A DNA stretch of 64,000 nucleotides, taken from the NCBI RefSeq assembly GCF_009184545.1, contig NZ_QJOW01000003.1, positions 201,481 through 265,480 of the forward strand, read 5' to 3'. Under the pieces are notes generated by a model. The model worked only from the letters and a program-made list of their open reading frames with translations. It made no database searches and had not been told where the DNA came from. The stretch comes from Halosegnis rubeus (GTDB taxonomy: Archaea; Halobacteriota; Halobacteria; Halobacteriales; Haloarculaceae). Both the position numbers and the translations under genes were made by a program. This document shows, in pieces, positions 1 to 64,000 of this stretch; position 1 is the first letter of the stretch; each line of letters starts with the position of its first letter.

Positions 1-866
1 CCCGTTCGTTCCGGGTAGCCCGGACGCGTCACCTCACCGTTGGAGTCGACGGCCGACCGGACCACCGCAGCGAGCCGGTAGACGCGTGGTACCGACGGGA
101 GTGGTCGCTCGGCGGCGTAGCCGTCCCGAAACGCCGCCTGCAGCGGCTTCGCGTCGCCGTACCACGCACAGATGAGGTGGTCGGCCTTCGCAACCGACAG
201 CGCCGGGTCCGCGGCCAGCGGTTCACCCCAGTCGAGCACGGCCGTCACGCCGGCGTCGTCGTCGTAGACGGCGTTCCCGGGTCGGAAATCCCACGGGTAG
301 AGCCGCGCCGGCGGTCGCTCGGGAAGGTCGGCGTCGGCCAGTGTGGTCTCCACCGGCTCGCGAAGCTCCGCCAGCGACGACGGAAGCGCCGCCAGTCCCT
401 CGGTGAGGTGGTCGTCGAACCACGCCCGCCAGTCGGCGTCGCTCGCACGTAGCTCCCCGTCGACGAGCGTCACGTCGCCGTAGCCGTCGAATCGGAACGT
501 CTCGTGGCAGGCGGCGAGCCAGCGGCCGAACGAGCGAGCGACGGTCTCTCGTGTCGCGAGCGGTAACCCGGCGAACCGCTCGTGGAGGTCGTCGCCGGGC
601 GCTCGCTCGACGACTGCGTAGCGCCCAGCTTCGTACCGTCCCTCCGCGAGAATCGCGGGCATCGGGACGGGCGTTCGCTCGCGGACCGCACGCGCTAGCG
701 CCAACTCGGTCCGGAACGCCGCGGGTCGCGCGGACAGTTGGACCACCACCTCGCGGTCCTCGAGCGTCACAAGATGTGTCTGTTTGTGGTTTCCCCGCTG
801 GACGGGGTTGACCCGCTGTACCGACTGGCCGGGAAGCGCTTCGGTCACGGCGTCGACCGCGTTCAT
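1..866 (-). CDS. APH-family phosphotransferase, 3' end cut by the window
   Basis: The gene runs off the left edge; about 288 codons are visible from the ATG at 866. The fold matches the aminoglycoside phosphotransferase/choline kinase-like family: an N-terminal ATP-binding lobe with the loop GNHKQTHLV (residues 25-33), then the catalytic region PWDFRPGN (191-198) and LDWGEP (211-216). In the usual Brenner motif HxDxxxxN the first residue is His; here it is Tyr/Pro-Trp, while Asp193, Asn198 and the metal-binding-type Asp212 are kept. The N-lobe position often held by ATP-binding Lys reads VVVQL. The substrate cannot be inferred; haloarchaeal members are generally of unknown target and need not be resistance genes. 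The next gene, a HAD phosphatase, starts upstream on the same strand with a 47-bp gap, so co-transcription is likely. Confidence 0.75.
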   Translation of the reverse strand, partial: MNAVDAVTEALPGQSVQRVNPVQRGNHKQTHLVTLEDREVVVQLSARPAAFRTELALARAVRERTPVPMPAILAEGRYEAGRYAVVERAPGDDLHERFAGLPLATRETVARSFGRWLAACHETFRFDGYGDVTLVDGELRASDADWRAWFDDHLTEGLAALPSSLAELREPVETTLADADLPERPPARLYPWDFRPGNAVYDDDAGVTAVLDWGEPLAADPALSVAKADHLICAWYGDAKPLQAAFRDGYAAERPLPSVPRVYRLAAVVRSAVDSNGEVTRPGYPERT

Positions 867-913
867 ATCCTCGAGGTAGGACTGTGGACGTATGGACTCG
901 GCGCTCGCGGCAC

Positions 914-1582
914 TCACGCTCCGAGCACGGCCGCCAGTTCGTCGACCGACCGGAGGGTGTGGGTCGGCCGGCGGTCGCCGGGACCGTCGCCGTCGGCATC
1001 GAGCCACGCGACCGGGAGGCCGGCGTCGAGCGCCCCGTCGACGTCGTGTTCCAGCGAGTTCCCCACGTAGAGGACGCGCTCGGGGGATACTCCGAGGGTG
1101 GCGACCGCGCGGTCGAACGGCTCACGGTGGGGTTTCCGCCGGTCGAGGTCGCCGGCGTACACGACCGGGTCGAACGCGCCGTCGAGTCCGAGCGCGGCGA
1201 GCTTCGTCGACTGTCGCGGTTCCGGTCCGTTCGTGAGCAGTCCGACGGAACCGTTCGCGCGCGCGGCCGCGAGCGCTCGCTCGGCCCCCGGGAGGAAGCT
1301 CACGTCCGTCCAGTCGAGCCGGTCGACGAACGCCTCGGACCACGCGCGAGCGTCGAGCTCGCAGTCGTGGTCGGCGGCGACGCGCGCGATTCCGTCTGCG
1401 AGCTGTTCGGTCTCGCCCTCGAACTCAGTAATCGCGCGCATCGCGGTCCACAGGTCGGCTGGCTCGCCGACCGGCTCGACGCCGAGGTCCTCGAAGGCAC
1501 CGTGAAAGACTGGCTCGATGGCCTGCTCGTGGCGACAGAGCGTGCCGTCGAGGTCGAACAACACCGCGGCGTACCGTCCCAT
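914..1582 (-). CDS. HAD-superfamily hydrolase (phosphoglycolate phosphatase-like)
   Basis: A 222-aa cytosolic HAD hydrolase. Motif I is LFDLDGTL near the N-terminus (nucleophile Asp10), followed by a helical cap domain (about residues 15-90), motif II GLLTNGP, motif III Lys in RRKPHREP, and motif IV VLYVGNSLEHDVDGA with the metal-binding acidic residues. This is the subfamily I arrangement of phosphoglycolate phosphatase and pyrimidine 5'-nucleotidase-like enzymes; the substrate cannot be read from sequence. I chose the ATG at 1582 because the HAD motif starts nine residues later; a longer in-frame extension to 1690 would overlap the neighbour's promoter. It lies just upstream of the APH-like gene on the same strand and is divergent from the squalene/phytoene synthase gene. 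Confidence 0.88.
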   Translation of the reverse strand: MGRYAAVLFDLDGTLCRHEQAIEPVFHGAFEDLGVEPVGEPADLWTAMRAITEFEGETEQLADGIARVAADHDCELDARAWSEAFVDRLDWTDVSFLPGAERALAAARANGSVGLLTNGPEPRQSTKLAALGLDGAFDPVVYAGDLDRRKPHREPFDRAVATLGVSPERVLYVGNSLEHDVDGALDAGLPVAWLDADGDGPGDRRPTHTLRSVDELAAVLGA

Positions 1583-1689
1583 ACACGCGGAAGGGACTGC
1601 GTCGATGCAAGAGTTTCGGGGACGGCAGACGACAGAACCCGAACGAATCCCCACGGGGCTTTTGTACCAGCGGCCGGTCTTACCATACA

Positions 1690-2763
1690 ATGAGTGATTC
1701 GCCCGGCAATCACCCGTCGATTTCGGCGGCGACGCCGGCTACAGACGCCGACCGAGCGTGGACGTTTGAGGCCGTCCACTCCGTGTCTCGGACGTTCACG
1801 CTCACCATCGAACTCTTAGAAGAGCCTGTCGACGCCTGGGTCTGTACCGGTTATCTACTCTGCCGTATCGCCGACACCATCGAGGACGACCCGTCGATTT
1901 CACCCCGCGAGCGCGCTCGCCTGCTCGAGCTGTACGACGACGTGCTCGACCCCGACCACCCCGCGACCGTCGAGACGTTCCTCACCGAGGTCGAACCCCA
2001 CCGACCCGAGGACCCCAACGCAGACTGGCAGGTCGTCGGCGACACCGAGCGCGTCTTTCGCGTCTTCGCCTCGCTTGACCCCGACGTGCAGGCCGCCATG
2101 CGCTCTGTCGTCCGCGAGATGGCCACCGGAATGGCCGACTTTCTGCGCGACCACGCCGACGAGGGGGGGCTTCGGCTCCGCACTGTCGACGAACTGGAGG
2201 AGTACTGTTGGTACGTCGCCGGCACCGTCGGCAAGCTGCTCTCGAACCTCTTTCGCGTCTACGGCGCGGAGGAGACCGACCCCGAGGACGCCCGTCAGTT
2301 CGCGCTTTTACTCCAGCTCGTCAACATCGCGAAGGACGTGCGCGACGACTACGAGACGGAAAACAATGTCTATCTACCGGGTGAACTGCTCGAAGCCGAA
2401 GGTATCGACCACGAGGCCGTCGCAGATCCGAGCGCGACCGACTCCGTCGCCCGCGTCGTCGCCCGCATCACCGACCGCGCTACGAACTACGCCGACGGCG
2501 CACGCCGGTATCTCCGCACCCTGCCCGAGGACGAAATCGGTATCCTCGCCGGGATGGGAATGCCGTATCTGCTCGCTATCGCCACCATCCGCGAGCTGAA
2601 CGAGCGCGCTCACGAGGCCGTCACCACCATCGACGCGGTGAAGATGAGCCGCGAGGAGGTCGAACTCCTGTACGCCGAGATGGCGAGCGACGTGACCCAC
2701 GAGAAAATCGACCGACTGGCCGAGACGGTCCGCGAGCGACCGTACACGGCCTCCGAGGACTGA
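1690..2763 (+). CDS. Squalene/phytoene synthase family protein (probably squalene synthase type)
   Basis: A 357-aa all-helical prenyltransferase that condenses two prenyl diphosphates head to head. The first Asp-rich Mg-binding motif is CRIADTIEDD (about residues 57-66), preceded by SRTFTLTIELL; the second is NIAKDVRDDYETENNVYLP (about 213-231). The flap-side sequence and the wording around the first motif look more like haloarchaeal farnesyl-diphosphate farnesyltransferases than like the shorter CrtB phytoene synthases, so squalene for membrane squalenes/menaquinone-rich membranes is the likelier product; this is inference. The ATG at 1690 sits directly after a pyrimidine-rich stretch with little room for a leader. 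Divergent from the HAD gene; the downstream aldehyde dehydrogenase remnant is unrelated. Confidence 0.85.
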   Translation: MSDSPGNHPSISAATPATDADRAWTFEAVHSVSRTFTLTIELLEEPVDAWVCTGYLLCRIADTIEDDPSISPRERARLLELYDDVLDPDHPATVETFLTEVEPHRPEDPNADWQVVGDTERVFRVFASLDPDVQAAMRSVVREMATGMADFLRDHADEGGLRLRTVDELEEYCWYVAGTVGKLLSNLFRVYGAEETDPEDARQFALLLQLVNIAKDVRDDYETENNVYLPGELLEAEGIDHEAVADPSATDSVARVVARITDRATNYADGARRYLRTLPEDEIGILAGMGMPYLLAIATIRELNERAHEAVTTIDAVKMSREEVELLYAEMASDVTHEKIDRLAETVRERPYTASED

Positions 2764-2986
2764 CGCGCGACTGCGGCCGCTGTCTGGCTTCTATCGAAGA
2801 GTGAAAACGAGGCGTCTACTCGTCGAGTCGTTTCGGCTGTGGTCCGTGGCGCGGCTGGAGCGGAATCAGTCGACGGTTGGTGGTCGGTGTCGGACGAGTC
2901 GTGGTGCGTGTTGCGGTTTGCGTTGTCATGCGGGATATGGTCAGGTCGGTCTGTGAGCGGTGCGCCGGGTCACGGAGCCTGCCGAT
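2764..2986. other. Intergenic stretch without a recognisable gene
   Basis: Between the synthase stop and the aldehyde dehydrogenase remnant I find no gene. Base composition is uneven: a GT-rich segment (2840-2960) is followed by an AT-richer patch around 3010-3040. It lies where the missing 5' part of the aldehyde dehydrogenase gene would be expected, so it probably marks a deletion or rearrangement joint. No direct repeats or insertion-sequence ends were recognised. Confidence 0.5.
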
Positions 2987-4117
2987 ATGCTACCATACCC
3001 TCACTGCGAGAGTATCTATAATAAATGTTCATGTTCTATTCCGGTCCTGCACGTCCGCGGCATCGTCAAGCGCCAGCCCAAGGGCGTCGTCACGGTCATC
3101 TCTCCGTGGAACTTCCCGCTGAATCTGTCGATGCGCGCCATCGCGCCCGCCGTCGCGCTCGGCAACACCGTCGTCGTGAAGCCGGCGACCAATACGCCGG
3201 TCGTCGGCGGCCTGCTCTTCGGCACGCTCGCCGAGGCCGCGGGCATCCCCGACGGCGCCATCAACGTCGTCACCGGCCGCGGCTCTGACGTCGGTGACGC
3301 CGTCGCCAGCCACTCCGAAAGCGACGCCGTCGCCTTCACCGGTTCCACGCCGGTCGGAAAACACGTCGCGGGTCTCGCGGCCGAGAACCTCGCGATTCAG
3401 GCGATGGAACTCGGCGGCAACAACGCCCACGTCGTCACCGAGAGCGCCGACCTCGATGCGGCCATCGACAGCGCCGTCTTCGGCACCTTCGTCCACCAAG
3501 GGCAGGTGTGTATCTCTATCAACCGCCACATCGTCCACGAGTCGGTGTACGACGAGTACGTGGAACGACTCACCGAGCGCGCCGAGTCGCTGCCCGCCGG
3601 CTCTGCCCACGACGACACCGTCGTCGGCCCTATCATCGACGAGAGCCAGCGCGACGAGATGCTGGAGTACGTCGAGGAGACGGTCGAGGCCGGCGCGACC
3701 CTCGAAACCGGCGGCTCCACGGTCAAACTCGACGGCGTCGACGACTCGCTCGTCGTCGAACCGACCGTCCTCTCGGACGTGACCAACGTCATGGCCGCCG
3801 CCTGCAACGAGCACTTCGGCCCCATCGCGCCGGTCATCCCGTTCGAGACCGTCGACGAGGCGGTCGACCTCGCCAACGCGACGGAGTACGGGCTGTCGGG
3901 GTCGGTCCACGGTGACCTCGATACCGCCCTCGATATCGCCGACCGCATGGATACCGGCCACGTCAACGACCAGCCAATCAACGACGAGGCACACGTCCCC
4001 TTCTCGGGCACCAACGCCTCCGGGATGGGCGGGTACAACAGCGAGACTATCATGAACGAACTCACCGAGACGAAGTGGATTTCGCTCCAGCGCGACGAGC
4101 GCGAGTACCCCTTCTAA
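2987..4117 (+). pseudogene. Aldehyde dehydrogenase, N-terminal part deleted
   Basis: Recognisable NAD(P)-dependent aldehyde dehydrogenase homology starts abruptly near 3057 (GIVKRQPKGVV, then VISPWNFPLNLS) and continues to a normal C-terminus. Present are the cofactor-site Lys (VVVKPA), the FTGSTPVGK loop, the general base Glu in MELGGNN, and the catalytic Cys in HQGQVCISINR. Family proteins are usually about 480-500 aa; here only about 350 aa of homology remain, so roughly the first 130 residues of the NAD-binding domain are absent. The reading frame upstream is open to ATG 2987 or GTG 2960, but the roughly 23 extra residues do not look like the family. No frameshift is seen downstream, so the loss may be recent. 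Without this segment the NAD fold and oligomer contacts should fail; hence called a pseudogene. Confidence 0.75.
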
Positions 4118-4164
4118 ACCGCCGGTCGCTCCAGGCTTTTGCTGCTGGCGGTATTAATACGAGT

Positions 4165-5244
4165 ATGCCAGCTATCGGTGTCATCGGAGCCGGAGCCGCG
4201 AGCGCCGCCGCCACGTACGTCCTCGATACCGCCCTTCCCGAGGCGAGCGTGACCGTCCTCGAAAAGTCGGGGGGCGTCTGTGGCCGCGCGGCCACCCGCC
4301 GGCGCGGCGACTACGAGTACGTCTACGACTACGGCGCGAACTACGTGAAGGACGACGACGAACGCGTCACCGACCTGCTCACCGAGCAGCTCGATTCCGA
4401 CGGGCTCGTCGACGCCAGTGAACCTATCTACGTCTTCGAGGACGACGGCGAGATACAGGAGGGTCGCGACGCCGACGACCACAAGTGGAGCTACGAGCGC
4501 GGCCTGACCCAAATCGCGAAGCGTCTCTTTGGTGAGACCGACGCCGACATCCACCGACGAACGCGCGTCGAGACCATCGAGCGCGACGGCGAGCAGTGGC
4601 GACTCCACGCCACCGACGGAGGTGGTGGCGACTCCGCGTCTGACGCCACCGCCGGCGACTCATGGGGTCCTTTCGACGCCCTGCTCGTGAACCCGCCCGC
4701 TCCCCAGACCGCCCAACTACTCCGCGATGCCGACTGGGACCACGACGTGCGCGAGACCCTCGCCGAGGCCTGCGAGGCCGTCCCCTATCGGAGTGTCTAC
4801 ACCACCGTCCTCGGCTACGAGTTCGACCTCGACGCTCCCTACTACGGACTTGTCAACGTCGACAAGAACCACGAGGTCGGCTGGCTCTCCCGCGAGGAGT
4901 GTAAGGCCGGCCACGTTCCCGACGGCCAGTCCGTCCTCGTCGTGCAGGCGAACCACCAGTGGTCACTCGACCACTACGACGACGACCCCGAATCCAACGT
5001 CGCCGCGCTGGCCGACCACGCCGCCGACATCGTCGGCGACGACCGCCTGCGCGACCCGGCGTGGTCGGACCACCAGGGCTGGCGGTACGCGCTCCCCGAC
5101 GACGGCGTCGCGCACGGACCCGTCGACAGCGCCGAATCACACGGTCTCTACTGTCTCGGCGACTGGGTCGGCGGCGAAGCGCGGCTTCACGTCGCACTCA
5201 GAAACGGACTCGACACCGGCGAACGGCTCGCCTACTCGCTGTAG
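4165..5244 (+). CDS. FAD/NAD(P)-binding amine-oxidase-like oxidoreductase
   Basis: A 359-aa flavoprotein. The N-terminus carries the dinucleotide-binding fold IGVIGAGAASAAATY followed by LEKSGGVCGRAATRR, the layout of the renalase/amine-oxidase branch (FAD-dependent oxidoreductases such as Synechocystis slr1300-like and renalases). A C-terminal GLYCLGDWVGGEARLHVAL motif closes the FAD site. The substrate is unknown. The ATG at 4165 was chosen because it immediately precedes the Rossmann motif and has a TATA-like TATTAATACG 10-15 bases ahead, so a leaderless or very short leader transcript is likely. It follows the aldehyde dehydrogenase remnant by 47 bases on the same strand and precedes the convergent tRNA-Gln. 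Confidence 0.82.
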   Translation: MPAIGVIGAGAASAAATYVLDTALPEASVTVLEKSGGVCGRAATRRRGDYEYVYDYGANYVKDDDERVTDLLTEQLDSDGLVDASEPIYVFEDDGEIQEGRDADDHKWSYERGLTQIAKRLFGETDADIHRRTRVETIERDGEQWRLHATDGGGGDSASDATAGDSWGPFDALLVNPPAPQTAQLLRDADWDHDVRETLAEACEAVPYRSVYTTVLGYEFDLDAPYYGLVNVDKNHEVGWLSREECKAGHVPDGQSVLVVQANHQWSLDHYDDDPESNVAALADHAADIVGDDRLRDPAWSDHQGWRYALPDDGVAHGPVDSAESHGLYCLGDWVGGEARLHVALRNGLDTGERLAYSL

Positions 5245-5246
5245 AC

Positions 5247-5273
5247 TCGCTGCGTTCCCTACCTCGAATCCAG
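5247..5273. repeat. Inverted T-arm copy in the 3' flank of tRNA-Gln
   Basis: Positions 5264-5273 (TCGAATCCAG) are the exact reverse complement of tRNA-Gln positions 5313-5322 in the T-arm. Just before it lie a CTCGCTGCG stretch and TTCCCT (5255-5260), the same order of elements seen in the 3' flanks of tRNA-Val and tRNA-Phe in this window. Here the outer direct copy of the tRNA 3' end is missing, possibly because the oxidoreductase gene ends at 5244. A pre-tRNA read into this trailer could pair it with the T-arm over 10 bp. Function unknown. Confidence 0.45.
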
Positions 5274-5303
5274 CAACTGCTGACGGTGTTGTCGTGGAAG
5301 AAG

Positions 5304-5376
5304 TAGTCCGTACTGGATTCGAACCAGTGTCGTTGCCCCCAGAAGGCAACAGGATTGGCCACTACCCTAACGGACT
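5304..5376 (-). tRNA. tRNA-Gln (anticodon CUG)
   Basis: Read on the minus strand, the acceptor arm AGTCCGT (5370-5376) pairs over seven bases with ACGGACT (5305-5311); the discriminator is A from 5304. The T-arm ACTGG-TTCGAAT-CCAGT is perfect, and the anticodon stem TTGCC/GGCAA encloses the loop TTCTGGG, giving anticodon CTG. CCA is not encoded. The 3' flank contains an inverted copy of the T-arm, and an HNH endonuclease gene lies 58 bases upstream of the 5' end. Confidence 0.93.
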
Positions 5377-5434
5377 GTGCAACTACCGATAGCGCGTTAG
5401 GTCATATGAGGCTTGCGAAAGCCGCCGCTCTCGG

Positions 5435-6007
5435 TCACTCTGCGTCCTCGGAGGCGTAATGTTCTTTCCGATGGCAGTTCGCACAGAGCACGATACACTT
5501 GCGTATCTCCTCACGGATGGACGGTTTCGAAAACGCCCGATTCACCATCCGCGCGACCCCGTCTCGCTTCTCGACTCCTTCCGGATGGTGGAAGTCGAGA
5601 CACGCCGGATGGGGTTCGCCACAGCGCTCACAGCGACAGTGCTCGCGTTTGTACTCCGTGAGCCACGCTCGAAGCTCACGCCGCCGTCGCTTCTTCTTTC
5701 CCTGCTGTCGGTCGCGGTTCTTCCGATACCACCGTTGGTGTGGCGACAGCTCTTCCCACACCTCGTCGTCGTCGAGTTCCACGTCGTCTGGCTTCGGCGC
5801 AGTCCGCGAGATGCCGGTCTGTCCGCCGGCCTCGACCGTCTCCAACCCGGCCTGCTCTTTTGCCTCGTTCCAGCCACCGACCACTCGCATGATTGTGGTC
5901 GACGCCGGCTGATGCCCCAGCTTCTCGTACTGAACCTTCGACGGCGATTCACCGAGGTCGGCTGCTGCCCGACGGAGTGCGTCCAGACACTCCTGTTCGG
6001 TCGTCAT
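5435..6007 (-). CDS. HNH endonuclease with homing-endonuclease-associated repeat
   Basis: A 190-aa DNA-binding nuclease. The N-terminal segment (ECLDALRRAAADLGESPS, QYEKLG, VVGGWNEAKEQAG; residues 5-55) matches the small helical repeat found in homing-endonuclease-associated and HNH proteins. A basic linker (QQGKKKRRRRELRAWL) leads into a zinc-stabilised HNH domain: CRCERCG, the HH pair in LDFHHPEG, and CIVLCANCHRKEHY at the C-terminus. The ATG at 6007 was chosen as the first codon of the repeat; the open frame upstream reads through non-homologous sequence. It stands 58 bp from tRNA-Gln and could be a free-standing homing or restriction-type nuclease; no intron or intein was found nearby. 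The promoter-side neighbour is the AIR-synthase-like gene 25 bp upstream, same strand. Confidence 0.8.
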   Translation of the reverse strand: MTTEQECLDALRRAAADLGESPSKVQYEKLGHQPASTTIMRVVGGWNEAKEQAGLETVEAGGQTGISRTAPKPDDVELDDDEVWEELSPHQRWYRKNRDRQQGKKKRRRRELRAWLTEYKREHCRCERCGEPHPACLDFHHPEGVEKRDGVARMVNRAFSKPSIREEIRKCIVLCANCHRKEHYASEDAE

Positions 6008-6032
6008 AGCTCGGGTCGCGCGTAATCCGTTA

Positions 6033-7040
6033 TCAACGCTCGCTCCGATACTCGTCGTAGGCTGCCCACGAGGGGTCACTCCCCGGATGTTCGAGCCGCT
6101 CGCCGGACTCGAAGACGCCCTCGCCCGCCGACACCGTGCCGACGACCGCGGCTGGCGTCCCCTGTTCGTCGAGTCGCTCGACCGCGCGCTCGGCGTCGTC
6201 GGGGTCGATAGCGACCAACAGCGTCCCCGAGGAGGTGACCTGCAGAGGGTCGACGCCGATGGCGTCACAGACGGCCCGCACGCCGTCGGCGTAGGTGAAC
6301 GCGTCGCGGTCGATGTCCACCCGGACGCCGGCGCTGTCGGCCATCTCGACGAGCCCGCCCTGCACCCCGCACTCGGTGGCGTCGTGCATCGCGTGGGTGT
6401 CGAACTCGGCGAGCGCGAGCGCGTCCTCGACGCAAGCCACGTCGTCGAGTCGGGCTTGGCCGGCGGCGACCGTCTCGGCGTCGAGACCCAACTGCTCGGG
6501 GAACATCGAGGCGAACAGGCCGGCGGTCTCGCTCGCTGGACCGGTCGTCACGAGCAGGGCGTCGCCGGGCTGTGCGCCGTCGGGTCGAATCACCTCCTCG
6601 TGGTCGCCGACGCCCAGGATGGTCGCCGCACCGACCCACGGGAACTGGACGCCGGCGTAGCGGGCGGTGTGGCCGGTGGCGACGCTCACGCCGAGTTCGC
6701 GGGCGCGGTCGTCCATCGCGCGCCACGCGTCGCCGAACTGCGCGTCGGTCATCTCCGGCGGGAGACTGAATCCGACGGCGAGATGGCTCGGCGAGATACC
6801 GGCGACAGCCACGTCCGCGAGACAGATATCGAGAGCGAACCGGCCGGCGCGCTCGAAGCCGAGTCCCGGCGGGAGCGACAGCGGGTCGGTCGCGACCACG
6901 AGCGCCTGCCCGCCGATGTCGAGCACGCCGAAATCCACGCCGGCCTGCGGACCGATGCGGACGTCCTCGCGGTCCGTGCCGAGATGCGGATAAATCGTCT
7001 CGCGGAAGAACTGGCCGCCGACCTTGCCGAGTTCGGGCAT
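6033..7040 (-). CDS. AIR-synthase-related protein (PurM/HypE/ThiL superfamily)
   Basis: A 335-aa protein with the two-domain PurM-like ATP-binding fold. It opens with PELGKVGGQFF, and has the GVDFGVLDIGG, VATDPLSLPPG and DICLADVAVAGISP segments of the N-terminal domain (acidic Mg-ATP residues), then HAMHDATECGVQGGL and QVTSSGTLLVAI in the C-terminal domain. The wording is closest to archaeal HypE-like/AIR-synthase-related proteins rather than true PurM. There are no hydrogenase genes nearby, so a role in hydrogenase maturation is not supported here; the reaction is unknown. The ATG at 7040 was preferred to 7067 because homology starts at MPELGKVGG. Divergent from purO, with a 105-bp shared upstream region. 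Confidence 0.78.
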   Translation of the reverse strand: MPELGKVGGQFFRETIYPHLGTDREDVRIGPQAGVDFGVLDIGGQALVVATDPLSLPPGLGFERAGRFALDICLADVAVAGISPSHLAVGFSLPPEMTDAQFGDAWRAMDDRARELGVSVATGHTARYAGVQFPWVGAATILGVGDHEEVIRPDGAQPGDALLVTTGPASETAGLFASMFPEQLGLDAETVAAGQARLDDVACVEDALALAEFDTHAMHDATECGVQGGLVEMADSAGVRVDIDRDAFTYADGVRAVCDAIGVDPLQVTSSGTLLVAIDPDDAERAVERLDEQGTPAAVVGTVSAGEGVFESGERLEHPGSDPSWAAYDEYRSER

Positions 7041-7127
7041 ACGCCCGCTGACTCGCGCCACCGGCAAAGCCGTCCCGCTTGCTCTGCCGTTGGACAGGAG
7101 TGTCTAATCGCCACGGCTAAGTTGTGA

Positions 7128-7139
7128 AGCTGTACAGCT
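7128..7139. promoter_or_regulatory. 12-bp perfect palindrome in the purO upstream region
   Basis: AGCTGTACAGCT is self-complementary over all 12 bases and ends seven bases before the purO ATG, in the region shared with the divergent AIR-synthase-like gene. Its place at or just after the expected transcription start fits a repressor operator, but no regulator is known to bind it. Confidence 0.3.
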
Positions 7140-7145
7140 GTGTGC

Positions 7146-7718
7146 ATGTACGTTGGCCGATTCGTCGTCGTCTCGCCGGAGGTTGCCGCCTACCGCGTCT
7201 CCTCGCGCTCGTTCCCAAATCGTCACGTGTACGAGCGCAACGGCGCGCTCGTCGTCGGGCCGACCGCCGACGCCCCCGAGACCGACAATCCGTATATCGC
7301 CTACAACTGCGTCCGGACGACCGACGACACCGCCGTCGTCGGCAACGGGAGCCACGTCGACCCAATCGCCGAGAAGCTCGCGCTCGGCTACCCGGCGCGT
7401 GACGCGCTCGTCACCGCGCTTCACGCTCTCGACTTCGAAAAGGACGACTACGACACGCCCCGCGTCGCCGGCACCGTCTCCGAGGCAGGCGCGTACATCG
7501 CCACCGTCCGCCGGGACGCCCTCCACGTGCAGGAGGTCACGGAGCCGACGCTCGTCGCCACCTACGAGCGGGACGCGCCCGCCGGCTACGACCTCGACGC
7601 GACCGAGCCCGCGGCCGCGGCCCGCGAACTGTACGACGCCGACTTCGAGCATAGGGTCTGTGCGGTGGCCGTCGCTCCTGTCGACGGTGGATTCGAGACG
7701 GCCTACGTAAACGAGTAG
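7146..7718 (+). CDS. purO: IMP cyclohydrolase, archaeal type
   Basis: A 190-aa enzyme closing the second ring in purine synthesis (FAICAR to IMP). The N-terminal [20 protein letters not shown], the SRSFPNR segment, and [23 protein letters not shown] are typical of archaeal PurO, which is unrelated to bacterial PurH-C. The ATG at 7146 is chosen over an in-frame GTG two codons upstream because family members start MYVGR. It is divergent from an AIR-synthase-fold protein, although that neighbour is not clearly a purine gene. The metallophosphoesterase gene follows 36 bases downstream. Confidence 0.93.
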
Positions 7719-7754
7719 CCCCAGGTTGAAGCCGCCGGCGACAGAACCCTGCGT

Positions 7755-8405
7755 ATGCTCGTCGGCGTCCTCTCTGATATCCACGGCAACAAGCCGGCCC
7801 TCGACGCGGTGCTCGATGATCTGCCCGCCGTCGACGCGTTGGTCTGTGCGGGCGACGTGGTCGGCTACAATCCGTGGCCCGGCTACTGTGTCGACACCCT
7901 CCGTGAACGAGACGCGCCGACGGTGCGAGGCAACCACGACCGCGCCGTCGTCACCGACACCAGCTTCGGGTTCAACTCTATGGCCGGCGCGGGCGTCCGG
8001 TACGCGCGCGAGCACCTCACGGACGCACAGTTCGCGTGGCTGGAGTCGCTGCCGACCGAACACAGGAGCTACGGCATCGACATCGTCCACGGACACCCCG
8101 ACGACCCCGACCGCTACACCTACCCCGACATGTTCAGCGAGTCGCTGCTCGACGGGGACGCGCTCGTCATGGGCCACACCCACGTCCAACACCACGAGCG
8201 GTACGACTCCGGCGTCGTCCTGAACCCAGGCAGCGTGGGCCAACCCCGCGACGGTGACCCCGACGCGGCGTACGCACTACTCGACACGGACGACTGGACG
8301 GTCGAGGAGCGCCGCGTCGGCTACGACATCGAGCGCGTGGTCGAGCGAGTCACAGAGACCGACCTGCCCGCAGAAATCGGAATGCGGCTCCGGAAAGGCC
8401 GCTAG
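7755..8405 (+). CDS. YfcE/MJ0936-like metallophosphoesterase
   Basis: A 216-aa cytosolic phosphodiesterase of the calcineurin-like fold. Metal-binding blocks appear in the usual order: LSDIHGN (residues 6-12), CAGDVVGYNP (about 33-42), RGNHDRAV (about 59-66), VHGHPDD, and MGHTHVQHHER near residues 140-150. Such enzymes hydrolyse phosphodiesters with Mn or Ni in vitro; the physiological substrate is unclear. Its stop codon overlaps the stop of the convergent aspartate kinase gene by four bases. Confidence 0.88.
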   Translation: MLVGVLSDIHGNKPALDAVLDDLPAVDALVCAGDVVGYNPWPGYCVDTLRERDAPTVRGNHDRAVVTDTSFGFNSMAGAGVRYAREHLTDAQFAWLESLPTEHRSYGIDIVHGHPDDPDRYTYPDMFSESLLDGDALVMGHTHVQHHERYDSGVVLNPGSVGQPRDGDPDAAYALLDTDDWTVEERRVGYDIERVVERVTETDLPAEIGMRLRKGR

Positions 8406-9589
8406 AAGTCGACGCCCTGCATCAACTCGAGCGCGCGCTCCTTGGCGTCCCAGTCGACGAAGATAGCCACGGAGGTCGCGGAGCTAATCACGTCGTGGAC
8501 GGTGAAGCGCTCGTCTGCAAGCGGGGTGAGCGCCCGATAAATCATTCCCGGTTCGCTCGGGAGGTTCCCGCCAGTGACGCGGATGACGGCGATGCTGTCC
8601 TCGACGGTGACAGACGAGAGCGCTTCCTCGGCGACGACCGCCTCGTGGAGAATCGTCTCCGCCTCCTCGGCCTGTTCGGCGTCGACGTAGAAGGTGACCG
8701 AGTCCATGCCGGAGGCGACGGCGTCGATGTTTATCTCGGCCGCCGACAGCGGCGCGGAGAGTTCGTTCAGGATACCGGGACGGTTCCGAATCGCCCGTCC
8801 CGCGACGGTGATACAGGCGAGTTTCCCCTCTCGGAGGTCGATGAGGTTCTCGAACTGGCCTTCGATGTTGGTGCCGCCGGCCAGCAGGTCGCCGTGTTGG
8901 TAGTGGACGACGCGCACGTCCATCGCTTCGGTCTTGTACGCGAGCGCGGACGGCGCGACCACCTCGGCCCCGCGGAAGGAGAGGTTCCGGAGCTCGTCGA
9001 CGCTGATTTTCCCCACGTTGCGCGCTCCCTCGACGACGGAGGGGTCACCGGTCATCACGCCCTCGACGTCGGTGACGATGACGACCTCGTCGGCGTTCAT
9101 GTGTTTTCCGAGCATGACGGCGGTCGTATCCGAGCCGCCCCGCCCCAGCGTCGTCACGTTGCCGGCGTGGTCCTGTGCGAGAAAGCCCGTGATGACGGGG
9201 ACGAACCCCTCTGCCGACATCGCCTCCGCGAGCGCGAGCGCCCGTCGGTTCGTCTCTTCGACGTCCACTTCGCCGTGGGCGTCGGTGATGATAGGCCAGT
9301 CCTCGCTGCCCGGTTCGAGAAACCGCGCGTCGATGTCGCGGGGGGTGAGCGCGGCCTTCAACATTCGGACGGAGGTTCGCTCGCCCATCGAGACGATTTC
9401 GGCGCGGTCGGCGTCATCGGTGTCGAACTCGATGGAGCCGAGCAGATAATCGGTGGTCGACCCCATTGCGCTGGCGACGACGGCCACGTCGTGGCCCGCT
9501 TCGACCGCGTCGGCAATCGAGTCGGCCGCCCGATTCACCCGTTCGCCGTTACCGAGCGAGGTGCCGCCGAACTTCGCTACAACCCGCAT
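8402..9589 (-). CDS. lysC: Aspartate kinase
   Basis: A 395-aa enzyme phosphorylating L-aspartate, the first step to threonine, methionine and lysine or diaminopimelate. The kinase domain starts VVAKFGGTSLGNGERV (residues 3-18), continues with a nucleotide-binding TTLGRGGSDTTAVMLG (about 145-160) and VTDVEGVMTGDP. Two C-terminal ACT domains (about residues 245-395) would give feedback control by an amino acid end product; CITVAGRAIRNRPGILNELS begins the first. Length is slightly shorter than bacterial monofunctional enzymes. Upstream, a GGGGATAATCCC motif around 9640 may be the promoter element. Confidence 0.94.
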   Translation of the reverse strand: MRVVAKFGGTSLGNGERVNRAADSIADAVEAGHDVAVVASAMGSTTDYLLGSIEFDTDDADRAEIVSMGERTSVRMLKAALTPRDIDARFLEPGSEDWPIITDAHGEVDVEETNRRALALAEAMSAEGFVPVITGFLAQDHAGNVTTLGRGGSDTTAVMLGKHMNADEVVIVTDVEGVMTGDPSVVEGARNVGKISVDELRNLSFRGAEVVAPSALAYKTEAMDVRVVHYQHGDLLAGGTNIEGQFENLIDLREGKLACITVAGRAIRNRPGILNELSAPLSAAEINIDAVASGMDSVTFYVDAEQAEEAETILHEAVVAEEALSSVTVEDSIAVIRVTGGNLPSEPGMIYRALTPLADERFTVHDVISSATSVAIFVDWDAKERALELMQGVDF

Positions 9590-9673
9590 CTGCTCACCCG
9601 TGAGTCGTGTACGTGCATAGCAGAACTACCCTACCGTGGGGGATAATCCCTTTCATGCCACGAAAGATTGCCC

Positions 9674-10714
9674 TCACTCTGGCGCGTCGGTCGCTCCGTC
9701 GCCGTCGACTGTGTCGTCACCCGACTCCCCAGTTTGTTCGCCATCGGTCCGTTCGCCCACGCCGCTCGCTCCACTCGGTCGCTCGTCAGTCACCATCCCC
9801 GTTCCCGGTTCGAAGTCGTAGCTGTGCCACTCGGGGTCGACGGCCGCGCCGTTCAGCTTCCGAATTCGAACCTGCTTCACCAGCTGGTCGCCCGAAGGCT
9901 CTTCGTCCAACTTCAGTTCGGCGAGCCCGTCCATCACGTAGGTGAGGTCGTGGGGGAACGAGTCGCCCCTACCGCCGCCCCCGCCGAAGGCCGCGCCGGC
10001 GAAGATGGGGACGAATCGCCCCTTGCATACGTCAGCGCGCACGTCTTTCACGAAGTCGTACGCCTGGACCGGCTGGGTGAGCGTCCCCATCTCAGTCAGC
10101 GAGTCGATGACGACTAGCCCGTCGTCGATCATCTCGCGGCCTTCGAGCGCGTTGTCGAGTTTGTTCTCGATTTCGCGAATGTCGGTCGGGTCACGGACGG
10201 GCGTGGTCGCGGCCCGTGCAACCGTCGAGAGATAGCGATTCCACTCGCCCATCCGGTCGAACAGCCGGTCGCGGCCCTGTCCGTCCAGCCGGTAGGTGAA
10301 ACAGTCGACGATGTGGAGTTGCCCCGACTCCAGATACGGCAGCACGTTCCACTCCATGGCGATGAACTGCTGGACGACCGCGCTGGGTGGCTCCTGGAAC
10401 GAGGTGAAGACGACCGGCTCGCCCCGCTTGAGCGCGCGCCACACCAGCTCCGCGCCGAGCGCGCGGTCGCGCGTTCCCGCCTCGCTGGCGACGAGGACGA
10501 AGGCGTTGCGCGGAAAGCCGTTCGGCAGCGAGGCGTCGAGTCCCGACACCCCCGGCTGGATGCGACGGTGGCTGTCGGCCGCGACGAACGGCGTTCCCGT
10601 CTCGGACAGCCGCTCCCGACACGCCGTCGAACAGAACTGTTTGCCCCCGTGTTCGACGGGCGATTCGGGTATCGCCATCCGACAGAAGGCACACTCCCCC
10701 GAGTCGTCGCTCAT
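9674..10714 (-). CDS. KaiC/RecA-like ATPase-fold protein with zinc finger and degenerate P-loop
   Basis: A 346-aa haloarchaeal protein. Residues 8-32 form a small Cys4 finger (CAFC, then CSTAC), which resembles a TRASH-like treble clef. Then comes a RecA/KaiC-like core opening GVSGLDASLPNGFPRNAF. At the normal Walker A position the sequence reads ASEAGTRDRAL (77-87), lacking the GKT/GKS lysine-threonine pair, while Walker B-like GLVVIDSLTEMG (199-210) is kept. The C-terminus is an acidic tail, with a glycine run GAAFGGGGGRGDSF around residue 260. This suggests a signalling or scaffolding role rather than ATP hydrolysis; the function is unknown. Start at ATG 10714 because the finger begins there; the frame is open further upstream without homology. 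Confidence 0.7.
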   Translation of the reverse strand: MSDDSGECAFCRMAIPESPVEHGGKQFCSTACRERLSETGTPFVAADSHRRIQPGVSGLDASLPNGFPRNAFVLVASEAGTRDRALGAELVWRALKRGEPVVFTSFQEPPSAVVQQFIAMEWNVLPYLESGQLHIVDCFTYRLDGQGRDRLFDRMGEWNRYLSTVARAATTPVRDPTDIREIENKLDNALEGREMIDDGLVVIDSLTEMGTLTQPVQAYDFVKDVRADVCKGRFVPIFAGAAFGGGGGRGDSFPHDLTYVMDGLAELKLDEEPSGDQLVKQVRIRKLNGAAVDPEWHSYDFEPGTGMVTDERPSGASGVGERTDGEQTGESGDDTVDGDGATDAPE

Positions 10715-10789
10715 GCGCGGCGGTATGTCACCCACCCACGAACCGGTTTCGGTCTCACGTCTCAAGTGGCTCGGCCTCGAAACGACGGT

Positions 10790-11197
10790 ATGCACCTGCG
10801 TGACGCCGTGGAACGCGACGCCGATTGGATGGCAGAGCTGACGGGCCGCCCGACGGACGTGACTCGGAACCTCGTCCACGACCGGACCGTTCAGGTGGCG
10901 GTCGCCGACCACACAGCAGACCAAGATGAAGCCGGAGAGGACGAACCGGTCCGCGGCTTCGTCGCGTATGACGCGCGCCGCGAGACGGTCCACGTCACCC
11001 AGATACAGGGGACCGCCGAAGCCTGTCGTCGGCTGCTGGACGCGCCACTCGAGTTCGCTCGTCAAGAAGAGATGTCCGTCGAACTGCTACTAGCCGTGGA
11101 CGACGAGCTACGCGAGGTCGTGAAGTCGAAAGGCTTCGAAGAAGCGGGCGAAGGCCCCCGATTCGAGGGGACGCGGACGATTCGGTACCGGCGTTAG
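10790..11197 (+). CDS. GNAT-like N-acetyltransferase domain protein
   Basis: A 135-aa protein starting MHLRDAVERDADWMAELTG, the typical first strand and helix of a GNAT fold, then FVAYDARRETVHVTQIQGTA (strands 4-5) and a C-terminal KSKGFEEAGEGPRFEG segment typical of the last GNAT strands. The acetyl-CoA P-loop (Q/RxxGxG/A) is weak, so activity is uncertain. Divergent from the KaiC-like gene; its stop overlaps that of the Fe-S oxidoreductase gene by four bases. Small haloarchaeal GNAT-like proteins of this kind have no assigned substrate. Confidence 0.6.
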   Translation: MHLRDAVERDADWMAELTGRPTDVTRNLVHDRTVQVAVADHTADQDEAGEDEPVRGFVAYDARRETVHVTQIQGTAEACRRLLDAPLEFARQEEMSVELLLAVDDELREVVKSKGFEEAGEGPRFEGTRTIRYRR

Positions 11198-13422
11198 TCG
11201 TCGGCCGGTGCGCTCGGGGTGCCGGCGTCGGTCGCGCTCGCGGAGACGCCGCCCGCGTCGATTGCCTCGACGACGAGTTCGGCGATGTCGACAATTTCGA
11301 TGTCGTCCTCGAAGTCGCCGGTCTTGCGGCCGTCCTCGTACATCGTCATGCACATCGGACAGGCGACGACAAACTTCTCGACGGCGCTGCCGGCGTCGGT
11401 GTCTTCGAGCGCCTCGCGGAGCCGCTCTTCGCTCGGCTTCTCCTCTTCTTCCTGTTCGATCCACAAGCCGCCGCCGCCACCGCCACAGCAGTATGAGTTG
11501 TCGCGGTTGCGGGGCATCTCGTGGAGGTCGACGCCCGTCGCGCGGATGAGCGAGCGGGGAGCCTCGTACTCGTCGTTGTACCGGCCGAGGTGACACGGAT
11601 CGTGGTAGGTGACGGTGTAGTCAAGTTCCGTCCCGTCGAGCCCGAGCGCGTTCTCCTCGATGAGTTCCTCGACCACCTGCGTCCAGTGGTACACGTCGAT
11701 GTCGCCGTCGGGGTTCCACGGCTCTTCCACGTCGAAGGGCATCATCGGGTCGTCGGCGAACTCCTCGAAGTCGACCTCCGGATACTCGTTTTTGAACGTG
11801 TTGTACGAGTGGGGGTCGGTGGTGACGAGCGTGTCGAACTCACACTCGTCGAACGTCTCGACGTGGTGGCCCGCCAGCTCGACGTAGAGGAACTCCTCGC
11901 CGACCCGGCGGATGTCGTTGCCGTCGTACTTCTCGTCGTCGAACAGAATCCCGAAGCTCACGTCCGCAGCGTCGAAGATGCGGGCGAGCGAGTGGGCGAT
12001 TTTCTTGTTGCGGTCGTCGTAGCTGGGGTAGTCGCCGACGTACCAGAGGTAGTCGACCTCCTGCTCGCGGGCGTCGGGAACCTCCACGTCCACGTCCTCG
12101 GTCCAGTCGCCGCGGGTGCGCTGGCTGTTGCCGAAGGTGTTGCCCTTCTGCATCACGTTCTGGAACACTTCCTGGAGGCTCGGCTGGATGTCACCCTGGT
12201 CGGTGAGCTGGCGATTCAGCTTGGTGAAGTGCTTGAGGTGCTCGATTTCGACCGGGCACGCGTCCATGCAGGCCATACAGGACATGCACGACTCCATCGA
12301 TTCGCTGGCGATGACCTGGCCGCCGTCGGCGATGATGTCGGTCGTCTCGCCGCCGGCGTCGACGGACTCGCGGTACTGCTTCAGGTCGAGAATCACGTCA
12401 CGCGGGTCCAAGTCGCGACCGGATGCCTTCGCCGGGCAGACGGACGAACAGCGGCCACACTTAGTACAGGCGTCCTGGTCGAGCATCTCCTTCCACGAGA
12501 AGGAGTCGACGGACTCCGCGCCCGAGTCGGCGTCGAGCGCCGCCGGCACGCCCGGAAGCCGTTTGCCCGCCTTCTCGTCTTTGACGACGATGTTGGCGAA
12601 GCTCGAAATCATGTGGAACGGCTTCATGAACGGGATGGAGGCGACGAAGACGAACGCGAGAATCGCGTGTGACCACCACATAATCGGGTAGGCCGCCTCC
12701 GCCATCCCCGGCGTCATCCCGCCGACGAACATCACGTCGGCGACGAAGTGGCCGACGAAAGAGACCTCTTCGTAGGAGGTGATCGCGAGCGAACCGGCCT
12801 CGACGGAGGCCGTTCCGAGCAGTCGAAGCCCCTCCTGCACGTAGCCGCCGACGCCGAGGAAGAACAGCGACCAGACGAGGAAGTCGTCCTCGCGGGAGGT
12901 GTGTTTCCCGTGGAGCCGGTCCGTCCGGGAGACGTAACGCCGCCACAGTGCGATGGAGACGCCGGCGACGAACAGCAGCCCCATCGCGTCCATCACGAGC
13001 GAGTATGAGAGATAGAAGTCACCGACGAAGAAGGACTGACGCTCCCCCGTGATGATCGCGGTGAGGTTCCGGAAAATGTCGATGTCGATGGCGATGATGG
13101 TGGTCCCGATGAGCAGCGTCATAAATCCCCAGAAGATGAACGCGTGCATCACCCCGCCCACGAGGTCGCGGTTGAACTGCTTTTCGTTGGACGCGACGGT
13201 CTTAGCGGCCGACGTGATTCGGCCCGGCAAGTCGTCGAGACGGTCGAACCAATCTTCCGAGCCACGGGTGTACCGAGCAAAGCGCTGGTACACACCGTAG
13301 AGGAAGACGATGATTGTCACCGCCGCCAGATAGTAGAAGACGGCTTCACCGACGTGTGAGATGCCCCAGAACGTCTCTCGGGTGACCTGTTCACCCGACT
13401 GGAGCAGCGGACTCTCTAACAT
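11194..13422 (-). CDS. Heterodisulfide reductase-related membrane Fe-S oxidoreductase
   Basis: A 742-aa electron-transfer protein. The N-terminal about 300 residues are a membrane domain with five or six helices like the nitrate reductase gamma/HdrE cytochrome b domain. Two 4Fe-4S motifs follow: CTKCGRCSSVCP and CMSCMACMDACP. The C-terminal half resembles the HdrD CCG domain: DPCHLGR, NSYCCGGGGGGLW and ACPMCMTMYEDG. At the expected first CCG copy the sequence is LWYVGDYPSYDDR, without cysteines. Such proteins are thought to pass electrons from ETF or acyl-CoA dehydrogenases to the menaquinone pool; here the partner is not adjacent. The ATG at 13422 was preferred over an upstream in-frame start because MLESPLL leads into the membrane domain. 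The tail is alanine- and threonine-rich. Confidence 0.85.
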   Translation of the reverse strand: MLESPLLQSGEQVTRETFWGISHVGEAVFYYLAAVTIIVFLYGVYQRFARYTRGSEDWFDRLDDLPGRITSAAKTVASNEKQFNRDLVGGVMHAFIFWGFMTLLIGTTIIAIDIDIFRNLTAIITGERQSFFVGDFYLSYSLVMDAMGLLFVAGVSIALWRRYVSRTDRLHGKHTSREDDFLVWSLFFLGVGGYVQEGLRLLGTASVEAGSLAITSYEEVSFVGHFVADVMFVGGMTPGMAEAAYPIMWWSHAILAFVFVASIPFMKPFHMISSFANIVVKDEKAGKRLPGVPAALDADSGAESVDSFSWKEMLDQDACTKCGRCSSVCPAKASGRDLDPRDVILDLKQYRESVDAGGETTDIIADGGQVIASESMESCMSCMACMDACPVEIEHLKHFTKLNRQLTDQGDIQPSLQEVFQNVMQKGNTFGNSQRTRGDWTEDVDVEVPDAREQEVDYLWYVGDYPSYDDRNKKIAHSLARIFDAADVSFGILFDDEKYDGNDIRRVGEEFLYVELAGHHVETFDECEFDTLVTTDPHSYNTFKNEYPEVDFEEFADDPMMPFDVEEPWNPDGDIDVYHWTQVVEELIEENALGLDGTELDYTVTYHDPCHLGRYNDEYEAPRSLIRATGVDLHEMPRNRDNSYCCGGGGGGLWIEQEEEEKPSEERLREALEDTDAGSAVEKFVVACPMCMTMYEDGRKTGDFEDDIEIVDIAELVVEAIDAGGVSASATDAGTPSAPADD

Positions 13423-13494
13423 GGTCGTGACACAGGCGACTGGTCGCTTAAATCTTCTCACAGCCGCAGACGCCGTCGTCTCCGTCCGTTTCGG

Positions 13495-14202
13495 TCAGAT
13501 GACAGTCACCGCAAGCAATCCCGCCGCGAGCGCGAGCACGGGTGCGTCTCGGCGCGCGAACCGGAGCCGTGGCAGCGTCGGATTCCACGCCAAACACCGC
13601 GCCTGCACGGCGAGTTCGAACCTCTCGGCCCGCTGGAAGGCGCGGTTCAACCCGCCGACCGCGACCAGTCGCATCCGCTCGCGAATCGACCGTTCGGTCC
13701 CCAACCGGGCGGCCGACCCGTCCCGGAGTCGGGCGATGTCACGGCGCAAGAGCGGTAGAAACCGGAAGACGAAGCCGACGCCCACGCCGAGCAGCTGCCC
13801 CGGCTTTCCGGGAACCGTCCGCTGGATGGCGGCCCGCGACTCTCGGATGGGCGTCGTCCGAACGTACACTGCTGCGACGAGCAAGAGCAGGACGGTCCGG
13901 TAGGCGGCGAGTGCTGGTGGAATCGCCTGCTCTATCGAGAAGCCGACCGGCGAAATCGTCACGCCTTCGATGAGCGGTCCGCCGACGAGAAACGGGAGGA
14001 CGAGCGCGAACTCGGCGAGCGCGGCCGTCGGCGAAGTGCGCGCGAGCGCGAGAATCACGCCCGCCAGCAGCGTGAGCGCGACCAGCCCGCGCGGGGTGGT
14101 GTGGGCGAGCGCGGCGACGGCGATGCCCACCTGTGCCGCCAGCTTCGCCCGCGGGTCGAGCCGGTGGACGAGTGTCGCGCCCGGTTCATACCGGACGCTC
14201 AC
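13495..14202 (-). CDS. ecfT: Energy-coupling factor transporter transmembrane protein (EcfT/BioN)
   Basis: A 235-aa membrane protein with about five predicted helices. It begins RYEPGATLVHRLDPRAKL, the family signature, and carries an Ala-Arg-Gly-like coupling region in VAVGGLNRAFQRAERFELAVQARCLAW that contacts the ATPase. It links the ATPase to the substrate-binding subunit. It is the last gene of bioY-ecfA-ecfT; its GTG start overlaps the ecfA stop (14199-14202), implying translational coupling. The ending DAPVLALAAGLLAVTVI is a final hydrophobic helix. Confidence 0.9.
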   Translation of the reverse strand: MSVRYEPGATLVHRLDPRAKLAAQVGIAVAALAHTTPRGLVALTLLAGVILALARTSPTAALAEFALVLPFLVGGPLIEGVTISPVGFSIEQAIPPALAAYRTVLLLLVAAVYVRTTPIRESRAAIQRTVPGKPGQLLGVGVGFVFRFLPLLRRDIARLRDGSAARLGTERSIRERMRLVAVGGLNRAFQRAERFELAVQARCLAWNPTLPRLRFARRDAPVLALAAGLLAVTVI

Positions 14203-14897
14203 GGCGGGCGTACGTCGAACTCGGCGAGGCGGTTGCGGGCCTGTTCCGGCGGGGCGTCGACAGCGATCGACCCGTCCGCGAGCACGAGTACGCGGTCGGC
14301 CGCGTCGACGTGGTCGCGCAGGTCGTGGGTGACGACGAGAACGCCCGCGTCCTCGCGTGCGAGCGCGCGCAGGCGGTCGAACGCCTCGCGACGGGCGGGC
14401 CAGTCGAGTCCGGCGAACGGCTCATCCAGTATCAGGTGGTCCGGCTCCATCGCGAGCGCGCCGGCGATGGCGACGCGCATCTGCTCACCGCCCGACAGCG
14501 CGTCCACGCGCTCATCCTCTCGGCCCCGCATGTTCACTGCGTCGAGCGCCTGGCCCACCCGGCGGTCGATTTCCCCGTGTGCGAGCCCGAGATTCTCCGG
14601 GCCGAAGGCCACGTCGGCACCGACGGTGGCCGCGACGAAGCCGTCTCGCGGGTCCTGAAATGTCATCCCGACGGCGGTGCGGGCGGCCACTGGGTCCTCG
14701 GTCGCTTCGGTTCCGTTGACGAGGACGCGTCCCTCGTCGGGCGAGAGCAGCGCGTTCAGATGCCTGACGAGCGTCGTCTTTCCGGAGCCGTTGGGTCCCG
14801 CCAGCACGACGTACTCACCGTCCGGGAGCGTCAGGTCGACGCCGTCAACGGCCGGCGTCTCGCCGTATCGGTGGACCAGCCCCTCGACGCGGATCAC
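14199..14897 (-). CDS. ecfA: ECF transporter ATPase (EcfA/BioM)
   Basis: A 232-aa ABC ATPase that powers biotin uptake with EcfT and BioY. Walker A is GPNGSGKTT (about residues 30-38), the Q-loop TFQDPRDGF, the signature ALSGGEQMRVAIAGAL, Walker B LILDEPFAGLDW and the switch His in VTHDLRDHV. The start is a GTG at 14897, overlapping the bioY stop by four bases; the in-frame extension to 15089 lies inside bioY and lacks homology. Only one ATPase gene is present, so the motor is probably a homodimer. Confidence 0.92.
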   Translation of the reverse strand: MIRVEGLVHRYGETPAVDGVDLTLPDGEYVVLAGPNGSGKTTLVRHLNALLSPDEGRVLVNGTEATEDPVAARTAVGMTFQDPRDGFVAATVGADVAFGPENLGLAHGEIDRRVGQALDAVNMRGREDERVDALSGGEQMRVAIAGALAMEPDHLILDEPFAGLDWPARREAFDRLRALAREDAGVLVVTHDLRDHVDAADRVLVLADGSIAVDAPPEQARNRLAEFDVRPP

Positions 14898-15475
14898 GTC
14901 GCCGACAGCTCGTCCGCGCGGACGATACCGACCGCGACGGTGGCCTTCACCGCCTCCGCGGGCAGGAAGGTCAGGGTGCCACCGACGACCGCGGCCTCGA
15001 CGCTCAGGTTCCCGAGCACGACCAGGCCGGCAGCGCCGAGCGCGTAGATGATAACCGTCCCCGCGACCAGCGCGGCGATTAACTGCCACAGCGGCGCGTC
15101 GAGGTCGGCGTCGGTCTCGATTCCACCGTACGCGATTGCGCCGATTGCGATTGCCGCGAGCGGGTACGACCAGAGGAAGCCCGCCGTCGTGCCGACGAGG
15201 GGGCCGAAGCCGGCCGCGGCTCCCTCAAACACCGGGACGCCGACCGCACCGGCCGCGAGATACAGCGTCATCGAGACGCCGCCCCACACCGGTCCCAACA
15301 GCAGTCCCGACATGAAGACGCCCAGTACCTGTAGTGTGACGCTGGTCGGCGAGGCCGGATTCGGGAAGGTGACGTACGCGAACGCGCCCGTCAGCGCGGC
15401 CAACAGCGCCGCCCGGACCAGATTCCCGACGACCTCATCGCCGATGAGTTCTACCTGCTGTGTCTCCGTGCTCAT
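14894..15475 (-). CDS. bioY: Biotin transporter substrate-binding subunit BioY
   Basis: A 193-aa integral membrane S-component. Six hydrophobic helices are visible, with the family wording FPNPASPTSVTLQVLGVFMSGLLLGP and YLAAGAVGVPVFEGAAAGFGPLVGTTAGFLWSYP in pieces along residues 40-115. It is the first gene of the operon with ecfA and ecfT, so the complete transporter is encoded together. The ATG at 15475 was preferred over 15481 as the better family match. A BirA-type operator lies 14 bases upstream, so repression by biotin-loaded BirA is likely. Confidence 0.93.
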   Translation of the reverse strand: MSTETQQVELIGDEVVGNLVRAALLAALTGAFAYVTFPNPASPTSVTLQVLGVFMSGLLLGPVWGGVSMTLYLAAGAVGVPVFEGAAAGFGPLVGTTAGFLWSYPLAAIAIGAIAYGGIETDADLDAPLWQLIAALVAGTVIIYALGAAGLVVLGNLSVEAAVVGGTLTFLPAEAVKATVAVGIVRADELSAT

Positions 15476-15488
15476 TGCCACACGATTC

Positions 15489-15520
15489 TCGTAAACTTAC
15501 TTTTGTGTAGTGGTTTACGA
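15489..15520. promoter_or_regulatory. BirA-type biotin operator upstream of bioY
   Basis: TCGTAAAC (15489-15496) and its perfect reverse complement GTTTACGA (15513-15520) are separated by 16 bases. This matches the bacterial/archaeal BirA site of the form GTAAAC-N14-16-GTTTAC. It lies 13 bases upstream of the bioY start codon and overlaps the expected TATA/BRE zone, so occupancy should block initiation of bioY-ecfA-ecfT. Divergent gene 15566 might also be affected. A birA gene with an N-terminal DNA-binding domain should exist elsewhere. Confidence 0.75.
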
Positions 15521-15565
15521 ACCCGGCCCGCAATGATAAGTCGCTGCTGCACGTACATCTGGCGA

Positions 15566-16153
15566 ATGGACGAGCAAACCGAAGCGCTCCGTGACATCTT
15601 CATGGAGGTCTCCGACGAGGGGACCGTCACGGAGTCACAGGAGGCAGACAGGGGCTCGCTCACCGGCGGTGACAACGCCGACCGCATCGCCGCGGTCATC
15701 GGACAGATGCGGGAGAAGTACGAGTTCGCGACCGACCTCGACACCGACGCGCTCGAGGCGATCGTCCGCGGCTACTTCGATGGCCGCACGGACAGCGACA
15801 TCGCCGACGACCTCGGGGTGGCACGCGACACGGTCGCGCGTGCGCGGCTCGATTTACACCTGATTCGCGACCGCGACCGCGACGCGCCCTTCGACCTCGA
15901 TTCCCTGCGCGCCCTCGCCGACGCTTCGACCGCCGAGGCGGCCGCCGAACTCGGCGTCTCCGACTCGACGGTGCGTCGGTACCGGCGCGTCCTTGACGCC
16001 GAAGCCGAGTCTCGACGCGTCTCCAAGCGGTTTTACTCCGCGTTCACCGACGCGATTCCCGACGCCGACCTCTCGGAGGCGATGACACAGGAGGCGGTCG
16101 AGGACGGACTCGACGACGCCACCGACGGGATGGAGACGAACGTCTCTTTTTAA
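15566..16153 (+). CDS. HTH-domain regulator resembling conditioned-medium-induced protein 4
   Basis: A 195-aa protein starting MDEQTEALRDIFMEVSDE. Two helix-turn-helix-like segments can be seen: GRTDSDIADDLGVARDTVARA (about 80-100, in pieces) and STAEAAAELGVSDSTVRRYRRVL (about 125-147). The end is an acidic tail. The sequence agrees with what I recall of haloarchaeal proteins annotated as conditioned-medium-induced protein 4; that name is from memory. A DNA-binding regulatory role is likely; targets unknown. ATG at 15566 was chosen over an upstream in-frame ATG at 15503 that overlaps the bio operator. The gene is divergent from the bio operon. Confidence 0.65.
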   Translation: MDEQTEALRDIFMEVSDEGTVTESQEADRGSLTGGDNADRIAAVIGQMREKYEFATDLDTDALEAIVRGYFDGRTDSDIADDLGVARDTVARARLDLHLIRDRDRDAPFDLDSLRALADASTAEAAAELGVSDSTVRRYRRVLDAEAESRRVSKRFYSAFTDAIPDADLSEAMTQEAVEDGLDDATDGMETNVSF

Positions 16154-16213
16154 CCGATCGCGCACCACCGGCCCCATCGTCTGAACGTTGCGGTGGCGGG
16201 CCACGGCGGTTGT

Positions 16214-16244
16214 ACGGTCCACCTGCTACCGACCGGTGGACCGT
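16214..16244. promoter_or_regulatory. 10-bp inverted repeat upstream of the MATE gene
   Basis: ACGGTCCACC (16214-16223) is repeated inverted as GGTGGACCGT (16235-16244) with an 11-base spacer. It lies 58 bases ahead of the efflux gene in a 148-bp intergenic region that has no gene. It may be an operator for a drug-responsive regulator or the terminator of the preceding HTH gene; the absence of a T run makes an operator more likely. Confidence 0.35.
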
Positions 16245-16301
16245 CTGTTCGCCCACTTCCGCGGTCGATAGACTCAACGCCGGCGGTACCGTCGACTCGG
16301 T

Positions 16302-17672
16302 ATGGAGTGGTCTCGACTGCGGAGCGTCTGGAAGCGGACGCTCTCGCTGTCTGCGCCCATCGCGGCCGAGACCGTCGTCCGGACGGCGATGCGGACGACC
16401 GACGTGCTCGTCACGGCGCTGTTCTCGCCGGCAGCCGTCGTCGCCGTCACGCTCGGTGACCTCTACGCGCGGTTTCCGCTCCGCATTGGTCTCGGACTCG
16501 GCGGCGGCGCAATCGCTCTCTCCTCACAGGACACCGGCGCTGGCGAGACTGCCAGCCGCGACGAGGCCATCACGCAGGCGCTGCTCATCGGCTTCCTCGT
16601 CGGTCTGCCGTTTGCCGTTGGCGCGCTCCTGTTTGCAGAGCCCGCCATCCGGCTGTTCGACCCGAGCGCCGAGGCGGTTCGCCTCGGCGCGACGTACCTG
16701 GGAATCGTCCTCGTCACCGCCCCCGCGCGGCTCGTCACGCTGGTCGCCGCGCGCTCGCTCCAGGGAACCGGTGACACCCGTACGCCGATGTACGTCAACG
16801 TCTTCGCGAACCTCACTAACATCGCCGGCTCCGTCGTGCTCGGGCTCGGCCTGCTCGGTGCCCCCGAACTCCGAGTGGCCGGCGTTGGCTACGCGACCGC
16901 GACCGCCAACGTCACCGCCGCGACCCTGTTTCTCGGCGCGCTCGCGTCCGACCGCACCGCGCCAGCGTTCGTCCGCCCGCGGAGTCTCACCATCACGAAA
17001 CAGCTGTTGCAGGTGTCCGTTCCCCGAACACTCGAGGGACTCATCTCGGAAGCCGCGCAGTTCCCGTTCAACGCCTTGCTCCTCTCGTTTCCGGCGGGCG
17101 ACTCGGTCACCGCCGGCTTCCAGATTGCACGCCGACTCTACCAGCAGGTGACCGCGCCGATTTCGCGGAGTTTCAACGTCGCAGCGTCGGTCCTCGTCGG
17201 ACAGGCGCTCGGAGAGAGTAACGCCGACCGCGCCCACTTCGACGGCCGGGCGGTCGCCGGTCTCAGCGTCGTCCTCGTCGGCCTGTTGGGACTCGCCTTG
17301 GCGCTCGCGGCCCCGGTCGCGGTCGGCGTCTTCACGAGTGACCCCGCCGTCGTCGAGTACGGCGTCGCCTTCGCCCGCGTCTACGGGCTCGCCGGCGTGG
17401 CACTTGCGGCCTTCTCGGCGCTGTCGGGTGGACTACAGGGAGCCAGCGAGACGCGCATCCCGCTTCTCGCCCGGACGACTGCTCGGTTTGGCCTGTTCGT
17501 CGGCCTCTCGTGGCTGCTCGCGCTCACGCTCGGCTACGGTCCCGTCGGCGTCTACGTCGGGATGGGGCTGTCGTATCTGTGGATGGCACTCGTCGTCTGG
17601 TGGGGCTTCGAGCGAACCGCGTGGGCACCGCGTGCCGCGAAAATGATGTCCGAACGTGCCGAAAGCGCCTAG
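16302..17672 (+). CDS. MATE family multidrug/Na+-driven efflux transporter
   Basis: A 456-aa membrane protein with about 12 predicted helices in two six-helix halves, the multi-antimicrobial extrusion fold. It begins WKRTLSLSAPIAAETVVRTAMRTTDVL (in pieces), typical of the first helix with the D near its cytoplasmic end, and repeats similar motifs in the second half (LEGLISEAAQFPFNALLL). It probably exports organic cations or metabolites in exchange for Na+ or H+. The stop overlaps the convergent citrate synthase stop by four bases. Confidence 0.88.
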   Translation: MEWSRLRSVWKRTLSLSAPIAAETVVRTAMRTTDVLVTALFSPAAVVAVTLGDLYARFPLRIGLGLGGGAIALSSQDTGAGETASRDEAITQALLIGFLVGLPFAVGALLFAEPAIRLFDPSAEAVRLGATYLGIVLVTAPARLVTLVAARSLQGTGDTRTPMYVNVFANLTNIAGSVVLGLGLLGAPELRVAGVGYATATANVTAATLFLGALASDRTAPAFVRPRSLTITKQLLQVSVPRTLEGLISEAAQFPFNALLLSFPAGDSVTAGFQIARRLYQQVTAPISRSFNVAASVLVGQALGESNADRAHFDGRAVAGLSVVLVGLLGLALALAAPVAVGVFTSDPAVVEYGVAFARVYGLAGVALAAFSALSGGLQGASETRIPLLARTTARFGLFVGLSWLLALTLGYGPVGVYVGMGLSYLWMALVVWWGFERTAWAPRAAKMMSERAESA

Positions 17673-18820
17673 CGCTCTTCGAGCGGGACGAACCCGCGAT
17701 TTTTCTCGCCGGTGTAGCGAGCGCGTGGCCGGATGAGACGGTTTTCTGCCTGATACTCCAGCGTGTGGCCGACCCAGCCGCCGGTTCGTGCCATCGCGAA
17801 GATCGGCGTGAACATGTCGACCGGGATTCCGAGCTGGTAGTAGACGGTCCCCGAGTAGAAGTCGACGTTCGGCGCGATGCCCTTCGAGACGAGCCCCTGC
17901 TCCTCGAAGTGCTGTTCGATGGCGTCGGCCAGTTCATACCAGTTGGTCCCCTCGGCTGTCGCGTTCAGCTCCTCGGACTTCTTCTCTAAGATGACCGCAC
18001 GCGGGTCCTTCACGCCGTAAACGCGGTGGCCCATGCCGGGGACGCGCCAGTCTTCTTGCTCGCCTTTCCGTTCGACGTACTCGACCGGGTCGGCACCGTC
18101 CTCGTCGATGTCGAGGAGCATCTCCATCACGTCCTGGTTCGCGCCGCCGTGGAGCGGACCCGAAAGCGCGCCGACGCCGCCGGTCACGGCCGAGTACATG
18201 TCGGCCATCGTGGAGCCGATGACCATTGACGTGAACGTGGAGGCGTTCAGCCCGTGGTCGGCGTGGAGCGTGAGCGCCTGGTCGAACGTCTCCTCTGCCA
18301 CCTCGTCCGGCTCCTCGCCGGTGAGCATGTAGAGGAAGTTCGCGGCGTACCCCAGTTCGGGGTCGGGGTCGACCGGCTCCTCACCGCGTCGGTAGCGGTC
18401 GAACGCCGCCAACACGGTCGGAATCTTCGCGGTCAGCCGGCGACCCTTCCGGCGCGAGGCGGCCTGGTCTGCGGCCGGCACGTCGGCCTCGTCGTCCTCC
18501 GCGGAGAGATACGAGACGAGCGTCCGGAGCGCGGCCATCGGCTCCTCGTCGGCCGCTGCGAGTGCTTTTGCGGTTTCGAGTACAGCGTCCTCAACGCCGC
18601 GCTCCTCGGCGATGGAGTCCGCGAAGGCTGTGAGTTCGGACTTGGTCGGTAGCTCACCGTTCCAGAGCAGATACAGCACCTCCTCGAAGCTCGCTTCGGT
18701 CGCGAGATCTTCGATGGCGTAGCCGCAGTAGACCAGCTTTCCAGCGTCCCCGTCGATGAAGCTGAGTTCCGACTCTGCGACGAGCACACCTTCGAGCCCT
18801 TTCCTGAGTTCGTCTGACAT
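17669..18820 (-). CDS. gltA: Citrate synthase
   Basis: A 383-aa enzyme condensing acetyl-CoA with oxaloacetate, entry to the TCA cycle. Catalytic residues are in place: His in GPLHGGANQDVM, His in GMGHRVYGVKDPRA and Asp in PNVDFYSG. The sequence starts MSDELRKGLEGVLVAESELS, as in archaeal/type I short citrate synthases. Start at 18820 was taken because the next in-frame upstream codon adds residues without homology. The upstream region (18821-18919) is shared with the divergent PhoU gene and has a pyrimidine-rich and a TATA-like box on each strand. Confidence 0.95.
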   Translation of the reverse strand: MSDELRKGLEGVLVAESELSFIDGDAGKLVYCGYAIEDLATEASFEEVLYLLWNGELPTKSELTAFADSIAEERGVEDAVLETAKALAAADEEPMAALRTLVSYLSAEDDEADVPAADQAASRRKGRRLTAKIPTVLAAFDRYRRGEEPVDPDPELGYAANFLYMLTGEEPDEVAEETFDQALTLHADHGLNASTFTSMVIGSTMADMYSAVTGGVGALSGPLHGGANQDVMEMLLDIDEDGADPVEYVERKGEQEDWRVPGMGHRVYGVKDPRAVILEKKSEELNATAEGTNWYELADAIEQHFEEQGLVSKGIAPNVDFYSGTVYYQLGIPVDMFTPIFAMARTGGWVGHTLEYQAENRLIRPRARYTGEKNRGFVPLEER

Positions 18821-18919
18821 ACCTCGGATTCCAAGGGCGCTACAAAAAGGATTGTCGTTCAGGCACATCCATGATAATCTGGCACGGACGCTTTTATCAC
18901 CTCCCGGCGAAGGCGAGGT

Positions 18920-20128
18920 ATGCCACGGGAAGTCGAGTACGAACCGGTCAGCGTGAAGGAGCTACTGGCCGAGATGAAAGACACCGCCGAACTGCTCATC
19001 GACCTCTCGTACTCAGCCGTCCTCCTGCGGTCGGACGCCGTCGCCGAGGAGGTGCTCGAACTCGAATCCCGGATGGACGTGCTCCAGCTCCGCGCCCGGA
19101 TGAGCCTGTTGATGGCCGCGCGCAGTCCGGACGACGTGGAGGCGCTCGCGCCCGTCCTCGGTATCGTCGGCGCGGCCGAGAAGGTGTCCGACGCCGCCGG
19201 CGACATCGCGAAGGTCGTCCTCGAAGACGTGGGGCTGCCCGAGGCGATGCGGGCCGCCCTCCCCGAGTCGGTGGAGACGCTCGTGCGCGCGGAAATCAGC
19301 CCGGATTCCCTGCTCGCCGGCCAGTCGCTCGGCGCGTCGAATCTGGAGACCGAGACGGGGGTCCGCGTCATCGCCGTCCGGCGAGCGGGTGACTGGCTCA
19401 CCGACCCCGACGCCGAGACCGTCCTCCAAGGTGGCGACGTCGCTCTGCTCCGCGGGCCTGAACTCGGCGTCACGGGCGTCTACGAGAAGCTCTCCGGCGA
19501 GCAGTACGAACCGCCCGAACAGCCGACCGAGTCGTCTGCCGACCTCGAACGCGCGATGGACTCGGTCGTCCTGATGAAAGACGTGTCTGAACTCGCCGTC
19601 GATTTGGCGTACGGCGCCGTGTTATTCGACGACGACGGACTCGCCGAGGAGGTGCTCAACCTGGAAGCCGAGGTGGACGCCCTCCAGTCGCGGTTCGAGG
19701 CGTGGACGCTCCGGGCCGCCGCCGAGGTGGACGACCCCGTCTCCCTGCGCGGACTGGTGCAGCTCGCGGCAGCGACGGAGGTCATCTCCGACGCCGCACT
19801 CGAAATCAGCGAGGGCGTGCTCCGGGGGTTGGACAGCCACCTCGTCATCCGCGAGGCCGTGCTCGAATCCGACGAAATCATCGCCCGCTACGCGGTCGGC
19901 GAGGGAAGTCCCCTCGCGGGCCGAACCCTCGGTGACGTAGCCGTCAAGACCGAGACCGGGATGCGCGTCATCGCCGTCCGTCGCGGCGACGAGTCGCGTG
20001 CACCGACCGGCAAACAGACCGGCTGGGTCGTCTCTCCCGGCCCGGAGACGAAACTCGACGCCGGGGACGTGCTCATCGCGAAGGGGACCCGGACCGGCGC
20101 AGCACGGATGGTCGAACTGACCGAATAG
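18920..20128 (+). CDS. Tandem PhoU-TrkA_C domain protein (potassium transport accessory type)
   Basis: A 402-aa soluble protein made of two similar halves. Each half has a PhoU-like helical bundle (residues about 8-115 and 210-310) followed by a TrkA-C/RCK_C ligand domain (about 120-205 and 315-400); ETGVRVIAVRR appears in the first and ETGMRVIAVRR in the second. RCK_C domains bind small ligands such as nucleotides and gate K+ channels or transporters. There is no channel gene beside it, so it probably acts on a TrkH-type transporter elsewhere. A TATA-like CTTTTATC about 28 bases before the ATG suggests a leaderless mRNA. Confidence 0.82.
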   Translation: MPREVEYEPVSVKELLAEMKDTAELLIDLSYSAVLLRSDAVAEEVLELESRMDVLQLRARMSLLMAARSPDDVEALAPVLGIVGAAEKVSDAAGDIAKVVLEDVGLPEAMRAALPESVETLVRAEISPDSLLAGQSLGASNLETETGVRVIAVRRAGDWLTDPDAETVLQGGDVALLRGPELGVTGVYEKLSGEQYEPPEQPTESSADLERAMDSVVLMKDVSELAVDLAYGAVLFDDDGLAEEVLNLEAEVDALQSRFEAWTLRAAAEVDDPVSLRGLVQLAAATEVISDAALEISEGVLRGLDSHLVIREAVLESDEIIARYAVGEGSPLAGRTLGDVAVKTETGMRVIAVRRGDESRAPTGKQTGWVVSPGPETKLDAGDVLIAKGTRTGAARMVELTE

Positions 20129-20401
20129 CTACTCCGCGCGCGCGAGTCGAATCGCCGAGCCGAGCGTGAAGATGGCCGCAAGCAAGAGACCGAGTCCGAC
20201 CGCGAGCACGAAGCCGAGGGCGAGATACGCCGCGTCGGGGCGCGGGCCGTCGGCTCCGACGATGGTGCCGTGGGTGAAGATGGCGGCGACGAGGATGCTG
20301 ATAGCGAAGCCGATGGCTGCGTTCCGACGGACGTGGAGGGCGGTGATGAACCGCGCGACGCCCGGGCGGTCCGGGGCCTCCGGCTGGTCTGTCTCGCTCA
20401 C
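20129..20401 (-). CDS. Small two-helix membrane protein
   Basis: A 90-aa protein with a charged N-terminal 25 residues and two transmembrane helices (about 27-45 and 57-82: AAIGFAISILVAAIFTHG and LALGFVLAVGLGLLLAAIF). Conserved-looking in haloarchaea but I cannot assign a function. Its stop abuts the PhoU/TrkA_C stop (convergent), and the next gene on the same strand upstream is upp, 39 bases away, so it may be co-transcribed with uracil salvage. Confidence 0.7.
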   Translation of the reverse strand: MSETDQPEAPDRPGVARFITALHVRRNAAIGFAISILVAAIFTHGTIVGADGPRPDAAYLALGFVLAVGLGLLLAAIFTLGSAIRLARAE

Positions 20402-20440
20402 ACCACGCGTAGGTGTGTCGCCGGCAAAGCCGTTTTGCCG

Positions 20441-21115
20441 TCAGGTCGTGCGGAAGGCGCGGTCGCCCGCGTCGCCCAGCCCGGGAACGATGAAGCCGTC
20501 CTCGTCGAGCCGCTCGTCGATGGAGACGGTCAGCAGGTCTGTCTCCGGGAACGCCTCGTTGACGCGGACGAGCCCCGGCGGGGCGGCGACCGCAGAGAGC
20601 ACGAGCGTGCGCTCGGGATTCGCGTCTTCGAGCACGTGGTCCAACACCGTCACCATCGTGGAGCCGGTCGCGAGCATCGGGTCGGCGATGATGACCGTGT
20701 CGTCTTCCGAGATGTCCGGCAGCTTCACGTAGTCGACAGTGATGGGGAATTCGCCGTCCTCGTCCATGCCTGCCTCCTCGTCGCGTCCCGCCGAGATGAC
20801 GCCCTGCTTCGCGCGCGGGAACGCCTTCAACAGCCCCTCGACGAACGGGGTCGCGGCGCGTAGCACGTTGATGATGACCACGTCGTCGAGTCCCTTCACG
20901 CGCTCCCCGGTCGTCTCGGCAAGCGGCGTGGTGATGGAGACGAACTCCGTTTCCATCGCACCGTCGATGATCTCGTAGCCGCAGATGCGACCCAGCTTCA
21001 CGAGTCCCTTGCGGAATCCGACCTGTTCGGTCTCGACGGAGCGGAGCCGCGAGAGCGTGTGTTTCGCGAGCGCGTGGCCGACGACGTAGGCGTCGTCGCG
21101 GTCCTCGATTGGCAT
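20441..21115 (-). CDS. upp: Uracil phosphoribosyltransferase
   Basis: A 224-aa salvage enzyme converting uracil and PRPP to UMP. The PRPP-binding loop is [12 protein letters not shown] (about residues 138-149). VGYEIIDG-like region reads [11 protein letters not shown], and the uracil site is near [12 protein letters not shown]. Start [19 protein letters not shown] at 21115, just after a pyrimidine-rich segment. Together with pyrE at 42940 it covers salvage and de novo UMP supply in the window. Confidence 0.94.
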
Positions 21116-21155
21116 ACACGAAGGACCAACGCGCGTGCGGATAAATTTCTCCGTT

Positions 21156-21338
21156 CTACTGTCGCAGCACGACCAGATACGTCACCACGGTGATGACGGC
21201 GGTCGCGGCGACGAAGTTCCGGGTCGTCAGCTGTGCGATGTCTGCGAACTCCAACCCCCACAGGACGACGTAGCTGAACACGGCAGACAGGAGTACGTCA
21301 AGCACGAGCAACACGCGGATGTCCCCATCGCTGGCCAT
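21156..21338 (-). CDS. Small two-helix membrane protein
   Basis: A 60-aa hydrophobic protein: short polar start MASDGDIRV, helix about 9-28 ([20 protein letters not shown]) and helix about 38-57 ([18 protein letters not shown]). Similar short proteins are common in haloarchaea, with no function known to me. It lies 40 bases upstream of upp on the same strand and may be in the same transcript. Confidence 0.65.
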
Positions 21339-21416
21339 TGGTTGTCACTCTGGACCGATTCACTTAGCTCCCTCGCCCGACGCCACACTCATGAACTCCC
21401 CCAGCGTACGCCGGCT

Positions 21417-21812
21417 ATGTGCGAGGTTTCCGTCAGCCGGTTCGTCCCCGCTACCCCCGAGGAGGTCGAACGGCTGCTCACGCCAGCCCGACTCATCGAC
21501 GCCGAGGGGAGCTTCGCCGTCCGCGAGACGACCGAACGCGACGGCCAGACGGTCGTCACGGCCGGCCGCGCCGGACTCGAACTCACCTTCGTCTTCGAGT
21601 CGGGCGAGTGCCGGCTCAGCTACGAGCAGGTGCGCGGCCCGCTCGCCCAGCTTTCGACCACGCTCTCTTATGAGTCGGACGACGAGGGAACGACGCTCAC
21701 GCTCGAGTCGACCGTCGCTACCGGCGGCCCCGGTATCGTTGACAGGGTCGCCGCGTGGAAGCGCAAGGGCGAGTTACAGCGCGCTATCGCGAGTCTCACG
21801 CGCGACCTCTGA
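21417..21812 (+). CDS. SRPBCC-type (polyketide cyclase-like) protein
   Basis: A 131-aa protein starting CEVSVSRFVPATPEEVERLLTPARLIDAEGSF in pieces, the strand-helix opening of the START/SRPBCC fold, then alternating strands (TVVTAGRAGLELTFVFES, TTLTLESTVATGG) and a C-terminal helix RVAAWKRKGELQRAIASL that closes the cavity. It probably binds a hydrophobic ligand; which one is unknown. ATG at 21417 chosen at the fold start; the open frame extends upstream through the divergent gene's promoter. Followed 39 bases later by a zinc-ribbon gene. Confidence 0.7.
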   Translation: MCEVSVSRFVPATPEEVERLLTPARLIDAEGSFAVRETTERDGQTVVTAGRAGLELTFVFESGECRLSYEQVRGPLAQLSTTLSYESDDEGTTLTLESTVATGGPGIVDRVAAWKRKGELQRAIASLTRDL

Positions 21813-21851
21813 GCCGCACCAGAGTATGTGGCTGTGTGTCTCACACACGGT

Positions 21852-22076
21852 ATGGGACTGTCGAGCACGGCCAAGGAGGTCCTCAAGGCGTCCACCCAAT
21901 CGCCTAACCGTGGAGAGTCGAGCGAGGAAGTCTCCGACGGCTCCTACTGGTGTTACGACTGCAGCGAGCGCATCCGCGACCTGGACCAGGAGGGCGAGGA
22001 GACGCCCGAGTGTCCGTCGTGTGGCGACGCCATGGAGTTCGAGCGGAGCGCCACGACGACGGGGTGTGCCTGTTAG
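21852..22076 (+). CDS. Small zinc-ribbon protein
   Basis: A 74-aa protein. A charged N-terminal segment (residues 1-30) precedes one zinc ribbon: WCYDCSERI (about 33-41) paired with CPSCGDAMEFE (about 53-63), four cysteines at CxxC spacing. An additional CAC ends the protein. Such haloarchaeal single-ribbon proteins are common and uncharacterised; a nucleic acid or protein-binding role is plausible. It overlaps the convergent COG0523 GTPase gene by four bases. Confidence 0.72.
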   Translation: MGLSSTAKEVLKASTQSPNRGESSEEVSDGSYWCYDCSERIRDLDQEGEETPECPSCGDAMEFERSATTTGCAC

Positions 22077-23227
22077 AAGTCGTACGCCGCGTCCACCGGG
22101 AACCGATTTTCGTACTCGCCGCCGGCGTCGACGAGACACCTCTCGAACGACTCCCGTATCCGTGTTTCGTCCATCTCGCGCCCGATAACGACGAGTTCGG
22201 TCCGGCGGTCGCCGTGCTCGCCCCACGCGAGGTCCGGGTGCATCCGGCGTTGCATCTCCTGTCTCGTCTCCGACATCGCGGCCACCCACTGCTCGCCGGG
22301 GGCGAGTCGCGCCGACGGCCCGGCCTGACTGAACTGGTGGCGGGCCTCGTCGTTGCCGGCGATCCACACCTGTCCTTTCGACCGGACGACCGACTCCGGG
22401 AGCGAGCCGACGAACTCCTCGAACGCGTCTCCGTCGACGGGTCGCTCGGCCCGAATCACGAAGGAGTCGATGCCGTACTCCGACTGGGGTGAGTGGTCGT
22501 GGTCGGCGTGGTCGGCCGCCCGCTGCCACGCCGCCGTCTCGCTCGTCGTCTCGAGGTCGAACTGCCCGGTGTCGAGTATCTCGCCGGGGTCGACGGCCCC
22601 CTCCGTCGTTCGGACGATGTGTGCTTTGGGGTTCAGCGATTCGAGTAGCGTCTCCGTCTCACCGAGAGTCTGTTCGTCCACGAGGTCGCACTTGTTGAGG
22701 AGGATGACGTTCGCACATTCCACCTGTCCGACGAGCAAATCCGAGAGTGGCCGGCGCTCGGTCCTCCGGTCGGCCTGTCCGGTCCGGGTACGGCGCACGT
22801 CCTCGACTGACGCCGTCTCCTCGGAGTCGAGGGTCTCGCGGAACGTCTCGGCGTTGACCACTGTCGCGAGCGTGTCGAGGTCGTACGGAGCCGACGCCGC
22901 GCCGGTGGTGAACAGCCGGGCGACGGGTGCCGGCTCGGAGATGCCTGACGACTCAACGACGAGCGCCTCGAACTCGCGTTCGCGCGCCAGCCGGCTCACC
23001 TCGACCTCAAGGTCGTCGCGCAAATCACAGCAGATACAGCCGTTCGATAGCTCCGCCACCCCGTCTTCTCGATTCTCGACCAACTGCGCGTCGACGTTCA
23101 CCTCGCCCATGTCGTTGACGAGGACGGCGATTTTTCTCCCGCCGGCGTTTTCGAGCAGGTGATTCAGCGTTGTCGTCTTGCCTGCGCCCAACGCACCGCT
23201 GAGTATCGTCACCGGTATCCCGTCCAT
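22073..23227 (-). CDS. COG0523 (CobW/ZigA-like) G3E GTPase
   Basis: A 384-aa metallochaperone GTPase. Walker A is SGALGAGKTT (residues 9-18), the metal site is the GCICC motif (about 62-66), Walker B VVESSGISEP (about 90-99), and the base-recognition motif NKCD (about 177-180). A His-rich DHADHDHSPQ stretch (about 247-256) and a C-terminal CobW_C domain follow. Members deliver Zn, Co or other metals to target enzymes. No metal-specific neighbour is visible, so the metal is not assigned. GTP-dependent insertion is family knowledge. Confidence 0.88.
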   Translation of the reverse strand: MDGIPVTILSGALGAGKTTTLNHLLENAGGRKIAVLVNDMGEVNVDAQLVENREDGVAELSNGCICCDLRDDLEVEVSRLAREREFEALVVESSGISEPAPVARLFTTGAASAPYDLDTLATVVNAETFRETLDSEETASVEDVRRTRTGQADRRTERRPLSDLLVGQVECANVILLNKCDLVDEQTLGETETLLESLNPKAHIVRTTEGAVDPGEILDTGQFDLETTSETAAWQRAADHADHDHSPQSEYGIDSFVIRAERPVDGDAFEEFVGSLPESVVRSKGQVWIAGNDEARHQFSQAGPSARLAPGEQWVAAMSETRQEMQRRMHPDLAWGEHGDRRTELVVIGREMDETRIRESFERCLVDAGGEYENRFPVDAAYDF

Positions 23228-23302
23228 GGGTGGCGTTCGACACGGGGCTACTTAGCGGCGGCGCGGGTCAGCGTTAAGTCGCCGTACGCGAGTCGTTGTG
23301 AC

Positions 23303-23599
23303 ATGGATATCGAGACGCGCATCAGGCAGTTCCGCGAGTGGCTCGAAGAGTGGGCCCGCGGACTCTACCACGGGATGGTGTCACATCCGGCGTACGAACT
23401 CATCGAGCAGGAGGCCGAAGACCAGGAGGACGCCTTCCTGCTCGCGTGTTTTCCCGACGCCTTCGGCATCCCGAGTCCCGTCTCCTACTACACGGCCGAG
23501 CTGCTCCCGTATCTCGCCGAGGAGTTCGCCCAGTGGGAACGCCGGATGTGGGACCGCGAGTCGGTGCTCGAACGCAAGGGCCAACAGTACCACTTCTGA
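23303..23599 (+). CDS. Uncharacterised 98-aa haloarchaeal protein coupled to an ArsA/Get3-like gene
   Basis: A helical, acidic protein beginning MDIETRIRQFREWLEEWARG. An aromatic and acidic C-terminus (YYTAELLPYLAEEFAQWERRMW, in pieces) precedes KGQQYHF. No membrane segment and no known domain were recognised. Its TGA overlaps the ATG of the next gene by one base (TGATG at 23597-23601), so the two are almost certainly translated together. A partner or regulator of the ATPase is the likeliest role. Confidence 0.7.
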   Translation: MDIETRIRQFREWLEEWARGLYHGMVSHPAYELIEQEAEDQEDAFLLACFPDAFGIPSPVSYYTAELLPYLAEEFAQWERRMWDRESVLERKGQQYHF

Positions 23600-24549
23600 T
23601 GGCACGGTTCACATTCTTCGGCGGGAAAGGCGGCGTCGGTAAGACATCGATGTCGGCCGCCTTCGCACACAAGCGCGCTCGCGCGGGCGAAGACGTGCTC
23701 ATCGTCTCCACCGACCCGGCTCACTCGACGGCCGACGTGTTCGACCAGTCCTTTGGCGACGAGCCGACCCCCGTCGACGGCTACGACTCGCTCGACGCCA
23801 TCGAAATCGACCCCGAACAGGAGGTGACCGACCACCTGATGGAGACGAAACGCGCCCTCGGCGACCAGGTCAGCGCCGGCATCGTCAACGAGATCGACCG
23901 CCAGATCGAACTCGCCCACCAGACCCCCGGCGCACACGAGTCGGCGCTGTTCGACCGCTTCATCGAACTCATGCGCGACGTTGACCACGACCGCGTCGTC
24001 TTCGACACTTCGCCGACCGGCGGCACCCTCCGGCTCCTCTCGCTGCCGGAGTATCTCGGCAGTTGGATCGACCGCCTCGTCGAGAAGCGGGAGGCGAGTA
24101 TCGACCTCTACGAGAAGGCCGCAATCGGGGGTCGAGAGCCGCGCCGCACCAGTCTGGGTGACCCGATTCTCGCCCGCCTGCGCGACCGGAAAGAGCGGTT
24201 CGAGTTCGCCCGCGAGACCCTGCGTGAAGACGCCTCCTTCGTCCTCGTCGCGAACCCCGACGCCCTCTCAGTGCGTGAAAGCGAGCGGGCCATCGAGAGT
24301 CTCCGCGAGCGCGACCTCCCCGTCGAGGGCATCATCGTGAACCGACTCACGCCCGCGCCCGACGATGACGAGACCGGCCGGGGCGCGCGGTTCCTCAGAC
24401 AGCGCATCGAGACCGAACAGGAGCGACTCGCCGAACTCCGTGGGTTCGAACCGCCGATCATCGCCGAAATCGAGACCCGCGTCTCCGAGGTGAAGGGGTC
24501 GTTTCTCGAGGAGGTCGCGAGCGAACTCGAGTTCAAGCAGAGCGTATAG
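23599..24549 (+). CDS. ArsA/Get3-family ATPase
   Basis: A 316-aa P-loop ATPase. The deviant Walker A is GGKGGVGKTS (residues 8-17, with the intradimer Lys), switch I STDPAHSTADVF (about 38-49) and switch II-like VFDTSPTGGTLRLLSLPEYL (about 133-152, in pieces). Get3 homologues carry tail-anchored membrane proteins and some resist arsenite; the hydrophobic methionine-rich binding segment expected for tail-anchored clients is not obvious here, so a related chaperone or unknown role is possible. Coupled with the upstream 98-aa gene. Downstream is an AT-richer 129-bp gap before cstA. Confidence 0.86.
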   Translation: MARFTFFGGKGGVGKTSMSAAFAHKRARAGEDVLIVSTDPAHSTADVFDQSFGDEPTPVDGYDSLDAIEIDPEQEVTDHLMETKRALGDQVSAGIVNEIDRQIELAHQTPGAHESALFDRFIELMRDVDHDRVVFDTSPTGGTLRLLSLPEYLGSWIDRLVEKREASIDLYEKAAIGGREPRRTSLGDPILARLRDRKERFEFARETLREDASFVLVANPDALSVRESERAIESLRERDLPVEGIIVNRLTPAPDDDETGRGARFLRQRIETEQERLAELRGFEPPIIAEIETRVSEVKGSFLEEVASELEFKQSV

Positions 24550-24678
24550 GCTTTCTGTTCGTCTGGAATATGTATCTCCCCCTACAAGCGGCTACCGTCG
24601 TGCGATTTTCGATGTGTCTGGTATTGTATCTCAAAGCCGAAGGTTTATGTAGTACATTTCCATGATATACGGTAGCCC

Positions 24679-26535
24679 ATGGTACAAATTGCCGTACTGG
24701 TCGTTGCCAGTCTGATAACGTTCTCGGTGGGATATCTCGGCTACTCCAGATATCTCGCCCAGTTCGTCGAACTCGACGACGAACAGGAGACGCCAGCGCA
24801 CAAATACGAGGACGGACAGGAGTACGTCCCCTCGAAGAAACCAGTTCTGTTGGGTCACCACTACTCCAGTATCGCCGGTGGTGCACCTATCGTCGGTCCG
24901 ATTACGGCGGGTGCAGCCTTCGGCTGGCTGCCCGCTATTCTCTGGATTGCCATCGGGAACCCACTGCTCGGGGCCGCACACGACTTCATGTCGCTGTCAT
25001 CGAGTGTGCGCCACGACGGCAAGTCGATTGGCTCCATCATCGGGGAGTACGTCGGCGACCGCGGGAAGGATATGCTCCTGTGGTTCGCGTTCCTGACCAT
25101 CATCCTCGTCATCGCGGTGTTCGCGTTCGTGGTCGCTGTCGTGTTCAACGCGTTCCCGTCGGCGGCGACCGCGAGCTTCATTTACCTCGCGCTCGCCATC
25201 GTGTTCGGCGTCTACTTGTACCAGCTGAATCTTCCGTTCCTGCCCGGAGCCGTCGCGTTCGTCGCGATGGTGTTCGGTGGAGTGTGGGTGGGACTGCAGT
25301 ACCCGATTGCGCTCGTCGGCACGGAGTCGACCGCCGCGGACACCATCGTCCTGCTCGGACAGGCCTCGGCGTGGGACTGGCTCCCGCTCGCGGGCAGTGG
25401 TGTCAACGTCGCAGCGTGGGTGCCGGTCATCGTCCTCTACGGCTTCGTCGCGAGCGTGCTCCCGGTGTGGGTGCTGCTCCAGCCGCGTGACTTCCTCACG
25501 TCGAGTCTCCTCTACACCGGTGTCGGGGGGATGCTGCTCGGTGCGATTCTCGCACCCATCCTCGGTTTCACGTCGGTCGACGTTTCGGTGCTCGGTAACA
25601 CACAGACGATTACCTCACTCGAAACCAGCTACCCCGCGTTCCGTGGTCTGACGAGCTCGCTCGGGCCGATTTTCCCGTTCCTGTTCGTCACCATCGCCTG
25701 CGGAACCATCTCCGGGTTCCACGCGCTCGTCTCCTCGGGGACGACCGCGAAACAGCTGGACAATGAGTCGGACGCTCGCGACATCGGCTACGGTGCGATG
25801 TTGGGCGAGGGTCTGCTCGCGACGACCGCGGTCGGTGCCTTCGCCGTCATCGGCTTCACTAACTTCCCGTCCGGCGCGGCCGGCGCGCTCGCCAACTTCC
25901 CGGCCGGTGGTGCGGCAATGCTGTCGATGTTCGGTCTGCCGGTCGCGGCCGGCTCGGCGTTCATCGGACTGGTCTTCGTCAGCTTCCTGCTGACCTCGAC
26001 TGACACTGCCGTCCGACTGGGCCGTTACATGATGGAAGAGATCGTCGAAGTGCCAGAGACGCGAACGCAGGAACTGGCGGTGAACCGGTACGTCACCTCC
26101 GGCGTGCTGCTTTGTCTTCCCGCGTACCTGCTCGTCGGCTCGGGCGCGTGGGAGAGCCTGTGGCCGCTGTTTGGCGCGGCGAACCAGACGCTCGCCGCGC
26201 TGGCGCTTCTGGCCGCGACGCTGTGGCTCGCCAACTGGGACGACTCCAAACAGCTCCTCTCGACCGGTCTCCCGATGGTGCTGATGATCGGCGTCACGAT
26301 GACGGCGCTGCTCACCCTCGGACTGTACCGGAACCCACTGGCGACGCTGGACGCGATCCAGAACCTCGGAGCAACCGGGGAGAACGCGACGACGATCTTC
26401 GACGTCATCTCGTACGGGCTCCAGAGCGTCCTCTCGTTGGTGCTCGCTGGACTGGCGGCTTCGCTCGCCTACATGGGGTACAAGAACATTAGCCGAGTCC
26501 GCGACAGCTACACCGGCGCGCCTGCCGACGACTGA
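24679..26535 (+). CDS. cstA: Carbon starvation protein CstA family transporter
   Basis: A 618-aa membrane protein with about 16 predicted helices. CstA-type wording is clear: GHHYSSIAGGAPIVGPITAG (residues about 59-78) and NPLLGAAHDFMSLSSSVRHDGKSIG in pieces. In E. coli, CstA-family members take up pyruvate or peptides when carbon is short; in haloarchaea the substrate is not established. A TATA-like GTTTATGTAG near 24640 and a short leader precede the ATG. A second ATG at 24664 is out of family register. Confidence 0.9.
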   Translation: MVQIAVLVVASLITFSVGYLGYSRYLAQFVELDDEQETPAHKYEDGQEYVPSKKPVLLGHHYSSIAGGAPIVGPITAGAAFGWLPAILWIAIGNPLLGAAHDFMSLSSSVRHDGKSIGSIIGEYVGDRGKDMLLWFAFLTIILVIAVFAFVVAVVFNAFPSAATASFIYLALAIVFGVYLYQLNLPFLPGAVAFVAMVFGGVWVGLQYPIALVGTESTAADTIVLLGQASAWDWLPLAGSGVNVAAWVPVIVLYGFVASVLPVWVLLQPRDFLTSSLLYTGVGGMLLGAILAPILGFTSVDVSVLGNTQTITSLETSYPAFRGLTSSLGPIFPFLFVTIACGTISGFHALVSSGTTAKQLDNESDARDIGYGAMLGEGLLATTAVGAFAVIGFTNFPSGAAGALANFPAGGAAMLSMFGLPVAAGSAFIGLVFVSFLLTSTDTAVRLGRYMMEEIVEVPETRTQELAVNRYVTSGVLLCLPAYLLVGSGAWESLWPLFGAANQTLAALALLAATLWLANWDDSKQLLSTGLPMVLMIGVTMTALLTLGLYRNPLATLDAIQNLGATGENATTIFDVISYGLQSVLSLVLAGLAASLAYMGYKNISRVRDSYTGAPADD

Positions 26536-26547
26536 CGACTCGCGCCG

Positions 26548-27135
26548 TTACTCTCGTTTTAACAGCCCGCGAATCCGCTCGATGAGCCGCGGCTCCGGGT
26601 CTGGGTCCGAGTCCGCCCACGGTGCGAACGCCCGCCACACGTCTGCCTCCTCGCTCGCGACGTACGACTCGACCTCGGGGGCGACGACGACCAGATTCAC
26701 CTCGTAGTGACCGTTGTAGCCGTACCGCAACAGCGTCCGGTCGCGGTACTGGTGGACGAACTCCCGGACCGACTCGGACACCTCTGGTACGACGAACACG
26801 AAGGTGAAGTCTGTGCTCCGGTGTGTCTCGTCGACCGTAATCCAGTCGCCCGTCTCCGCGAGCTCGTGGCCCAACTCGATTGCCGACTCGATGTCGTCCA
26901 TCGACACTGACTCGCGCCGGGTCGCAAACAGGTGTTCGTTGACGTTCTGGTTGGCGTAGTTAATCGACTCGTGGAGGAACTGCTTGCGGCTCTGGATGCG
27001 GAGCCGGCCGTACAGCTCGAACCGCTGACCGCCCGCCCGCTCACCGCGCTCGAGGTCGTAGTTGTAGACGAGCCGATTGGCAACGTCGTCGAGATACTCG
27101 TCGTCGAACGTCGGACGCTCTGGCCCCTCGCTCAT
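26548..27135 (-). CDS. Conserved haloarchaeal protein of unknown function, 195 aa
   Basis: A soluble acidic protein starting MSEGPERPTFDDEYLDDVANRLVYN. The middle (residues about 55-150) alternates strands and helices and contains SRKQFLHESINYANQNVNEHLF and RSTDFTFVFVVPEVSESVREFV. A C-terminal helix RLIERIRGLLKRE ends it. I recognise no domain. It overlaps the upstream cupin gene by four bases (27132-27135, ATGA), so both belong to one transcript. Its promoter would lie before the cupin. Confidence 0.65.
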   Translation of the reverse strand: MSEGPERPTFDDEYLDDVANRLVYNYDLERGERAGGQRFELYGRLRIQSRKQFLHESINYANQNVNEHLFATRRESVSMDDIESAIELGHELAETGDWITVDETHRSTDFTFVFVVPEVSESVREFVHQYRDRTLLRYGYNGHYEVNLVVVAPEVESYVASEEADVWRAFAPWADSDPDPEPRLIERIRGLLKRE

Positions 27136-27506
27136 GACTCGTCGGGGTCGTGCGGGTGAACGTCGTCGACGGCGGGAGCACCGACGACGAAGGCGGTCGT
27201 CGCCTCACCGTCCTCGGGGACGAAGGCGAACTGCGGGCTTTCCGGCTCACAGACGAACGCGTCGCCGGCGGGGACGGCGAACTCACCCTCGGACGTTTCG
27301 ACGTGGAGCCGTCCCTCGACGACGTAGAACACCTCCTCCTGCTCGTCGTGGTAGTGGTACGCGAGGGGAATTTCCTCGCCGGGTTCGACCTCGTACACGT
27401 GTGCCGCCAGCCGTTCGAGTCCGGTGGCCCCGCTCACTGAGCGCTGTGTGGACGGCCGGTCGGGTTCGGGGTCGATATCGTCGACGGCGACGTGGTGGTA
27501 TCCCAT
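27132..27506 (-). CDS. Cupin-domain protein
   Basis: A 124-aa small cupin. Motif 1 reads LAYHYHDEQEEVFYVVEGRLHVE (about residues 47-69, in two pieces), giving the His-His-Glu metal set; motif 2 is PAGDAFVCEPESPQFAFV (about 78-95), where the usual motif-2 His is replaced. Such proteins bind a metal and a small ligand; the function is unknown. First gene of a two-gene operon with the overlapping 195-aa protein. MGYHHVAVDDIDPE is the start. Confidence 0.8.
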   Translation of the reverse strand: MGYHHVAVDDIDPEPDRPSTQRSVSGATGLERLAAHVYEVEPGEEIPLAYHYHDEQEEVFYVVEGRLHVETSEGEFAVPAGDAFVCEPESPQFAFVPEDGEATTAFVVGAPAVDDVHPHDPDES

Positions 27507-27578
27507 ACGCTCGCTGTGTCGTGCATGGTCAAAACACCCACGACAAGACCTAACTAACTGGAGGCGAATCCCATCGGT

Positions 27579-27779
27579 ATGGGTGGTAAGAAGGTGGAAT
27601 CGTGTGGTCGGTGCGCGATGAGCACGACGAGTGACCTGCTCGATGACCCGACCGACCCGTACGAGGGTGGTATCGAGGTGGACGAGCAGGCGGCCCGGCG
27701 GGTGTCGCCGGCGGCGTGGCTCGAAGGCGTCAAGAACCGACTCGACGCGTGGGCGACCCGCGTCACCTACGGTCGGTAG
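27579..27779 (+). CDS. Small acidic protein, unknown function
   Basis: A 66-aa open frame: MGGKKVESCGRCAMSTTSDLL, then an acidic stretch and SPAAWLEGVKNRLDAWATRVTYGR. CGRC could bind metal. An internal ATG at 27618 is an alternative start giving MSTTSDLLDD. It sits 39 bases before the next gene on the same strand. The codon use looks like a real haloarchaeal gene, but I cannot match it to a family. Confidence 0.5.
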   Translation: MGGKKVESCGRCAMSTTSDLLDDPTDPYEGGIEVDEQAARRVSPAAWLEGVKNRLDAWATRVTYGR

Positions 27780-27817
27780 CGCGAAAGGTTATTTTTCCGG
27801 ACCCTGTAACACTGATA

Positions 27818-28516
27818 ATGGAGGAGAGTGTCGCCGGCTTCAAGCAGCGCGGCTCGTGGGGCGATATCGTCGAACACGGCGAGCGCGTGACGCGTGCCCT
27901 GCGGGAGTTACTCGACGACGAGAACGACGCACTCAACGAGTGGAACGAGTGGCGACCGAAACAGCACGAACGGCTCGACGAGGACGTCAACGAGAAGACG
28001 GCAAAACAGGCGAGCGTCGGGGAGGGGGCCGGCGAGCGCGAGGGGGTCGAACCTGATGAGGACGTGAAAGCCGCCGGCGACAAGCTCGCTGACTCCTACG
28101 AGCGGCTCGACGAGCCGGACGACGCGCTCGACCGGTGGCGCGAGTCGGTCGGTCACCTCGCGCGGGCGGCCGATTCGGCCGGTCGGAAGGCGCTGCGCAA
28201 GGTGGAGGGGGCGGTGTACAAGAACGTCATGACTCAGATTGCGCCCTACTACTTCGACAACGACCTCGTGAGTGCGAACGTCATGCGACACGACACAGCC
28301 GACTACGCGCTCGAAATCAACATCAACGATGACGACCTGAAGATCCGCGTCTCGAACAAGCTGGCCGACTACGAGCAGTCGGTCGACCGCTGGCACGTCG
28401 ACACGGAGAAGGTGACCGAGACCGCGGAGGCCGCCGAGGGCGTCGAGACGCCCGAAGAACAGGACACCGGCGACGAGGGCGTCACTCAGGGACAGTCACA
28501 CCCCACGACCAACTGA
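27818..28516 (+). CDS. Conserved haloarchaeal protein (DUF5828-like)
   Basis: A 232-aa protein beginning EESVAGFKQRGSWGDIVEHGERV, which agrees with my recollection of DUF5828; the DUF number is from memory. It has a helical acidic middle (residues about 55-125) and a strand-rich segment DYALEININDDDLKIRVSNKLADYEQ in pieces near 160-190, then a charged Gln/Thr-rich tail. No membrane segment. Its end overlaps the convergent MFS gene by 21 bases, so transcripts probably overlap. A TATA-like AGGTTATTTTTCC lies about 30 bases ahead. Confidence 0.68.
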   Translation: MEESVAGFKQRGSWGDIVEHGERVTRALRELLDDENDALNEWNEWRPKQHERLDEDVNEKTAKQASVGEGAGEREGVEPDEDVKAAGDKLADSYERLDEPDDALDRWRESVGHLARAADSAGRKALRKVEGAVYKNVMTQIAPYYFDNDLVSANVMRHDTADYALEININDDDLKIRVSNKLADYEQSVDRWHVDTEKVTETAEAAEGVETPEEQDTGDEGVTQGQSHPTTN

Positions 28517-29674
28517 GCGTCTGACCGCCGCCAACACGATTACTAACAGCCCGGCACAGCCAGCGAGCAACAGCCATCCCGCGGCGTAGCCGGCGGTGTC
28601 GGCGAGATAGCCGAACGCCGGCGGGAAGAGCAGACCGCCGACGTTGATGGCTGTCTGGCCACCGGCGCTCGCTGCACCGACTTCGTTTCGGGGAACGAGC
28701 GCGGTGAGACAGGAATAGTAGACGCCCGTCGAGCCGAGGATGGAGACGCCAAGCACCAACAGCGCCGCCAGCGCGACCGACTGTGGCACTGCACCGACTC
28801 CGAGAAGCGTGAACGCGCCCGTCGCGACGACCGCCTGTCCGCCGGTGACCGTCGCTGCAGCCCGTGCTCCGCCGCCCAGTCGGTCGGCCAGCGAACCGGC
28901 ACCGAGCCGTCCCGCACTGCCGGCCGCCTGCACCGCCGCGAGGACGATGCCGGCCGCGACCGGCGAGAGACCGAGCAGCTCGTCGGCGTACAGGAGGGTG
29001 TAGCCGACGGTCGTGAAGATGGTCGCGCCGACGAACAGGCCGGCGAGGACGACGAGCACGTACGCGCGATTCTGTCCGAACGACTGCACGTCGGGGAGCG
29101 TCCACTCGCCGCTCCCGCTGGTTCCCTCATAGCCGACGGCGAAGACGAGCGCGTACCCTCCGGCGAGCACGGCAATCACACCGAAGCCCCATCGCCACGT
29201 CGCGACGGCGGCTACCCCGGCGACGAGCAGTGACGCTGCACCCGACCCGGCGGTCACGCCGACCTGCTTGAGACCCATCGCCGAACTTTCCTTCCCGGAC
29301 GGCGCACTCGATAGAATCGCCCGGTTCGAGGCGGGCATTCCAGGCGCATACGAGACGCCCAAGAGGAAGGCGGCGGCGAACAACACGAGCGGCGTGGGCG
29401 CGAGTCCGATGAGCGCGACCGAGACCGCCAGCACGCCGACCGCGACCAGCATGACGCGGCGCTCGCCGAACCCGTCGACGGCCGCGCCGCTGGGGAAGAG
29501 ATTCAGCGTGTAGCCGAGCGTCGCCACCGCGGTCAACACGCCGATGAGGGTGCGCGAAAGCCCGAACTCGCCGCGGAAGTAGGTGGTCGCGGAAAAGAGT
29601 GCGTAGTAACACAGCGAGACGGCCGCCTGCCAGCCGGCGACGACGGCGACGGTTCGCCAACTCCGAGTTGTCAC
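28496..29674 (-). CDS. MFS transporter
   Basis: A 392-aa major facilitator with 12 predicted helices in two halves. It begins WQAAVSLCYYALFSATTYFRGEFG, and loop 2-3 contains PSGAAVDGFGERRVM, the GxxxDRxGRR-like motif in a variant form. Substrate unknown; wording resembles oxalate/formate antiporter-like and YNFM-like families. It overlaps the convergent 232-aa gene by 21 bases. Confidence 0.85.
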   Translation of the reverse strand: MTTRSWRTVAVVAGWQAAVSLCYYALFSATTYFRGEFGLSRTLIGVLTAVATLGYTLNLFPSGAAVDGFGERRVMLVAVGVLAVSVALIGLAPTPLVLFAAAFLLGVSYAPGMPASNRAILSSAPSGKESSAMGLKQVGVTAGSGAASLLVAGVAAVATWRWGFGVIAVLAGGYALVFAVGYEGTSGSGEWTLPDVQSFGQNRAYVLVVLAGLFVGATIFTTVGYTLLYADELLGLSPVAAGIVLAAVQAAGSAGRLGAGSLADRLGGGARAAATVTGGQAVVATGAFTLLGVGAVPQSVALAALLVLGVSILGSTGVYYSCLTALVPRNEVGAASAGGQTAINVGGLLFPPAFGYLADTAGYAAGWLLLAGCAGLLVIVLAAVRRSVGRGV

Positions 29675-29722
29675 TACGGCTGATTCACGACGGCGGGGTT
29701 AAAATCAAGCGACGGCGGCAGG

Positions 29723-30448
29723 CTACTCCTCGACTGCGTCCACCACGTCGCGTGCGAGCGCCTCGAAACTCGCCGTCGCCGGCACCACGTCCACGTCGAA
29801 GCCGGCCTCGCGGGCGGCCTCGCGGGTCGGCTCGCCGATACAGCCGACGACCGCCTCACCGAGGGCCGCACGGACGGTCTCGTGGCTCGCGGTTTCGGCG
29901 GCCGCATCGAGGAAGAACTCCACCGTGAGCGGCGAGGTGAAGGCGACGCCAGCGAGGTCGCCGTCGGCGGCCAACCGCGCGGAACGACCGCTCTCCTCGG
30001 GTCGGGTCAGCCGGTACAGCGTCGTTTCGTGGACGTACCCTCCGGCGTCGGTCAGCCCGTCGGGCAACACCTCGCTGCCGTGGTCGGAGCGCGCGATTTC
30101 GACCCGCTTGCCGTCCACCTCGTCGGCCAACTGCTCGACCAACCCGGCCGAGGAGAACTCCTCCGGGACGACATCGACCGCGTAGCCGGCTTCGCGCAAG
30201 GCGTCGGCGGTGGTCGAGCCGATTGCACACAGCGTCGTCTCGGCCTGCCAGTCGTGGTCAGAGAGGATGCCGACGCCCGTCGTGGAGGTGACGATCGTGT
30301 AGTCGGCGTCCGTGCGCGCGACCGCACCCGTCGGCTCCGTCGTCAACATCGGGTCCGCGACCGGCTCGACGCCAAGCTCTCCCAACAGCGCACTCGCCGT
30401 CTCGATTCGCTCTCCTGCCGGCCGGAACACCGCAACCTTTGGTTTCAT
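29723..30448 (-). CDS. hemD: Uroporphyrinogen-III synthase
   Basis: A 241-aa enzyme that closes and inverts ring D of hydroxymethylbilane. Sequence conservation is typically low; support comes from the two-domain Rossmann-like layout (residues about 3-110 and 120-235), VAFTSPLTVEFFLDAA (about 168-183) and CIGEPTREAAREAGFDVDVVP near the end in pieces, and from its place at the end of the hemC-cobA-hemD operon. The gap to cobA is 15 bp. Start: MKPKVAVFRPAGERIE. Confidence 0.9.
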   Translation of the reverse strand: MKPKVAVFRPAGERIETASALLGELGVEPVADPMLTTEPTGAVARTDADYTIVTSTTGVGILSDHDWQAETTLCAIGSTTADALREAGYAVDVVPEEFSSAGLVEQLADEVDGKRVEIARSDHGSEVLPDGLTDAGGYVHETTLYRLTRPEESGRSARLAADGDLAGVAFTSPLTVEFFLDAAAETASHETVRAALGEAVVGCIGEPTREAAREAGFDVDVVPATASFEALARDVVDAVEE

Positions 30449-30463
30449 ATCGTAGTATGTGAT

Positions 30464-31216
30464 TTATCGCTCGTACGGGCTGTCGAGAAACGCCCGGACT
30501 TTCTCGCGTGTCGCCGCCACGGGACCGATGACGGTCACCGCGGGGGGTTCGATTCCCGCCTCGTCGCGCACGCCGACGATGGTGTCGAGCGTCCCTACCA
30601 CGACCCGCTGGTCGGGCCAGGTACCCTCCTCGACGAGCGCGACGGGCGTCTCGGAGTCCATCCCCGCCTCCCGCAACACCGCAGTGTAGTCGGGGAGTTT
30701 GCCGACGCCCATGTAGACGACGATGGTGCCGCCGGTCGCCGCCAGCGCCGGCCAGTCGACCGCCGACTCCTCCTTCGTCGGGTCCTCGTGGCCCGTGACG
30801 AAGGAGACACTGGAGGTGTGGTCGCGGTGCGTGACCGGGATTCCGGCGACGCCGGGACCGGCAACGCCCGCAGTCACGCCCGGCACGACCTCGAACTCGA
30901 CGCCGTGGTCGGCGAGGTACTCCATCTCCTCTCCGCCTCTGCCGAAGACGAAGGGGTCACCGCCCTTCAGCCGGACGACGGTTTTCCCCTCCTTCGCGAG
31001 TTCGACCAGCCGCTCGTTCGTGTACTGCTGGGAGGTGCGTTCCCCGCCGGCGCGCTTCCCGACGTCTTCGGCGCGCTCCTCGTCGACGAGTTCGAGTGAC
31101 GGGCCCGGAAGCTTGTCGTGCAATACTACGTCTGCCTCCTGAATCAGCCGGTACGCCTTCCGAGTGAGCAGTTCCGGGTCGCCGGGACCGCTCCCGACGA
31201 GATACACCTTACTCAT
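30464..31216 (-). CDS. cobA: Uroporphyrinogen-III C-methyltransferase (SUMT)
   Basis: A 250-aa SAM-dependent enzyme making precorrin-2, the branch to siroheme, cobalamin and, in archaea, haem by the siroheme (Ahb) route. Motifs: VYLVGSGPGDPELLTRKA (residues 3-20), VVRLKGGDPFVFGRGGEEM in pieces (about 80-98), and GIPVTHRDHTSSVSFVTGH. The ATG at 31216 overlaps the hemC end by eight bases; an upstream in-frame start lies inside hemC and lacks homology. Order hemC-cobA-hemD puts the methyltransferase between the two steps that make its substrate. Confidence 0.94.
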   Translation of the reverse strand: MSKVYLVGSGPGDPELLTRKAYRLIQEADVVLHDKLPGPSLELVDEERAEDVGKRAGGERTSQQYTNERLVELAKEGKTVVRLKGGDPFVFGRGGEEMEYLADHGVEFEVVPGVTAGVAGPGVAGIPVTHRDHTSSVSFVTGHEDPTKEESAVDWPALAATGGTIVVYMGVGKLPDYTAVLREAGMDSETPVALVEEGTWPDQRVVVGTLDTIVGVRDEAGIEPPAVTVIGPVAATREKVRAFLDSPYER

Positions 31217-32258
31217 GGTTCTCGCGGGCCGTCTCCACCAGTTCGTCTGCGCCGCGGTCGATGAGTTCCTCCGCCAGCCGAACGGCCCCGCGGCCGTGGG
31301 TCGCGATGGGGATGTCACGGCTCGTCTGTATCGACTCCTCGCCGTCGACCGAGAGCACCCGCGCCACCGTGTGGACGTACTGACCGCGAACGACGGCGTA
31401 GACGCCGATTGGCGCGATACAGCCGCCGTTTAGCTCGGCCAGAATCGTCCGCTCGACGGTCGTCTCTACCCGCGTCCGGGGGTGGTCGATACCGGTGAGC
31501 AGTTCGGCCATCTCGCCGTCGGGGGCGGTCACGGCAATCGCGCCCTGTCCAGCCGCGGGGACGAACCTCTCGGGGTCGAACCGCCCGAAGGCGACGTGGT
31601 GGAGCAGCCCGGAGCGTTCGAGTCCCGCCTCCGCCATCACCAGCGCGTCGTACTCGGTGTCCACGTCGCGTTCGAGCGCCCGCTGTTCGATCGGCGAGCG
31701 GTCTTCGAACCACTCGTCGACCGCGCCCTGACCCAGCTCGCCGTTCTCGACTTTCTCGACCCGGCGCTCGTGTTCACGCTGGAGCGAGGGTGCAAGCAGC
31801 TTCTCGATGCGCGTGTCGACGTTGCCGCGAATCGGCTCCACGTTCACGTCGTCCCGCTGTGCGTTCAGCTGTGCGGTTCGTCGCAGGCTTCCGGTTCCAA
31901 TCGTCGCCCCGTCGGGCAGTTCATCGAAGCTCGCCCCGTCGGGCGTGACGAGCACGTCGCCCGCCGGTCCCCGTTCGAGGACGGCCCCGACGACGAGGTT
32001 CTCCGGGAACTCCGTCGGCATGTCCTTCATCGAGTGGACGGCCGCGTCGAGTTCGCCTGCGAGCACCTGTTCGTCGAGTGTGCGCACGAACGCGCCCGTC
32101 TTGCCGAGTCGGTGGAGCAGTTCGTCCTGAATCTGGTCTCCTTTGGTCTCCACCTCGACCAACTCGACCGACCGCCGTCGGTTCGAGAGCCGGTCTTTCA
32201 CCGTCCCCGCCTGTCGTACCGCCAACTCGGAGCCGCGAGTGGCGAGCCGTATGTCCAT
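31209..32258 (-). CDS. hemC: Hydroxymethylbilane synthase (porphobilinogen deaminase)
   Basis: A 349-aa enzyme joining four porphobilinogens. It begins DIRLATRGSELAVRQAG; the active-site Asp lies in the HSMKDMPTE loop (about residues 75-83), and the dipyrromethane cofactor Cys is in AELNGGCIAPIGVYA (about 255-269). Length is a little above the bacterial norm, with an acidic middle insertion EKVENGELGQGAVDEWFEDR in pieces. First gene of the operon, with a TATA-like box read on the minus strand near 32303-32312, about 45 bases upstream. Confidence 0.94.
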   Translation of the reverse strand: MDIRLATRGSELAVRQAGTVKDRLSNRRRSVELVEVETKGDQIQDELLHRLGKTGAFVRTLDEQVLAGELDAAVHSMKDMPTEFPENLVVGAVLERGPAGDVLVTPDGASFDELPDGATIGTGSLRRTAQLNAQRDDVNVEPIRGNVDTRIEKLLAPSLQREHERRVEKVENGELGQGAVDEWFEDRSPIEQRALERDVDTEYDALVMAEAGLERSGLLHHVAFGRFDPERFVPAAGQGAIAVTAPDGEMAELLTGIDHPRTRVETTVERTILAELNGGCIAPIGVYAVVRGQYVHTVARVLSVDGEESIQTSRDIPIATHGRGAVRLAEELIDRGADELVETARENHE

Positions 32259-32433
32259 ACCCCGAGTGGGTGGCCGACGCTCAAACCCCCTTCGGCTCTC
32301 GGAGGATAAATCTCATGTCGCGATACCAAAATCCGCGACACTCCCACGCTGACAGGTGTGGTGCAGTGACGTATCGGCGGTCGGGGTCGCCGCCACGGGA
32401 GTGCTTTTTACGTTGTAGCACCTACTCGACTGT

Positions 32434-32691
32434 ATGACACTTGAACTGTACGAACTAGAAGGCTGTCCGTACTGTGCGAAGGTAATCGACAAACTGGACG
32501 CACTCGACTTGGAGTACGAGTCACACATGGTTCCGCGCTCGCACGACGAGCGCACCGAGGTGAAGGGGGTTAGCGGCCAGACCGGCGTGCCCGTACTCGT
32601 CGACCCCGAACACGATGTCGAGGGGATGCCGGAGAGCGACGACATCGTCGCATATCTGGAGGAGACGTACGGCGCGAACGCCAGCGCCTGA
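32434..32691 (+). CDS. Glutaredoxin-like protein
   Basis: An 85-aa thioredoxin-fold protein. The redox motif CPYC is at residues 11-14 (LYELEGCPYCAKVIDKL), the cis-Pro loop TGVPVLVDPEHD around 50-61, and the C-terminal helix DIVAYLEETYG. In haloarchaea, which use gamma-glutamylcysteine rather than glutathione, such proteins probably act with that thiol. A CTTTTTACG TATA-like box lies about 27 bases before the start, giving a leaderless transcript. Confidence 0.88.
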   Translation: MTLELYELEGCPYCAKVIDKLDALDLEYESHMVPRSHDERTEVKGVSGQTGVPVLVDPEHDVEGMPESDDIVAYLEETYGANASA

Positions 32692-32730
32692 GCCGACACG
32701 TCGCCGAGACCTCCACTCCGGTGGCCCCAA

Positions 32731-32850
32731 GAATTAACACGGAGTAGTCCTCCGGACGAATGCGAGCGGGACTCGTGAGGCGGCAGTCGCCTGAACTGGC
32801 CGTCTCCCAACTTCGCTTTCTTTGACGGGAACGTCCGCTCACGAGCCACG
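32731..32850 (+). ncRNA. Candidate small RNA between glutaredoxin and hemL
   Basis: In the 205-bp gap between two convergent genes, GAATTAAC (32731-32738) resembles a TATA box. Downstream, AGGCG (32778-32782) pairs with CGCCT (32788-32792), CTCGTGAG (32772-32779) is the exact reverse complement of CTCACGAG (32838-32845), and GACG/CGTC forms a small stem near 32824-32835. GAGCGG (32764-32769) can instead pair with CCGCTC (32835-32840), so two competing folds exist. No coding frame fits. Evidence is base pairing only; boundaries are approximate. Confidence 0.22.
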
Positions 32851-32896
32851 TCTGAGTTGTGGTCTCGGGTCGACCCTCCGCCGGTCGGTGCTTCCC

Positions 32897-34234
32897 TCAG
32901 AGACAGTCGCGGTATGCGTCGAGCGTCCGCTCGACGTCCTCCTCGGTGTGGGCGTAGGAGACGAAGTTCGCCTCGAACTGGTTCTGTGAGACGAGGACGC
33001 CCTCGTCGCGCATCGCCGGGCGGAACAGGCGGGCGTAGCGGTCCGTCTCCATCTGCTGTGCGTCGGTGCCGCGTTTCGGACACGCGCTGAACCGGGCACA
33101 CTCGGGGTCCTGTCGACAGCCGTTCACACAGCAGTCGCTCTGTGGCGGGGCGTCGGCACGGGTAAAGGCGACTTTGAAGATTGAGCCGGTCCCGACGACG
33201 GTGTACTCGGGGGCGCGCTCTGTCAGAATTTCGGTCAACCCCTCTCGTAGCCGGCGACCGAGGTCGTCGATGTGCTCGTACACGTCGTTCTCGGCGGCGT
33301 ACTTCAGTCCCTCCAGGCCGGCGGCCATCGCCGCCGGATGCCCGGAGAAGGTTCCAGCCTGGAACACCTCGCCCGACGGGGTGAACTGCTCGATGTACTC
33401 CGTCTTTCCGCCGATTGCGCCGACCGGGAAGCCGCCGCCGATAATCTTCCCGAACGTCGTGATGTCGGGGTCGATACCGAACTCCGACTGGGCACAGCCG
33501 AGTCCCCCAATGCGGAAGCCGGTGATGACCTCGTCCCAGATGAGGAGTGCGCCCGCGTCCTCACACAGCTGCGCGAGGGTCTCGTGATACCCGTTTTCGG
33601 GATAGGCGATGCCGGAGTTGGCCTGAATCGGCTCGACGAGGACGCCGGCGATCTCGTCGCCGTGTTCCTCGAACACCTGCTTTGCAGTCTCGGTGTCGTT
33701 GAACGGGACGGGAATCGTCTCCTGTGCGAACGACTGGGGAATGCCGTGCGTAGAGGGTTTCGGGTGCTCCGGACCGCCTTCGACGAGCGTGGACTCTTGT
33801 GCGCCGTGGTAGCCGCCCTGCATAATGACGATTTTGTTGCGCTCCGTGACCGCGCGCGCGAGCCGGACGGCCGAGACGGTCGCTTCGGTGCCGCTGTTGA
33901 CGAAGCGGAGCATCTCGACGGACGGGACGTGACGGGTGACGAACTCCGCGTGCTCGACTTCGAGCTCGGTCGGCATCCCGAACACCGGCCCCTCGGAGAC
34001 GCGACGCTGGACGGCGGCAGTCACCGGGTCGGGGAGGTCGTGGCCGTACAGCAGTGGACCGAGTCCCTGAATCCAGTCGATGTATCGGTTGCCGTCGGCG
34101 TCGATGACGTGGCCGCCGTCGCCCTTCTGGGCGAAGACGGGGTACGGCTGTGGGGCGGCGCGGACCGCGGAGTTGACGCCGCCGGGCAACACCGATAGCG
34201 CCCGGTCGTAGATGTCGCGTGACTCGTCGTACAT
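32897..34234 (-). CDS. hemL: Glutamate-1-semialdehyde 2,1-aminomutase
   Basis: A 445-aa PLP enzyme forming 5-aminolevulinate. PLP Lys263 is in [17 protein letters not shown]; Asp and Glu of the cofactor site lie in [12 protein letters not shown] (230-241) and the [10 protein letters not shown] start (17-26) is conserved. Residues 368-385 form a cysteine-rich insert with Cys at 368, 369, 373, 379 and 385 (DCCVNGC, then [10 protein letters not shown]); bacterial enzymes lack this. Similar inserts may exist in other haloarchaea, but I am not sure. A metal or cluster site there is inference. It makes the substrate for HemB, encoded 3.3 kb away. Confidence 0.94.
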
Positions 34235-34318
34235 ACACGCAGGTTCGGCCGGGCGGCTGTTAGTAGTTTCTCGTCGCCTCCGACACGCTGATTACACGCG
34301 CACCTAACGTGGAGATAG

Positions 34319-34924
34319 ATGCTCCCCTCGTCGTGGAAACGAGACTTCGCCAGCGGTCTCGTGGTCCTCGTGCCGGTGCTCGCGACCGTGTTCGTCATCA
34401 CGTACTTGTACGACTTCCTGTTCGATATCATCACGCGAACCGGCATCCTCGACAACTACGAGACCATCCCCGCCGAGGCGTACGTCCCCCTGGCGCTGGC
34501 CTTCTTTCTCCTGTTCGTGCTCGCGGTCGGCTACCTGATGCGAACGACGGTCGGTGACATCATCGAGCGCGTGCTCGATGACGTGTTCAACGCGATTCCC
34601 GGGCTCCGTATCGTCTACAACGCCTCGAAGATGGCCGCCGAAACCGCCTTTTCCGGCACTGGCGACCTCCAGTCTCCCGTCAAACTCGAAGTGTGGGACG
34701 GGCTCCGGATGACTGCGTTCAAGACCGGAAAAACGACCGAAGACGGTCGCGACGTGCTCTTTTTGCCCACGTCGCCAAACATCACCACCGGCTTCGTCAT
34801 CGAGGTCGAACCCCACGAGTACGACGAGACCGACGAGAGCGTCGAGGATGCGCTCACCCGCGTGTTGTCCGCTGGCTTCGGTGAGAACGAACCGGATATT
34901 CCCGATGAGATGCTGCGCGATTAA
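34319..34924 (+). CDS. DUF502 family membrane protein
   Basis: A 201-aa protein with two N-terminal transmembrane helices (residues about 11-32 and 50-71) and a soluble C-terminal domain. Typical wording: GLVVLVPVLATVFVITYLYDF and IPGLRIVYNASKMAAETAF in pieces, and VLFLPTSPNITTGFVIEVE. DUF502 proteins are widespread and uncharacterised. The stop overlaps the convergent proline dehydrogenase stop by four bases. A start directly at the likely transcription start is suggested by the upstream TATA-like area near 34290. Confidence 0.82.
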   Translation: MLPSSWKRDFASGLVVLVPVLATVFVITYLYDFLFDIITRTGILDNYETIPAEAYVPLALAFFLLFVLAVGYLMRTTVGDIIERVLDDVFNAIPGLRIVYNASKMAAETAFSGTGDLQSPVKLEVWDGLRMTAFKTGKTTEDGRDVLFLPTSPNITTGFVIEVEPHEYDETDESVEDALTRVLSAGFGENEPDIPDEMLRD

Positions 34925-35751
34925 GAGAGGAGCGCCCGCACCGCAAACAGCGCGTTCTCCTTGCGCTCGCGCACGCGACGGTAGAAGTACGACAGCCATT
35001 TGTCGCCGAAGGGCACGTACTGGTAGCTCTCGTGTCCCGCACTCGCGATGTCCCGCTGTTCGTCCTCGCGGACGCCCATCAGCATCTGAATCTCGAAGCT
35101 GGTGCCGTACGCGTCGTGGAGCTCCTTCGCCCGCTCTATCATCTCGGGGTCGTGGCTCCCGACGGCGACGTGGTCTGCGTGTTCGAACAGGTACGCGAGG
35201 TCCTCGCGGTAGGCGCGGTTCACGTCGGCTTTGTCCGTGTAGGCGAGTCGCTTCGGCGGGTCGTAGGCCCCCTTCACGAGCCGGACGGTCACCGGCGTCT
35301 CGACGAGCCGTCGGAGATCATCGCGCGTCCGCTTCATGTTCGCCTGGACGCACAGCCCCATGTCGGGGTGGTCTCCGGCACAGTCAATGACGGCGTCGAG
35401 CGTCGCGTCGATGGTCGTGTGGTCTTCCATGTCGACCCAGACGAAGACGCCGGCCTCGGCGGCGGCGTCGACGATGCGCGCGAGGTTGTCGGCGAAGGTC
35501 TCGTCGCTGATGTCGAGTCCGACCTGACTCGGCTTTACAGAGATGCGCGCATCGAGACCTGCTGCCGCGATCTCCTCGACGAGTCGGATGTACGTCTCGG
35601 TGTCCTGTGTGGCATTCTCGGAGGCGTCGTAGTGTTCACCGAGGAGATTCAGTATCGCGCCGACGCCGTCGTCGTTGAGCGCACGCGTGTGGTCCAGCGC
35701 GGTCGAGATATCCTCGCCCGCGACGAACCGGTCTGCGATGGGCGGAAGCAT
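34921..35751 (-). CDS. Proline dehydrogenase
   Basis: A 276-aa FAD-dependent (beta/alpha)8 enzyme oxidising proline to pyrroline-5-carboxylate. Conserved strands: [35 protein letters not shown], and the substrate-binding RR pair in [15 protein letters not shown]. It is the short monofunctional type (bacterial PutA-like N-terminal arm absent), as in other archaea and Deinococcus-like short enzymes. No adjacent P5C dehydrogenase; the truncated aldehyde dehydrogenase at 2987 is not of that type as far as I can tell. Confidence 0.92.
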
Positions 35752-35845
35752 ACGTTACATACGACACCCCCAGTTAAGCCAGTATCCCTCCCATGGTCAC
35801 CGGCGGACCACGGCGACTTTTATCGCTCCCCGCCGACCCGCCTGT

Positions 35846-36388
35846 ATGCTCGCCGAGACCGTCGCCGTCGCCCTCTGGACGATGCTGCCCGCGTACATCC
35901 CGAACAACGCGGCCGTCCTGTTCGGGGGCGGTCCCCCCATCGACGGCGGCCGCACGTACGACGGCAAGCGCATCCTCGGTGACGGGAAGACGTGGCGCGG
36001 CACCGCCGCCGGCACCATCGCTGGTGTCGTCGTCGCTTTCGGCTTGAACGCCGTCGACGCCGCCGTCGCCGGCCTCGTTGGCTTCGACCTCCCAACGTTT
36101 CCGCTGCTCGCCGCTGTTGGTCTCGCCTTCGGCGCGATGCTCGGTGACATCCTCGCGTCGCTCGTCAAGCGCCGGAGCGGGCGCGCCCGCGGGGCGTCGT
36201 TCCCGGGACTCGACCAACTGGACTTCGTCGCCACCTCGCTGTTGCTCGCCTTCCTGCTCGCCCCCGCGTGGGCGAGTGACGTGTTCTCGCTCCCGGTCGT
36301 CCTCGCTATCGTCGTTGTGACGCCCGTGCTCCACCTGACAACGAACGGAATCGCGTATCTGTTGGGGCTGAAAAACGAGCCATATTAA
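35846..36388 (+). CDS. carS: CDP-archaeol synthase
   Basis: A 180-aa membrane enzyme activating unsaturated archaetidic acid with CTP for archaeal ether-lipid synthesis. About five transmembrane helices; the signature segments are [39 protein letters not shown] in pieces, and [21 protein letters not shown] with [10 protein letters not shown]. The ATG at 35846 follows TTTTATCGC at 35818-35826, a TATA-like box. Downstream is the hairpin array (36397-36649). Confidence 0.93.
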
Positions 36389-36396
36389 CGCGCACC

Positions 36397-36649
36397 TTTT
36401 TGCTGTTCGGGCTTCCTCGCGCGCCGGAGGCGCGCTGTGGGAGCCACTCACAGCAAAAATCTGCACCGCGAGACGCGGAGCGTCTCGCCTGCTGCTGAGA
36501 AACGCGGTGCGTTTCTCGCATCGCGGAAATCAGAGATTTCCGCAGACCTCGTTCGCTTCGCTCACGAGGACATCAAAAAACCGCAGCCGCGCCTCCGGCG
36601 CGGTGAAACGCCTCGCTTTGCTCGGCGTATGCCCTAGACTACCGGGCAT
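36397..36649. repeat. Array of about eight different short hairpins
   Basis: Consecutive inverted repeats: outer 10-bp pair 36397-36406/36450-36459; stem 36419-36425/36429-36435 (loop GGA); 9-bp stems 36468-36476/36480-36488 (GGA), 36497-36505/36509-36517 (GGT) and 36523-36531/36535-36543 (AGA); 6-bp 36547-36552/36564-36569; 7-bp 36587-36593/36597-36603 (TCC); 5-bp 36608-36612/36624-36628; 6-bp 36629-36634/36644-36649. Five stems have exactly three-base loops, and the stem sequences are all different. The array lies between convergent genes. Roles could include a two-way terminator or RNA decay barrier; or remnants of palindromic elements. Confidence 0.85.
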
Positions 36650-36665
36650 CGAGTGCTCGATTCGG

Positions 36666-36809
36666 TCAGGACGTGACGGCTAGATACGTGAGCCCCAAGG
36701 CCAGCAGGGAGACCGCCGTCGTGACGACGGCAACGAGACTCCCGGCGTCGAGATAATCCGAGACGCCGACGCCGAGCGCGACCGACGTCCCGTCGAACAG
36801 CCACGACAC
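36666..36809 (-). CDS. Possible 47-aa single-helix membrane protein
   Basis: Starting at GTG 36809, the frame encodes a short polar lead (VSWLFDGTSVALGVGV), SDYLDAG, then a hydrophobic run SLVAVVTTAVSLLALGLTYL and AVTS before TGA. This frame has the GC3-rich codon pattern of neighbouring genes, unlike the arginine-rich alternative frame. It could be a real small membrane protein or a remnant of a longer one; the lack of an ATG lowers confidence. Confidence 0.35.
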   Translation of the reverse strand: MSWLFDGTSVALGVGVSDYLDAGSLVAVVTTAVSLLALGLTYLAVTS

Positions 36810-36872
36810 TGTCTGAATCGTCCGTAGACATACGCCCCCTGTGGCTCGGATAATACAGAGCGTTCGCGTGGA

Positions 36873-37424
36873 TTAGACGCTCAACAGGAACAGCGTCGCG
36901 CCCGCGAGCAAGCTCTCGAACGAGAGCGTGCCGATGGCCGACAACAGGAGGAACTTCCTGTCTCCGAGTTCGGCGAGTCCCGCCGGAATCGTGAGCATCC
37001 CGCGCGTGAACAACAGGGAGTTCGAGACGGGGACGACAATCGGTCCCCAGTTCTCGAACCACTGGTCGAAGCGCCCGAGCCGCTCGTCGCTGATTCGGAC
37101 CCACCGAGATTCGAGCAGGCGTTCACGCCCGAGTCGTTTGGAGGCGGTAAAGAGGGCGAACTGGCCGGCCGTCGCGCCGACCACCGCGACCGTCAGCAGG
37201 ACGAACACGTCGAGCGGGCTGCCGTCGGTGAGAAACACCGCCGCCGGGATGATTCCCTCGCTCGGGACGAAATACAGCAGCATCGCCCCTTCGAGGACGA
37301 AGACCCCGAGCACGATCGCCAGTCCGAAATCCGAGGAGAGGATGTCTCTGAGTACCGGCAACGCCTCCTCCAGACGCGCGGAGAGATACTCGACGACATC
37401 GACTTGGAGGGGAACCACAGCCAC
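36873..37424 (-). CDS. DedA-family membrane protein
   Basis: A 183-aa (from GTG 37424) DedA/VTT-domain protein. Helices are visible in LAIVLGVFVLEGAMLLYF, VPSEGIIPAAVFL, LLTVAVVGATAGQFALFT and at the C-terminus. Conserved: the E in LEGAMLLYFVPSE, R/G pairs in RFDQWFENWGPIVVPVSNSLLFTRGMLTIPAG in pieces. DedA members flip lipids such as undecaprenyl- or phospholipids in bacteria; the archaeal role is unknown. The open frame extends to ATG 37631, but the additional 69 residues are arginine-rich with no homology and cover the hemB promoter, so a GTG near 37418-37424 is preferred. Confidence 0.75.
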   Translation of the reverse strand: MAVVPLQVDVVEYLSARLEEALPVLRDILSSDFGLAIVLGVFVLEGAMLLYFVPSEGIIPAAVFLTDGSPLDVFVLLTVAVVGATAGQFALFTASKRLGRERLLESRWVRISDERLGRFDQWFENWGPIVVPVSNSLLFTRGMLTIPAGLAELGDRKFLLLSAIGTLSFESLLAGATLFLLSV

Positions 37425-37498
37425 GGTTTCGGGGGTGACGGTAAATCCCTTTTCGTGTCGAACGACGCGGTTTTCACCCGCGACCACCGACTGTTGGT

Positions 37499-38479
37499 AT
37501 GCATCCGACCGACCGGCCGCGCCGACTCCGCGCGGACGGCATTCGTGATATCGTCGCCGAAACCAGGCTCTCACCGTCGGATTTCGTCGTCCCCGTCTTC
37601 GTAGACGCGACGACCGACGAGCGCGTGCCAATCGAGTCGATGCCCGGCCACGAGCGCGTCCCAGTCCACGAGATCGTCGACCGCGTCGAAGAGATACTGG
37701 TGACCGGCATCGAGTCGGTCATGCTGTTTGGCATCCCCGAGTCGAAAGACGAGGTCGGCTCGCGCGCCGACGCCGACGACGGGGTCGTCCAGCGCGCGCT
37801 CCGCCGGCTTGACGCCGAGACCGACGCCTACGTCATCGCCGACCTCTGTCTGTGTGAGTACACCGACCACGGCCACTGTGGCATCCTCGAAGGCGATGCC
37901 GAACACGACGCCCACCTGACGGTGCGAAACGACGCTACCCTCGATCGGTACGCCTCCATCGCGCAGTCGTACGCCGACGCCGGCGCGGACATGATTGCTC
38001 CCTCCGGGATGATGGACGGGCAAATCGAGACGATTCGGTCGGCGCTGGACGCCGACGGCTACGCCGAGGTTCCCATCATGGCCTACGCCGCGAAGTACGA
38101 GTCCGCCTTCTACGGCCCCTTCCGCGATGCGGCCGACGGTGCGCCGGCCTTCGGCGACCGCCGTCACTACCAGATGGACCCCGCCAATTGCCGGGAGGCA
38201 CACCGCGAGGTGAGCCTCGACGTACAACAGGGTGCCGACGCGCTGCTCGTGAAGCCCGCGCTCTCGTATCTGGATATCGTCGCCGACGTGCGCGAGAACT
38301 TCGACCGCCCCGTCGCCGCCTACAACGTCTCCGGCGAGTACGCCATGCTGCACGCCGCCGCCGAGAAGGGCTGGCTTGACATCGAGGAAGTCGCCCACGA
38401 ATCTCTGGTTTCTATTAAGCGTGCCGGCGCGGACCTCATCGTCACCTACTTCGGGGAGACGGTCGCCGAACGGCTCTGA
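37499..38479 (+). CDS. hemB: Porphobilinogen synthase (delta-aminolevulinate dehydratase)
   Basis: A 326-aa enzyme condensing two ALA. Active-site lysines lie in AAKYESAFYGPF (about residue 199) and LLVKPALSYLD (about 254). Cysteines in ADLCLCEYTDHGHCGIL (about 119-135) make the zinc-dependent catalytic site, unlike the Asp-rich Mg type. It is divergent from the DedA gene. Substrate comes from HemL (34234) and the product goes to HemC (32258), both nearby but on the other strand. Confidence 0.95.
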   Translation: MHPTDRPRRLRADGIRDIVAETRLSPSDFVVPVFVDATTDERVPIESMPGHERVPVHEIVDRVEEILVTGIESVMLFGIPESKDEVGSRADADDGVVQRALRRLDAETDAYVIADLCLCEYTDHGHCGILEGDAEHDAHLTVRNDATLDRYASIAQSYADAGADMIAPSGMMDGQIETIRSALDADGYAEVPIMAYAAKYESAFYGPFRDAADGAPAFGDRRHYQMDPANCREAHREVSLDVQQGADALLVKPALSYLDIVADVRENFDRPVAAYNVSGEYAMLHAAAEKGWLDIEEVAHESLVSIKRAGADLIVTYFGETVAERL

Positions 38480-38676
38480 GTGTGGCAAGTATTGTCGCGC
38501 GCCGGGCGTAAATCGCCCCGATAGCGCCCACAGCGCGGTTGACGACCGTCCAGAACCGAGGCGGAATAGCTCCAGCTTTCCGGCCAGAAAACAACCTTAT
38601 ACACACTATACTGTACGTTATTTTGAGCATACGTCCTCTTATCGGACTCAAAACTTGTTTCTTCCAACCAAGAGAT
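38480..38676. other. AT-richer upstream region of the ammonium transporter operon
   Basis: No gene is seen. The segment is richer in A/T than neighbouring DNA, especially 38590-38700. It includes TATACACACTATACTG near 38597 and a TTGTTTCTTCCAACCAAGAG area near 38656. A nitrogen-responsive operator is expected here, but I can assign no known archaeal nitrogen motif. Confidence 0.4.
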
Positions 38677-38683
38677 TATATAC
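38677..38683 (+). promoter_or_regulatory. TATA box of the amt leader transcript
   Basis: TTATATA lies 32-38 bases before the ATG at 38715, so initiation about 27 bases downstream would leave only a few untranslated bases. This is a standard archaeal promoter arrangement and makes the 22-codon leader ORF the first translated frame. Confidence 0.55.
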
Positions 38684-38714
38684 CTCTCTCCCATGCCACT
38701 CGGGTGTGTATAAC

Positions 38715-38783
38715 ATGACGAAACTGGTCGAAATGCGTTCGGACGTAAACGTTTGGGCAGCAAAACTGGAAGGTGGTAGCTGA
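38715..38783 (+). CDS. 22-codon leader ORF coupled to amt
   Basis: ATG at 38715 opens a 22-residue frame (MTKLVEMRSDVNVWAAKLEG, then GS) that ends in TGA at 38781-38783; its last A is the first base of the amt ATG (TGATG). It lies just after the TATA box, so it would be translated from the mRNA 5' end and hand ribosomes to amt. The peptide is amphipathic and not membrane spanning. It could be an attenuator, a coupling device, or a real small protein; an alternative is chance. Confidence 0.45.
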   Translation: MTKLVEMRSDVNVWAAKLEGGS

Positions 38784-40186
38784 TGTCGGTAGCGCTTCCG
38801 CTTCAGGCCGGCATCGAAGCCATCTCGTCGGGCGTGAACTACGTGTGGATTCTCGTAGTGTGTTTCCTGATCTTCTTCATGCAGCCGGGGTTCGCGCTGC
38901 TCGAAGCGGGTCAGGTGCGTGCGAAGAACGTGGGCAACGTCCTGATGAAGAACATGACCGACTGGGTGGTCGGCGTGCTCGTATTCTTCATCTTCGGGGC
39001 GGCCTTCTCGGCGATGATTGGACAGCTGACCACGCCGGGGCTGGCATTCGACCCCGCAGGGGCGTTCGGCTACATCACCGACCCCGGCGCGGCCGGCTGG
39101 ATTGACTGGTTCTTCGGCGCGGTGTTCGCCATGACCGCGGCGACGATTGTCTCCGGGGCCGTGGCAGAGCGCATGAACTTCACCGCCTACGTCTTCGTCG
39201 CCGTGGCGATGACGGCGGTCATCTACCCCGCGATGCCCGGCATCGCGTGGGGCGGCACGGGGCTGCTCTCGTCGAACGGCTTCATCGGTGACGCACTCGG
39301 CGTCGGCTACTTCGACTTCGCCGGGGCGACGGTGGTTCATATGTGCGGTGGGCTTGCCGGTCTCGTCGGCGCGAAGATGGTCGGTGCCCGCGCCGGCCGC
39401 TTCGACAGCAACGGCGACAGTCAGGCGATTCCGGGCCACTCGATGCTGCTCGCCGTGCTCGGGACGCTGTTCCTCGCCTTCGGCTGGTACGGCTTCAACG
39501 TCGGCACGCAGGCGACCGTCCTCACCGCGGAAGGTGAGTTCATGGGTGCCGCGCTCGGCCGCGTCGTCCTCAACACTACCCTCGGGATGGGTGCAGGCGG
39601 TGTCGCCGCGATGGTCGTCTCTGCCGCGTGGCAGGGGAAGCCGGACCCGCTGTGGACCGCAAACGGTCTGCTCGCCGGACTCGTCGCCGTGACCGGTGCC
39701 GTCCCCCACGTCACGTGGTGGGGCGGAATCCTGCTGGGTCTCATCGCCGGTGCGCTCGTGTTGCCGACCTTCCGCTGGGTCGTCGACTCGCTGAAGATCG
39801 ACGACGTGTGTGGCGTGTTCGTCGTCCACGGTAGCTCCGGTGCCATCGGCACCATCCTCATCCCGGTCTTTGCCGCACCCGGCGTGTTGTCCGCCGGCGT
39901 CGGCACCCACCTCGCGATGCAGGTCATCGGTGTCGCCGTCATCGGCATCTGGACCGTGCTCGCGTCCATCGTGGTCTTCGGCATCGCCGACGCGCTGTTC
40001 GGACTGCGCGTCTCCGACGCCGAAGAGGAGGAAGGACTCGACAGCTCCGAACACGGTATCTCGGCGTACCCCGAGTTCGTCGGCGACAGCGGTGCCGGCA
40101 GCCGTAGTAGTGGCGCAGTCTCGGCCGACGGCGGCCGCGTGGAGACGGACGGCGGTGTTGCGACAGACGGAGGTGACAACGAATGA
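38783..40186 (+). CDS. amt: Ammonium transporter
   Basis: A 467-aa Amt/Rh channel with 11 predicted helices. The N-terminus [30 protein letters not shown] (pieces) is typical. Twin pore histidines are in [10 protein letters not shown] (His about 184) and [10 protein letters not shown] (His about 347). The conserved cytosolic C-terminal region [17 protein letters not shown] is present, so GlnK can dock; a Gly/Ser-rich tail follows. Its stop overlaps glnK by four bases (40183-40186), giving a co-translated pair. Ammonium import under nitrogen limitation, blocked by deuridylylated GlnK, is family knowledge. Confidence 0.94.
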
Positions 40187-40533
40187 GTGACGAAATCAAA
40201 CTCGTGATGGCGTACATTCGTCCGGACAAGCTGAGCGACGTGAAACAGGGACTCGCCGAGGTCGGCGCACCGTCCTTGACGGTGACGAACGTGTCGGGCC
40301 GCGGCTCACAGCCGGCGAAGACCGGCCAGTGGCGCGGCGAGGAGTACTCGGTCGACCTCCACCAGAAGGTCAAAATCGAGTGCGTCGTCGCCGATATCCC
40401 CGCAGACGAGGTGGCCGAGGCCATCTGTGCGGCGGCGAAGACCGACGAGAAGGGCGACGGCAAGGTGTTCGTCCTCCCGGTGGATGAGGCCTACCAGATT
40501 CGCACGGGGAAGACGGGGCCAGAGGCCGTCTAA
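40183..40533 (+). CDS. glnK: PII signal protein GlnK
   Basis: A 116-aa PII protein. It begins [21 protein letters not shown]; the T-loop [19 protein letters not shown] has the Tyr used for uridylylation in bacteria; the ATP-binding B-loop is in [27 protein letters not shown] in pieces. It should bind ATP, ADP and 2-oxoglutarate and plug Amt. It overlaps amt. Two blocks, 40222-40307 (86 bases) and 40441-40514 (74 bases), are identical to the glnK part of the fusion gene 2.4 kb downstream. Confidence 0.95.
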
Positions 40534-40535
40534 CC

Positions 40536-40919
40536 GTGTCGGAGCCGTCTCCCCGGTCCGAGACCGACCCGGTCGGCCGGGCCGCTATCGACGGGGCGAG
40601 ACGGGCTGAACGCGCGGGCCACGTCGACGGATACGCCCCGCTCATCGACTTCGACGCGCTCGACGCTCGGACGGTCGCCGTCCGGCTGCAGGTCGCACCG
40701 ACTGCCCTCGACGGCGTCGTCGAGATGCTCGCCGACCACGCGGTCACGGTCTTCGAGACCACCGGTCGGCTGAACGTCTTCGCCGTCTGTCGGTTCTCGA
40801 CCGACGACCGCCGGGACGCGTTCCTCGCGACGCTGGCCGGCGACGACTGCGTGCGCGACGTACAGACGAACCCGGCGCTGCGGACGGTCGTCGAGGGGGA
40901 CGCGACCAGCCTGCTGTAG
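40536..40919 (+). CDS. Lrp/AsnC-like protein lacking a clear HTH
   Basis: A 127-aa protein starting at GTG 40536, two bases after the glnK stop. The segment GHVDGYAPLIDFDALDA (about residues 28-44) resembles the hinge of haloarchaeal Lrp/AsnC regulators, and the rest (TVAVRLQVAPTALDGVVEML, ETTGRLNVFAVCRF) resembles the RAM ligand-binding domain. The first roughly 25 residues are too short for the standard HTH. It may form a hetero-oligomer with a full Lrp protein, or sense amino acids. Placed in the amt-glnK operon, so nitrogen-linked control is inferred. Confidence 0.6.
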   Translation: MSEPSPRSETDPVGRAAIDGARRAERAGHVDGYAPLIDFDALDARTVAVRLQVAPTALDGVVEMLADHAVTVFETTGRLNVFAVCRFSTDDRRDAFLATLAGDDCVRDVQTNPALRTVVEGDATSLL

Positions 40920-41220
40920 TCGCGGCAACTTTTGACACGCGCACCGGTGTCAGCCGGCGAGCGCGACCGATTTTTGGTGCACACTTGTGCAAAAACACGA
41001 GCTCCGATGACCGGTTTCTGGCTACTCATCGATCTTAAACACGTAATGTTCTACCGTATTCTGGACGACCGTCCGCGAGTGGTCAAAAATCGTGCGGCTG
41101 TCTACTATACGCTTATGTAGCTCTCTTTCATCACGACCGGACGAGATGTACGAGACAATCGTTGCAGAATCGAGTTAAAAACGAATAATCACGAACCGCT
41201 CGAGGGAGGGGTATGACCGC
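40920..41220. promoter_or_regulatory. Upstream region of the amt-glnK fusion gene
   Basis: A 301-bp gap. TGCACA and TGTGCA (40978-40983, 40986-40991) form a two-base-loop inverted repeat flanked by TTTTT and AAAAA; it could be an operator or terminator after the Lrp-like gene. A TATA-like GAGTTAAAAACGAATAATC lies around 41174-41192. Purine-rich GGAGGG (about 41204-41209) can act as a Shine-Dalgarno for GTG 41221. An out-of-frame ATG at 41213 opens a 13-codon frame ending at 41254. Confidence 0.45.
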
Positions 41221-42900
41221 GTGGCACAGGCGTCACTCGACCTCGGTGCAGTAGTCGACGCCGTCAACGCCGTCTGGGTGCTCACGGTCACCTTCCTCAT
41301 CTTTTTCATGCACGCCGGCTTCGCGATGCTCGAAGCGGGCCAGGTCCGCTCGAAGAACGTCGCGAACCAGCTGACGAAGAACATGCTCACCTGGAGCGTC
41401 GGCGTCACCGTCTTCTTCCTGCTCGGCGTCACGGTCTCGAAGGTCGTCGCCGGCCTCACCGTCGGTCCGTCCTTCACCCTCTTTTCCGTGTTCGACGCAT
41501 CCAACGCCGTCGCCGACGGCGGCGGCTGGGTGAACTGGCTCTTCGGTGCGGTGTTCGCCATGACGGCGGCGACGATCGTCTCTGGTGCCGTCGCCGGCCG
41601 CATGAAACTGCGCGCGTACGTCACCTACACCATCACCCTCGCGGCCATCATCTACCCCGTCGTCCTCGGGTTCACGTGGGGTGAAGGGTTCCTCTACCAG
41701 CTCGGCTTCACCGACTTCGCCGGCGGGATGATCGTCCACGGGGTGGGCGGGCTCGCCGGGCTGACCGCGGCGTACATCGTCGGGCCGCGGCTCGACCGCT
41801 ACAACGCCGACGGCTCCGTGAACGTGATTCCGGGCCACTCGGTCAGCTTCGCCGTGCTCGGCACGCTCATCCTCGCCTTCGGCTGGTACGGGTTCAACAT
41901 CGGCACGGCCGCGACTCCGCTTGCCGGTGACGGGACCGCGCTCGGCGCCTTCGCCGGTGTCGGCCGCGTCGCGCTCACCACCACTCTCGGGATGGCCGCC
42001 GGCGCGATGGGTGCCGGACTGGTCGCGCTGTACCGCACCGGCAAGGTCGACACGCTGTACGTCGCCAACGGCATGCTTGCCGGGCTGGTCGGTATCACTT
42101 CGAACACGGACATCATCGTCTGGCCGGCCGCGCTCCTCATCGGCGGACTGGCCGGCGCACAGCTACCGATCGTCTTCTCGTTCGTCGAGAAGCGGCTCAA
42201 AATCGACGACGTGTGTGCGGTCTTCCCGGTCCACGGGAGCGCGGGCGTACTCGGAACGCTGCTCGTCGCCGTCCCGGGAATGACGGTCTCGTCAGTGAGC
42301 ATCGACCCCGTCGCGCAGGTGGTCGGCGTGCTCGTCATCGGTGGCTGGACCGTCCTCGCGACGGCGGGCGTCTTCGGCGCGTTCAAGCTACTCGGCGAGA
42401 TTCGCGTCTCCCGCGAGCACGAACTCGAAGGCCTCGATATCTCCGAACACGGTGTCGACACCTACCCCGAGCTCGGCAAGCCGGAGACGGTCGCCGACGG
42501 TGGCTGGGTTGAGTCGAACGGCGTGGTCCGCCCCGACGGCGGCCGACCGAACGACGGCGGTATCAAGCTCGTGATGGGGTTCATCCGCCCGGACAAGCTG
42601 AGCGACGTGAAACAGGGACTCGCCGAGGTCGGCGCACCGTCCTTGACGGTGACGAACGTGTCGGGCCGCGGCTCGCAGCCGGCGAAGACGGGCCAGTGGC
42701 GCGGCGAGGAGTACACGGTCGACCTCCACCAGAAGGTGAAAGTGGAGTGTGTCGTCGCCGACATCCCCGCTGACGAGGTCGCGGCGGCGATTTCGGACGC
42801 CGCCCACACCGACGAGAAGGGCGACGGCAAGGTGTTCGTCCTCCCGGTGGATGAGGCCTACCAGATTCGCACGGGGAAGACCGGCACCGACGCGGTCTGA
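41221..42900 (+). CDS. Ammonium transporter fused to a GlnK/PII domain
   Basis: A 559-aa single frame. Residues 1 to about 430 are a full Amt: N-terminal [22 protein letters not shown], pore histidines in [10 protein letters not shown] (about 173) and [10 protein letters not shown] (about 337), and the C-terminal [17 protein letters not shown] short Gly/Asp linker ([20 protein letters not shown], about 425-445) runs into a complete PII domain (446-559) with T-loop Tyr in [11 protein letters not shown] and the ATP loop [16 protein letters not shown]. Start is GTG 41221. As Amt is a trimer and PII a trimer, each channel trimer would carry one tethered PII trimer. The frame is open throughout, so it is not a misassembly by frameshift, but it needs read support. 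Confidence 0.9.
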
Positions 42901-42939
42901 AGCCGGCGTTCTTTTCTCCCGGTGCTCGCATACTCGGGT

Positions 42940-43458
42940 ATGACTGACGACCTCATCGCGGCGCTTCGGGACGCCGACGCCGTCCAGTACGGCGAGTTCG
43001 AGCTCTCACACGGCGGCACCTCCGAGTACTACGTCGACAAGTACCTCTTCGAGACGGACCCTCACTGTTTGCGACTCATCGCCGAGGCGTTCGGCGAGCG
43101 ACTCGACGGCACTCGCCTCGCCGGTGTCGCGCTCGGTGCGGTCCCGCTCGTCGCCGCCACCAGCGTCGAGACCGACACGCCGTACGTCATCGTCCGGAAG
43201 AAGGCCAAGGAGTACGGCACCGGCAACCAGATCGAAGGTCGCTTCGAGGCGGGCGAGGAGGTCGTCGTCCTCGAAGACATCGCGACGACCGGCCAGTCCG
43301 CCGTCGATGCCGTCGAGGCGCTGCGCGATGCCGGCGCGGTCGTGAATCGCGTGCTTGTGGTTGTTGACCGTGAGGAGGGTGGCCGCGAGAACCTCGCCGA
43401 GCACGACGTGGAGATGGAGGCGCTCGTCACCGCGTCGGATTTGCTTGAGGACAGGTAG
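42940..43458 (+). CDS. pyrE: Orotate phosphoribosyltransferase
   Basis: A 172-aa enzyme converting orotate plus PRPP to OMP in UMP synthesis. The PRPP loop is [18 protein letters not shown] (about residues 103-120), the N-terminal orotate site [15 protein letters not shown] (about 22-36) and the KKAKEYGTG flexible loop (about 88-96). ATG at 42940 preferred to 42922 as the better family match. Downstream lies the noncoding repeat region. Confidence 0.94.
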
Positions 43459-43975
43459 GCCGGCTTCGTTTCTGGCTGTCTTGCCACTGTACGGCTTTGT
43501 TCTGGTTCCGACAGCGCCGCTTCGTTTGCGCTGGCTTCCGACAGCACTGCAATCACTCTCGTTGCTTGGCCCCGGGGAAACCGCACCCGCACCGGGCGCT
43601 CGCGTGTCGCTTTTTGCTCCCGCTCGCTGGCCCGCGGTCTCCGACCGCTCTCCCAACCCTCCCCCGGACCGCACACGCTCGCACGGCGAGCGGTGCGGTA
43701 GGCCACCGCCACAGTTGCTTGTGCGGTGGCGTGCGGCTCGGCGCGCACGAGGCGCGCCGTCTCTCGTACGAGGTCGTCGCGAGGGAACCGAGCGACGGCG
43801 TGTCAGCGCGTGTGCTGACAGTGGATGAACGAGCGAAGCGAGTGAATCGGCTGGGGAGGCTCGTGGTGCTGTCGCTGTGCTGTGTCCGGGGCCAAGCAAT
43901 CAGGGTGGTGTCGGTGCTGTTGGACTCAAACGAGCTAACACTCGAAAAACGTCCAGCCTCGCCAGAACAGCCGGT
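43459..43975. other. Intergenic region holding dispersed-repeat copy 1 and small hairpins
   Basis: No gene can be supported, although all frames are open because of GC bias. It holds repeat copy 1 (43555-43719), the hairpins GGCGCGC-ACGAG-GCGCGCC (43741-43759) and GTCAGC/GCTGAC (43803-43820), and the motif GGGGCCAAGCAA (43888-43899), which is shared with the other copy's surroundings. It lies between convergent pyrE and the Azf-like gene. Confidence 0.7.
43555..43719 (-). repeat. Dispersed noncoding repeat, copy 1 (inverted)
   Basis: The reverse complement of 43555-43719 aligns along about 165 bases with 59795-59961. Shared blocks include GGCGGTGGCCTACCGC, GAGGGTTGGGAGAGCGGTCG, AGACCGCGG, ACGCGAGCGC, and CCAAGCAACGAGAGTG, with scattered differences and small gaps. 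There is no open frame shared as protein, and no terminal inverted repeats or target duplications. A dispersed haloarchaeal noncoding repeat or a degraded mobile element is likely. Confidence 0.75.
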
Positions 43976-44746
43976 TCAGCTCTCAGGCTCCTCGACCCGC
44001 TCCTCACCGCTGAAGTGCGCCGAATTGTCCTTCGGCTCGTAGCCCAACGCCTCCTTCGCGCGCTCCAGCGAGTAGTACTTCCGGTCGTTGTCCGAAATCC
44101 CGTAGACGATTTCGTACTCGTACTCGGCTTCCAGCGCGCGCTGGTGGAGGTGGGCGCAGTCGCGGTGAGACAGCCACATCGCCTGCCCGCGCTCGTAGTC
44201 GATGGGCGGGTGGGCCTTCGTGAGGTTGCCGATGCGGATGTTACAGACGGCCACGCCGTGCTCGTCGTGGTAGTAGCGACCGAGGGTCTCGCCGGCGACC
44301 TTCGAGACGCCGTAGAAGTTTCCCGGCCGGGGAAGCTCCGTGCCGTTGAGCTTGAAATCGTCGTCCGTCCGGTAGAGGTCGGGTTTGCGCTCGGTCTCGA
44401 AGTGACCGACGGCGTGGTTCGAAGAGGCGTAGACGAGCTTCTCGACGCCGGCGTCGATGGCCGCGTCGTAGAGCACCTTCGTCCCGTGGATGTTGTTCTG
44501 GAGCACCGACTCCCACGGAGCGTCGCGTCGGGGGTCGCCCGCGAGGTGGACGACGGACTCGACACCGTCACAGGCTTCGGCCATCAGGTCGGCGTCGGTC
44601 ACGTCGCCGACGAAGTAGTCGGCGTCCGGCTCCTCGGCTGGCTGGCTGTGGTACAACAGCGTCCAGTCGTACTCGTCGCCGAGACCGTCGAGGATGGCCC
44701 CGCCGACGCGCCCACCCGCGCCGGTCAACAGGACGGGGTCGTTCAT
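43976..44746 (-). CDS. azf: NAD-dependent sugar-phosphate dehydrogenase, Azf-like
   Basis: A 256-aa extended short-chain dehydrogenase. Rossmann motif LLTGAGGRVGGAIL (residues 6-19), ASSNHAVGHFE (about 108-118) and the catalytic YGVSK (about 144-148). The ending YGISDNDRKYYSLERAKEALGYEPKDNSA (pieces) matches my recollection of haloarchaeal glucose-6-phosphate dehydrogenase Azf, the zwischenferment of the archaeal oxidative pentose phosphate route; uronate dehydrogenases are close relatives. Start ATG 44746 at MNDPVLL; the longer frame upstream is antisense to the enoyl-CoA hydratase gene. Confidence 0.8.
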   Translation of the reverse strand: MNDPVLLTGAGGRVGGAILDGLGDEYDWTLLYHSQPAEEPDADYFVGDVTDADLMAEACDGVESVVHLAGDPRRDAPWESVLQNNIHGTKVLYDAAIDAGVEKLVYASSNHAVGHFETERKPDLYRTDDDFKLNGTELPRPGNFYGVSKVAGETLGRYYHDEHGVAVCNIRIGNLTKAHPPIDYERGQAMWLSHRDCAHLHQRALEAEYEYEIVYGISDNDRKYYSLERAKEALGYEPKDNSAHFSGEERVEEPES

Positions 44747-44839
44747 ACCCGAAGGTGGGGGGACCGAGACAAGAAACGTGCGGTTCGACCGCTCGCCCGC
44801 CGAGGATACCCTTATCGGTCCTCCGTCGAATCCACGGGT

Positions 44840-45565
44840 ATGTCCACCACCGACGGTCCGAACGGTCTCGCCACGCTCACTGTCGAGGACGGCGTCGCGG
44901 AGCTTCGACTCGACAACCCCGACCGGAAAAACGTCTTCTCCCCCGGGCTTGGCGAGGATATCATGACTCACCTGCTCGCCGTCGAGGACGACGAGTCGGT
45001 CGCCGCGCTCGTCGTGACGGCCGCAGGGGACGTGTTCTGTGCCGGGCTCGACTTGGACGTGATGACGGGCGAAGACGAGGACGCTATCCACTCGTTGCTC
45101 GACCGACTCGACGCCGTCCGGCGGTGGCTGGCGTCGGCTCCCGTCCCGGTCATCGTCGGAGCGACGGGGGCCGCCCCCGGAGCCGGTGCCGTCCTCGTCG
45201 CCCACACCGACATCCGCGTGCTCGGCGAGGGGACGCGGCTCTGGTGGCCCGAGGTCCGGCTCGGCCTGCGCGCGTACCACGAGACGGTGAATCTCGCCGC
45301 CGCCGTCGGGCTTCCGAAGGCGACCGAGCTGATGTTGCTCGGCGAAGACGCGGCCCTCGACGCGCGAGAGGCCCGACGGCTCGGCTTCGCGAACCGCGTC
45401 GTCGATCCCGCGGACGTGGACGCCACGGTACGGGAGATGGCGGCGACGGTCGCCGAGCGCGATGCTGCCCACGGCCAGATTCGCGACTACGTTGAGGTGT
45501 TGCGCCACGCCCGCCGGGAACAGCTCTCGGGCAGCGAGCAGTTCGCCCGCGAGCGCGCCCCCTGA
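44840..45565 (+). CDS. Enoyl-CoA hydratase/isomerase family protein
   Basis: A 241-aa crotonase-fold protein. Oxyanion-hole segments: VTAAGDVFCAGLDLDVM (about 61-77) and GATGAAPGAGAVLVAHTDIRVLG in pieces (about 112-134). The two catalytic Glu of classical hydratases are not clearly placed: the second segment has no obvious EGxxxE. The specific reaction is thus uncertain; it may be isomerase- or hydrolase-type. Divergent from the Azf-like gene with a 93-bp gap. The stop is 40 bases before mptD. Confidence 0.82.
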   Translation: MSTTDGPNGLATLTVEDGVAELRLDNPDRKNVFSPGLGEDIMTHLLAVEDDESVAALVVTAAGDVFCAGLDLDVMTGEDEDAIHSLLDRLDAVRRWLASAPVPVIVGATGAAPGAGAVLVAHTDIRVLGEGTRLWWPEVRLGLRAYHETVNLAAAVGLPKATELMLLGEDAALDAREARRLGFANRVVDPADVDATVREMAATVAERDAAHGQIRDYVEVLRHARREQLSGSEQFARERAP

Positions 45566-45604
45566 TTCCGGGACGACCAAGACGCCCGCGCCCGTGTGTC
45601 GGGT

Positions 45605-45955
45605 ATGGACGCCACCGACGCCGAGACCGCCTGCTTCGAAGCCGGTATCAAGTTCGGCACGCTGTACCACCAGTTCGCGGGCACCCCCGTCGCGCCCGAC
45701 TCCACCGAGTCGCTCGAACGCGCGATGGAGGAGGCAATCGAGAACCAACCGTTCTGTGAGTCGGTCACCGTCGCCATCCACGAGTCGCGCGTGCGGGAGG
45801 CAATCGACCACGCCGAAGCCTACACCGAACTCACCGGCTCGCTGATGGACGTACGGGTGCGGATTCACTACGAGGGTATCGACGTGGAGACGGCGATGGC
45901 GATGGAGGACGGCTATCCCCGGATGCGGGTCGTCGACGTGTCGGACAACGACTAA
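45605..45955 (+). CDS. mptD: Archaeal dihydroneopterin aldolase MptD
   Basis: A 116-aa enzyme of the archaeal pterin pathway (methanopterin-type or folate-like cofactor), cleaving 7,8-dihydroneopterin. Sequence: ETACFEAGIKFGTLYHQFAGTPV in pieces, ENQPFCESVTVAIH and the ending LTGSLMDVRVRIHYEGIDVETAMAM in pieces, matching the DUF372/MptD family. ATG 45605 chosen over GTG 45596. In haloarchaea the product probably feeds tetrahydrofolate synthesis. Confidence 0.87.
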   Translation: MDATDAETACFEAGIKFGTLYHQFAGTPVAPDSTESLERAMEEAIENQPFCESVTVAIHESRVREAIDHAEAYTELTGSLMDVRVRIHYEGIDVETAMAMEDGYPRMRVVDVSDND

Positions 45956-45979
45956 GCCGCTTCACGTCGAGTCGCCGAT

Positions 45980-46960
45980 ATGTCACTCAGTATCTTCGAC
46001 CGGCTGGACGACGCCGTCGCGGCGGCGCGATCGCTGCTGCTCCCGTTCGACACCGGCCGCTGGCTCCGGCTGACGGTGCTCGCACTGCTCGTCGGCGGCG
46101 GCGGTAGCTCCGTCGGCGGGAGCGCGGGCGCGACCGCCGGTAACATTCCCGGCTCGGCCGACGTTTCCGGACAGTTCCCCAACGCCGACGTTCTCGTGCT
46201 CGTCGCCGCAGTCGTCGGGATACTCCTCCTCGTCGGACTCATCGTCGGCTATCTGGCCTGCTGTTTCGAGTTCGCGCTCGTGGACGGACTCGCGACCCGA
46301 GAGGTGTCGATTCGGGCGAACGTACGCCGGTACGCCGGACAGGCCGCCCGACTGTTCGGATTCCGACTCGTCGTCTTTCTGCTCGCCGCCGCGGTCGTTC
46401 TCCTCCCGGTCGCCGCCGTGTTCGACTTCTCGCTCGATATTCAGCCGGATGCGTTCACCCTCTTCGGCGTGCTCGGTATCCTCGCGACGCTGCTCGTCGC
46501 GGCCGTCGTCGCCGGGACGGTGCACGTCCTGACGACGATGTTCGTCGTGCCGACGATGTACGCGACCGACCGTGGCGTGCTCGCCAGCTGGCGACACGTC
46601 TGGGGCGGACTCACCGACCACCCGTTCGAGACGGTCGGCTTCGTCCTGTTGTCGACGTTTCTGTCGGGGGCGGCGCTGGCGATGGTCGGGACCGTCGCCG
46701 GTATCGTCGGGCTCGTGGTCGTCGTCCCGGTCGCAGTCGTAAGCATCGCCGCGTTCGGCCTGCTCGGGCCGCTCGGACTGGTGGTCGTCGTCCCGGTCGT
46801 CCTGCTCGGTGTCCTCTCGCTCGCCGTCATCTCGGCTACACTCCGGGTGCCGGTCGTCGTCGGGATGCGCTACTACGCGCTGTTGGTGCTTGCCGACCTC
46901 ACCGGCGTCGACCTGCTGGAAGCGACCCGCGAGGCGACCGACATCGCCGCGCCGCGGTAG
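45980..46960 (+). CDS. Polytopic membrane protein, haloarchaeal conserved
   Basis: A 326-aa protein with an N-terminal amphipathic start (SIFDRLDDAVAAARSLLLPFD), a Gly/Ser-rich loop (GGGGSSVGGSAGATAG, about 39-54), and about six hydrophobic helices, including LVLVAAVVGILLLVGLIVGYL and LVVFLLAAAVVLLPVAAVF. The layout recalls DUF7544-type haloarchaeal membrane proteins; family name is from memory. No enzyme motif. The upstream mptD gene is 24 bases away and may be co-transcribed. Confidence 0.72.
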   Translation: MSLSIFDRLDDAVAAARSLLLPFDTGRWLRLTVLALLVGGGGSSVGGSAGATAGNIPGSADVSGQFPNADVLVLVAAVVGILLLVGLIVGYLACCFEFALVDGLATREVSIRANVRRYAGQAARLFGFRLVVFLLAAAVVLLPVAAVFDFSLDIQPDAFTLFGVLGILATLLVAAVVAGTVHVLTTMFVVPTMYATDRGVLASWRHVWGGLTDHPFETVGFVLLSTFLSGAALAMVGTVAGIVGLVVVVPVAVVSIAAFGLLGPLGLVVVVPVVLLGVLSLAVISATLRVPVVVGMRYYALLVLADLTGVDLLEATREATDIAAPR

Positions 46961-47015
46961 ATTCCACTTTCACTTTCGGGCGCGTTTATAAGGTAACGCG
47001 TGCCAACTGTGGCGT

Positions 47016-47420
47016 ATGAGCCAATCCAGCTTCGACGACGAGGAACTGTTCGGTGAGGCGGCCACGGAGATGCGCGCCGAGGTGGAGGATGCACTGGCCG
47101 AGGCGTGGCGCGCGCTCCCCGACCCCGATGACGTGTGGGACGTGGACGCCGACAACACGCTCGGCGTGTTGAACGCACTGAAGGGTGCCCTCGACATCGG
47201 CGACGCCACGGAGCAGTTGCGCGAGGCCAAAAAGCAGTTCGTCATCGGCCAGCGCGCCGATGCCTTCGAGGACGCCGGCGACCTCGAAGCCGAAATCGAA
47301 GAGCTGGAATCCTTGCTCGGCGACATCGAGACGGCCCACGAGGAGGCGTCTGACCTCGCCTCGACCCTGCCGGGGCTTCGTGGCGCACTCGACGACGCCG
47401 TCGACGACGACAGCGAGTAG
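47016..47420 (+). CDS. Conserved haloarchaeal protein (DUF5790-like)
   Basis: A 134-aa acidic helical protein starting SQSSFDDEELFGEAATEMRAEVED. Residues about 65-130 are predicted coiled coil (EQLREAKKQFVIGQRADAFED, EAEIEELESLLGDIETAHEEAS). It agrees with what I recall as DUF5790; function unknown. TATA-like TTTATAAGG at 46985-46993 lies about 25 bases before the start, which suggests leaderless mRNA. Its stop abuts the convergent arfB gene. Confidence 0.7.
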   Translation: MSQSSFDDEELFGEAATEMRAEVEDALAEAWRALPDPDDVWDVDADNTLGVLNALKGALDIGDATEQLREAKKQFVIGQRADAFEDAGDLEAEIEELESLLGDIETAHEEASDLASTLPGLRGALDDAVDDDSE

Positions 47421-48128
47421 CTACCGGTCGACGACGGCCGCCATCACGTTCGCCAGCGCCGCCGCCGCCTCGTCGAGCAGTTCCTCACCCAGCGCCGCGC
47501 TCGCGTCGTTCGGGTCGCCGATGTTGCCCGACTCCGTGAACGCCTCGAAGTCGTACGCGATGTTCGTTCCGTCGACGAAGACGCCGAAGTTCTCACCCAT
47601 CCCCTCGGCCGCCTCCTCGAATCGCTCCTCGCGCACCAGTTCGGGGTACAGATGCATCATGAGGGAGGTCTCGACCCCGCCACCGTGGCCGAGTGGCACG
47701 TCCGAAGCGACCACATCGAACCACGTGAACGGGACGGCGTAGCCGTCCTCGTCGCGGGTGACGCGCCCGCAGAGTTCACGCAGCGCGTCGGTGTTGCCCC
47801 CGTGGCCGTTGACGACGACCACGCGGTCGAAGGTGTCGGCCAGCGACCGGACGCTGTCGCCGACGTACGCGCGGAAGCTGTCTTCGGTCACCCACATCGT
47901 CCCGTCGAACGCCCGGTGTTCCTCCGCGACGCCGACCGGAATCGTCGGTCCGACGACCGCTTCACCGTCGTACGCCGCCGCGCCCGCCTCCGCGATGGCT
48001 GCCGCCGAGAGGTGATCGACCCCAAGCGGGGCGTGTGGCCCGTGCTGTTCGGTGCTCCCGACCGGAAGGAGGGCCACGTCGGCGTCGCTGTCTCTCGCGT
48101 CCGTCCACGACTGCTCGCTCAGCTTCAT
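47421..48128 (-). CDS. arfB: Creatininase-family deformylase, ArfB-like
   Basis: A 235-aa metal-dependent amidohydrolase. Metal ligands: LLPVGSTEQHGPHAPLGVDHL (about 20-40, in pieces) with Glu and His, VVVVNGHGGNTDAL (about 105-118) and LGHGGGVETSLMM. In archaea this family member removes the formyl group from the GTP-derived ribosylaminopyrimidine in riboflavin and F420 synthesis (ArfB); creatininases are close relatives, so the specific call is inferred. Confidence 0.83.
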   Translation of the reverse strand: MKLSEQSWTDARDSDADVALLPVGSTEQHGPHAPLGVDHLSAAAIAEAGAAAYDGEAVVGPTIPVGVAEEHRAFDGTMWVTEDSFRAYVGDSVRSLADTFDRVVVVNGHGGNTDALRELCGRVTRDEDGYAVPFTWFDVVASDVPLGHGGGVETSLMMHLYPELVREERFEEAAEGMGENFGVFVDGTNIAYDFEAFTESGNIGDPNDASAALGEELLDEAAAALANVMAAVVDR

Positions 48129-48169
48129 ACCTCATCCCCGACCACTGCGAGCAAGAAGCCGACGGTTCG

Positions 48170-49618
48170 TTAAAACAGCTCGTCGGCGTGGATGGTGCCG
48201 TCCTCGTCGCTCCCGCGGACGGTCACCTCCTGTCCGAGTCGGACCTCCTCGCTCGTCACGACCGTCCGGGCCTCCTCGCCGTTGTCGAGCATGACGGGGT
48301 CGCCCGTCTGGACGACCGTGCCCGTGAACTCGACGGTGTCGCCGGCCGTCACAGCCGAGTCGTCGTCTGTGGTCGAGTCGGCATCTGCGCCCGACTCTGT
48401 GCTTGACGACGACCCGGATTCGGATTCGGCGTCGGAATCGCCGGCGAACGCACCCAGCCCCGTCTCGTCCGGTTCCTGTTCTTCCGTCTCGACGGCTCCC
48501 GACGCGGCGGTCGCACCGTCCTCGAGCAGGGAGACGGTCGACTGCCAGCCGGCGGAGGCTTCGAGGTCGTCCTGCCAGCCGTCCTGAATCTCTACGTCGG
48601 TACACGACACCTCGTCGCCGGGCGCGATATCGAGGTCGGCCTTGTCGCCCCAGAGCGCGACCCGGATGTCCCCCGTCTCATCCTGTACCCGGATGTTCCG
48701 CACCTGTCCCTCGCTGCCGTCGTCGCGGTCGAAGGTGCGTTTCGGGTCAGCAGAGCGAACGACGCCGGCGATGTCGACAGTCTCGTCCATCTCTACGTCG
48801 GCGATGTCGGTCGTCTCGGGGACGTACTGCACGTCGTCGTCGGTCTCCTCGACCGCGCCGCGGTCCCCGACGTGGAGTTCGAGCGAGCCGTCCCGTTCCC
48901 GGACGTAGCCGTCGATCACCTCGACGGTCGTGCCGGGTTCGAGCTCCTCGGCGCGGGTGGCCTGGTCGTCCCAGAGGGTGACGCGGACGCGACCCGTCTC
49001 GTCGCCGAGGGTGAGATTCGACACGCGGCCCTCGCTGCCGTCGTCGCGGTCGAAGGTGCGGACGGTATCAGTCGAGAGGACGCGTCCGAGCAGATTCACG
49101 TCCGACTGGCCGATGGTGAGCGCCTCGATGGCCGAATCGTCGCCCACGTCCACGTCGACGGTTGCTTCGGCGTCCCCCTCGACGCGGTCGGCACTCACTT
49201 CGAGACCGTTGTACCCTTCGTTCGGGCGGCCGCTGATGCGCAACACTTGGCCGGCTTCCAGTTCTTCCGCCGCGGCAGCTGCGTCCTCGTCCCACAGCGC
49301 GACGCGGACCCGACCCGTCTCGTCTGCGACCTCGATGTTACACACCTGTCCGTCCTCGCCCTCGTCGCGCTCGAAGGTGCGAACCTCGCCGATGGACAAC
49401 ACCTTCGCGAGGAACTTCACCTCCTCCATGCCGGGTTCGATGTCGGCGATACCCTCGACTTCCCCCTCGGTAAGTTCGTGTGCGAGCAGCATGGCAGCGG
49501 TTTCTTCGTCGGCGAGCCCGCCCATCTGCTCGACCTTCGCCTCCACCGCCTCCTCGAACTCTTCGAGAGAAACGTCCTCGGCATCGAGGTCCTCGTAGAC
49601 CTCCTCGATGTCGCTCAT
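48170..49618 (-). CDS. rpa: Replication protein A-like ssDNA-binding protein
   Basis: A 482-aa single-stranded DNA-binding protein for replication, repair and recombination. An N-terminal helical segment SDIEEVYEDLDAEDVSLEEF precedes three OB folds, each with the repeated core TFxRDxGxxGxVxN and DETGxxRVxLW (about residues 85-110, 190-215 and 315-340). A Ser/Asp-rich flexible linker (about 385-425) leads to a fourth small OB-like C-terminus. No zinc finger is seen, unlike some archaeal RPAs. Start at ATG 49618. Divergent from tRNA-Arg. Confidence 0.9.
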   Translation of the reverse strand: MSDIEEVYEDLDAEDVSLEEFEEAVEAKVEQMGGLADEETAAMLLAHELTEGEVEGIADIEPGMEEVKFLAKVLSIGEVRTFERDEGEDGQVCNIEVADETGRVRVALWDEDAAAAAEELEAGQVLRISGRPNEGYNGLEVSADRVEGDAEATVDVDVGDDSAIEALTIGQSDVNLLGRVLSTDTVRTFDRDDGSEGRVSNLTLGDETGRVRVTLWDDQATRAEELEPGTTVEVIDGYVRERDGSLELHVGDRGAVEETDDDVQYVPETTDIADVEMDETVDIAGVVRSADPKRTFDRDDGSEGQVRNIRVQDETGDIRVALWGDKADLDIAPGDEVSCTDVEIQDGWQDDLEASAGWQSTVSLLEDGATAASGAVETEEQEPDETGLGAFAGDSDAESESGSSSSTESGADADSTTDDDSAVTAGDTVEFTGTVVQTGDPVMLDNGEEARTVVTSEEVRLGQEVTVRGSDEDGTIHADELF

Positions 49619-49757
49619 AGTTACAGATTCCATGTGAGGGTCGCGATTAAGGATTGTCGTTGGCTGACGGTCACGCCGGGTGTGGCGCGGCCTCCCGTAT
49701 CAACCTCCGGTCGGGGAATCGCAAGCCCTTTAGCCGAAACCGCGAATGGATAGATAA

Positions 49758-49830
49758 GTCCGGTTAGGGTAGTGGACTATCCTCTTGGCTTGCGGAGCCA
49801 GGGACCAGCGTTCAAATCGCTGACCGGACG
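49758..49830 (+). tRNA. tRNA-Arg (anticodon GCG)
   Basis: Acceptor GTCCGGT (49758-49764) pairs with ACCGGAC (49823-49829); discriminator G 49830. The T-arm CAGCG-TTCAAAT-CGCTG is perfect and the anticodon loop TTGCGGA in stem TTGGC/GCCAG gives GCG. The TATA-like CCTTTAGCC near 49723 precedes it. Its last 44 bases plus TAC (49787-49833) are repeated at 52221-52267, marking an integration site in the 3' half. Confidence 0.95.
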
Positions 49831-49833
49831 TAC
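49787..49833 (+). repeat. attL: 47-bp direct repeat in tRNA-Arg
   Basis: From the anticodon stem GGCTTGCGG through the 3' end and GTAC, 47 bases are identical to 52221-52267. Bases just outside differ on both sides (49786 T versus 52220 C; 49834 C versus 52268 T). The intact tRNA is on this side, as expected when the element's own att restores the gene. Confidence 0.92.
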
Positions 49834-49841
49834 CAATTCCT

Positions 49842-49859
49842 CCGCCCTACGGCGGTTTT
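49842..49859 (+). terminator. Hairpin with T run downstream of tRNA-Arg
   Basis: CCGCC (49842-49846) and GGCGG (49851-49855) form a stem with a four-base loop, followed by TTTT (49856-49859). It lies 12 bases after the tRNA 3' end, inside the integrated element. It is a fitting terminator for the tRNA transcript. Confidence 0.55.
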
Positions 49860-49887
49860 CTCTGTCTCCGACGAACGGAGACACACA

Positions 49888-50388
49888 ATGACGAAAGCCA
49901 AGAAAACAGGTTCGGGTGAATCGTCCCCGCGCCGTCACGGGATTACAGTCATCACTGAGCCAACGGAAGAAGAGCTTGCAGAACGCCAGATTTCGGACTA
50001 TCGCGGTCATCGAGAGAAATTCATCAAGTGGGTACTAAACTTCGGGAAAGACCCAGAGCGCGGGGAGGGGTACGCCGAAGCGACAGCAGACATCCGTTGT
50101 GCGAGGGTCGATAAGTTCTACCGATGGGTGTGGGAGCAAGAAGATGGGTACACCACGCGCATCTCGCACGAGCACGCGGACACGTATTATCTGCCGTTGT
50201 GTAGCCGACCAGTCCGCCGGAAGGGGGTTCGTGAAGTGGCACCCCACGTGTTATCCTGCCGGTTTACCGTACCAAATCCTATAATCTATACTATGACAAT
50301 CGGGGGACCATCACAAAGTTGTACCAGCCTATATAGAATACTTCGCAAGATTGATATCGTCTTCGGAGACAGAATCCAGTCGTGTTGA
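49888..50388 (+). pseudogene. Tyrosine integrase, 5' fragment
   Basis: The first about 100 codons from ATG 49888 resemble the N-terminal, SAM-like arm-binding half of haloarchaeal integrases: TEEELAERQISDYRGHREKF, then ARVDKFYRWVWEQEDGYTTR and ISHEHADTY. After about 50190 the homology stops and no catalytic R-H-x-x-R-Y block exists. The frame continues by chance into AT-rich DNA until TGA at 50388. It is adjacent to attL as expected. A catalytic half of another integrase occurs at 57403-57693 but on the opposite strand and with different context. Confidence 0.75.
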
Positions 50389-51761
50389 AATCAGTGGAGA
50401 ATTCGTCTGCCCGATTGGGATATTATTCTTTCGTGTTTGGTCTACTCACTTTTGTCGGGTCACTATTCCCGCAATTTGAGATTCCGGTTTTCCTTTCGGT
50501 AATTGTGGTTATAGTAAGTTTCTCTTTCTTTATATTAAGTTTTAGCACGTCCAAGTGGCAAACTTATTCTCGGAAGTCAAAGAAGAGAATATTGTGGGGG
50601 CTATTTTTTCTCCCCTTTGTTCTATACATTCCAGTAAATCTGGGTTTATTATCTATCGGAATAGTTGAGCTAAAACTACACGACTTTGGGGCATATTATA
50701 ATGCTGCAGTTCGCTGGCTACATAACGCACCACTTTACCAAACAACGCAGGAAATACCAGCATTAGACGCACAAATATCTGGAAGTATGCCATATCTCTA
50801 CCCACCTATAGTCGTACTTATATTTGTCCCATTCACATTCTTACCACCTGTGATTTCTGGGGTTGTATGGGATTTGACTATTCTAACATTCCTCATTTGG
50901 TCCGTCTCTATGTTAATTTCTACATTTAATGTGACTATTAATCGAAGAAAGAAACTTCTTCTCTACTTCGCAGTTGCCTCTTTTGGTCCGACTATCACGT
51001 GGATGAAAGCTGGCCAAATATCTGGTCTATTGGCAGCTCTCTTGTGTTTATCCGGTGCTACACTCCGCTCAAACCGGCACGGGTTAAGTGGGGCTTTTAC
51101 CACTCTCGGAGGTATTGTTAAACCGTTTTATGCAACGAGTGGTGCCCACCTTCTCCGGCACCGAAAAAGATTCCTTAGTGCCGTTGTATCAGGTGCAGCC
51201 ATTCTCTTATTCGGATTGTTGGTATTCGGTGTTGACACCCACTTAGAATATCTTGATGTTCTGAGACAAGGAAAGGGATGGGAGACAGCGACCGGGCCAA
51301 CTAACTGGAATGCTGGCCATTTTAATCCATTCTATATACTTGGTCCACTGAAGCACCTTCCGAGAATAATCATCGTTTTAGGAACTGCCGGATTAGCACT
51401 ATATTCGAACAAAACAGAGATTCCTATTGAGTATATCTTCGCGTTAGGTGTTTCAATCGTCCCGTTAGCGGGACCTACGACGAATACTCTCGCTTTGAGT
51501 GCTAGTATTCCTGCGATATTGATGGTTGGTTTCTATGAGTTAGAACATAATGGAGAATTTCCTAAAATCCTCGCCATTAGCACATTACTCATACATATTC
51601 ACCCATATACTGTTGAGTTTGTTAGTAAGTTTGGGCCTCAAATATATCCACCTCTCAAAATACTAACTCCAGTTATACCACTTCTCCAGCCCGCGCTCTA
51701 TGGAATGGGACTACTGGTGGGCTATCTTGTGTATCGTTCGTGGAAGAATCCAGTTGTTTGA
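50382..51761 (+). CDS. GT87-like (DUF2029) membrane glycosyltransferase
   Basis: A 459-aa polytopic protein with about 10-12 helices. GT-C features of the GT87/PimE-like family: the Asp in LKLHDFGAYYNAAVRWLH with a following PLY, SMPYLYPPIVVLIFVPFTFLP in pieces, and MKAGQISGLLAALL. Such enzymes use polyprenyl-phosphate sugars to glycosylate lipids or surface polymers. Codon use and composition are AT-rich and unlike the rest of the window, so recent acquisition from a lower-GC source is likely. The start is GTG 50382 or a near alternative; it overlaps the end of the integrase remnant. The frame is uninterrupted, suggesting it is still under selection or new. Confidence 0.82.
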   Translation: MLKSVENSSARLGYYSFVFGLLTFVGSLFPQFEIPVFLSVIVVIVSFSFFILSFSTSKWQTYSRKSKKRILWGLFFLPFVLYIPVNLGLLSIGIVELKLHDFGAYYNAAVRWLHNAPLYQTTQEIPALDAQISGSMPYLYPPIVVLIFVPFTFLPPVISGVVWDLTILTFLIWSVSMLISTFNVTINRRKKLLLYFAVASFGPTITWMKAGQISGLLAALLCLSGATLRSNRHGLSGAFTTLGGIVKPFYATSGAHLLRHRKRFLSAVVSGAAILLFGLLVFGVDTHLEYLDVLRQGKGWETATGPTNWNAGHFNPFYILGPLKHLPRIIIVLGTAGLALYSNKTEIPIEYIFALGVSIVPLAGPTTNTLALSASIPAILMVGFYELEHNGEFPKILAISTLLIHIHPYTVEFVSKFGPQIYPPLKILTPVIPLLQPALYGMGLLVGYLVYRSWKNPVV

Positions 51762-52220
51762 CCTACAAGGGGCGGGATGCCTACTTCGACCACGACGGGG
51801 GGTTGTCAGTAGTGTCACGACAGTTTTTGAGAGACATCTATTCACTACCAGCACCGAACCTCTTATTCAACTAAATCAGTCAAGACCTGTGACAGTTGTG
51901 CCCCCCACCGGTACTCACATCGACCGTCTCGTCCGAGGCTTGCTGTATACCGAGTAGTCTACCATCGGTACAGTGGTACGTTCGGACGACCAGTAGGTGC
52001 GTATCTTCGTTCGCCAAGGAGGAACCCCAACTTACGACGAGGGGTGGATTCGGTCTTGGGTCAGGGGTAGAGAACTCACGGAATCGTCGTTGTCGGTCAC
52101 ACCATCGAGGCGGGTATTTATAAGCCGAAAGCACATACAATTGCAGTACGGAGACGGAGAAGCCCGCTATACGGAGAAACGACGGGTTGTCGTTGGAAGT
52201 GGAAGACCACTTCAGGAGAC
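51762..52220. other. Right part of the integrated element, no supported gene
   Basis: About 460 bases with intermediate GC. Short frames exist on both strands, but none resembles a known protein. A strong TATA-like TATTTATAAGC (52113-52123) faces attR, and the small inverted repeat AAGTGG/CCACTT (about 52197-52212) lies between it and attR. These may drive a short transcript ending in the tRNA-Arg 3' half. Confidence 0.45.
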
Positions 52221-52267
52221 GGCTTGCGGAGCCAGGGACCAGCGTTCAAATCGCTGACCGGACGTAC
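52221..52267 (+). repeat. attR: truncated tRNA-Arg 3' copy
   Basis: A 47-bp exact copy of the anticodon-to-3'-end part of tRNA-Arg plus TAC. It lacks the 5' half and so is not a tRNA gene. It marks the right end of the 2.4-kb element; chromosomal DNA resumes at 52268. Confidence 0.92.
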
Positions 52268-52387
52268 TTCTACACGCCGAGCCGCTGGACCCTGAGTTGG
52301 TGTGCGTCAGTTTCTCACAGTAGCGTCCGCTATCCGAACAGTGACCACATATCACGACTCTTGAGGGGTCGCTGTCGAGAGGCGCAT

Positions 52388-53149
52388 ATGGCACAGACCG
52401 CCATCGAGGCAGTGGACGACGCCCGCGAGATCCTCCGGCACGAGCGCCGACGTGTCGCCGACGAGCGCGAGGCGTTCGACCGCTTTGCCCGCCTGCTGGC
52501 CGGCGTCGAATCCGAGACGCCCACCGCGACGACCGGCTCGCGTACGCTCCTCGGCGACGGGGGCGTGTCGGCCGGGGCACGCGCCGTCCGCGACCACTAC
52601 CAGTCGACCGTGATGTCGGTCCCCCACTACGACAGCGAGTACGGCGACAGCTACCGGGAGAGTCTCGCCATCGAGTTCGGTCCCGACGTGGCTGCCGCCC
52701 TCGAATCGGGCTTCGACGCCCGGACGAAACAGGCCGTCCACGCCGCTGCCCGCGACGCTCACGCCGACCGTGTGCGGTTCGTCGACGCCCTCGACGCCGA
52801 GGCGGCGGCCCTCACGGACTACCGTGAGACCTGTCTCGCCATCGCCGATGAGCGTCTCGCCGTCGCCGAGGAGGCGCACGGCTGCGAGGAGTACGGAACG
52901 CTCGACGCGCTCCGCACCCAGTGTCTCACTCTCGAAGCCGACTGTGATGACTTGGCCGGCGAGCGCCAACAGGCGGTTCGTGCCTGCCGTGCCGACCTCG
53001 GTCTCCCTGACGCCTACCCGAACCTCCAGGAGTACCTGTACGCGCCGCTAGAGACTGACTACCCCGTGCTCGCTGCTACGACCGATATCGCCGCCCAGCT
53101 GCGTGACTGCCGCCAGACGGTCGAGGAGCGACTCGCGCTCGCGAGCTAG
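52388..53149 (+). CDS. Conserved haloarchaeal helical protein (DUF7260-like)
   Basis: A 253-aa, almost entirely helical soluble protein: AQTAIEAVDDAREILRHERRRV at the start, then long coiled-coil-like helices (DAEAAALTDYRETCLAIADERLAVAEEAHGCEEY in pieces; LEADCDDLAGERQQAVRACRADLGL). Conserved Cys in several helices. It matches the composition of DUF7260 proteins, a label from memory. TATA-like CATATCACG upstream. It is the first chromosomal gene after attR. Confidence 0.65.
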   Translation: MAQTAIEAVDDAREILRHERRRVADEREAFDRFARLLAGVESETPTATTGSRTLLGDGGVSAGARAVRDHYQSTVMSVPHYDSEYGDSYRESLAIEFGPDVAAALESGFDARTKQAVHAAARDAHADRVRFVDALDAEAAALTDYRETCLAIADERLAVAEEAHGCEEYGTLDALRTQCLTLEADCDDLAGERQQAVRACRADLGLPDAYPNLQEYLYAPLETDYPVLAATTDIAAQLRDCRQTVEERLALAS

Positions 53150-53189
53150 CGACGACCGACGTTTTCAGGCTTCGGCCCGACAACTCCGT

Positions 53190-53801
53190 ATGGACGTTTC
53201 GCTCGTCGACCGACTTCGCGCCGGGGTCGCAGTCTTCAACGCCGGCCACTACCACGCAGCCCACGACGCGTGGGAACCGCCCTACCGCGAGGCGACCGGC
53301 GACCGCCGCGACTACCTGCAGGGACTCATCCAGTTTGCCGCCGCCGCCCACCACGTCACGACCGGGAACCGCGAGGGAGCACAGGGACTCGCCGACAGCG
53401 CGCTCGAGTACCTCGACGGACAGGACGGCGACATCGACCTCGCGCCCGTCCGCGCGTGGCTCACTGCCTGTCGCGACGACTACGACCGAGTCGAAGGCAC
53501 ACGCCCGCCGGACCTCACCTACGCCGGGCAACGGCTCGACGTGCGCGACCTCCAGTACCCGGCAATTGCGGTGGCTGCTCCACTGGTCGCGGAGGCGACC
53601 GGCTACGACGCTGATCTGCTGGAAGCGGGGGCCGAGTTCGCGCTCGCCGACCTCCCCGGCGAGCCGAGCAGTCCCTTCGTCACGCTCGTGCTCGATTTCC
53701 TCCACGGGGAGCGACGGGGCGTCATCGTTCACCGACTCGACCAGCACGTCACCCGTAGACAGGCCCGCGAGGACGACGTGGCCGGGCTGTTCGACCCGTG
53801 A
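53190..53801 (+). CDS. DUF309 domain protein
   Basis: A 203-aa protein. The DUF309 signature F-GHYHAAHDAWEP (residues 15-29) and LQGLIQFAAAAHHVTTGN (about 47-64) are present. The family is a small helical bundle, possibly a metal or nucleotide-binding domain; function unknown. It overlaps the start of the next gene by four bases (GTGA at 53798-53801), implying coupled translation. Confidence 0.8.
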   Translation: MDVSLVDRLRAGVAVFNAGHYHAAHDAWEPPYREATGDRRDYLQGLIQFAAAAHHVTTGNREGAQGLADSALEYLDGQDGDIDLAPVRAWLTACRDDYDRVEGTRPPDLTYAGQRLDVRDLQYPAIAVAAPLVAEATGYDADLLEAGAEFALADLPGEPSSPFVTLVLDFLHGERRGVIVHRLDQHVTRRQAREDDVAGLFDP

Positions 53802-54502
53802 GCGAGTGTGTGGTCTGCGGGAGTTCTGTCTCCGTCAGCGACGCCTGCGTCCACTGTGGCACGCCGGTGTGTGAGACGCACCGCGACCCATCGGCCCACG
53901 AATGTCCCGGCGTCGAAAGCGACAGCGACCGGTGGTACACGAACCCCGACGTCGGCCGCGCCGACACCGAGTCGAGCGCGACGGGCGGAACCGACCGCTC
54001 GAACCCGCGGCGGGTGGCGGTCGGCGTCCTCGCCGTCGTCGCCGTCGCGCTCGCCGGGACCGCGGTCTTGGCTGCGACGACCGCCCCGCTCACCTTCGAC
54101 GAGTCACGGGCCGAATCGCGCATCGTCGCCGAGACGAACGAGGTGCGAAGCGAGCGCGGACTGGAGCCGCTGGCCGGAGACGCCTCGCTCGCGCAGGTGG
54201 CACGAGCACACAGCGCGGACATGGCCAGACAGGACTACGTGGACCACGTCGCGCCCAACGGCTCGACGCCGGCAGACCGGCTCCAGCGGTTCGGAATCGA
54301 GTGTTACGCGGCGGAGAACATCTACTACACCGAGCAAGGAGGACTGCTCGTCACAGAGGGAACCTACGCCGAGCGAACGGTCGAAGAGTGGCTCGATTCG
54401 CCCGCCCACCGCGAGACGCTGCTCGACGCTGACGCCAGCCGCCAGGGTATCGGACTGGTGCGGGCGAACGGCCACATCTACGTGACTCAGCTAGTGTGTT
54501 AG
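53798..54502 (+). CDS. AN1-type zinc finger, membrane helix and CAP domain protein
   Basis: A 234-aa protein starting at GTG 53798. Residues 4-36 hold a zinc finger: CVVCG, CVHCGTPVCETH and HECPG, like AN1-type fingers. A polar linker (40-70) leads to one transmembrane helix (AVGVLAVVAVALAGTAVLAA, about 73-92) and then an extracellular CAP/SCP domain: ETNEVRSERGLEPL, ARAHSADMARQDYVDHVAP, CYAAENIYY, and GHIYVTQLVC. So a cytosolic zinc module is joined to a secreted-type domain. The role is unknown; membrane signalling or wall-related binding are possible. Confidence 0.78.
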   Translation: MSECVVCGSSVSVSDACVHCGTPVCETHRDPSAHECPGVESDSDRWYTNPDVGRADTESSATGGTDRSNPRRVAVGVLAVVAVALAGTAVLAATTAPLTFDESRAESRIVAETNEVRSERGLEPLAGDASLAQVARAHSADMARQDYVDHVAPNGSTPADRLQRFGIECYAAENIYYTEQGGLLVTEGTYAERTVEEWLDSPAHRETLLDADASRQGIGLVRANGHIYVTQLVC

Positions 54503-54548
54503 GTTCGCCGGGCGATTCACCTTTGCCGCTCGCGAGTGAGTTTCACGC

Positions 54549-55373
54549 GTGGACACCTTCGATATCGGCGGCGACCTGACGGTGAACAGACTCGGCTTCG
54601 GTGCGATGCGGCTCTGCGGTGAGGATATCATCGGCCGGCCGGACGACGAGGCGAACGCCCGCGCGGTCGTCGAGCGCGCGCTCGAACTCGGCGTTGACTT
54701 CATCGACACGGCAGACTCCTACGGGCCGGGGACGAGCGAGCGCATCCTCCGAGAGGCGGGCGCACCCGAGGATGCCGTCGTCGCGACGAAGGCTGGACTC
54801 CTGCGGGAGTCGGGCGGCGACTGGATTCCCCACGGCGACCCAGACTATATTCGGAATCAGGTGCTCGTCTCCCGCGATCGACTCGGCGTCGACACCATCG
54901 ACCTGTATCAGTTCCACCGGCCCGACCCGGACACCGACTTCGAGGCGTCCGTCGAGACGTTCGCGGAGCTGAAAGACGACGGCTTCATCGACCACGTCGG
55001 TCTCTCGAACGTGACCGTCGAGCAGTTAGAGACGGCCCGCGACATCGTCGACATCGCCACGGTGCAAAACCAGTACAACGTCGCCCACCGGCCCGACGAG
55101 GACGAGCGCGTCCTCGACGCCTGCGAGGAGTACGATATCGGCTTCATCCCGTGGTTCCCGCTCGCGGCGGGCGACCTCGACGAGGTCGACGGAATCGACG
55201 ATATCGCCGACGCACACGGCGCCTCTCGGTATCAGGTGGCGCTGGCGTGGACGCTCCACCGCTCTGACGTGATGCTCCCGATTCCGGGCACGTCGAGCGT
55301 CGACCACCTCGAAGCCAACGTCGCGGCCGGCGACATCGGCCTCTCGGTCGACGAGATGGCGCGGCTCGGCTAG
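54549..55373 (+). CDS. Aldo/keto reductase
   Basis: A 274-aa NADPH-dependent (beta/alpha)8 oxidoreductase. The catalytic tetrad is present: Asp and Tyr in FIDTADSYGPG, Lys in VVATKAGLL and His in YQFHRPDP. The cofactor-binding region IPGTSSVDHLEANV is near the C-terminus. Start is GTG 54549 (DTFDIGGDLTVNRLGFGAMR). The substrate is unknown; members reduce aldehydes and sugars. Confidence 0.9.
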   Translation: MDTFDIGGDLTVNRLGFGAMRLCGEDIIGRPDDEANARAVVERALELGVDFIDTADSYGPGTSERILREAGAPEDAVVATKAGLLRESGGDWIPHGDPDYIRNQVLVSRDRLGVDTIDLYQFHRPDPDTDFEASVETFAELKDDGFIDHVGLSNVTVEQLETARDIVDIATVQNQYNVAHRPDEDERVLDACEEYDIGFIPWFPLAAGDLDEVDGIDDIADAHGASRYQVALAWTLHRSDVMLPIPGTSSVDHLEANVAAGDIGLSVDEMARLG

Positions 55374-55425
55374 TCAGACACACGTCCGACTCGATTTTTT
55401 GTCCGGCGGGCCGTGAGTAGAGGGT

Positions 55426-56154
55426 ATGACACGGTTCGTCGGGGGACGCTGGACGCGCGAGGGCTGGGTGGCGGTCGTCTTCGCCGACGGCTACGAGTCC
55501 ACGACGGTGTACGCCGAAATCGGGCAACTGTGGGGTGATCTCGAAGAGACGGCAGAGCGCATCCTCGTCGACGTACCGATCGGGCTCATCGAGGAGGGTG
55601 ACCCGACGCGTGAGCCGGATGAACTCACCAGACGCGTCGTCGGTCCACAGGCCGGTGAGGTCCGGACGCCGCCCGTTCGGGAGGCGACGCGCAAGCGACG
55701 GTATCCGGCCGCGACCCGGGTGATGGAGCGCAAGACCGGGCAGTCGCTCTCGGAGGCGGCCTTCGCCGCCAGCGAACCGATTGCCGCGGTCGATGAACTG
55801 CTGCAGGAGGTCCCCGAGACGCGTGCGGTGTTCGGCGAGTCACACCCGGAACTCTGTTTTCGCGCGTTCGCCGGCGAGCCGCTGGAGTACAACCGTCGCC
55901 ACGCGGGCGGCTACGCGGAGCGGATGCGCGCGCTCGCGGAGTTCGACCACGACGCGCCGCCGACGGTGCAGTCGGCCGCGGAGGCCGTCGCCGGTCATCC
56001 GGTCAACATCGAGGCGGTGCTGGATGCGCTCGCGCTCGCGTACACCGCTCGACCCGGAAGCGAGCCGCTGCGGACGCTCCCGGCGGATCCGGAGACGGAC
56101 GCAACGGGGTTGGAGCTGTGTCACTACTATCGCGGGACCGACCTGCTGGCGTGA
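55426..56154 (+). CDS. DUF429 domain protein
   Basis: A 242-aa RNase H-fold-like protein. It begins FVGGRWTREGWVAVVFADG, has ILVDVPIGLIEEGDPTRE (about residues 47-64) with conserved Asp-Pro-Ile, VVGPQAGEVRTPPVREA, and a C-terminal half ending ATGLELCHYYRG. DUF429 proteins are predicted nucleases; activity is unproven. No obvious operon partner. Directly before it is an aldo/keto reductase gene, 52 bases away. Confidence 0.82.
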   Translation: MTRFVGGRWTREGWVAVVFADGYESTTVYAEIGQLWGDLEETAERILVDVPIGLIEEGDPTREPDELTRRVVGPQAGEVRTPPVREATRKRRYPAATRVMERKTGQSLSEAAFAASEPIAAVDELLQEVPETRAVFGESHPELCFRAFAGEPLEYNRRHAGGYAERMRALAEFDHDAPPTVQSAAEAVAGHPVNIEAVLDALALAYTARPGSEPLRTLPADPETDATGLELCHYYRGTDLLA

Positions 56155-56196
56155 GCCGCGGCTGGTCGGCGTAAAAAAACGAAGAAAGTCGTCAGT

Positions 56197-56391
56197 TTAG
56201 AGTCGGGTGACGTTCGTCGCGCGCGGGCCCTTCTCGGCCTGCTCGATGTCGAACTCCACTTCCTGTCCCTCTTCGAGGTCCGGACCGCCGACGTCCTCCA
56301 TGTGGAAGAACACGTCCTCGTCTGCGTCCTCGGTGTCGATAAAGCCGTAGCCGCCGGTGTCGTTGAAGAAATCAACCTTACCTTGTGCCAT
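56197..56391 (-). CDS. cspA: Cold-shock domain protein
   Basis: A 64-aa single-stranded nucleic acid-binding OB fold. RNP1 reads GGYGFIDTE (residues 13-21) and RNP2 DVFFHMED (about 26-33). It starts MAQGKVDFFNDTGG. RNA chaperone or translation role by family. Convergent with the DUF429 gene and divergent from the membrane gene at 56486. In haloarchaea several copies are usual. Confidence 0.93.
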   Translation of the reverse strand: MAQGKVDFFNDTGGYGFIDTEDADEDVFFHMEDVGGPDLEEGQEVEFDIEQAEKGPRATNVTRL

Positions 56392-56485
56392 ACTCCAGTC
56401 TCTGTCTACCCACGTATAAGGCTGCGGATTCACGTCCCAGACTGTGTGAGGTATTCTCTTGTCCCTCCCTCCCGGAGTATCGGGC

Positions 56486-57013
56486 ATGTTTCGTCGGCTC
56501 CGCGCTACCGCCCCCGCTGGTCTCGTCCCGCTCGCGTGGCTGTTCACCCTCGCGGCCGCCCGCGGGTGGATTTCGACCCGGACCGTCGCCATCGGTCTCG
56601 GCGTGATGGCGACGCTGCTCGCGCTGTTTGCCCTGCTGTCGGCTCGCGAGATGGCCCAGTCCCGCGTGCTCCGGGCGTGGCTCGCGGTGGTCGTCGGTGG
56701 CTTCTTCCTGACCGCCGTGGGACTGTACGCCGTCACGGCGACACAGCCACAAGTCGCCCGCCTCGCCGTCGCCGGGTGGATGCTCCTGCCCGCGATGGGG
56801 CTGGTCTTCACCGGCCGGTTCGACGCGGCATACGCGCGTGTACACACTCTCGGTGGCTTCCTCGCGGCCGCCGGTACGGTCGCCTTCCTCGCGGCCGCCG
56901 ACATCGCCGCACTCGCCGGACTCACGTGGGAAGCAGTCTCCACCGGTGGAACTGTCCTCGTCGCCGTCGGACAGACGGCCGGGATTCTCGCCGCGACGCT
57001 CGGAGAGTCGTAA
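56486..57013 (+). CDS. Five- to six-helix membrane protein, unknown function
   Basis: A 175-aa protein: RRLRATAPAGLVPLAWLFTL at the start, then about six hydrophobic segments including VAIGLGVMATLLALFALLS and VLRAWLAVVVGGFFLTAVGLYA. No binding motif. A common haloarchaeal type whose name I do not know. ATG at 56486 preferred over in-frame GTG/other starts from 56459. Confidence 0.7.
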   Translation: MFRRLRATAPAGLVPLAWLFTLAAARGWISTRTVAIGLGVMATLLALFALLSAREMAQSRVLRAWLAVVVGGFFLTAVGLYAVTATQPQVARLAVAGWMLLPAMGLVFTGRFDAAYARVHTLGGFLAAAGTVAFLAAADIAALAGLTWEAVSTGGTVLVAVGQTAGILAATLGES

Positions 57014-57040
57014 TCCAGCGCCGTTCGACGGTGAGTGCGA

Positions 57041-57406
57041 CTACTCTGCTCTCTCGCCCGCTTGGAGCAGTCGCCGCCGCAAGGTGGGCCTCTCCTCGTC
57101 GCCGTCGGCTGGTGTCATCGTGTCTCTCTGCATCCGCTGGTCAGTTGAGAGGCTCTTTGTCTCGATGTACAGCTCGTGCAACGCTCGGGGCGTCAGCCGG
57201 ACTAGCACCTTTTCGCGGTCGTCCTTGTTGCGCCGTTCAGGAGTGAACGTCAGCACCCAGTCTTGGCCCTGCTCACCGTCACCGGCCGGCCCAAGCGAGA
57301 TTGTCTGAGCCAGCTCGTCGGGAACGTAGTGCCACTTATTATCTCGAAACCGTGGGTAGTGTCCTTCCGGGCGGGGGTTCTCGGGATCGACGTCGTCTTC
57401 GCTCAT
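57041..57406 (-). CDS. Small protein coupled to an integrase remnant
   Basis: A 121-aa charged protein: SEDDVDPENPRPEGHYPRF, RDNKWHYVPDELAQ, then WVLTFTPERRNKDDREKVLVRL and TPRALHELYIETKSL. A small all-in-one alpha/beta fold seems likely, with a basic end LRRRLLQAGERAE. Its ATG overlaps the TGA of the integrase fragment by four bases (57403-57406), so it was part of the integrase operon. It could be a directionality factor or a conserved partner; I cannot assign it. Confidence 0.6.
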   Translation of the reverse strand: MSEDDVDPENPRPEGHYPRFRDNKWHYVPDELAQTISLGPAGDGEQGQDWVLTFTPERRNKDDREKVLVRLTPRALHELYIETKSLSTDQRMQRDTMTPADGDEERPTLRRRLLQAGERAE

Positions 57407-57693
57407 GCGAGACCGGCCTCCTCGAAGGCATCGTTCACAACGTCAGGTGTCGGTGCATTCAGATACGGTTCGATGGCCTGGAACGAGTCCTAACCACCAA
57501 CCTGCATCACGACGCGGGGATTCACCTGCTTCTCTACAAGGAGGCGCTGCGCAAACCGCCGGCGGAGGTCGTGGCTGGAGACGTACCGATAGTCGTCGTC
57601 CCCAGTTGCTTCCGCCGCACGCTCGGCAGTCCGCTTCACGACATCTCGGACGCCGCGCTCGGACAGTTCTACGAGCGGCTGATGCCGGTTCAC
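57403..57693 (-). pseudogene. Tyrosine integrase, 3' (catalytic) fragment with nonsense codon
   Basis: On the minus strand the frame reads RYVSSHDLRRRFAQRLLVEK, VNPRVVMQVGG, then TAG, then DSFQAIEPYLNAPTPDVVND and AFEEAGLA ending in TGA. The HDLRR box, the VGGW position and the IEPYL tyrosine are those of phage-type integrases; the stop replaces the conserved Trp (TGG to TAG). The N-terminal half is absent, with an in-frame TGA immediately before the first GTG at 57693. Two independent lesions make inactivation secure. Confidence 0.88.
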
Positions 57694-57756
57694 TCATTGT
57701 ACTCCGACCGGTATGTAGCCGAAAGGTAATGACGCACACCTGTAACAATACCGAAT

Positions 57757-59052
57757 ATGGGTAGTCCACCAGAGATAGATTGGCTCACCGCCATGAGGTT
57801 AGAACTTGAACGGTATCGTGAAGAACGCGCCGAAGATACCGTTACTCTACATGATATATACGATTTTTCTGAATCCCGGCTGGCAAAACAGTTCCCCGAG
57901 AACGACCATGTGAGAGCCAAAATCAGACAGTTGCTACAGCGATTGCGCGACCATGGTGAGGTGGAATTTCTTGATGACGAGGGGACTTACCAAATCAGAG
58001 AGATTCAATTGAAAAATTCTACAGGCTTGTCTCTCCCTGTCGAAACAGATGACACAGGGGCTGTAGACACCCACACTCTCGGGCTGTATCTCATTCCGGT
58101 GAACGACGATTGGCGAGAGAGGTTTGAGAACTCGGTCGAAGAGCCGCACGACTTACATCAGTATGAGAACGTACCCCCACAAGTAGAAGGATTAGACCGG
58201 CTCCGGATTTGGGGGACGACCGAAACCGACGGCGACAAGAAACAATCGGCAATCGACCAAATGAGTCCTGATGATTGTCTTCTCTTCTACCACGCTGGCG
58301 AGTTCTTCGCTGGTGGTACTGTTGGTCGTACATTCGAGAACTCCGATGTTGGGGAACTGTTATGGAACAATCCCGAGAGCCGATACCTCTTCACGGTTGA
58401 AAATTTCACGCATAGCGTTTCCCCGATTAAGATAGTATGGGATATGGTAGGCTACGAAAGTCGGCAAGTCGTTCAAGGATTCACCCGTGTTGCGGACGAC
58501 CGTGTATCCAACATCCGCGAAGAGCATGGGTCGCTTGAATCCCTAATCCTCAAATCGGATAGCGGAGAGCCGTCACCGGAAGAGATTGAGGAAGAGAAAT
58601 CCGAGTTGACACAAGCGGTTGAGTCGGAACCAGAACTAACCGAAGACGATACAGAGTTCGTTGAGACACGTCGAAAAGCACGTGACAGCGCGTTTCGAGA
58701 ATTAGTCCGGGACGCCTACGACAACACCTGTGCCGTCTGTGGGAGTCAACGCGAGTCGCCTGACGGGAATCCCGAGGTAGAGGCGGCTCACATCTTCCCT
58801 CATTCAGAGGGCGGAAGCGACGACATTCGGAACGGCATTGCCCTGTGTAAGTTTCATCATTGGGCGTTCGATTCCGGGTGGCTGTCGTTCACCGACGACC
58901 ACGAAATTATCGTAGCCGAGGCCACCGACAAGAACGGCTACCACGAACTCAAGCAACTTGAGGGGCGGTGGTTACGACTTCCGGAAAACGAAGAGGCACA
59001 TCCCCATCCGATGTTTCTTGAGCAACATCGTGAAATTCAACAGTTCGACTGA
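57757..59052 (+). CDS. Winged-helix, EVE-like and HNH domain protein (candidate modification-dependent nuclease)
   Basis: A 431-aa protein of lower GC than its surroundings. Residues 1-85: winged-helix-like segment (VRAKIRQLLQRLRDHGEVEFL, GTYQI) like those that end some type II and IV restriction enzymes. Residues about 105-255: a strand-rich domain with YLIPVNDDW, RIWGTT, DDCLLFYHAGEFFAGGTVG and LFTVENFTHS, resembling EVE/PUA-fold modified-base readers. Residues 255-305 are an acidic linker. Residues 310-385: HNH_2-type nuclease with CAVCG (325-328), AAHIFPHSEGG (343-353) and CKFHHWAF (364-371). A reader plus nuclease suggests a type IV defence enzyme cutting modified DNA; the assignment of the middle domain is inferred. 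It stands beside the integrase remnant. Confidence 0.78.
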   Translation: MGSPPEIDWLTAMRLELERYREERAEDTVTLHDIYDFSESRLAKQFPENDHVRAKIRQLLQRLRDHGEVEFLDDEGTYQIREIQLKNSTGLSLPVETDDTGAVDTHTLGLYLIPVNDDWRERFENSVEEPHDLHQYENVPPQVEGLDRLRIWGTTETDGDKKQSAIDQMSPDDCLLFYHAGEFFAGGTVGRTFENSDVGELLWNNPESRYLFTVENFTHSVSPIKIVWDMVGYESRQVVQGFTRVADDRVSNIREEHGSLESLILKSDSGEPSPEEIEEEKSELTQAVESEPELTEDDTEFVETRRKARDSAFRELVRDAYDNTCAVCGSQRESPDGNPEVEAAHIFPHSEGGSDDIRNGIALCKFHHWAFDSGWLSFTDDHEIIVAEATDKNGYHELKQLEGRWLRLPENEEAHPHPMFLEQHREIQQFD

Positions 59053-59519
59053 TAATGGGTGCGAATCAACCGCTTAACGTCGATTCCAGCCAAGGTCGTC
59101 ATACCGACTCGCCGCCGCCCACAGCCGCGAGACGACCGCGAGAGAACAGTATGTTAGGATAGAGAGCGCACGGCCTTGTTCTCGAACTCGCTCAAGCTGT
59201 TAGAGAGCCTTCTACAAGTAGCGCCCCAATCCCCTCGATTAGTTAACGAGCGCTTGCACGCAGGCGTCACGCGTCTCTTATAGTTGTCGTGGTGAATGCT
59301 TTGCCTCAAGACTCGAAATTGGCACGCTGGGGGTGCTATACTCCGTAATTCTTCTCGGAATAGGGGAAGGACTGAAACGGCCACGGCACGCACAACGCAG
59401 TGAAGCGCCCGACGGTACAGGGGTGCGTGCTGTGGCCGGTTCAAATCTCGCGGGGAAACACGGTGATATAGGGTCGAATCCCTACGCCGTATTGCGAATC
59501 CAATCGGCGCCGAAAAGGA
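59053..59519. other. Intergenic region with large inverted repeat and tRNA-like fragments
   Basis: No gene is supported in 467 bases. A 16-bp stem, 59378-59393 with 59423-59438 (one G-U type difference), encloses a 29-base loop. Beyond it GGTTCAAATCTCG (about 59438) and AGGGTCGAATCCCT (about 59470) resemble T-arms, but neither has acceptor or anticodon arms to fit. A relic of inserted tRNA-associated DNA is likely. Confidence 0.5.
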
Positions 59520-59642
59520 ATGCCGCCTCCCCGATTTGAACGAAGGAAGACGGTCGCTCACTTCGTTCGCGCTGCGACTTCCAGGCTCAAATCGGCTCGG
59601 CGTTGCTTCTTCACTGCTCGCTACGCTCGCAGGTTCAGAATA
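59520..59642. repeat. tRNA-Phe 3'-end copy plus inverted copy (hairpin unit)
   Basis: Bases 59520-59542 repeat exactly the 23 bases 59642-59664 of tRNA-Phe and its 3' flank. Positions 59531-59539 (CCGATTTGA) pair with 59587-59595 (TCAAATCGG), and 59545-59549 (GGAAG) with 59578-59582 (CTTCC), giving a hairpin 59522-59602 with a loop rich in TCGC/TTCG. The right arm is therefore also complementary to the tRNA's own T-arm. It lies in the 3' flank of the tRNA; the segment between the direct repeats is about 122 bp. Confidence 0.8.
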
Positions 59643-59716
59643 TGCCGCCTCCCCGATTTGAACGGGGGACAGCTCGATCTTCAGTCGAGTGCTCTCCCAG
59701 TCTGAGCTAAGGCGGC
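59643..59716 (-). tRNA. tRNA-Phe (anticodon GAA)
   Basis: The minus strand starts GCCGCCT at 59716 and pairs with AGGCGGC; discriminator A (59643). The anticodon stem CTCGA/TCGAG encloses CTGAAGA giving GAA, and the T-arm has GTTCAAATC. TTTTTCACG read on the minus strand around 59745 may be its promoter. Its 3' flank has the direct and inverted copy unit. Confidence 0.94.
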
Positions 59717-60046
59717 TCAACTCGAACGACACGACGGGCGTGAAAAAGCGTTTCCATCCGCGATAGAATCGCTGTGGGCAAGCCGGTCGACCGAGCAACC
59801 GAGGCGGTGGCCTACCGCGCCGCGCGCCCCAGCGCGCGTGTGCAGTCTGGGGAAGGGTTGGGAGAGCGGTCGAAGACCGCGGACCAGCGGGCGGGAGCGA
59901 AGCGATACGCGAGCGCGCGGTGCGGTTGCGGTGCTGTTCCCTAGACCAAGCAACGAGAGTGGTGCTGTCGCTGTTGAAATCAGAGCAAACAGTGTGGTGC
60001 TGTGTCCTGAGCCAAGTAACGAGAGTGGCGTTGTCGAAGACAACGG
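59717..60046. other. Intergenic region between tRNA-Phe and the tRNA-Val unit
   Basis: Contains the tRNA-Phe promoter side, the dispersed-repeat copy 2 (59795-59961), and two near-duplicate motifs, ACCAAGCAACGAGAGTGGTG (59945-59964) and GCCAAGTAACGAGAGTGGCG (60011-60030). All frames are open, but none looks coding. Confidence 0.65.
59795..59961 (+). repeat. Dispersed noncoding repeat, copy 2
   Basis: This copy matches the reverse complement of 43555-43719 along its length, with blocks such as GGCGGTGGCCTACCGC, GGGTTGGGAGAGCGGTCG, AGACCGCGG and CCAAGCAACGAGAGTG. The two copies are about 16 kb apart and inverted, so recombination between them could invert the interval. No target duplications seen. 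Confidence 0.75.
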
Positions 60047-60184
60047 GGTCCGGGCGGAATGTGAACCACGGGAAGACGTGCTCGCTGCGCTGCGCGCGTC
60101 TTCCCTGCTTCAATTCCGTCCGGCGCTTCGCACACGCGGTGCTGGCTCCTCACTCCGTTCGTCGCAGTCACCGCGAGAACTCAG
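60047..60184. repeat. tRNA-Val 3'-end copy plus inverted copy (hairpin unit)
   Basis: GGGTCCGGGCGGAAT at 60046-60060 followed by GTGAACCACG repeats, with a one-base insertion, the tRNA-Val 3' end at 60186-60209. Positions 60050-60060 pair with 60113-60123 (11 bp, one G-U type), and 60070-60078 (GGGAAGACG) pair with 60097-60105, giving a long hairpin. The right arm 60109-60123 is complementary to tRNA-Val 60190-60204 at 14 of 15 bases, the other being G-U compatible. Same architecture as at tRNA-Phe, but with a different sequence. Confidence 0.82.
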
Positions 60185-60256
60185 TGGGTCCGGGCGGAAT
60201 TGAACCACCGATCTCCTCCTTGTAAGGGAGGCGTCATACCACTAGACCACGAACCC
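60185..60256 (-). tRNA. tRNA-Val (anticodon UAC)
   Basis: The minus strand reads GGGTTCG (60256-60250) and pairs with CGGACCC (60192-60186) with one T-G; discriminator A. Anticodon stem CCTCC/GGAGG encloses CTTACAA, giving TAC; T-arm GGTGG-TTCAATT-CCGCC. CCA is not encoded. The 3' flank carries the hairpin unit. Confidence 0.94.
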
Positions 60257-60343
60257 GCTATCTGACGGAAATCGACCCGCGCGAATAGGCCTTGCGTTCA
60301 CCGGCGGCGGAACGCTTAGCCTCCTTCGTTCCCACCTCCGGAT

Positions 60344-60913
60344 ATGAATCGCCGACAGATTCTCCCCGCGCTCGGGCTCCTCCTCGCGCTGGCGGTCGTC
60401 GGCTATGCCGCCGGGCTGTTCACCCCGCTTCTGACGACCGGTGGCTACCAGCCCGTCGCCGGCCCGACAGCCACGCCGGCGGACGACTCGACGGCGACGA
60501 GCACCCCGTACGCGGACGGGTACGCGCGCACGCCGGTCACCGTCCGCGACGGCGAGACGAACGCCACGCTCGGGTCGGTCAGAGTGGCGGTCGCGGAGAC
60601 GCGCGACCAAAAAATCACCGGGCTATCGAAAACAGCGTCACTCCCCGAAGACAGGGGGATGTTGTTCCCGTACAACGCTCCCGCTGACCGAACCTACGTC
60701 ATGCGCGGGATGGACTTCGGTATCGACATCATCTACATCGACAGCGACGGGCGAATCACGACGATTCATCACGCGCCCGAACCGCCCGACGGCGAGGACG
60801 GCGAGCAGTACGAGTACCCCGGTTACGGCCAGTACGTCCTCGAAGTGAACTACGAGTGGACGACGCGCCACGACGTGGCGGAAGGCGACCGAGTCGACAT
60901 CGGTGAGTGGTAA
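60344..60913 (+). CDS. DUF192 protein with N-terminal membrane anchor
   Basis: A 189-aa protein. Residues 5-25 form a signal anchor (LPALGLLLALAVVGYAAGLF) with no lipobox Cys. A Thr/Ala/Asp-rich linker (about 38-60) precedes the DUF192 domain: VRVAVAETRDQKITGLS, RGMLFPY, RTYVMRGMDFGIDIIYID and YVLEVNYEW. The domain is therefore outside the cell. DUF192 proteins are uncharacterised; a fold near sugar-binding beta proteins is known. Nearest gene on the same strand is the ABC exporter 74 bp downstream. Confidence 0.86.
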   Translation: MNRRQILPALGLLLALAVVGYAAGLFTPLLTTGGYQPVAGPTATPADDSTATSTPYADGYARTPVTVRDGETNATLGSVRVAVAETRDQKITGLSKTASLPEDRGMLFPYNAPADRTYVMRGMDFGIDIIYIDSDGRITTIHHAPEPPDGEDGEQYEYPGYGQYVLEVNYEWTTRHDVAEGDRVDIGEW

Positions 60914-60987
60914 CGCCTCTCTATCAGTTTGCTTACCGAATCTGACTTTGGCGAACGCTTTTGCGCGCGAGTAGCCACGAACGTACA

Positions 60988-62925
60988 ATGGGAGTTTCTG
61001 CTGTCGAAGACGAAGACGACCCGTTCGAGGAACAACGGGAGAAGGCCGAGAATCCGATGCGGCGGCTCTTCTTGCAGTACGGTGCAGAGAAGAAGGTCGC
61101 GTTCGTGGTCGGTGTCTTCTCCAGTATCGTCGCCCGGGCGCTCGATCTCCTGCCGCCGATTCTGCTGGGCGTGGCCGTTGACGCCATCTTCGAGGCGCAG
61201 GGTGCGGGCGACCGAGAGTACTCGCTGTTTCTCGTCCCCGATGCGTGGATACCGGCGACGGAACAGGGACAACTCTACTTCACCGTCGGCATCATCGCCT
61301 TTGCGTTCTTCGGCGGTGCGGCCTTCCACTACTCGCGCAACTGGGGGTGGAACGCCTTCTCACAGCACATCCAACACCAGATTCGGACGGACACCTACGA
61401 CAAGATGCAGCGGCTCAACATGGACTTCTTCGCCGACAAGCAGACCGGCGAGATGATGTCCATCCTCTCAAACGACGTGAATCGCCTGGAGCGATTCTTG
61501 AACGACGGGATGAACTCCGCGTTCCGGCTCGGGGTCATGGTCGTCGGTATCGCGATCATCCTGCTCGCGGTCAACTGGCAGCTCGCGATGATCACGCTCG
61601 TCATCGTCCCGCTCATCGGCGTGTTCACCTACTACTTCATTAAGACCATCCAGCCGAAGTACGCCGACGTGCGCTCGTCGGTCGGGAAGGTGAACTCCCG
61701 GCTGGAGAACAACCTCGGCGGCATTCAGGTAATCAAGACCTCCAACACGGAGACGTTCGAGTCCGACCGAGTCGAGGACGTGTCACAGGGGTATTTCGAC
61801 GCCAACTGGGACGCGATTAGCACGCGGATCAAGTTCTTCCCCGGGCTGCGGATGCTCGCGGGCGTCGGCTTCGTGCTCACCTTCTTCATCGGCGGCCTGA
61901 TGGTGATCGGTGACGGCGTCGGCCCGTTCACCAGCGACCTCCAGGCCGGTGAGTTCGTCACCTTCATCCTCCTCTCACAGCGGTTCATCTGGCCGATGGC
62001 CCAGTTCGGACAGATTATCAACATGTACCAGCGCGCGTACGCCTCCTCCGCGCGCATCTTCGGGCTGATGGACGAACCCTCCCGCATCGTCGAGGACCCC
62101 GACGCCGACGAACTCGTCGTCTCCGACGGCGAGGTCGTCTACGACGACGTGTCCTTCGGCTACGACGACACCGAGACGATCGTCGAGGACGTGAGCTTCG
62201 AGGTCGACGGCGGGGACACGCTCGCGCTCGTCGGCCCGACCGGTGCGGGGAAATCCACGGTTCTCAAGCTCCTACTCCGGATGTACGACGTTGACGAGGG
62301 GTCGATTACCATCGACGGGAAGGACCTGCGCGACGTGACGATTCCGAGTCTCCGCCGGCAGGTCGGCTACGTCAGCCAGGACACGTTCATGTTCTACGGC
62401 ACGGTCGAGGAGAACATCTCCTACGGCACGTTCAACTCCGACCGCGAGTCCGTCGTCGAGGCCGCGAAGGCGGCCGAGGCTCACGAGTTCATCACGAACC
62501 TGCCGGAGGGGTACGACACCGAGGTCGGCGAACGGGGCGTAAAGCTCTCTGGCGGCCAGCGCCAGCGCATCTCTATCGCCCGCGCGATTCTCAAAGACCC
62601 CGAGATCCTCATCCTCGACGAGGCGACCTCCGACGTGGACACGGAGACGGAGATGCTCATCCAGCGGTCGGTCGACCGGCTGACTGCGGACCGGACGACG
62701 TTCTCCATCGCCCACCGGCTCTCGACGATTAAGGACGCGGACAAGATCATTGTGCTCGAAGACGGCCGAATCGTCGAGCGCGGGAGCCACGACGACCTCA
62801 TCGCCGAGGACGGACTGTACGCGCACCTGTGGGGCGTGCAGGCGGGCGAAATCGACGAACTCCCGGACGAGTTCATCGAGCGCGCCCAACAGCGCGACGC
62901 CAACCGCATCGAGGCCGGGGAGTAA
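60988..62925 (+). CDS. ABC exporter, fused membrane and ATPase domains
   Basis: A 645-aa half-transporter that dimerises. Residues about 40-330 are six helices of the ABC type IV exporter domain (FFADKQTGEMMSILSNDVNRLERF in pieces is the coupling region). The ATPase: Walker A GPTGAGKST, Q-loop YVSQDTFM, signature LSGGQRQRISIARAI, Walker B ILILDEATSDVD and switch His SIAHRLST. The substrate is unknown; lipid, drug or peptide export is possible. Start ATG 60988 (GVSAVEDEDDPFEEQREK). The C-terminus is acidic. Confidence 0.9.
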   Translation: MGVSAVEDEDDPFEEQREKAENPMRRLFLQYGAEKKVAFVVGVFSSIVARALDLLPPILLGVAVDAIFEAQGAGDREYSLFLVPDAWIPATEQGQLYFTVGIIAFAFFGGAAFHYSRNWGWNAFSQHIQHQIRTDTYDKMQRLNMDFFADKQTGEMMSILSNDVNRLERFLNDGMNSAFRLGVMVVGIAIILLAVNWQLAMITLVIVPLIGVFTYYFIKTIQPKYADVRSSVGKVNSRLENNLGGIQVIKTSNTETFESDRVEDVSQGYFDANWDAISTRIKFFPGLRMLAGVGFVLTFFIGGLMVIGDGVGPFTSDLQAGEFVTFILLSQRFIWPMAQFGQIINMYQRAYASSARIFGLMDEPSRIVEDPDADELVVSDGEVVYDDVSFGYDDTETIVEDVSFEVDGGDTLALVGPTGAGKSTVLKLLLRMYDVDEGSITIDGKDLRDVTIPSLRRQVGYVSQDTFMFYGTVEENISYGTFNSDRESVVEAAKAAEAHEFITNLPEGYDTEVGERGVKLSGGQRQRISIARAILKDPEILILDEATSDVDTETEMLIQRSVDRLTADRTTFSIAHRLSTIKDADKIIVLEDGRIVERGSHDDLIAEDGLYAHLWGVQAGEIDELPDEFIERAQQRDANRIEAGE

Positions 62926-62972
62926 CCCCGAAAAGCGGGATTTTAAGACACTCTCGCTCACTCTTGGATAGT

Positions 62973-63410
62973 ATGAGCGTCGAGCTACCGTTCGCTCCGG
63001 TAGATACCATCATTCGTCGGAACGCGGGAGAGCTTCGCGTGAGCGCCGAGGCGGCCGCCGAACTGGCCGCCCGTATTCAGGAACGCGGCGCGGCGCTGGC
63101 GACGACTGCCGCAGAGCACGCCACCGCCGACGGGCGCAAGACCCTGATGGTCGAGGACTTCGCGTTCGAGGCGTCGTCGGACCCCGAACTCGAACTCCCC
63201 ATCGCCCCCGTCGACCGCATCGCCCGACTCGATATCGACGACCGGTATCGCGTCTCGAAGGACGCCCGCGTCGCCCTCGCAGCCGAACTGGAGTCGTTTG
63301 CCGACACCGTCGCGGCGGCGGCCGCGGTGCTCACCCGCCACGCCGCACGCCGGACAGTCAAGGAGGCCGACGTGGCCACGTACTTCGAACTCCAGCCGTA
63401 CTACGGATGA
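62973..63410 (+). CDS. Doublet archaeal histone
   Basis: A 145-aa protein with two histone folds in tandem: [21 protein letters not shown] (residues 4-24) and later [23 protein letters not shown] (about 74-96), each followed by long central helices with Ala-rich sequence and a closing helix (TLMVEDF; TVKEADV). This is the haloarchaeal doublet histone, acidic overall, which may act more as a transcription factor than a packer in salt-in cells. The stop overlaps the histone deacetylase start (ATGA, 63407-63410). Confidence 0.94.
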
Positions 63411-64000
63411 GATTCGGCTACCGCGAGGTGTGTCTCCGCCACGACACCGGCGCTCGTCACCCCGAGAGCGCAGACCGGCTCCGGGCCATCAAGCGCGGAC
63501 TTTCGAAGGAGCACGGCGTCGCCTACGAGGAGGGACGCCTCGCCTCGGCCGAGGAGATTCTCGCCGTCCACGAGTCGAACTACGTCGACGAACTCGAACA
63601 GTTCTGTGCCGACGGCGGCGGCACGTGGGACGCCGACACCGTCGCGGTCGAGGCGAGTTGGGAGGCGGCCCGCGCCGCCGCCGGCCTCTCGCTGTGGGCA
63701 GGTGACGTTGCCCTCGACGGCGACGGCGGACGCGAGACGCCCTTCGCGGTCGGTCGCCCTCCCGGCCACCACGCCGAGGCCGACGACGCCATGGGATTTT
63801 GTCTCTTCAACAACGTCGCCGTCGCGGCCGCGGGCGCGCTCGAACGCGACGACGTGGACCGTGTCGCCGTCTTCGATTGGGACGTGCACCACGGCAACGG
63901 TACCCAACACATCTTCGAGGACGACCCCGACGTGTTCTACGTGTCGACCCACGAGCGCGGGCTGTTCCCCGGAACCGGCGACCTCCGCGAGACGGGCACC
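63407..64000 (+). CDS. Histone deacetylase-family protein, 3' end cut by the window
   Basis: At least 198 codons are visible. Class II-like zinc hydrolase: [16 protein letters not shown] (residues 18-33), catalytic HH in [19 protein letters not shown] (pieces, about 117-135), and Zn ligands in [13 protein letters not shown] (about 158-170). It removes acetyl groups from lysines or polyamines; in archaea targets such as Alba or histones are proposed. Overlap with the doublet histone gene by four bases means they are translated together. Confidence 0.93.

What the first reader, a model, noticed from the sequence alone, without database searches (positions are those of the whole stretch)
60047..60256. 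tRNA-Val is followed by a hairpin made from direct and inverted copies of its own 3' end
In the 3' flank of tRNA-Val, 60109-60123 is complementary to the tRNA's T-arm/acceptor region 60190-60204 (14 of 15, the other G-U compatible), and 60047-60070 is a second direct copy of the tRNA 3' end. The two copies in the flank also pair with each other (11 bp and 9 bp stems). The inverted copy could compete with tRNA folding in the pre-tRNA, act as a tailored terminator, or be a minimal (about 139 bp) integrated unit bounded by att repeats. Same design as at tRNA-Phe with a different sequence.
Basis: seen in the sequence. Interest (0 to 1): 0.72.

Follow-up and report, generated by a model that had tools for sequence, protein, structure and literature searches.

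The report
Tailor-made hairpin inserts behind haloarchaeal tRNAs
Behind a quarter of this salt-loving archaeon's tRNA genes, and in almost every haloarchaeon searched, sits a roughly 118-base gene-less hairpin that carries a copy of that tRNA's 3' end and a short inverted copy matched to that tRNA, apparently an undescribed family of small DNA inserts that stack up in arrays.

Summary
The tRNA-Val flank holds one unit: spacer, inverted copy of tRNA positions 54-63/64, GC-rich ~42-nt hairpin, direct copy of positions 53-73. Eleven or twelve of 43 tRNA genes in this genome carry such units. A covariance model finds them in 113 of 116 Halobacteria genomes and in none of about 123 other genomes of the phylum. 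They form tandem arrays (median period 118 bp) behind at least 32 tRNA isoacceptors. In a congener some of the same syntenic sites are empty. The direct copy has sharp edges at G53 and N73. The inverted arm tracks each tRNA's own T-arm, even between genomes for the same isoacceptor. Copies nearest the tRNA look youngest (24 arrays against 2). Hairpin apex pairs covary without G-U tolerance, so the structure seems to matter as DNA, not RNA. Ordinary integrative elements have 40-60 bp att repeats and can sit between tRNA and units, so the units are not their scars. Best reading: non-autonomous DNA hairpin cassettes inserted at G53|T54, the arm perhaps a target-matching guide. Enzyme and arm role are unknown. 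Only a passing mention ("partial tRNAs" adjacent to a full copy) was found in the literature.

The parts
60185..60256 (-). tRNA-Val(TAC), target gene; positions 53-73 are at 60185-60205
   Evidence: ARAGORN; Rfam RF00005 67.6 bits
60125..60184 (-). spacer of the Val unit, with its own small hairpin (GACGAACGGAGTGAG type)
   Evidence: sequence; same spacer style at Val in G006 and G010
60109..60124 (-). inverted arm: reverse complement of tRNA-Val T-loop/T-stem and beyond (54-68, one mismatch)
   Evidence: arm-tracking statistics
60070..60108 (-). apex hairpin of the Val unit (GCAGGGAAGACGCGCGCAGCGCAGCGAGCACGTCTTCCC)
   Evidence: fold; covariation across 98 distinct units
60045..60069 (-). direct copy of tRNA-Val 3' end (52-73), T-loop with one inserted base, discriminator A to C
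   Evidence: conserved with the flank in congener G004
60049..60124 (-). covariance-model match of the Val unit (79.9 bits)
   Evidence: a training member of the model
59643..59716 (-). tRNA-Phe(GAA), second target in the window
59596..59642 (-). spacer of the Phe unit with small hairpin CTGCGAGCGTAGCGAGCAG
59586..59595 (-). inverted arm of the Phe unit (CCGATTTGAG)
59542..59585 (-). apex hairpin of the Phe unit
59521..59541 (-). perfect 21-nt direct copy of tRNA-Phe positions 53-73

Best explanation
These are members of a class-wide family of gene-less, non-autonomous DNA hairpin cassettes (about 118 bp) that insert into tRNA genes of Halobacteria at the T-stem/T-loop junction (G53|T54). Shown: each cassette is spacer, then an inverted arm complementary to positions 54-63/64 of that tRNA, then an apex hairpin, then a copy of positions 53-73; the tRNA stays intact; sites are filled in one species and empty in a congener; units stack, with the copy nearest the tRNA the least decayed; paired apex bases covary without G-U tolerance. 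Inferred: a recombinase or transposase acting in trans moves or adds the unit as folded single-stranded DNA; the arm, which matches 10-11 nt next to the insertion point, selects the target or is copied from it at insertion, which would explain why every unit is tailored to its own tRNA. After insertion arm and copy decay, and neighbouring copies recombine to amplify or delete units.
For: Unbiased scan of 43 tRNAs: 9 strong plus 1 weaker direct copy, only in 3' flanks (units read by eye at further tRNAs). Class-wide distribution: 113/116 genomes; 24 of 25 class members and none of the other genomes drawn from the phylum. Sharp 53-73 copy: identity 0.24 at 51, 0.89 at 52, 1.0 at 53, 0.92 at 73, 0.57 at 74; 148 copies, median period 118. 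Empty sites: the flank after the outer copy aligns with the flank directly after the congener's tRNA (Ser-TGA 93%, Arg-TCT 82%, Pro-TGG 77%, Ser-GGA 70%). Arm tailoring: own match at 57, 59, 62, 63 and 64 exceeds every one of 2000 permutations; within the same isoacceptor across genomes, position 57 own 46 against 4 and position 62 own 15 against 0. Polarity 24:2, p = 1e-5. Covariation in 18 of 23 pairs. G-U 9 against A-C 12 in the apex. Apices are shared between units at different tRNAs. A unit sits inside a plasmid tRNA-Cys exactly at G53|T54.
Against: No enzyme and no autonomous relative was found. Precise loss by recombination between the 21-bp copies gives the same filled/empty pattern as insertion, so direction is not proven site by site. 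Polarity could also come from gene conversion of the proximal copy by the tRNA. Most loci beyond the window's own genome were chosen with a model trained on one apex type, which inflates apex sharing. The plasmid insertion is a single case in an array with defective-looking tRNAs. The arm helix, unlike the apex, does show more G-U (38) than A-C (15).
Confidence: 0.58

Rival explanations
1. Replication or repair origin: template switching and unequal recombination at tRNA genes (fold-back of the T-arm, quasi-palindrome correction) create and tailor the hairpins; no mobility enzyme is involved and units only spread along one array.
For: Arm match fades outward from the hairpin's inner end (0.97, 0.89, 0.74, 0.42 at 61-64), as conversion tracts would. 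Near-identical tandem units exist (G047). Apices were swapped while arms stayed between G000 and G004.
Against: Where tRNA and outer copy differ, the arm follows the tRNA (49) rather than the adjacent copy (4). Apices of one type occur behind many unrelated tRNAs and across the whole class, which needs spread between loci. Boundaries are fixed at 53 and 73.
Confidence: 0.2
2. Scars or minimal derivatives of ordinary tRNA-targeted integrative elements (tyrosine integrase, att repeats).
For: Same target (tRNA 3' end), tRNA restored, direct repeats. Haloarchaeal elements duplicate tRNA 3' parts (PMC7921747, PMC3119063).
Against: Two integrase-associated elements have 40-60 bp att identity reaching the anticodon or D arm, and in G025 the units lie outside the far repeat. 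HF2's truncated-tRNA attP has no such hairpin. An island in G022 ends in a much shorter core. No match in viral contigs (one exact core pattern) and no haloarchaeal virus match in the phage collection.
Confidence: 0.12
3. Functional RNA element: the trailer hairpin regulates tRNA maturation or terminates transcription, and the inverted arm competes with the T-arm.
For: Always on the 3' side and same strand as the tRNA. Arm tracks the tRNA across genera. Strong predicted folds.
Against: Absent from about three quarters of tRNAs in this genome. Gained or lost at syntenic sites. No G-U tolerance in the apex. Arm and copy decay together. No terminator-like site. No Rfam family.
Confidence: 0.1

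Closest known systems
'Partial tRNAs' of Haloferax gibbonsii LR2-5 (PMC7921747)
   Different: The passages read do not describe an inverted arm, hairpin, array or wider family; the remnants are listed next to integrative elements.
Integrative elements and proviruses at archaeal tRNA 3' ends (SNJ2-, SSV-, pNOB8-type integrases; PMC8371274)
   Same: tRNA target, direct repeat of the tRNA 3' end, tRNA left intact.
   Different: Kilobases long with an integrase; repeats seen here are 40-60 bp or about 11 bp rather than exactly 53-73; no inverted tailored arm.
Integron gene cassettes / attC (own knowledge)
   Same: Units stack beside a fixed site, apparently newest nearest; a folded hairpin with a variable tip; junction at G|TT.
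   Different: No integrase or cargo gene found; target is a tRNA T-loop; the arm is tailored to each target; sequence does not fit GTTRRRY.
Guide-directed transposition: IS200/IS605 TnpA guides, IS110 bridge RNA (own knowledge; PMC11208160 seen only as a search hit)
   Same: A short internal sequence complementary to the target flank next to the insertion point.
   Different: No transposase seen; arm is 10-11 nt; whether it guides anything is untested.
REP/BIME and MITE repeats (own knowledge)
   Same: Short, gene-less, hairpin-forming, many copies per genome.
   Different: Found almost only in tRNA 3' flanks, with target-specific arms and a 21-bp copy of the tRNA.

Membership tests
tRNA-targeted tyrosine-integrase element (or its scar) | direct repeat equal to the element's att identity block | tested here: not met
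   unit copies are 53-73 only; integrase-associated elements in G000 and G025 have 40-60 bp
tRNA-targeted tyrosine-integrase element (or its scar) | integrase gene in the element, or an attP with the same hairpin | tested here: not met
   units have no room for a gene; HF2 attP lacks the hairpin; no viral contig carries the exact core pattern
Integron cassette array | polar growth next to the attachment site | tested here: met
   24 arrays against 2, p = 1e-5; gene conversion not excluded
Integron cassette array | core site GTTRRRY and an integron integrase | tested here: inconclusive
   copy begins GTTCRAA (sequence), not GTTRRRY; integron integrase not searched specifically
MITE of a known insertion sequence | terminal inverted repeats shared with an autonomous IS and a target duplication of fixed length | tested here: inconclusive
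   21-bp duplication of fixed length is present, but the inverted repeat mirrors the target, not the element's own ends; no autonomous relative was sought beyond viral, plasmid and phage collections
Guide-directed transposon (IS200/IS605 or IS110 type) | internal sequence complementary to the target at the insertion point | tested here: met
   arm against 54-64, permutation and within-isoacceptor tests
Guide-directed transposon (IS200/IS605 or IS110 type) | cognate transposase acting on the ends | not testable with these tools
   no candidate identified; needs in vivo or in vitro assay
Structured RNA / terminator (Rfam-type) | match to a known family, or base pairs kept with G-U tolerance | tested here: not met
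   no Rfam match at the unit; G-U 9, A-C 12 in apex against 43:0 in tRNA stems

The most novel reading that the evidence does not exclude
A new kind of programmable, gene-less mobile DNA in archaea: a hairpin cassette whose short inverted arm is a guide complementary to its target, re-written at each insertion from the target tRNA, inserted between G53 and T54 and stacked into polar arrays by a host-encoded enzyme.
Probability: 0.2. Interest if true: 0.95.

Novelty: new variant of a known kind. Interest (0 to 1): 0.76.

Why it matters
tRNA 3' ends are the best-known docking sites of archaeal mobile DNA, yet here almost every haloarchaeon carries an apparently undescribed family of 118-bp inserts at exactly these sites, fitted to each tRNA. 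If the arm is a guide or is copied from the target, this is a new way for DNA to be aimed at a chosen gene, in organisms with good genetics (for example Haloferax volcanii). It also means that short 'partial tRNA' repeats in haloarchaeal genomes should not be read automatically as relics of proviruses.

Tried and rejected
RNA-level role (competition with tRNA folding, terminator): rejected on patchy presence, lack of G-U tolerance, no terminator site and no Rfam match. Att scar of known integrative elements: rejected on repeat length and nesting order. Ongoing correction of the arm from the adjacent copy: rejected, the arm follows the tRNA 49:4. Selection keeping the arm paired with the tRNA: weakened, since arm and copy decay together (but 12 of 34 arms are still perfect beside decayed copies). 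Presence in viruses or plasmids as a vehicle: exact core pattern absent from viral contigs; one plasmid case, inside a tRNA-Cys. Two matches that first seemed to lack a tRNA were followed up: one lies behind an island with a short att core (L136), the other behind a tRNA-like gene that ARAGORN missed (L137). Literature searches for downstream-of-tRNA inverted repeats, partial tRNAs, MITEs and attC in haloarchaea returned only the passing mention in PMC7921747.

Full report
What was claimed and what is there. Both are present at the stated coordinates. Read in the direction of the tRNA, each flank holds: a spacer with a small hairpin; an inverted arm; a GC-rich apex hairpin; then a direct copy of the tRNA 3' end. 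For Val the arm is 60109-60124, the apex 60070-60108 and the copy 60045-60069. For Phe the arm is 59586-59595, the apex 59542-59585 and the copy 59521-59541, the last a perfect 21-mer.

It is not chance and not confined to two genes. I took all 43 tRNA genes that Rfam's tRNA model finds in this genome, and compared each tRNA 3' end with its flanks and with dinucleotide shuffles. Nine tRNAs have direct copies scoring 19-25, where shuffles reached at most 9-15; Arg-TCT has a weaker one (11 against a maximum of 10). 5' flanks show nothing comparable. Reading the flanks gives units at Val-TAC, Phe, Arg-CCT, Arg-TCT, Ser-GGA, Ser-TGA, Ser-CGA, Leu-CAA, Ala-CGC, Pro-TGG (two in tandem), Thr-CGT (decayed) and perhaps Gln-CTG.

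The family spans the class. A covariance model was built from seven of these units. It matches 35 of 39 relatives and 113 of 116 genomes of at least 90% completeness in the class. In a sample of the phylum, 24 of the 25 class members matched and none of the other genomes did. One genome has 42 matches at a loose threshold. Nearly all inspected matches lie directly behind a tRNA. Named carriers include Salinarchaeum, Halapricum, Natronomonas, Halopenitus and Halobellus. No Rfam family covers it.

Arrays and exact edges. Units occur in tandem, for example behind tRNA-Val (three perfect copies), Ser-TGA (three) and a tRNA-Met (four) in G006. Over 148 copies at 97 tRNAs the direct copy is sharply bounded: identity to the tRNA is 0.24 at position 51, 0.89 at 52, about 1.0 from 53, 0.92 at 73 and 0.57 at 74, with a median period of 118 bp (first seen). 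At least 32 isoacceptors are affected. In 47 arrays the copy nearest the tRNA is closer to the tRNA sequence 24 times and the outermost copy 2 times, the rest tie (p = 1e-5). So arrays grow at the tRNA, or the proximal copy is kept alike by conversion.

Filled and empty sites. Congener G004 has syntenic flanks. All tRNA genes were paired. At Ser-TGA, Pro-TGG, Ser-GGA and Arg-TCT the unit(s) of G000 are missing in G004, and the sequence after G000's outer copy continues as the sequence directly after G004's tRNA (93%, 77%, 70% and 82% over 60 nt). Leu-TAG and Glu-CTC show a perfect copy only in G004. At Val the two species share the outer copy, including its peculiar GTTCACATTCC, and the downstream flank, but spacer and apex have been replaced. 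Phe is empty in some relatives (G002, G005, G010) and filled in others.

The arm is tailored. The arm was located with a generic inverted T-loop motif that does not use the tRNA's own sequence. It then matches its own tRNA far better than permuted ones at positions 57 (0.97 against 0.58), 59 (0.97 against 0.77), 62, 63 and 64, with 0 of 2000 permutations reaching the observed values; from 65 outward the match is at chance. Among genomes whose same-isoacceptor tRNAs differ, the arm follows its own genome's tRNA (position 57: 46 against 4; 59: 10 against 1; 62: 15 against 0). Where the tRNA and the outer copy differ, the arm agrees with the tRNA 49 times and with the copy 4 times. Arm and copy decay together. 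The simplest reading is that the arm fits the tRNA when the unit is born and is not repaired or strongly selected afterwards.

DNA, not RNA. In 98 distinct units 91.3% of structure cells pair, 18 of 23 pairs change on both sides, and no shuffle of 500 reaches these values. In the apex helices, G-U cells (9) are no more frequent than A-C cells (12). In haloarchaeal tRNA stems, scored the same way, the counts are 43 and 0. A structure used as RNA would tolerate G-U; this one behaves as a DNA palindrome would. The arm helix is less clear (38 against 15). The apices often end in RC-GNA-GY triloops (81 of 98 units, about 12 expected by shuffling), which from my own knowledge form very stable single-stranded DNA hairpins.

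Not scars of known integrative elements. The window's own genome has a putative 13.5-kb element behind tRNA-Gly-GCC, and G025 has an 8.1-kb one behind tRNA-Gly-TCC, each with an integrase gene beside the tRNA. Both have 40-60 bp repeats reaching the anticodon arm or further. In G025 two units lie outside the far repeat, so they were there first or arose independently. The attP of virus HF2 lacks the hairpin. An island in G022 ends in an 11-bp core followed by a unit. The one plasmid match is informative: in a tRNA array of a Haloarcula halophila plasmid a unit sits inside tRNA-Cys exactly between G53 and T54, without a repeat of the 3' end.

Mechanism. Shown: target, edges, tailoring, gain or loss, polarity, DNA-level pairing. 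Inferred: a trans-acting recombinase or transposase inserts a folded unit at G53|T54, with the arm acting as a guide or being copied from the target. The enzyme is unknown. Template switching plus unequal recombination is the main rival, but does not easily explain the spread of one apex type behind many tRNAs (noting that loci were picked with a model of that type).

Known or new. The only prior trace I found is one sentence on partial tRNAs next to full copies in Hfx. gibbonsii (PMC7921747). Searches cover open-access papers only. I file it as a new variant of a known kind (small non-autonomous inserts at tRNA genes), with a minority chance that it is a new guide-directed kind.

Noticed in passing
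L175 (Haloarcula halophila plasmid NZ_CP119561), 3845-6980: Array of more than 20 tRNA genes, many looking truncated or degenerate, followed by a TROVE (Ro60-like) gene and preceded by a type B DNA polymerase; one tRNA-Cys is interrupted at G53|T54 by a unit.
   Followed up: partly
window 59927-60036: A separate ~44-nt intergenic repeat (TGCGGTGCTGT...AACGAGAGTGG...) occurs twice 66 bp apart; related sequence recurs at many places in this genome. It seems unrelated to the tRNA units.
   Followed up: no
window 59361-59456: Weak model match (E 0.17) further downstream of tRNA-Phe with an arm-like GAGATTTGAACC that is also present in congener G002; may be an old decayed unit.
   Followed up: no
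L213 (G000 C7:435700-455699), about 13.5 kb downstream of tRNA-Gly(GCC): Putative integrative element in the window's own genome: integrase gene beside tRNA-Gly-GCC and a roughly 60-bp repeat of the tRNA at the far end.
   Followed up: partly
L136 (G022 C37), 1-9698: Region with molybdopterin/Rieske oxidoreductase subunits (arsenite-oxidase-like) and molybdenum cofactor genes, next to an 11-bp tRNA-Arg(CCG) 3' core and a unit: probably a cargo-bearing island.
   Followed up: partly
outer copies at several tRNAs (for example window 60045-60069, L131, L154, L156): The same T-loop change (GTTCACAATCC or GTTCACATTCC, one inserted C) recurs in outer copies behind Val, Pro and Phe in different genera, seemingly more often than random decay would give.
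   Followed up: no
L328 (G047 C1:62700-65000): Three model matches with identical scores spaced 122 bp apart, a likely recent amplification of one unit.
   Followed up: no
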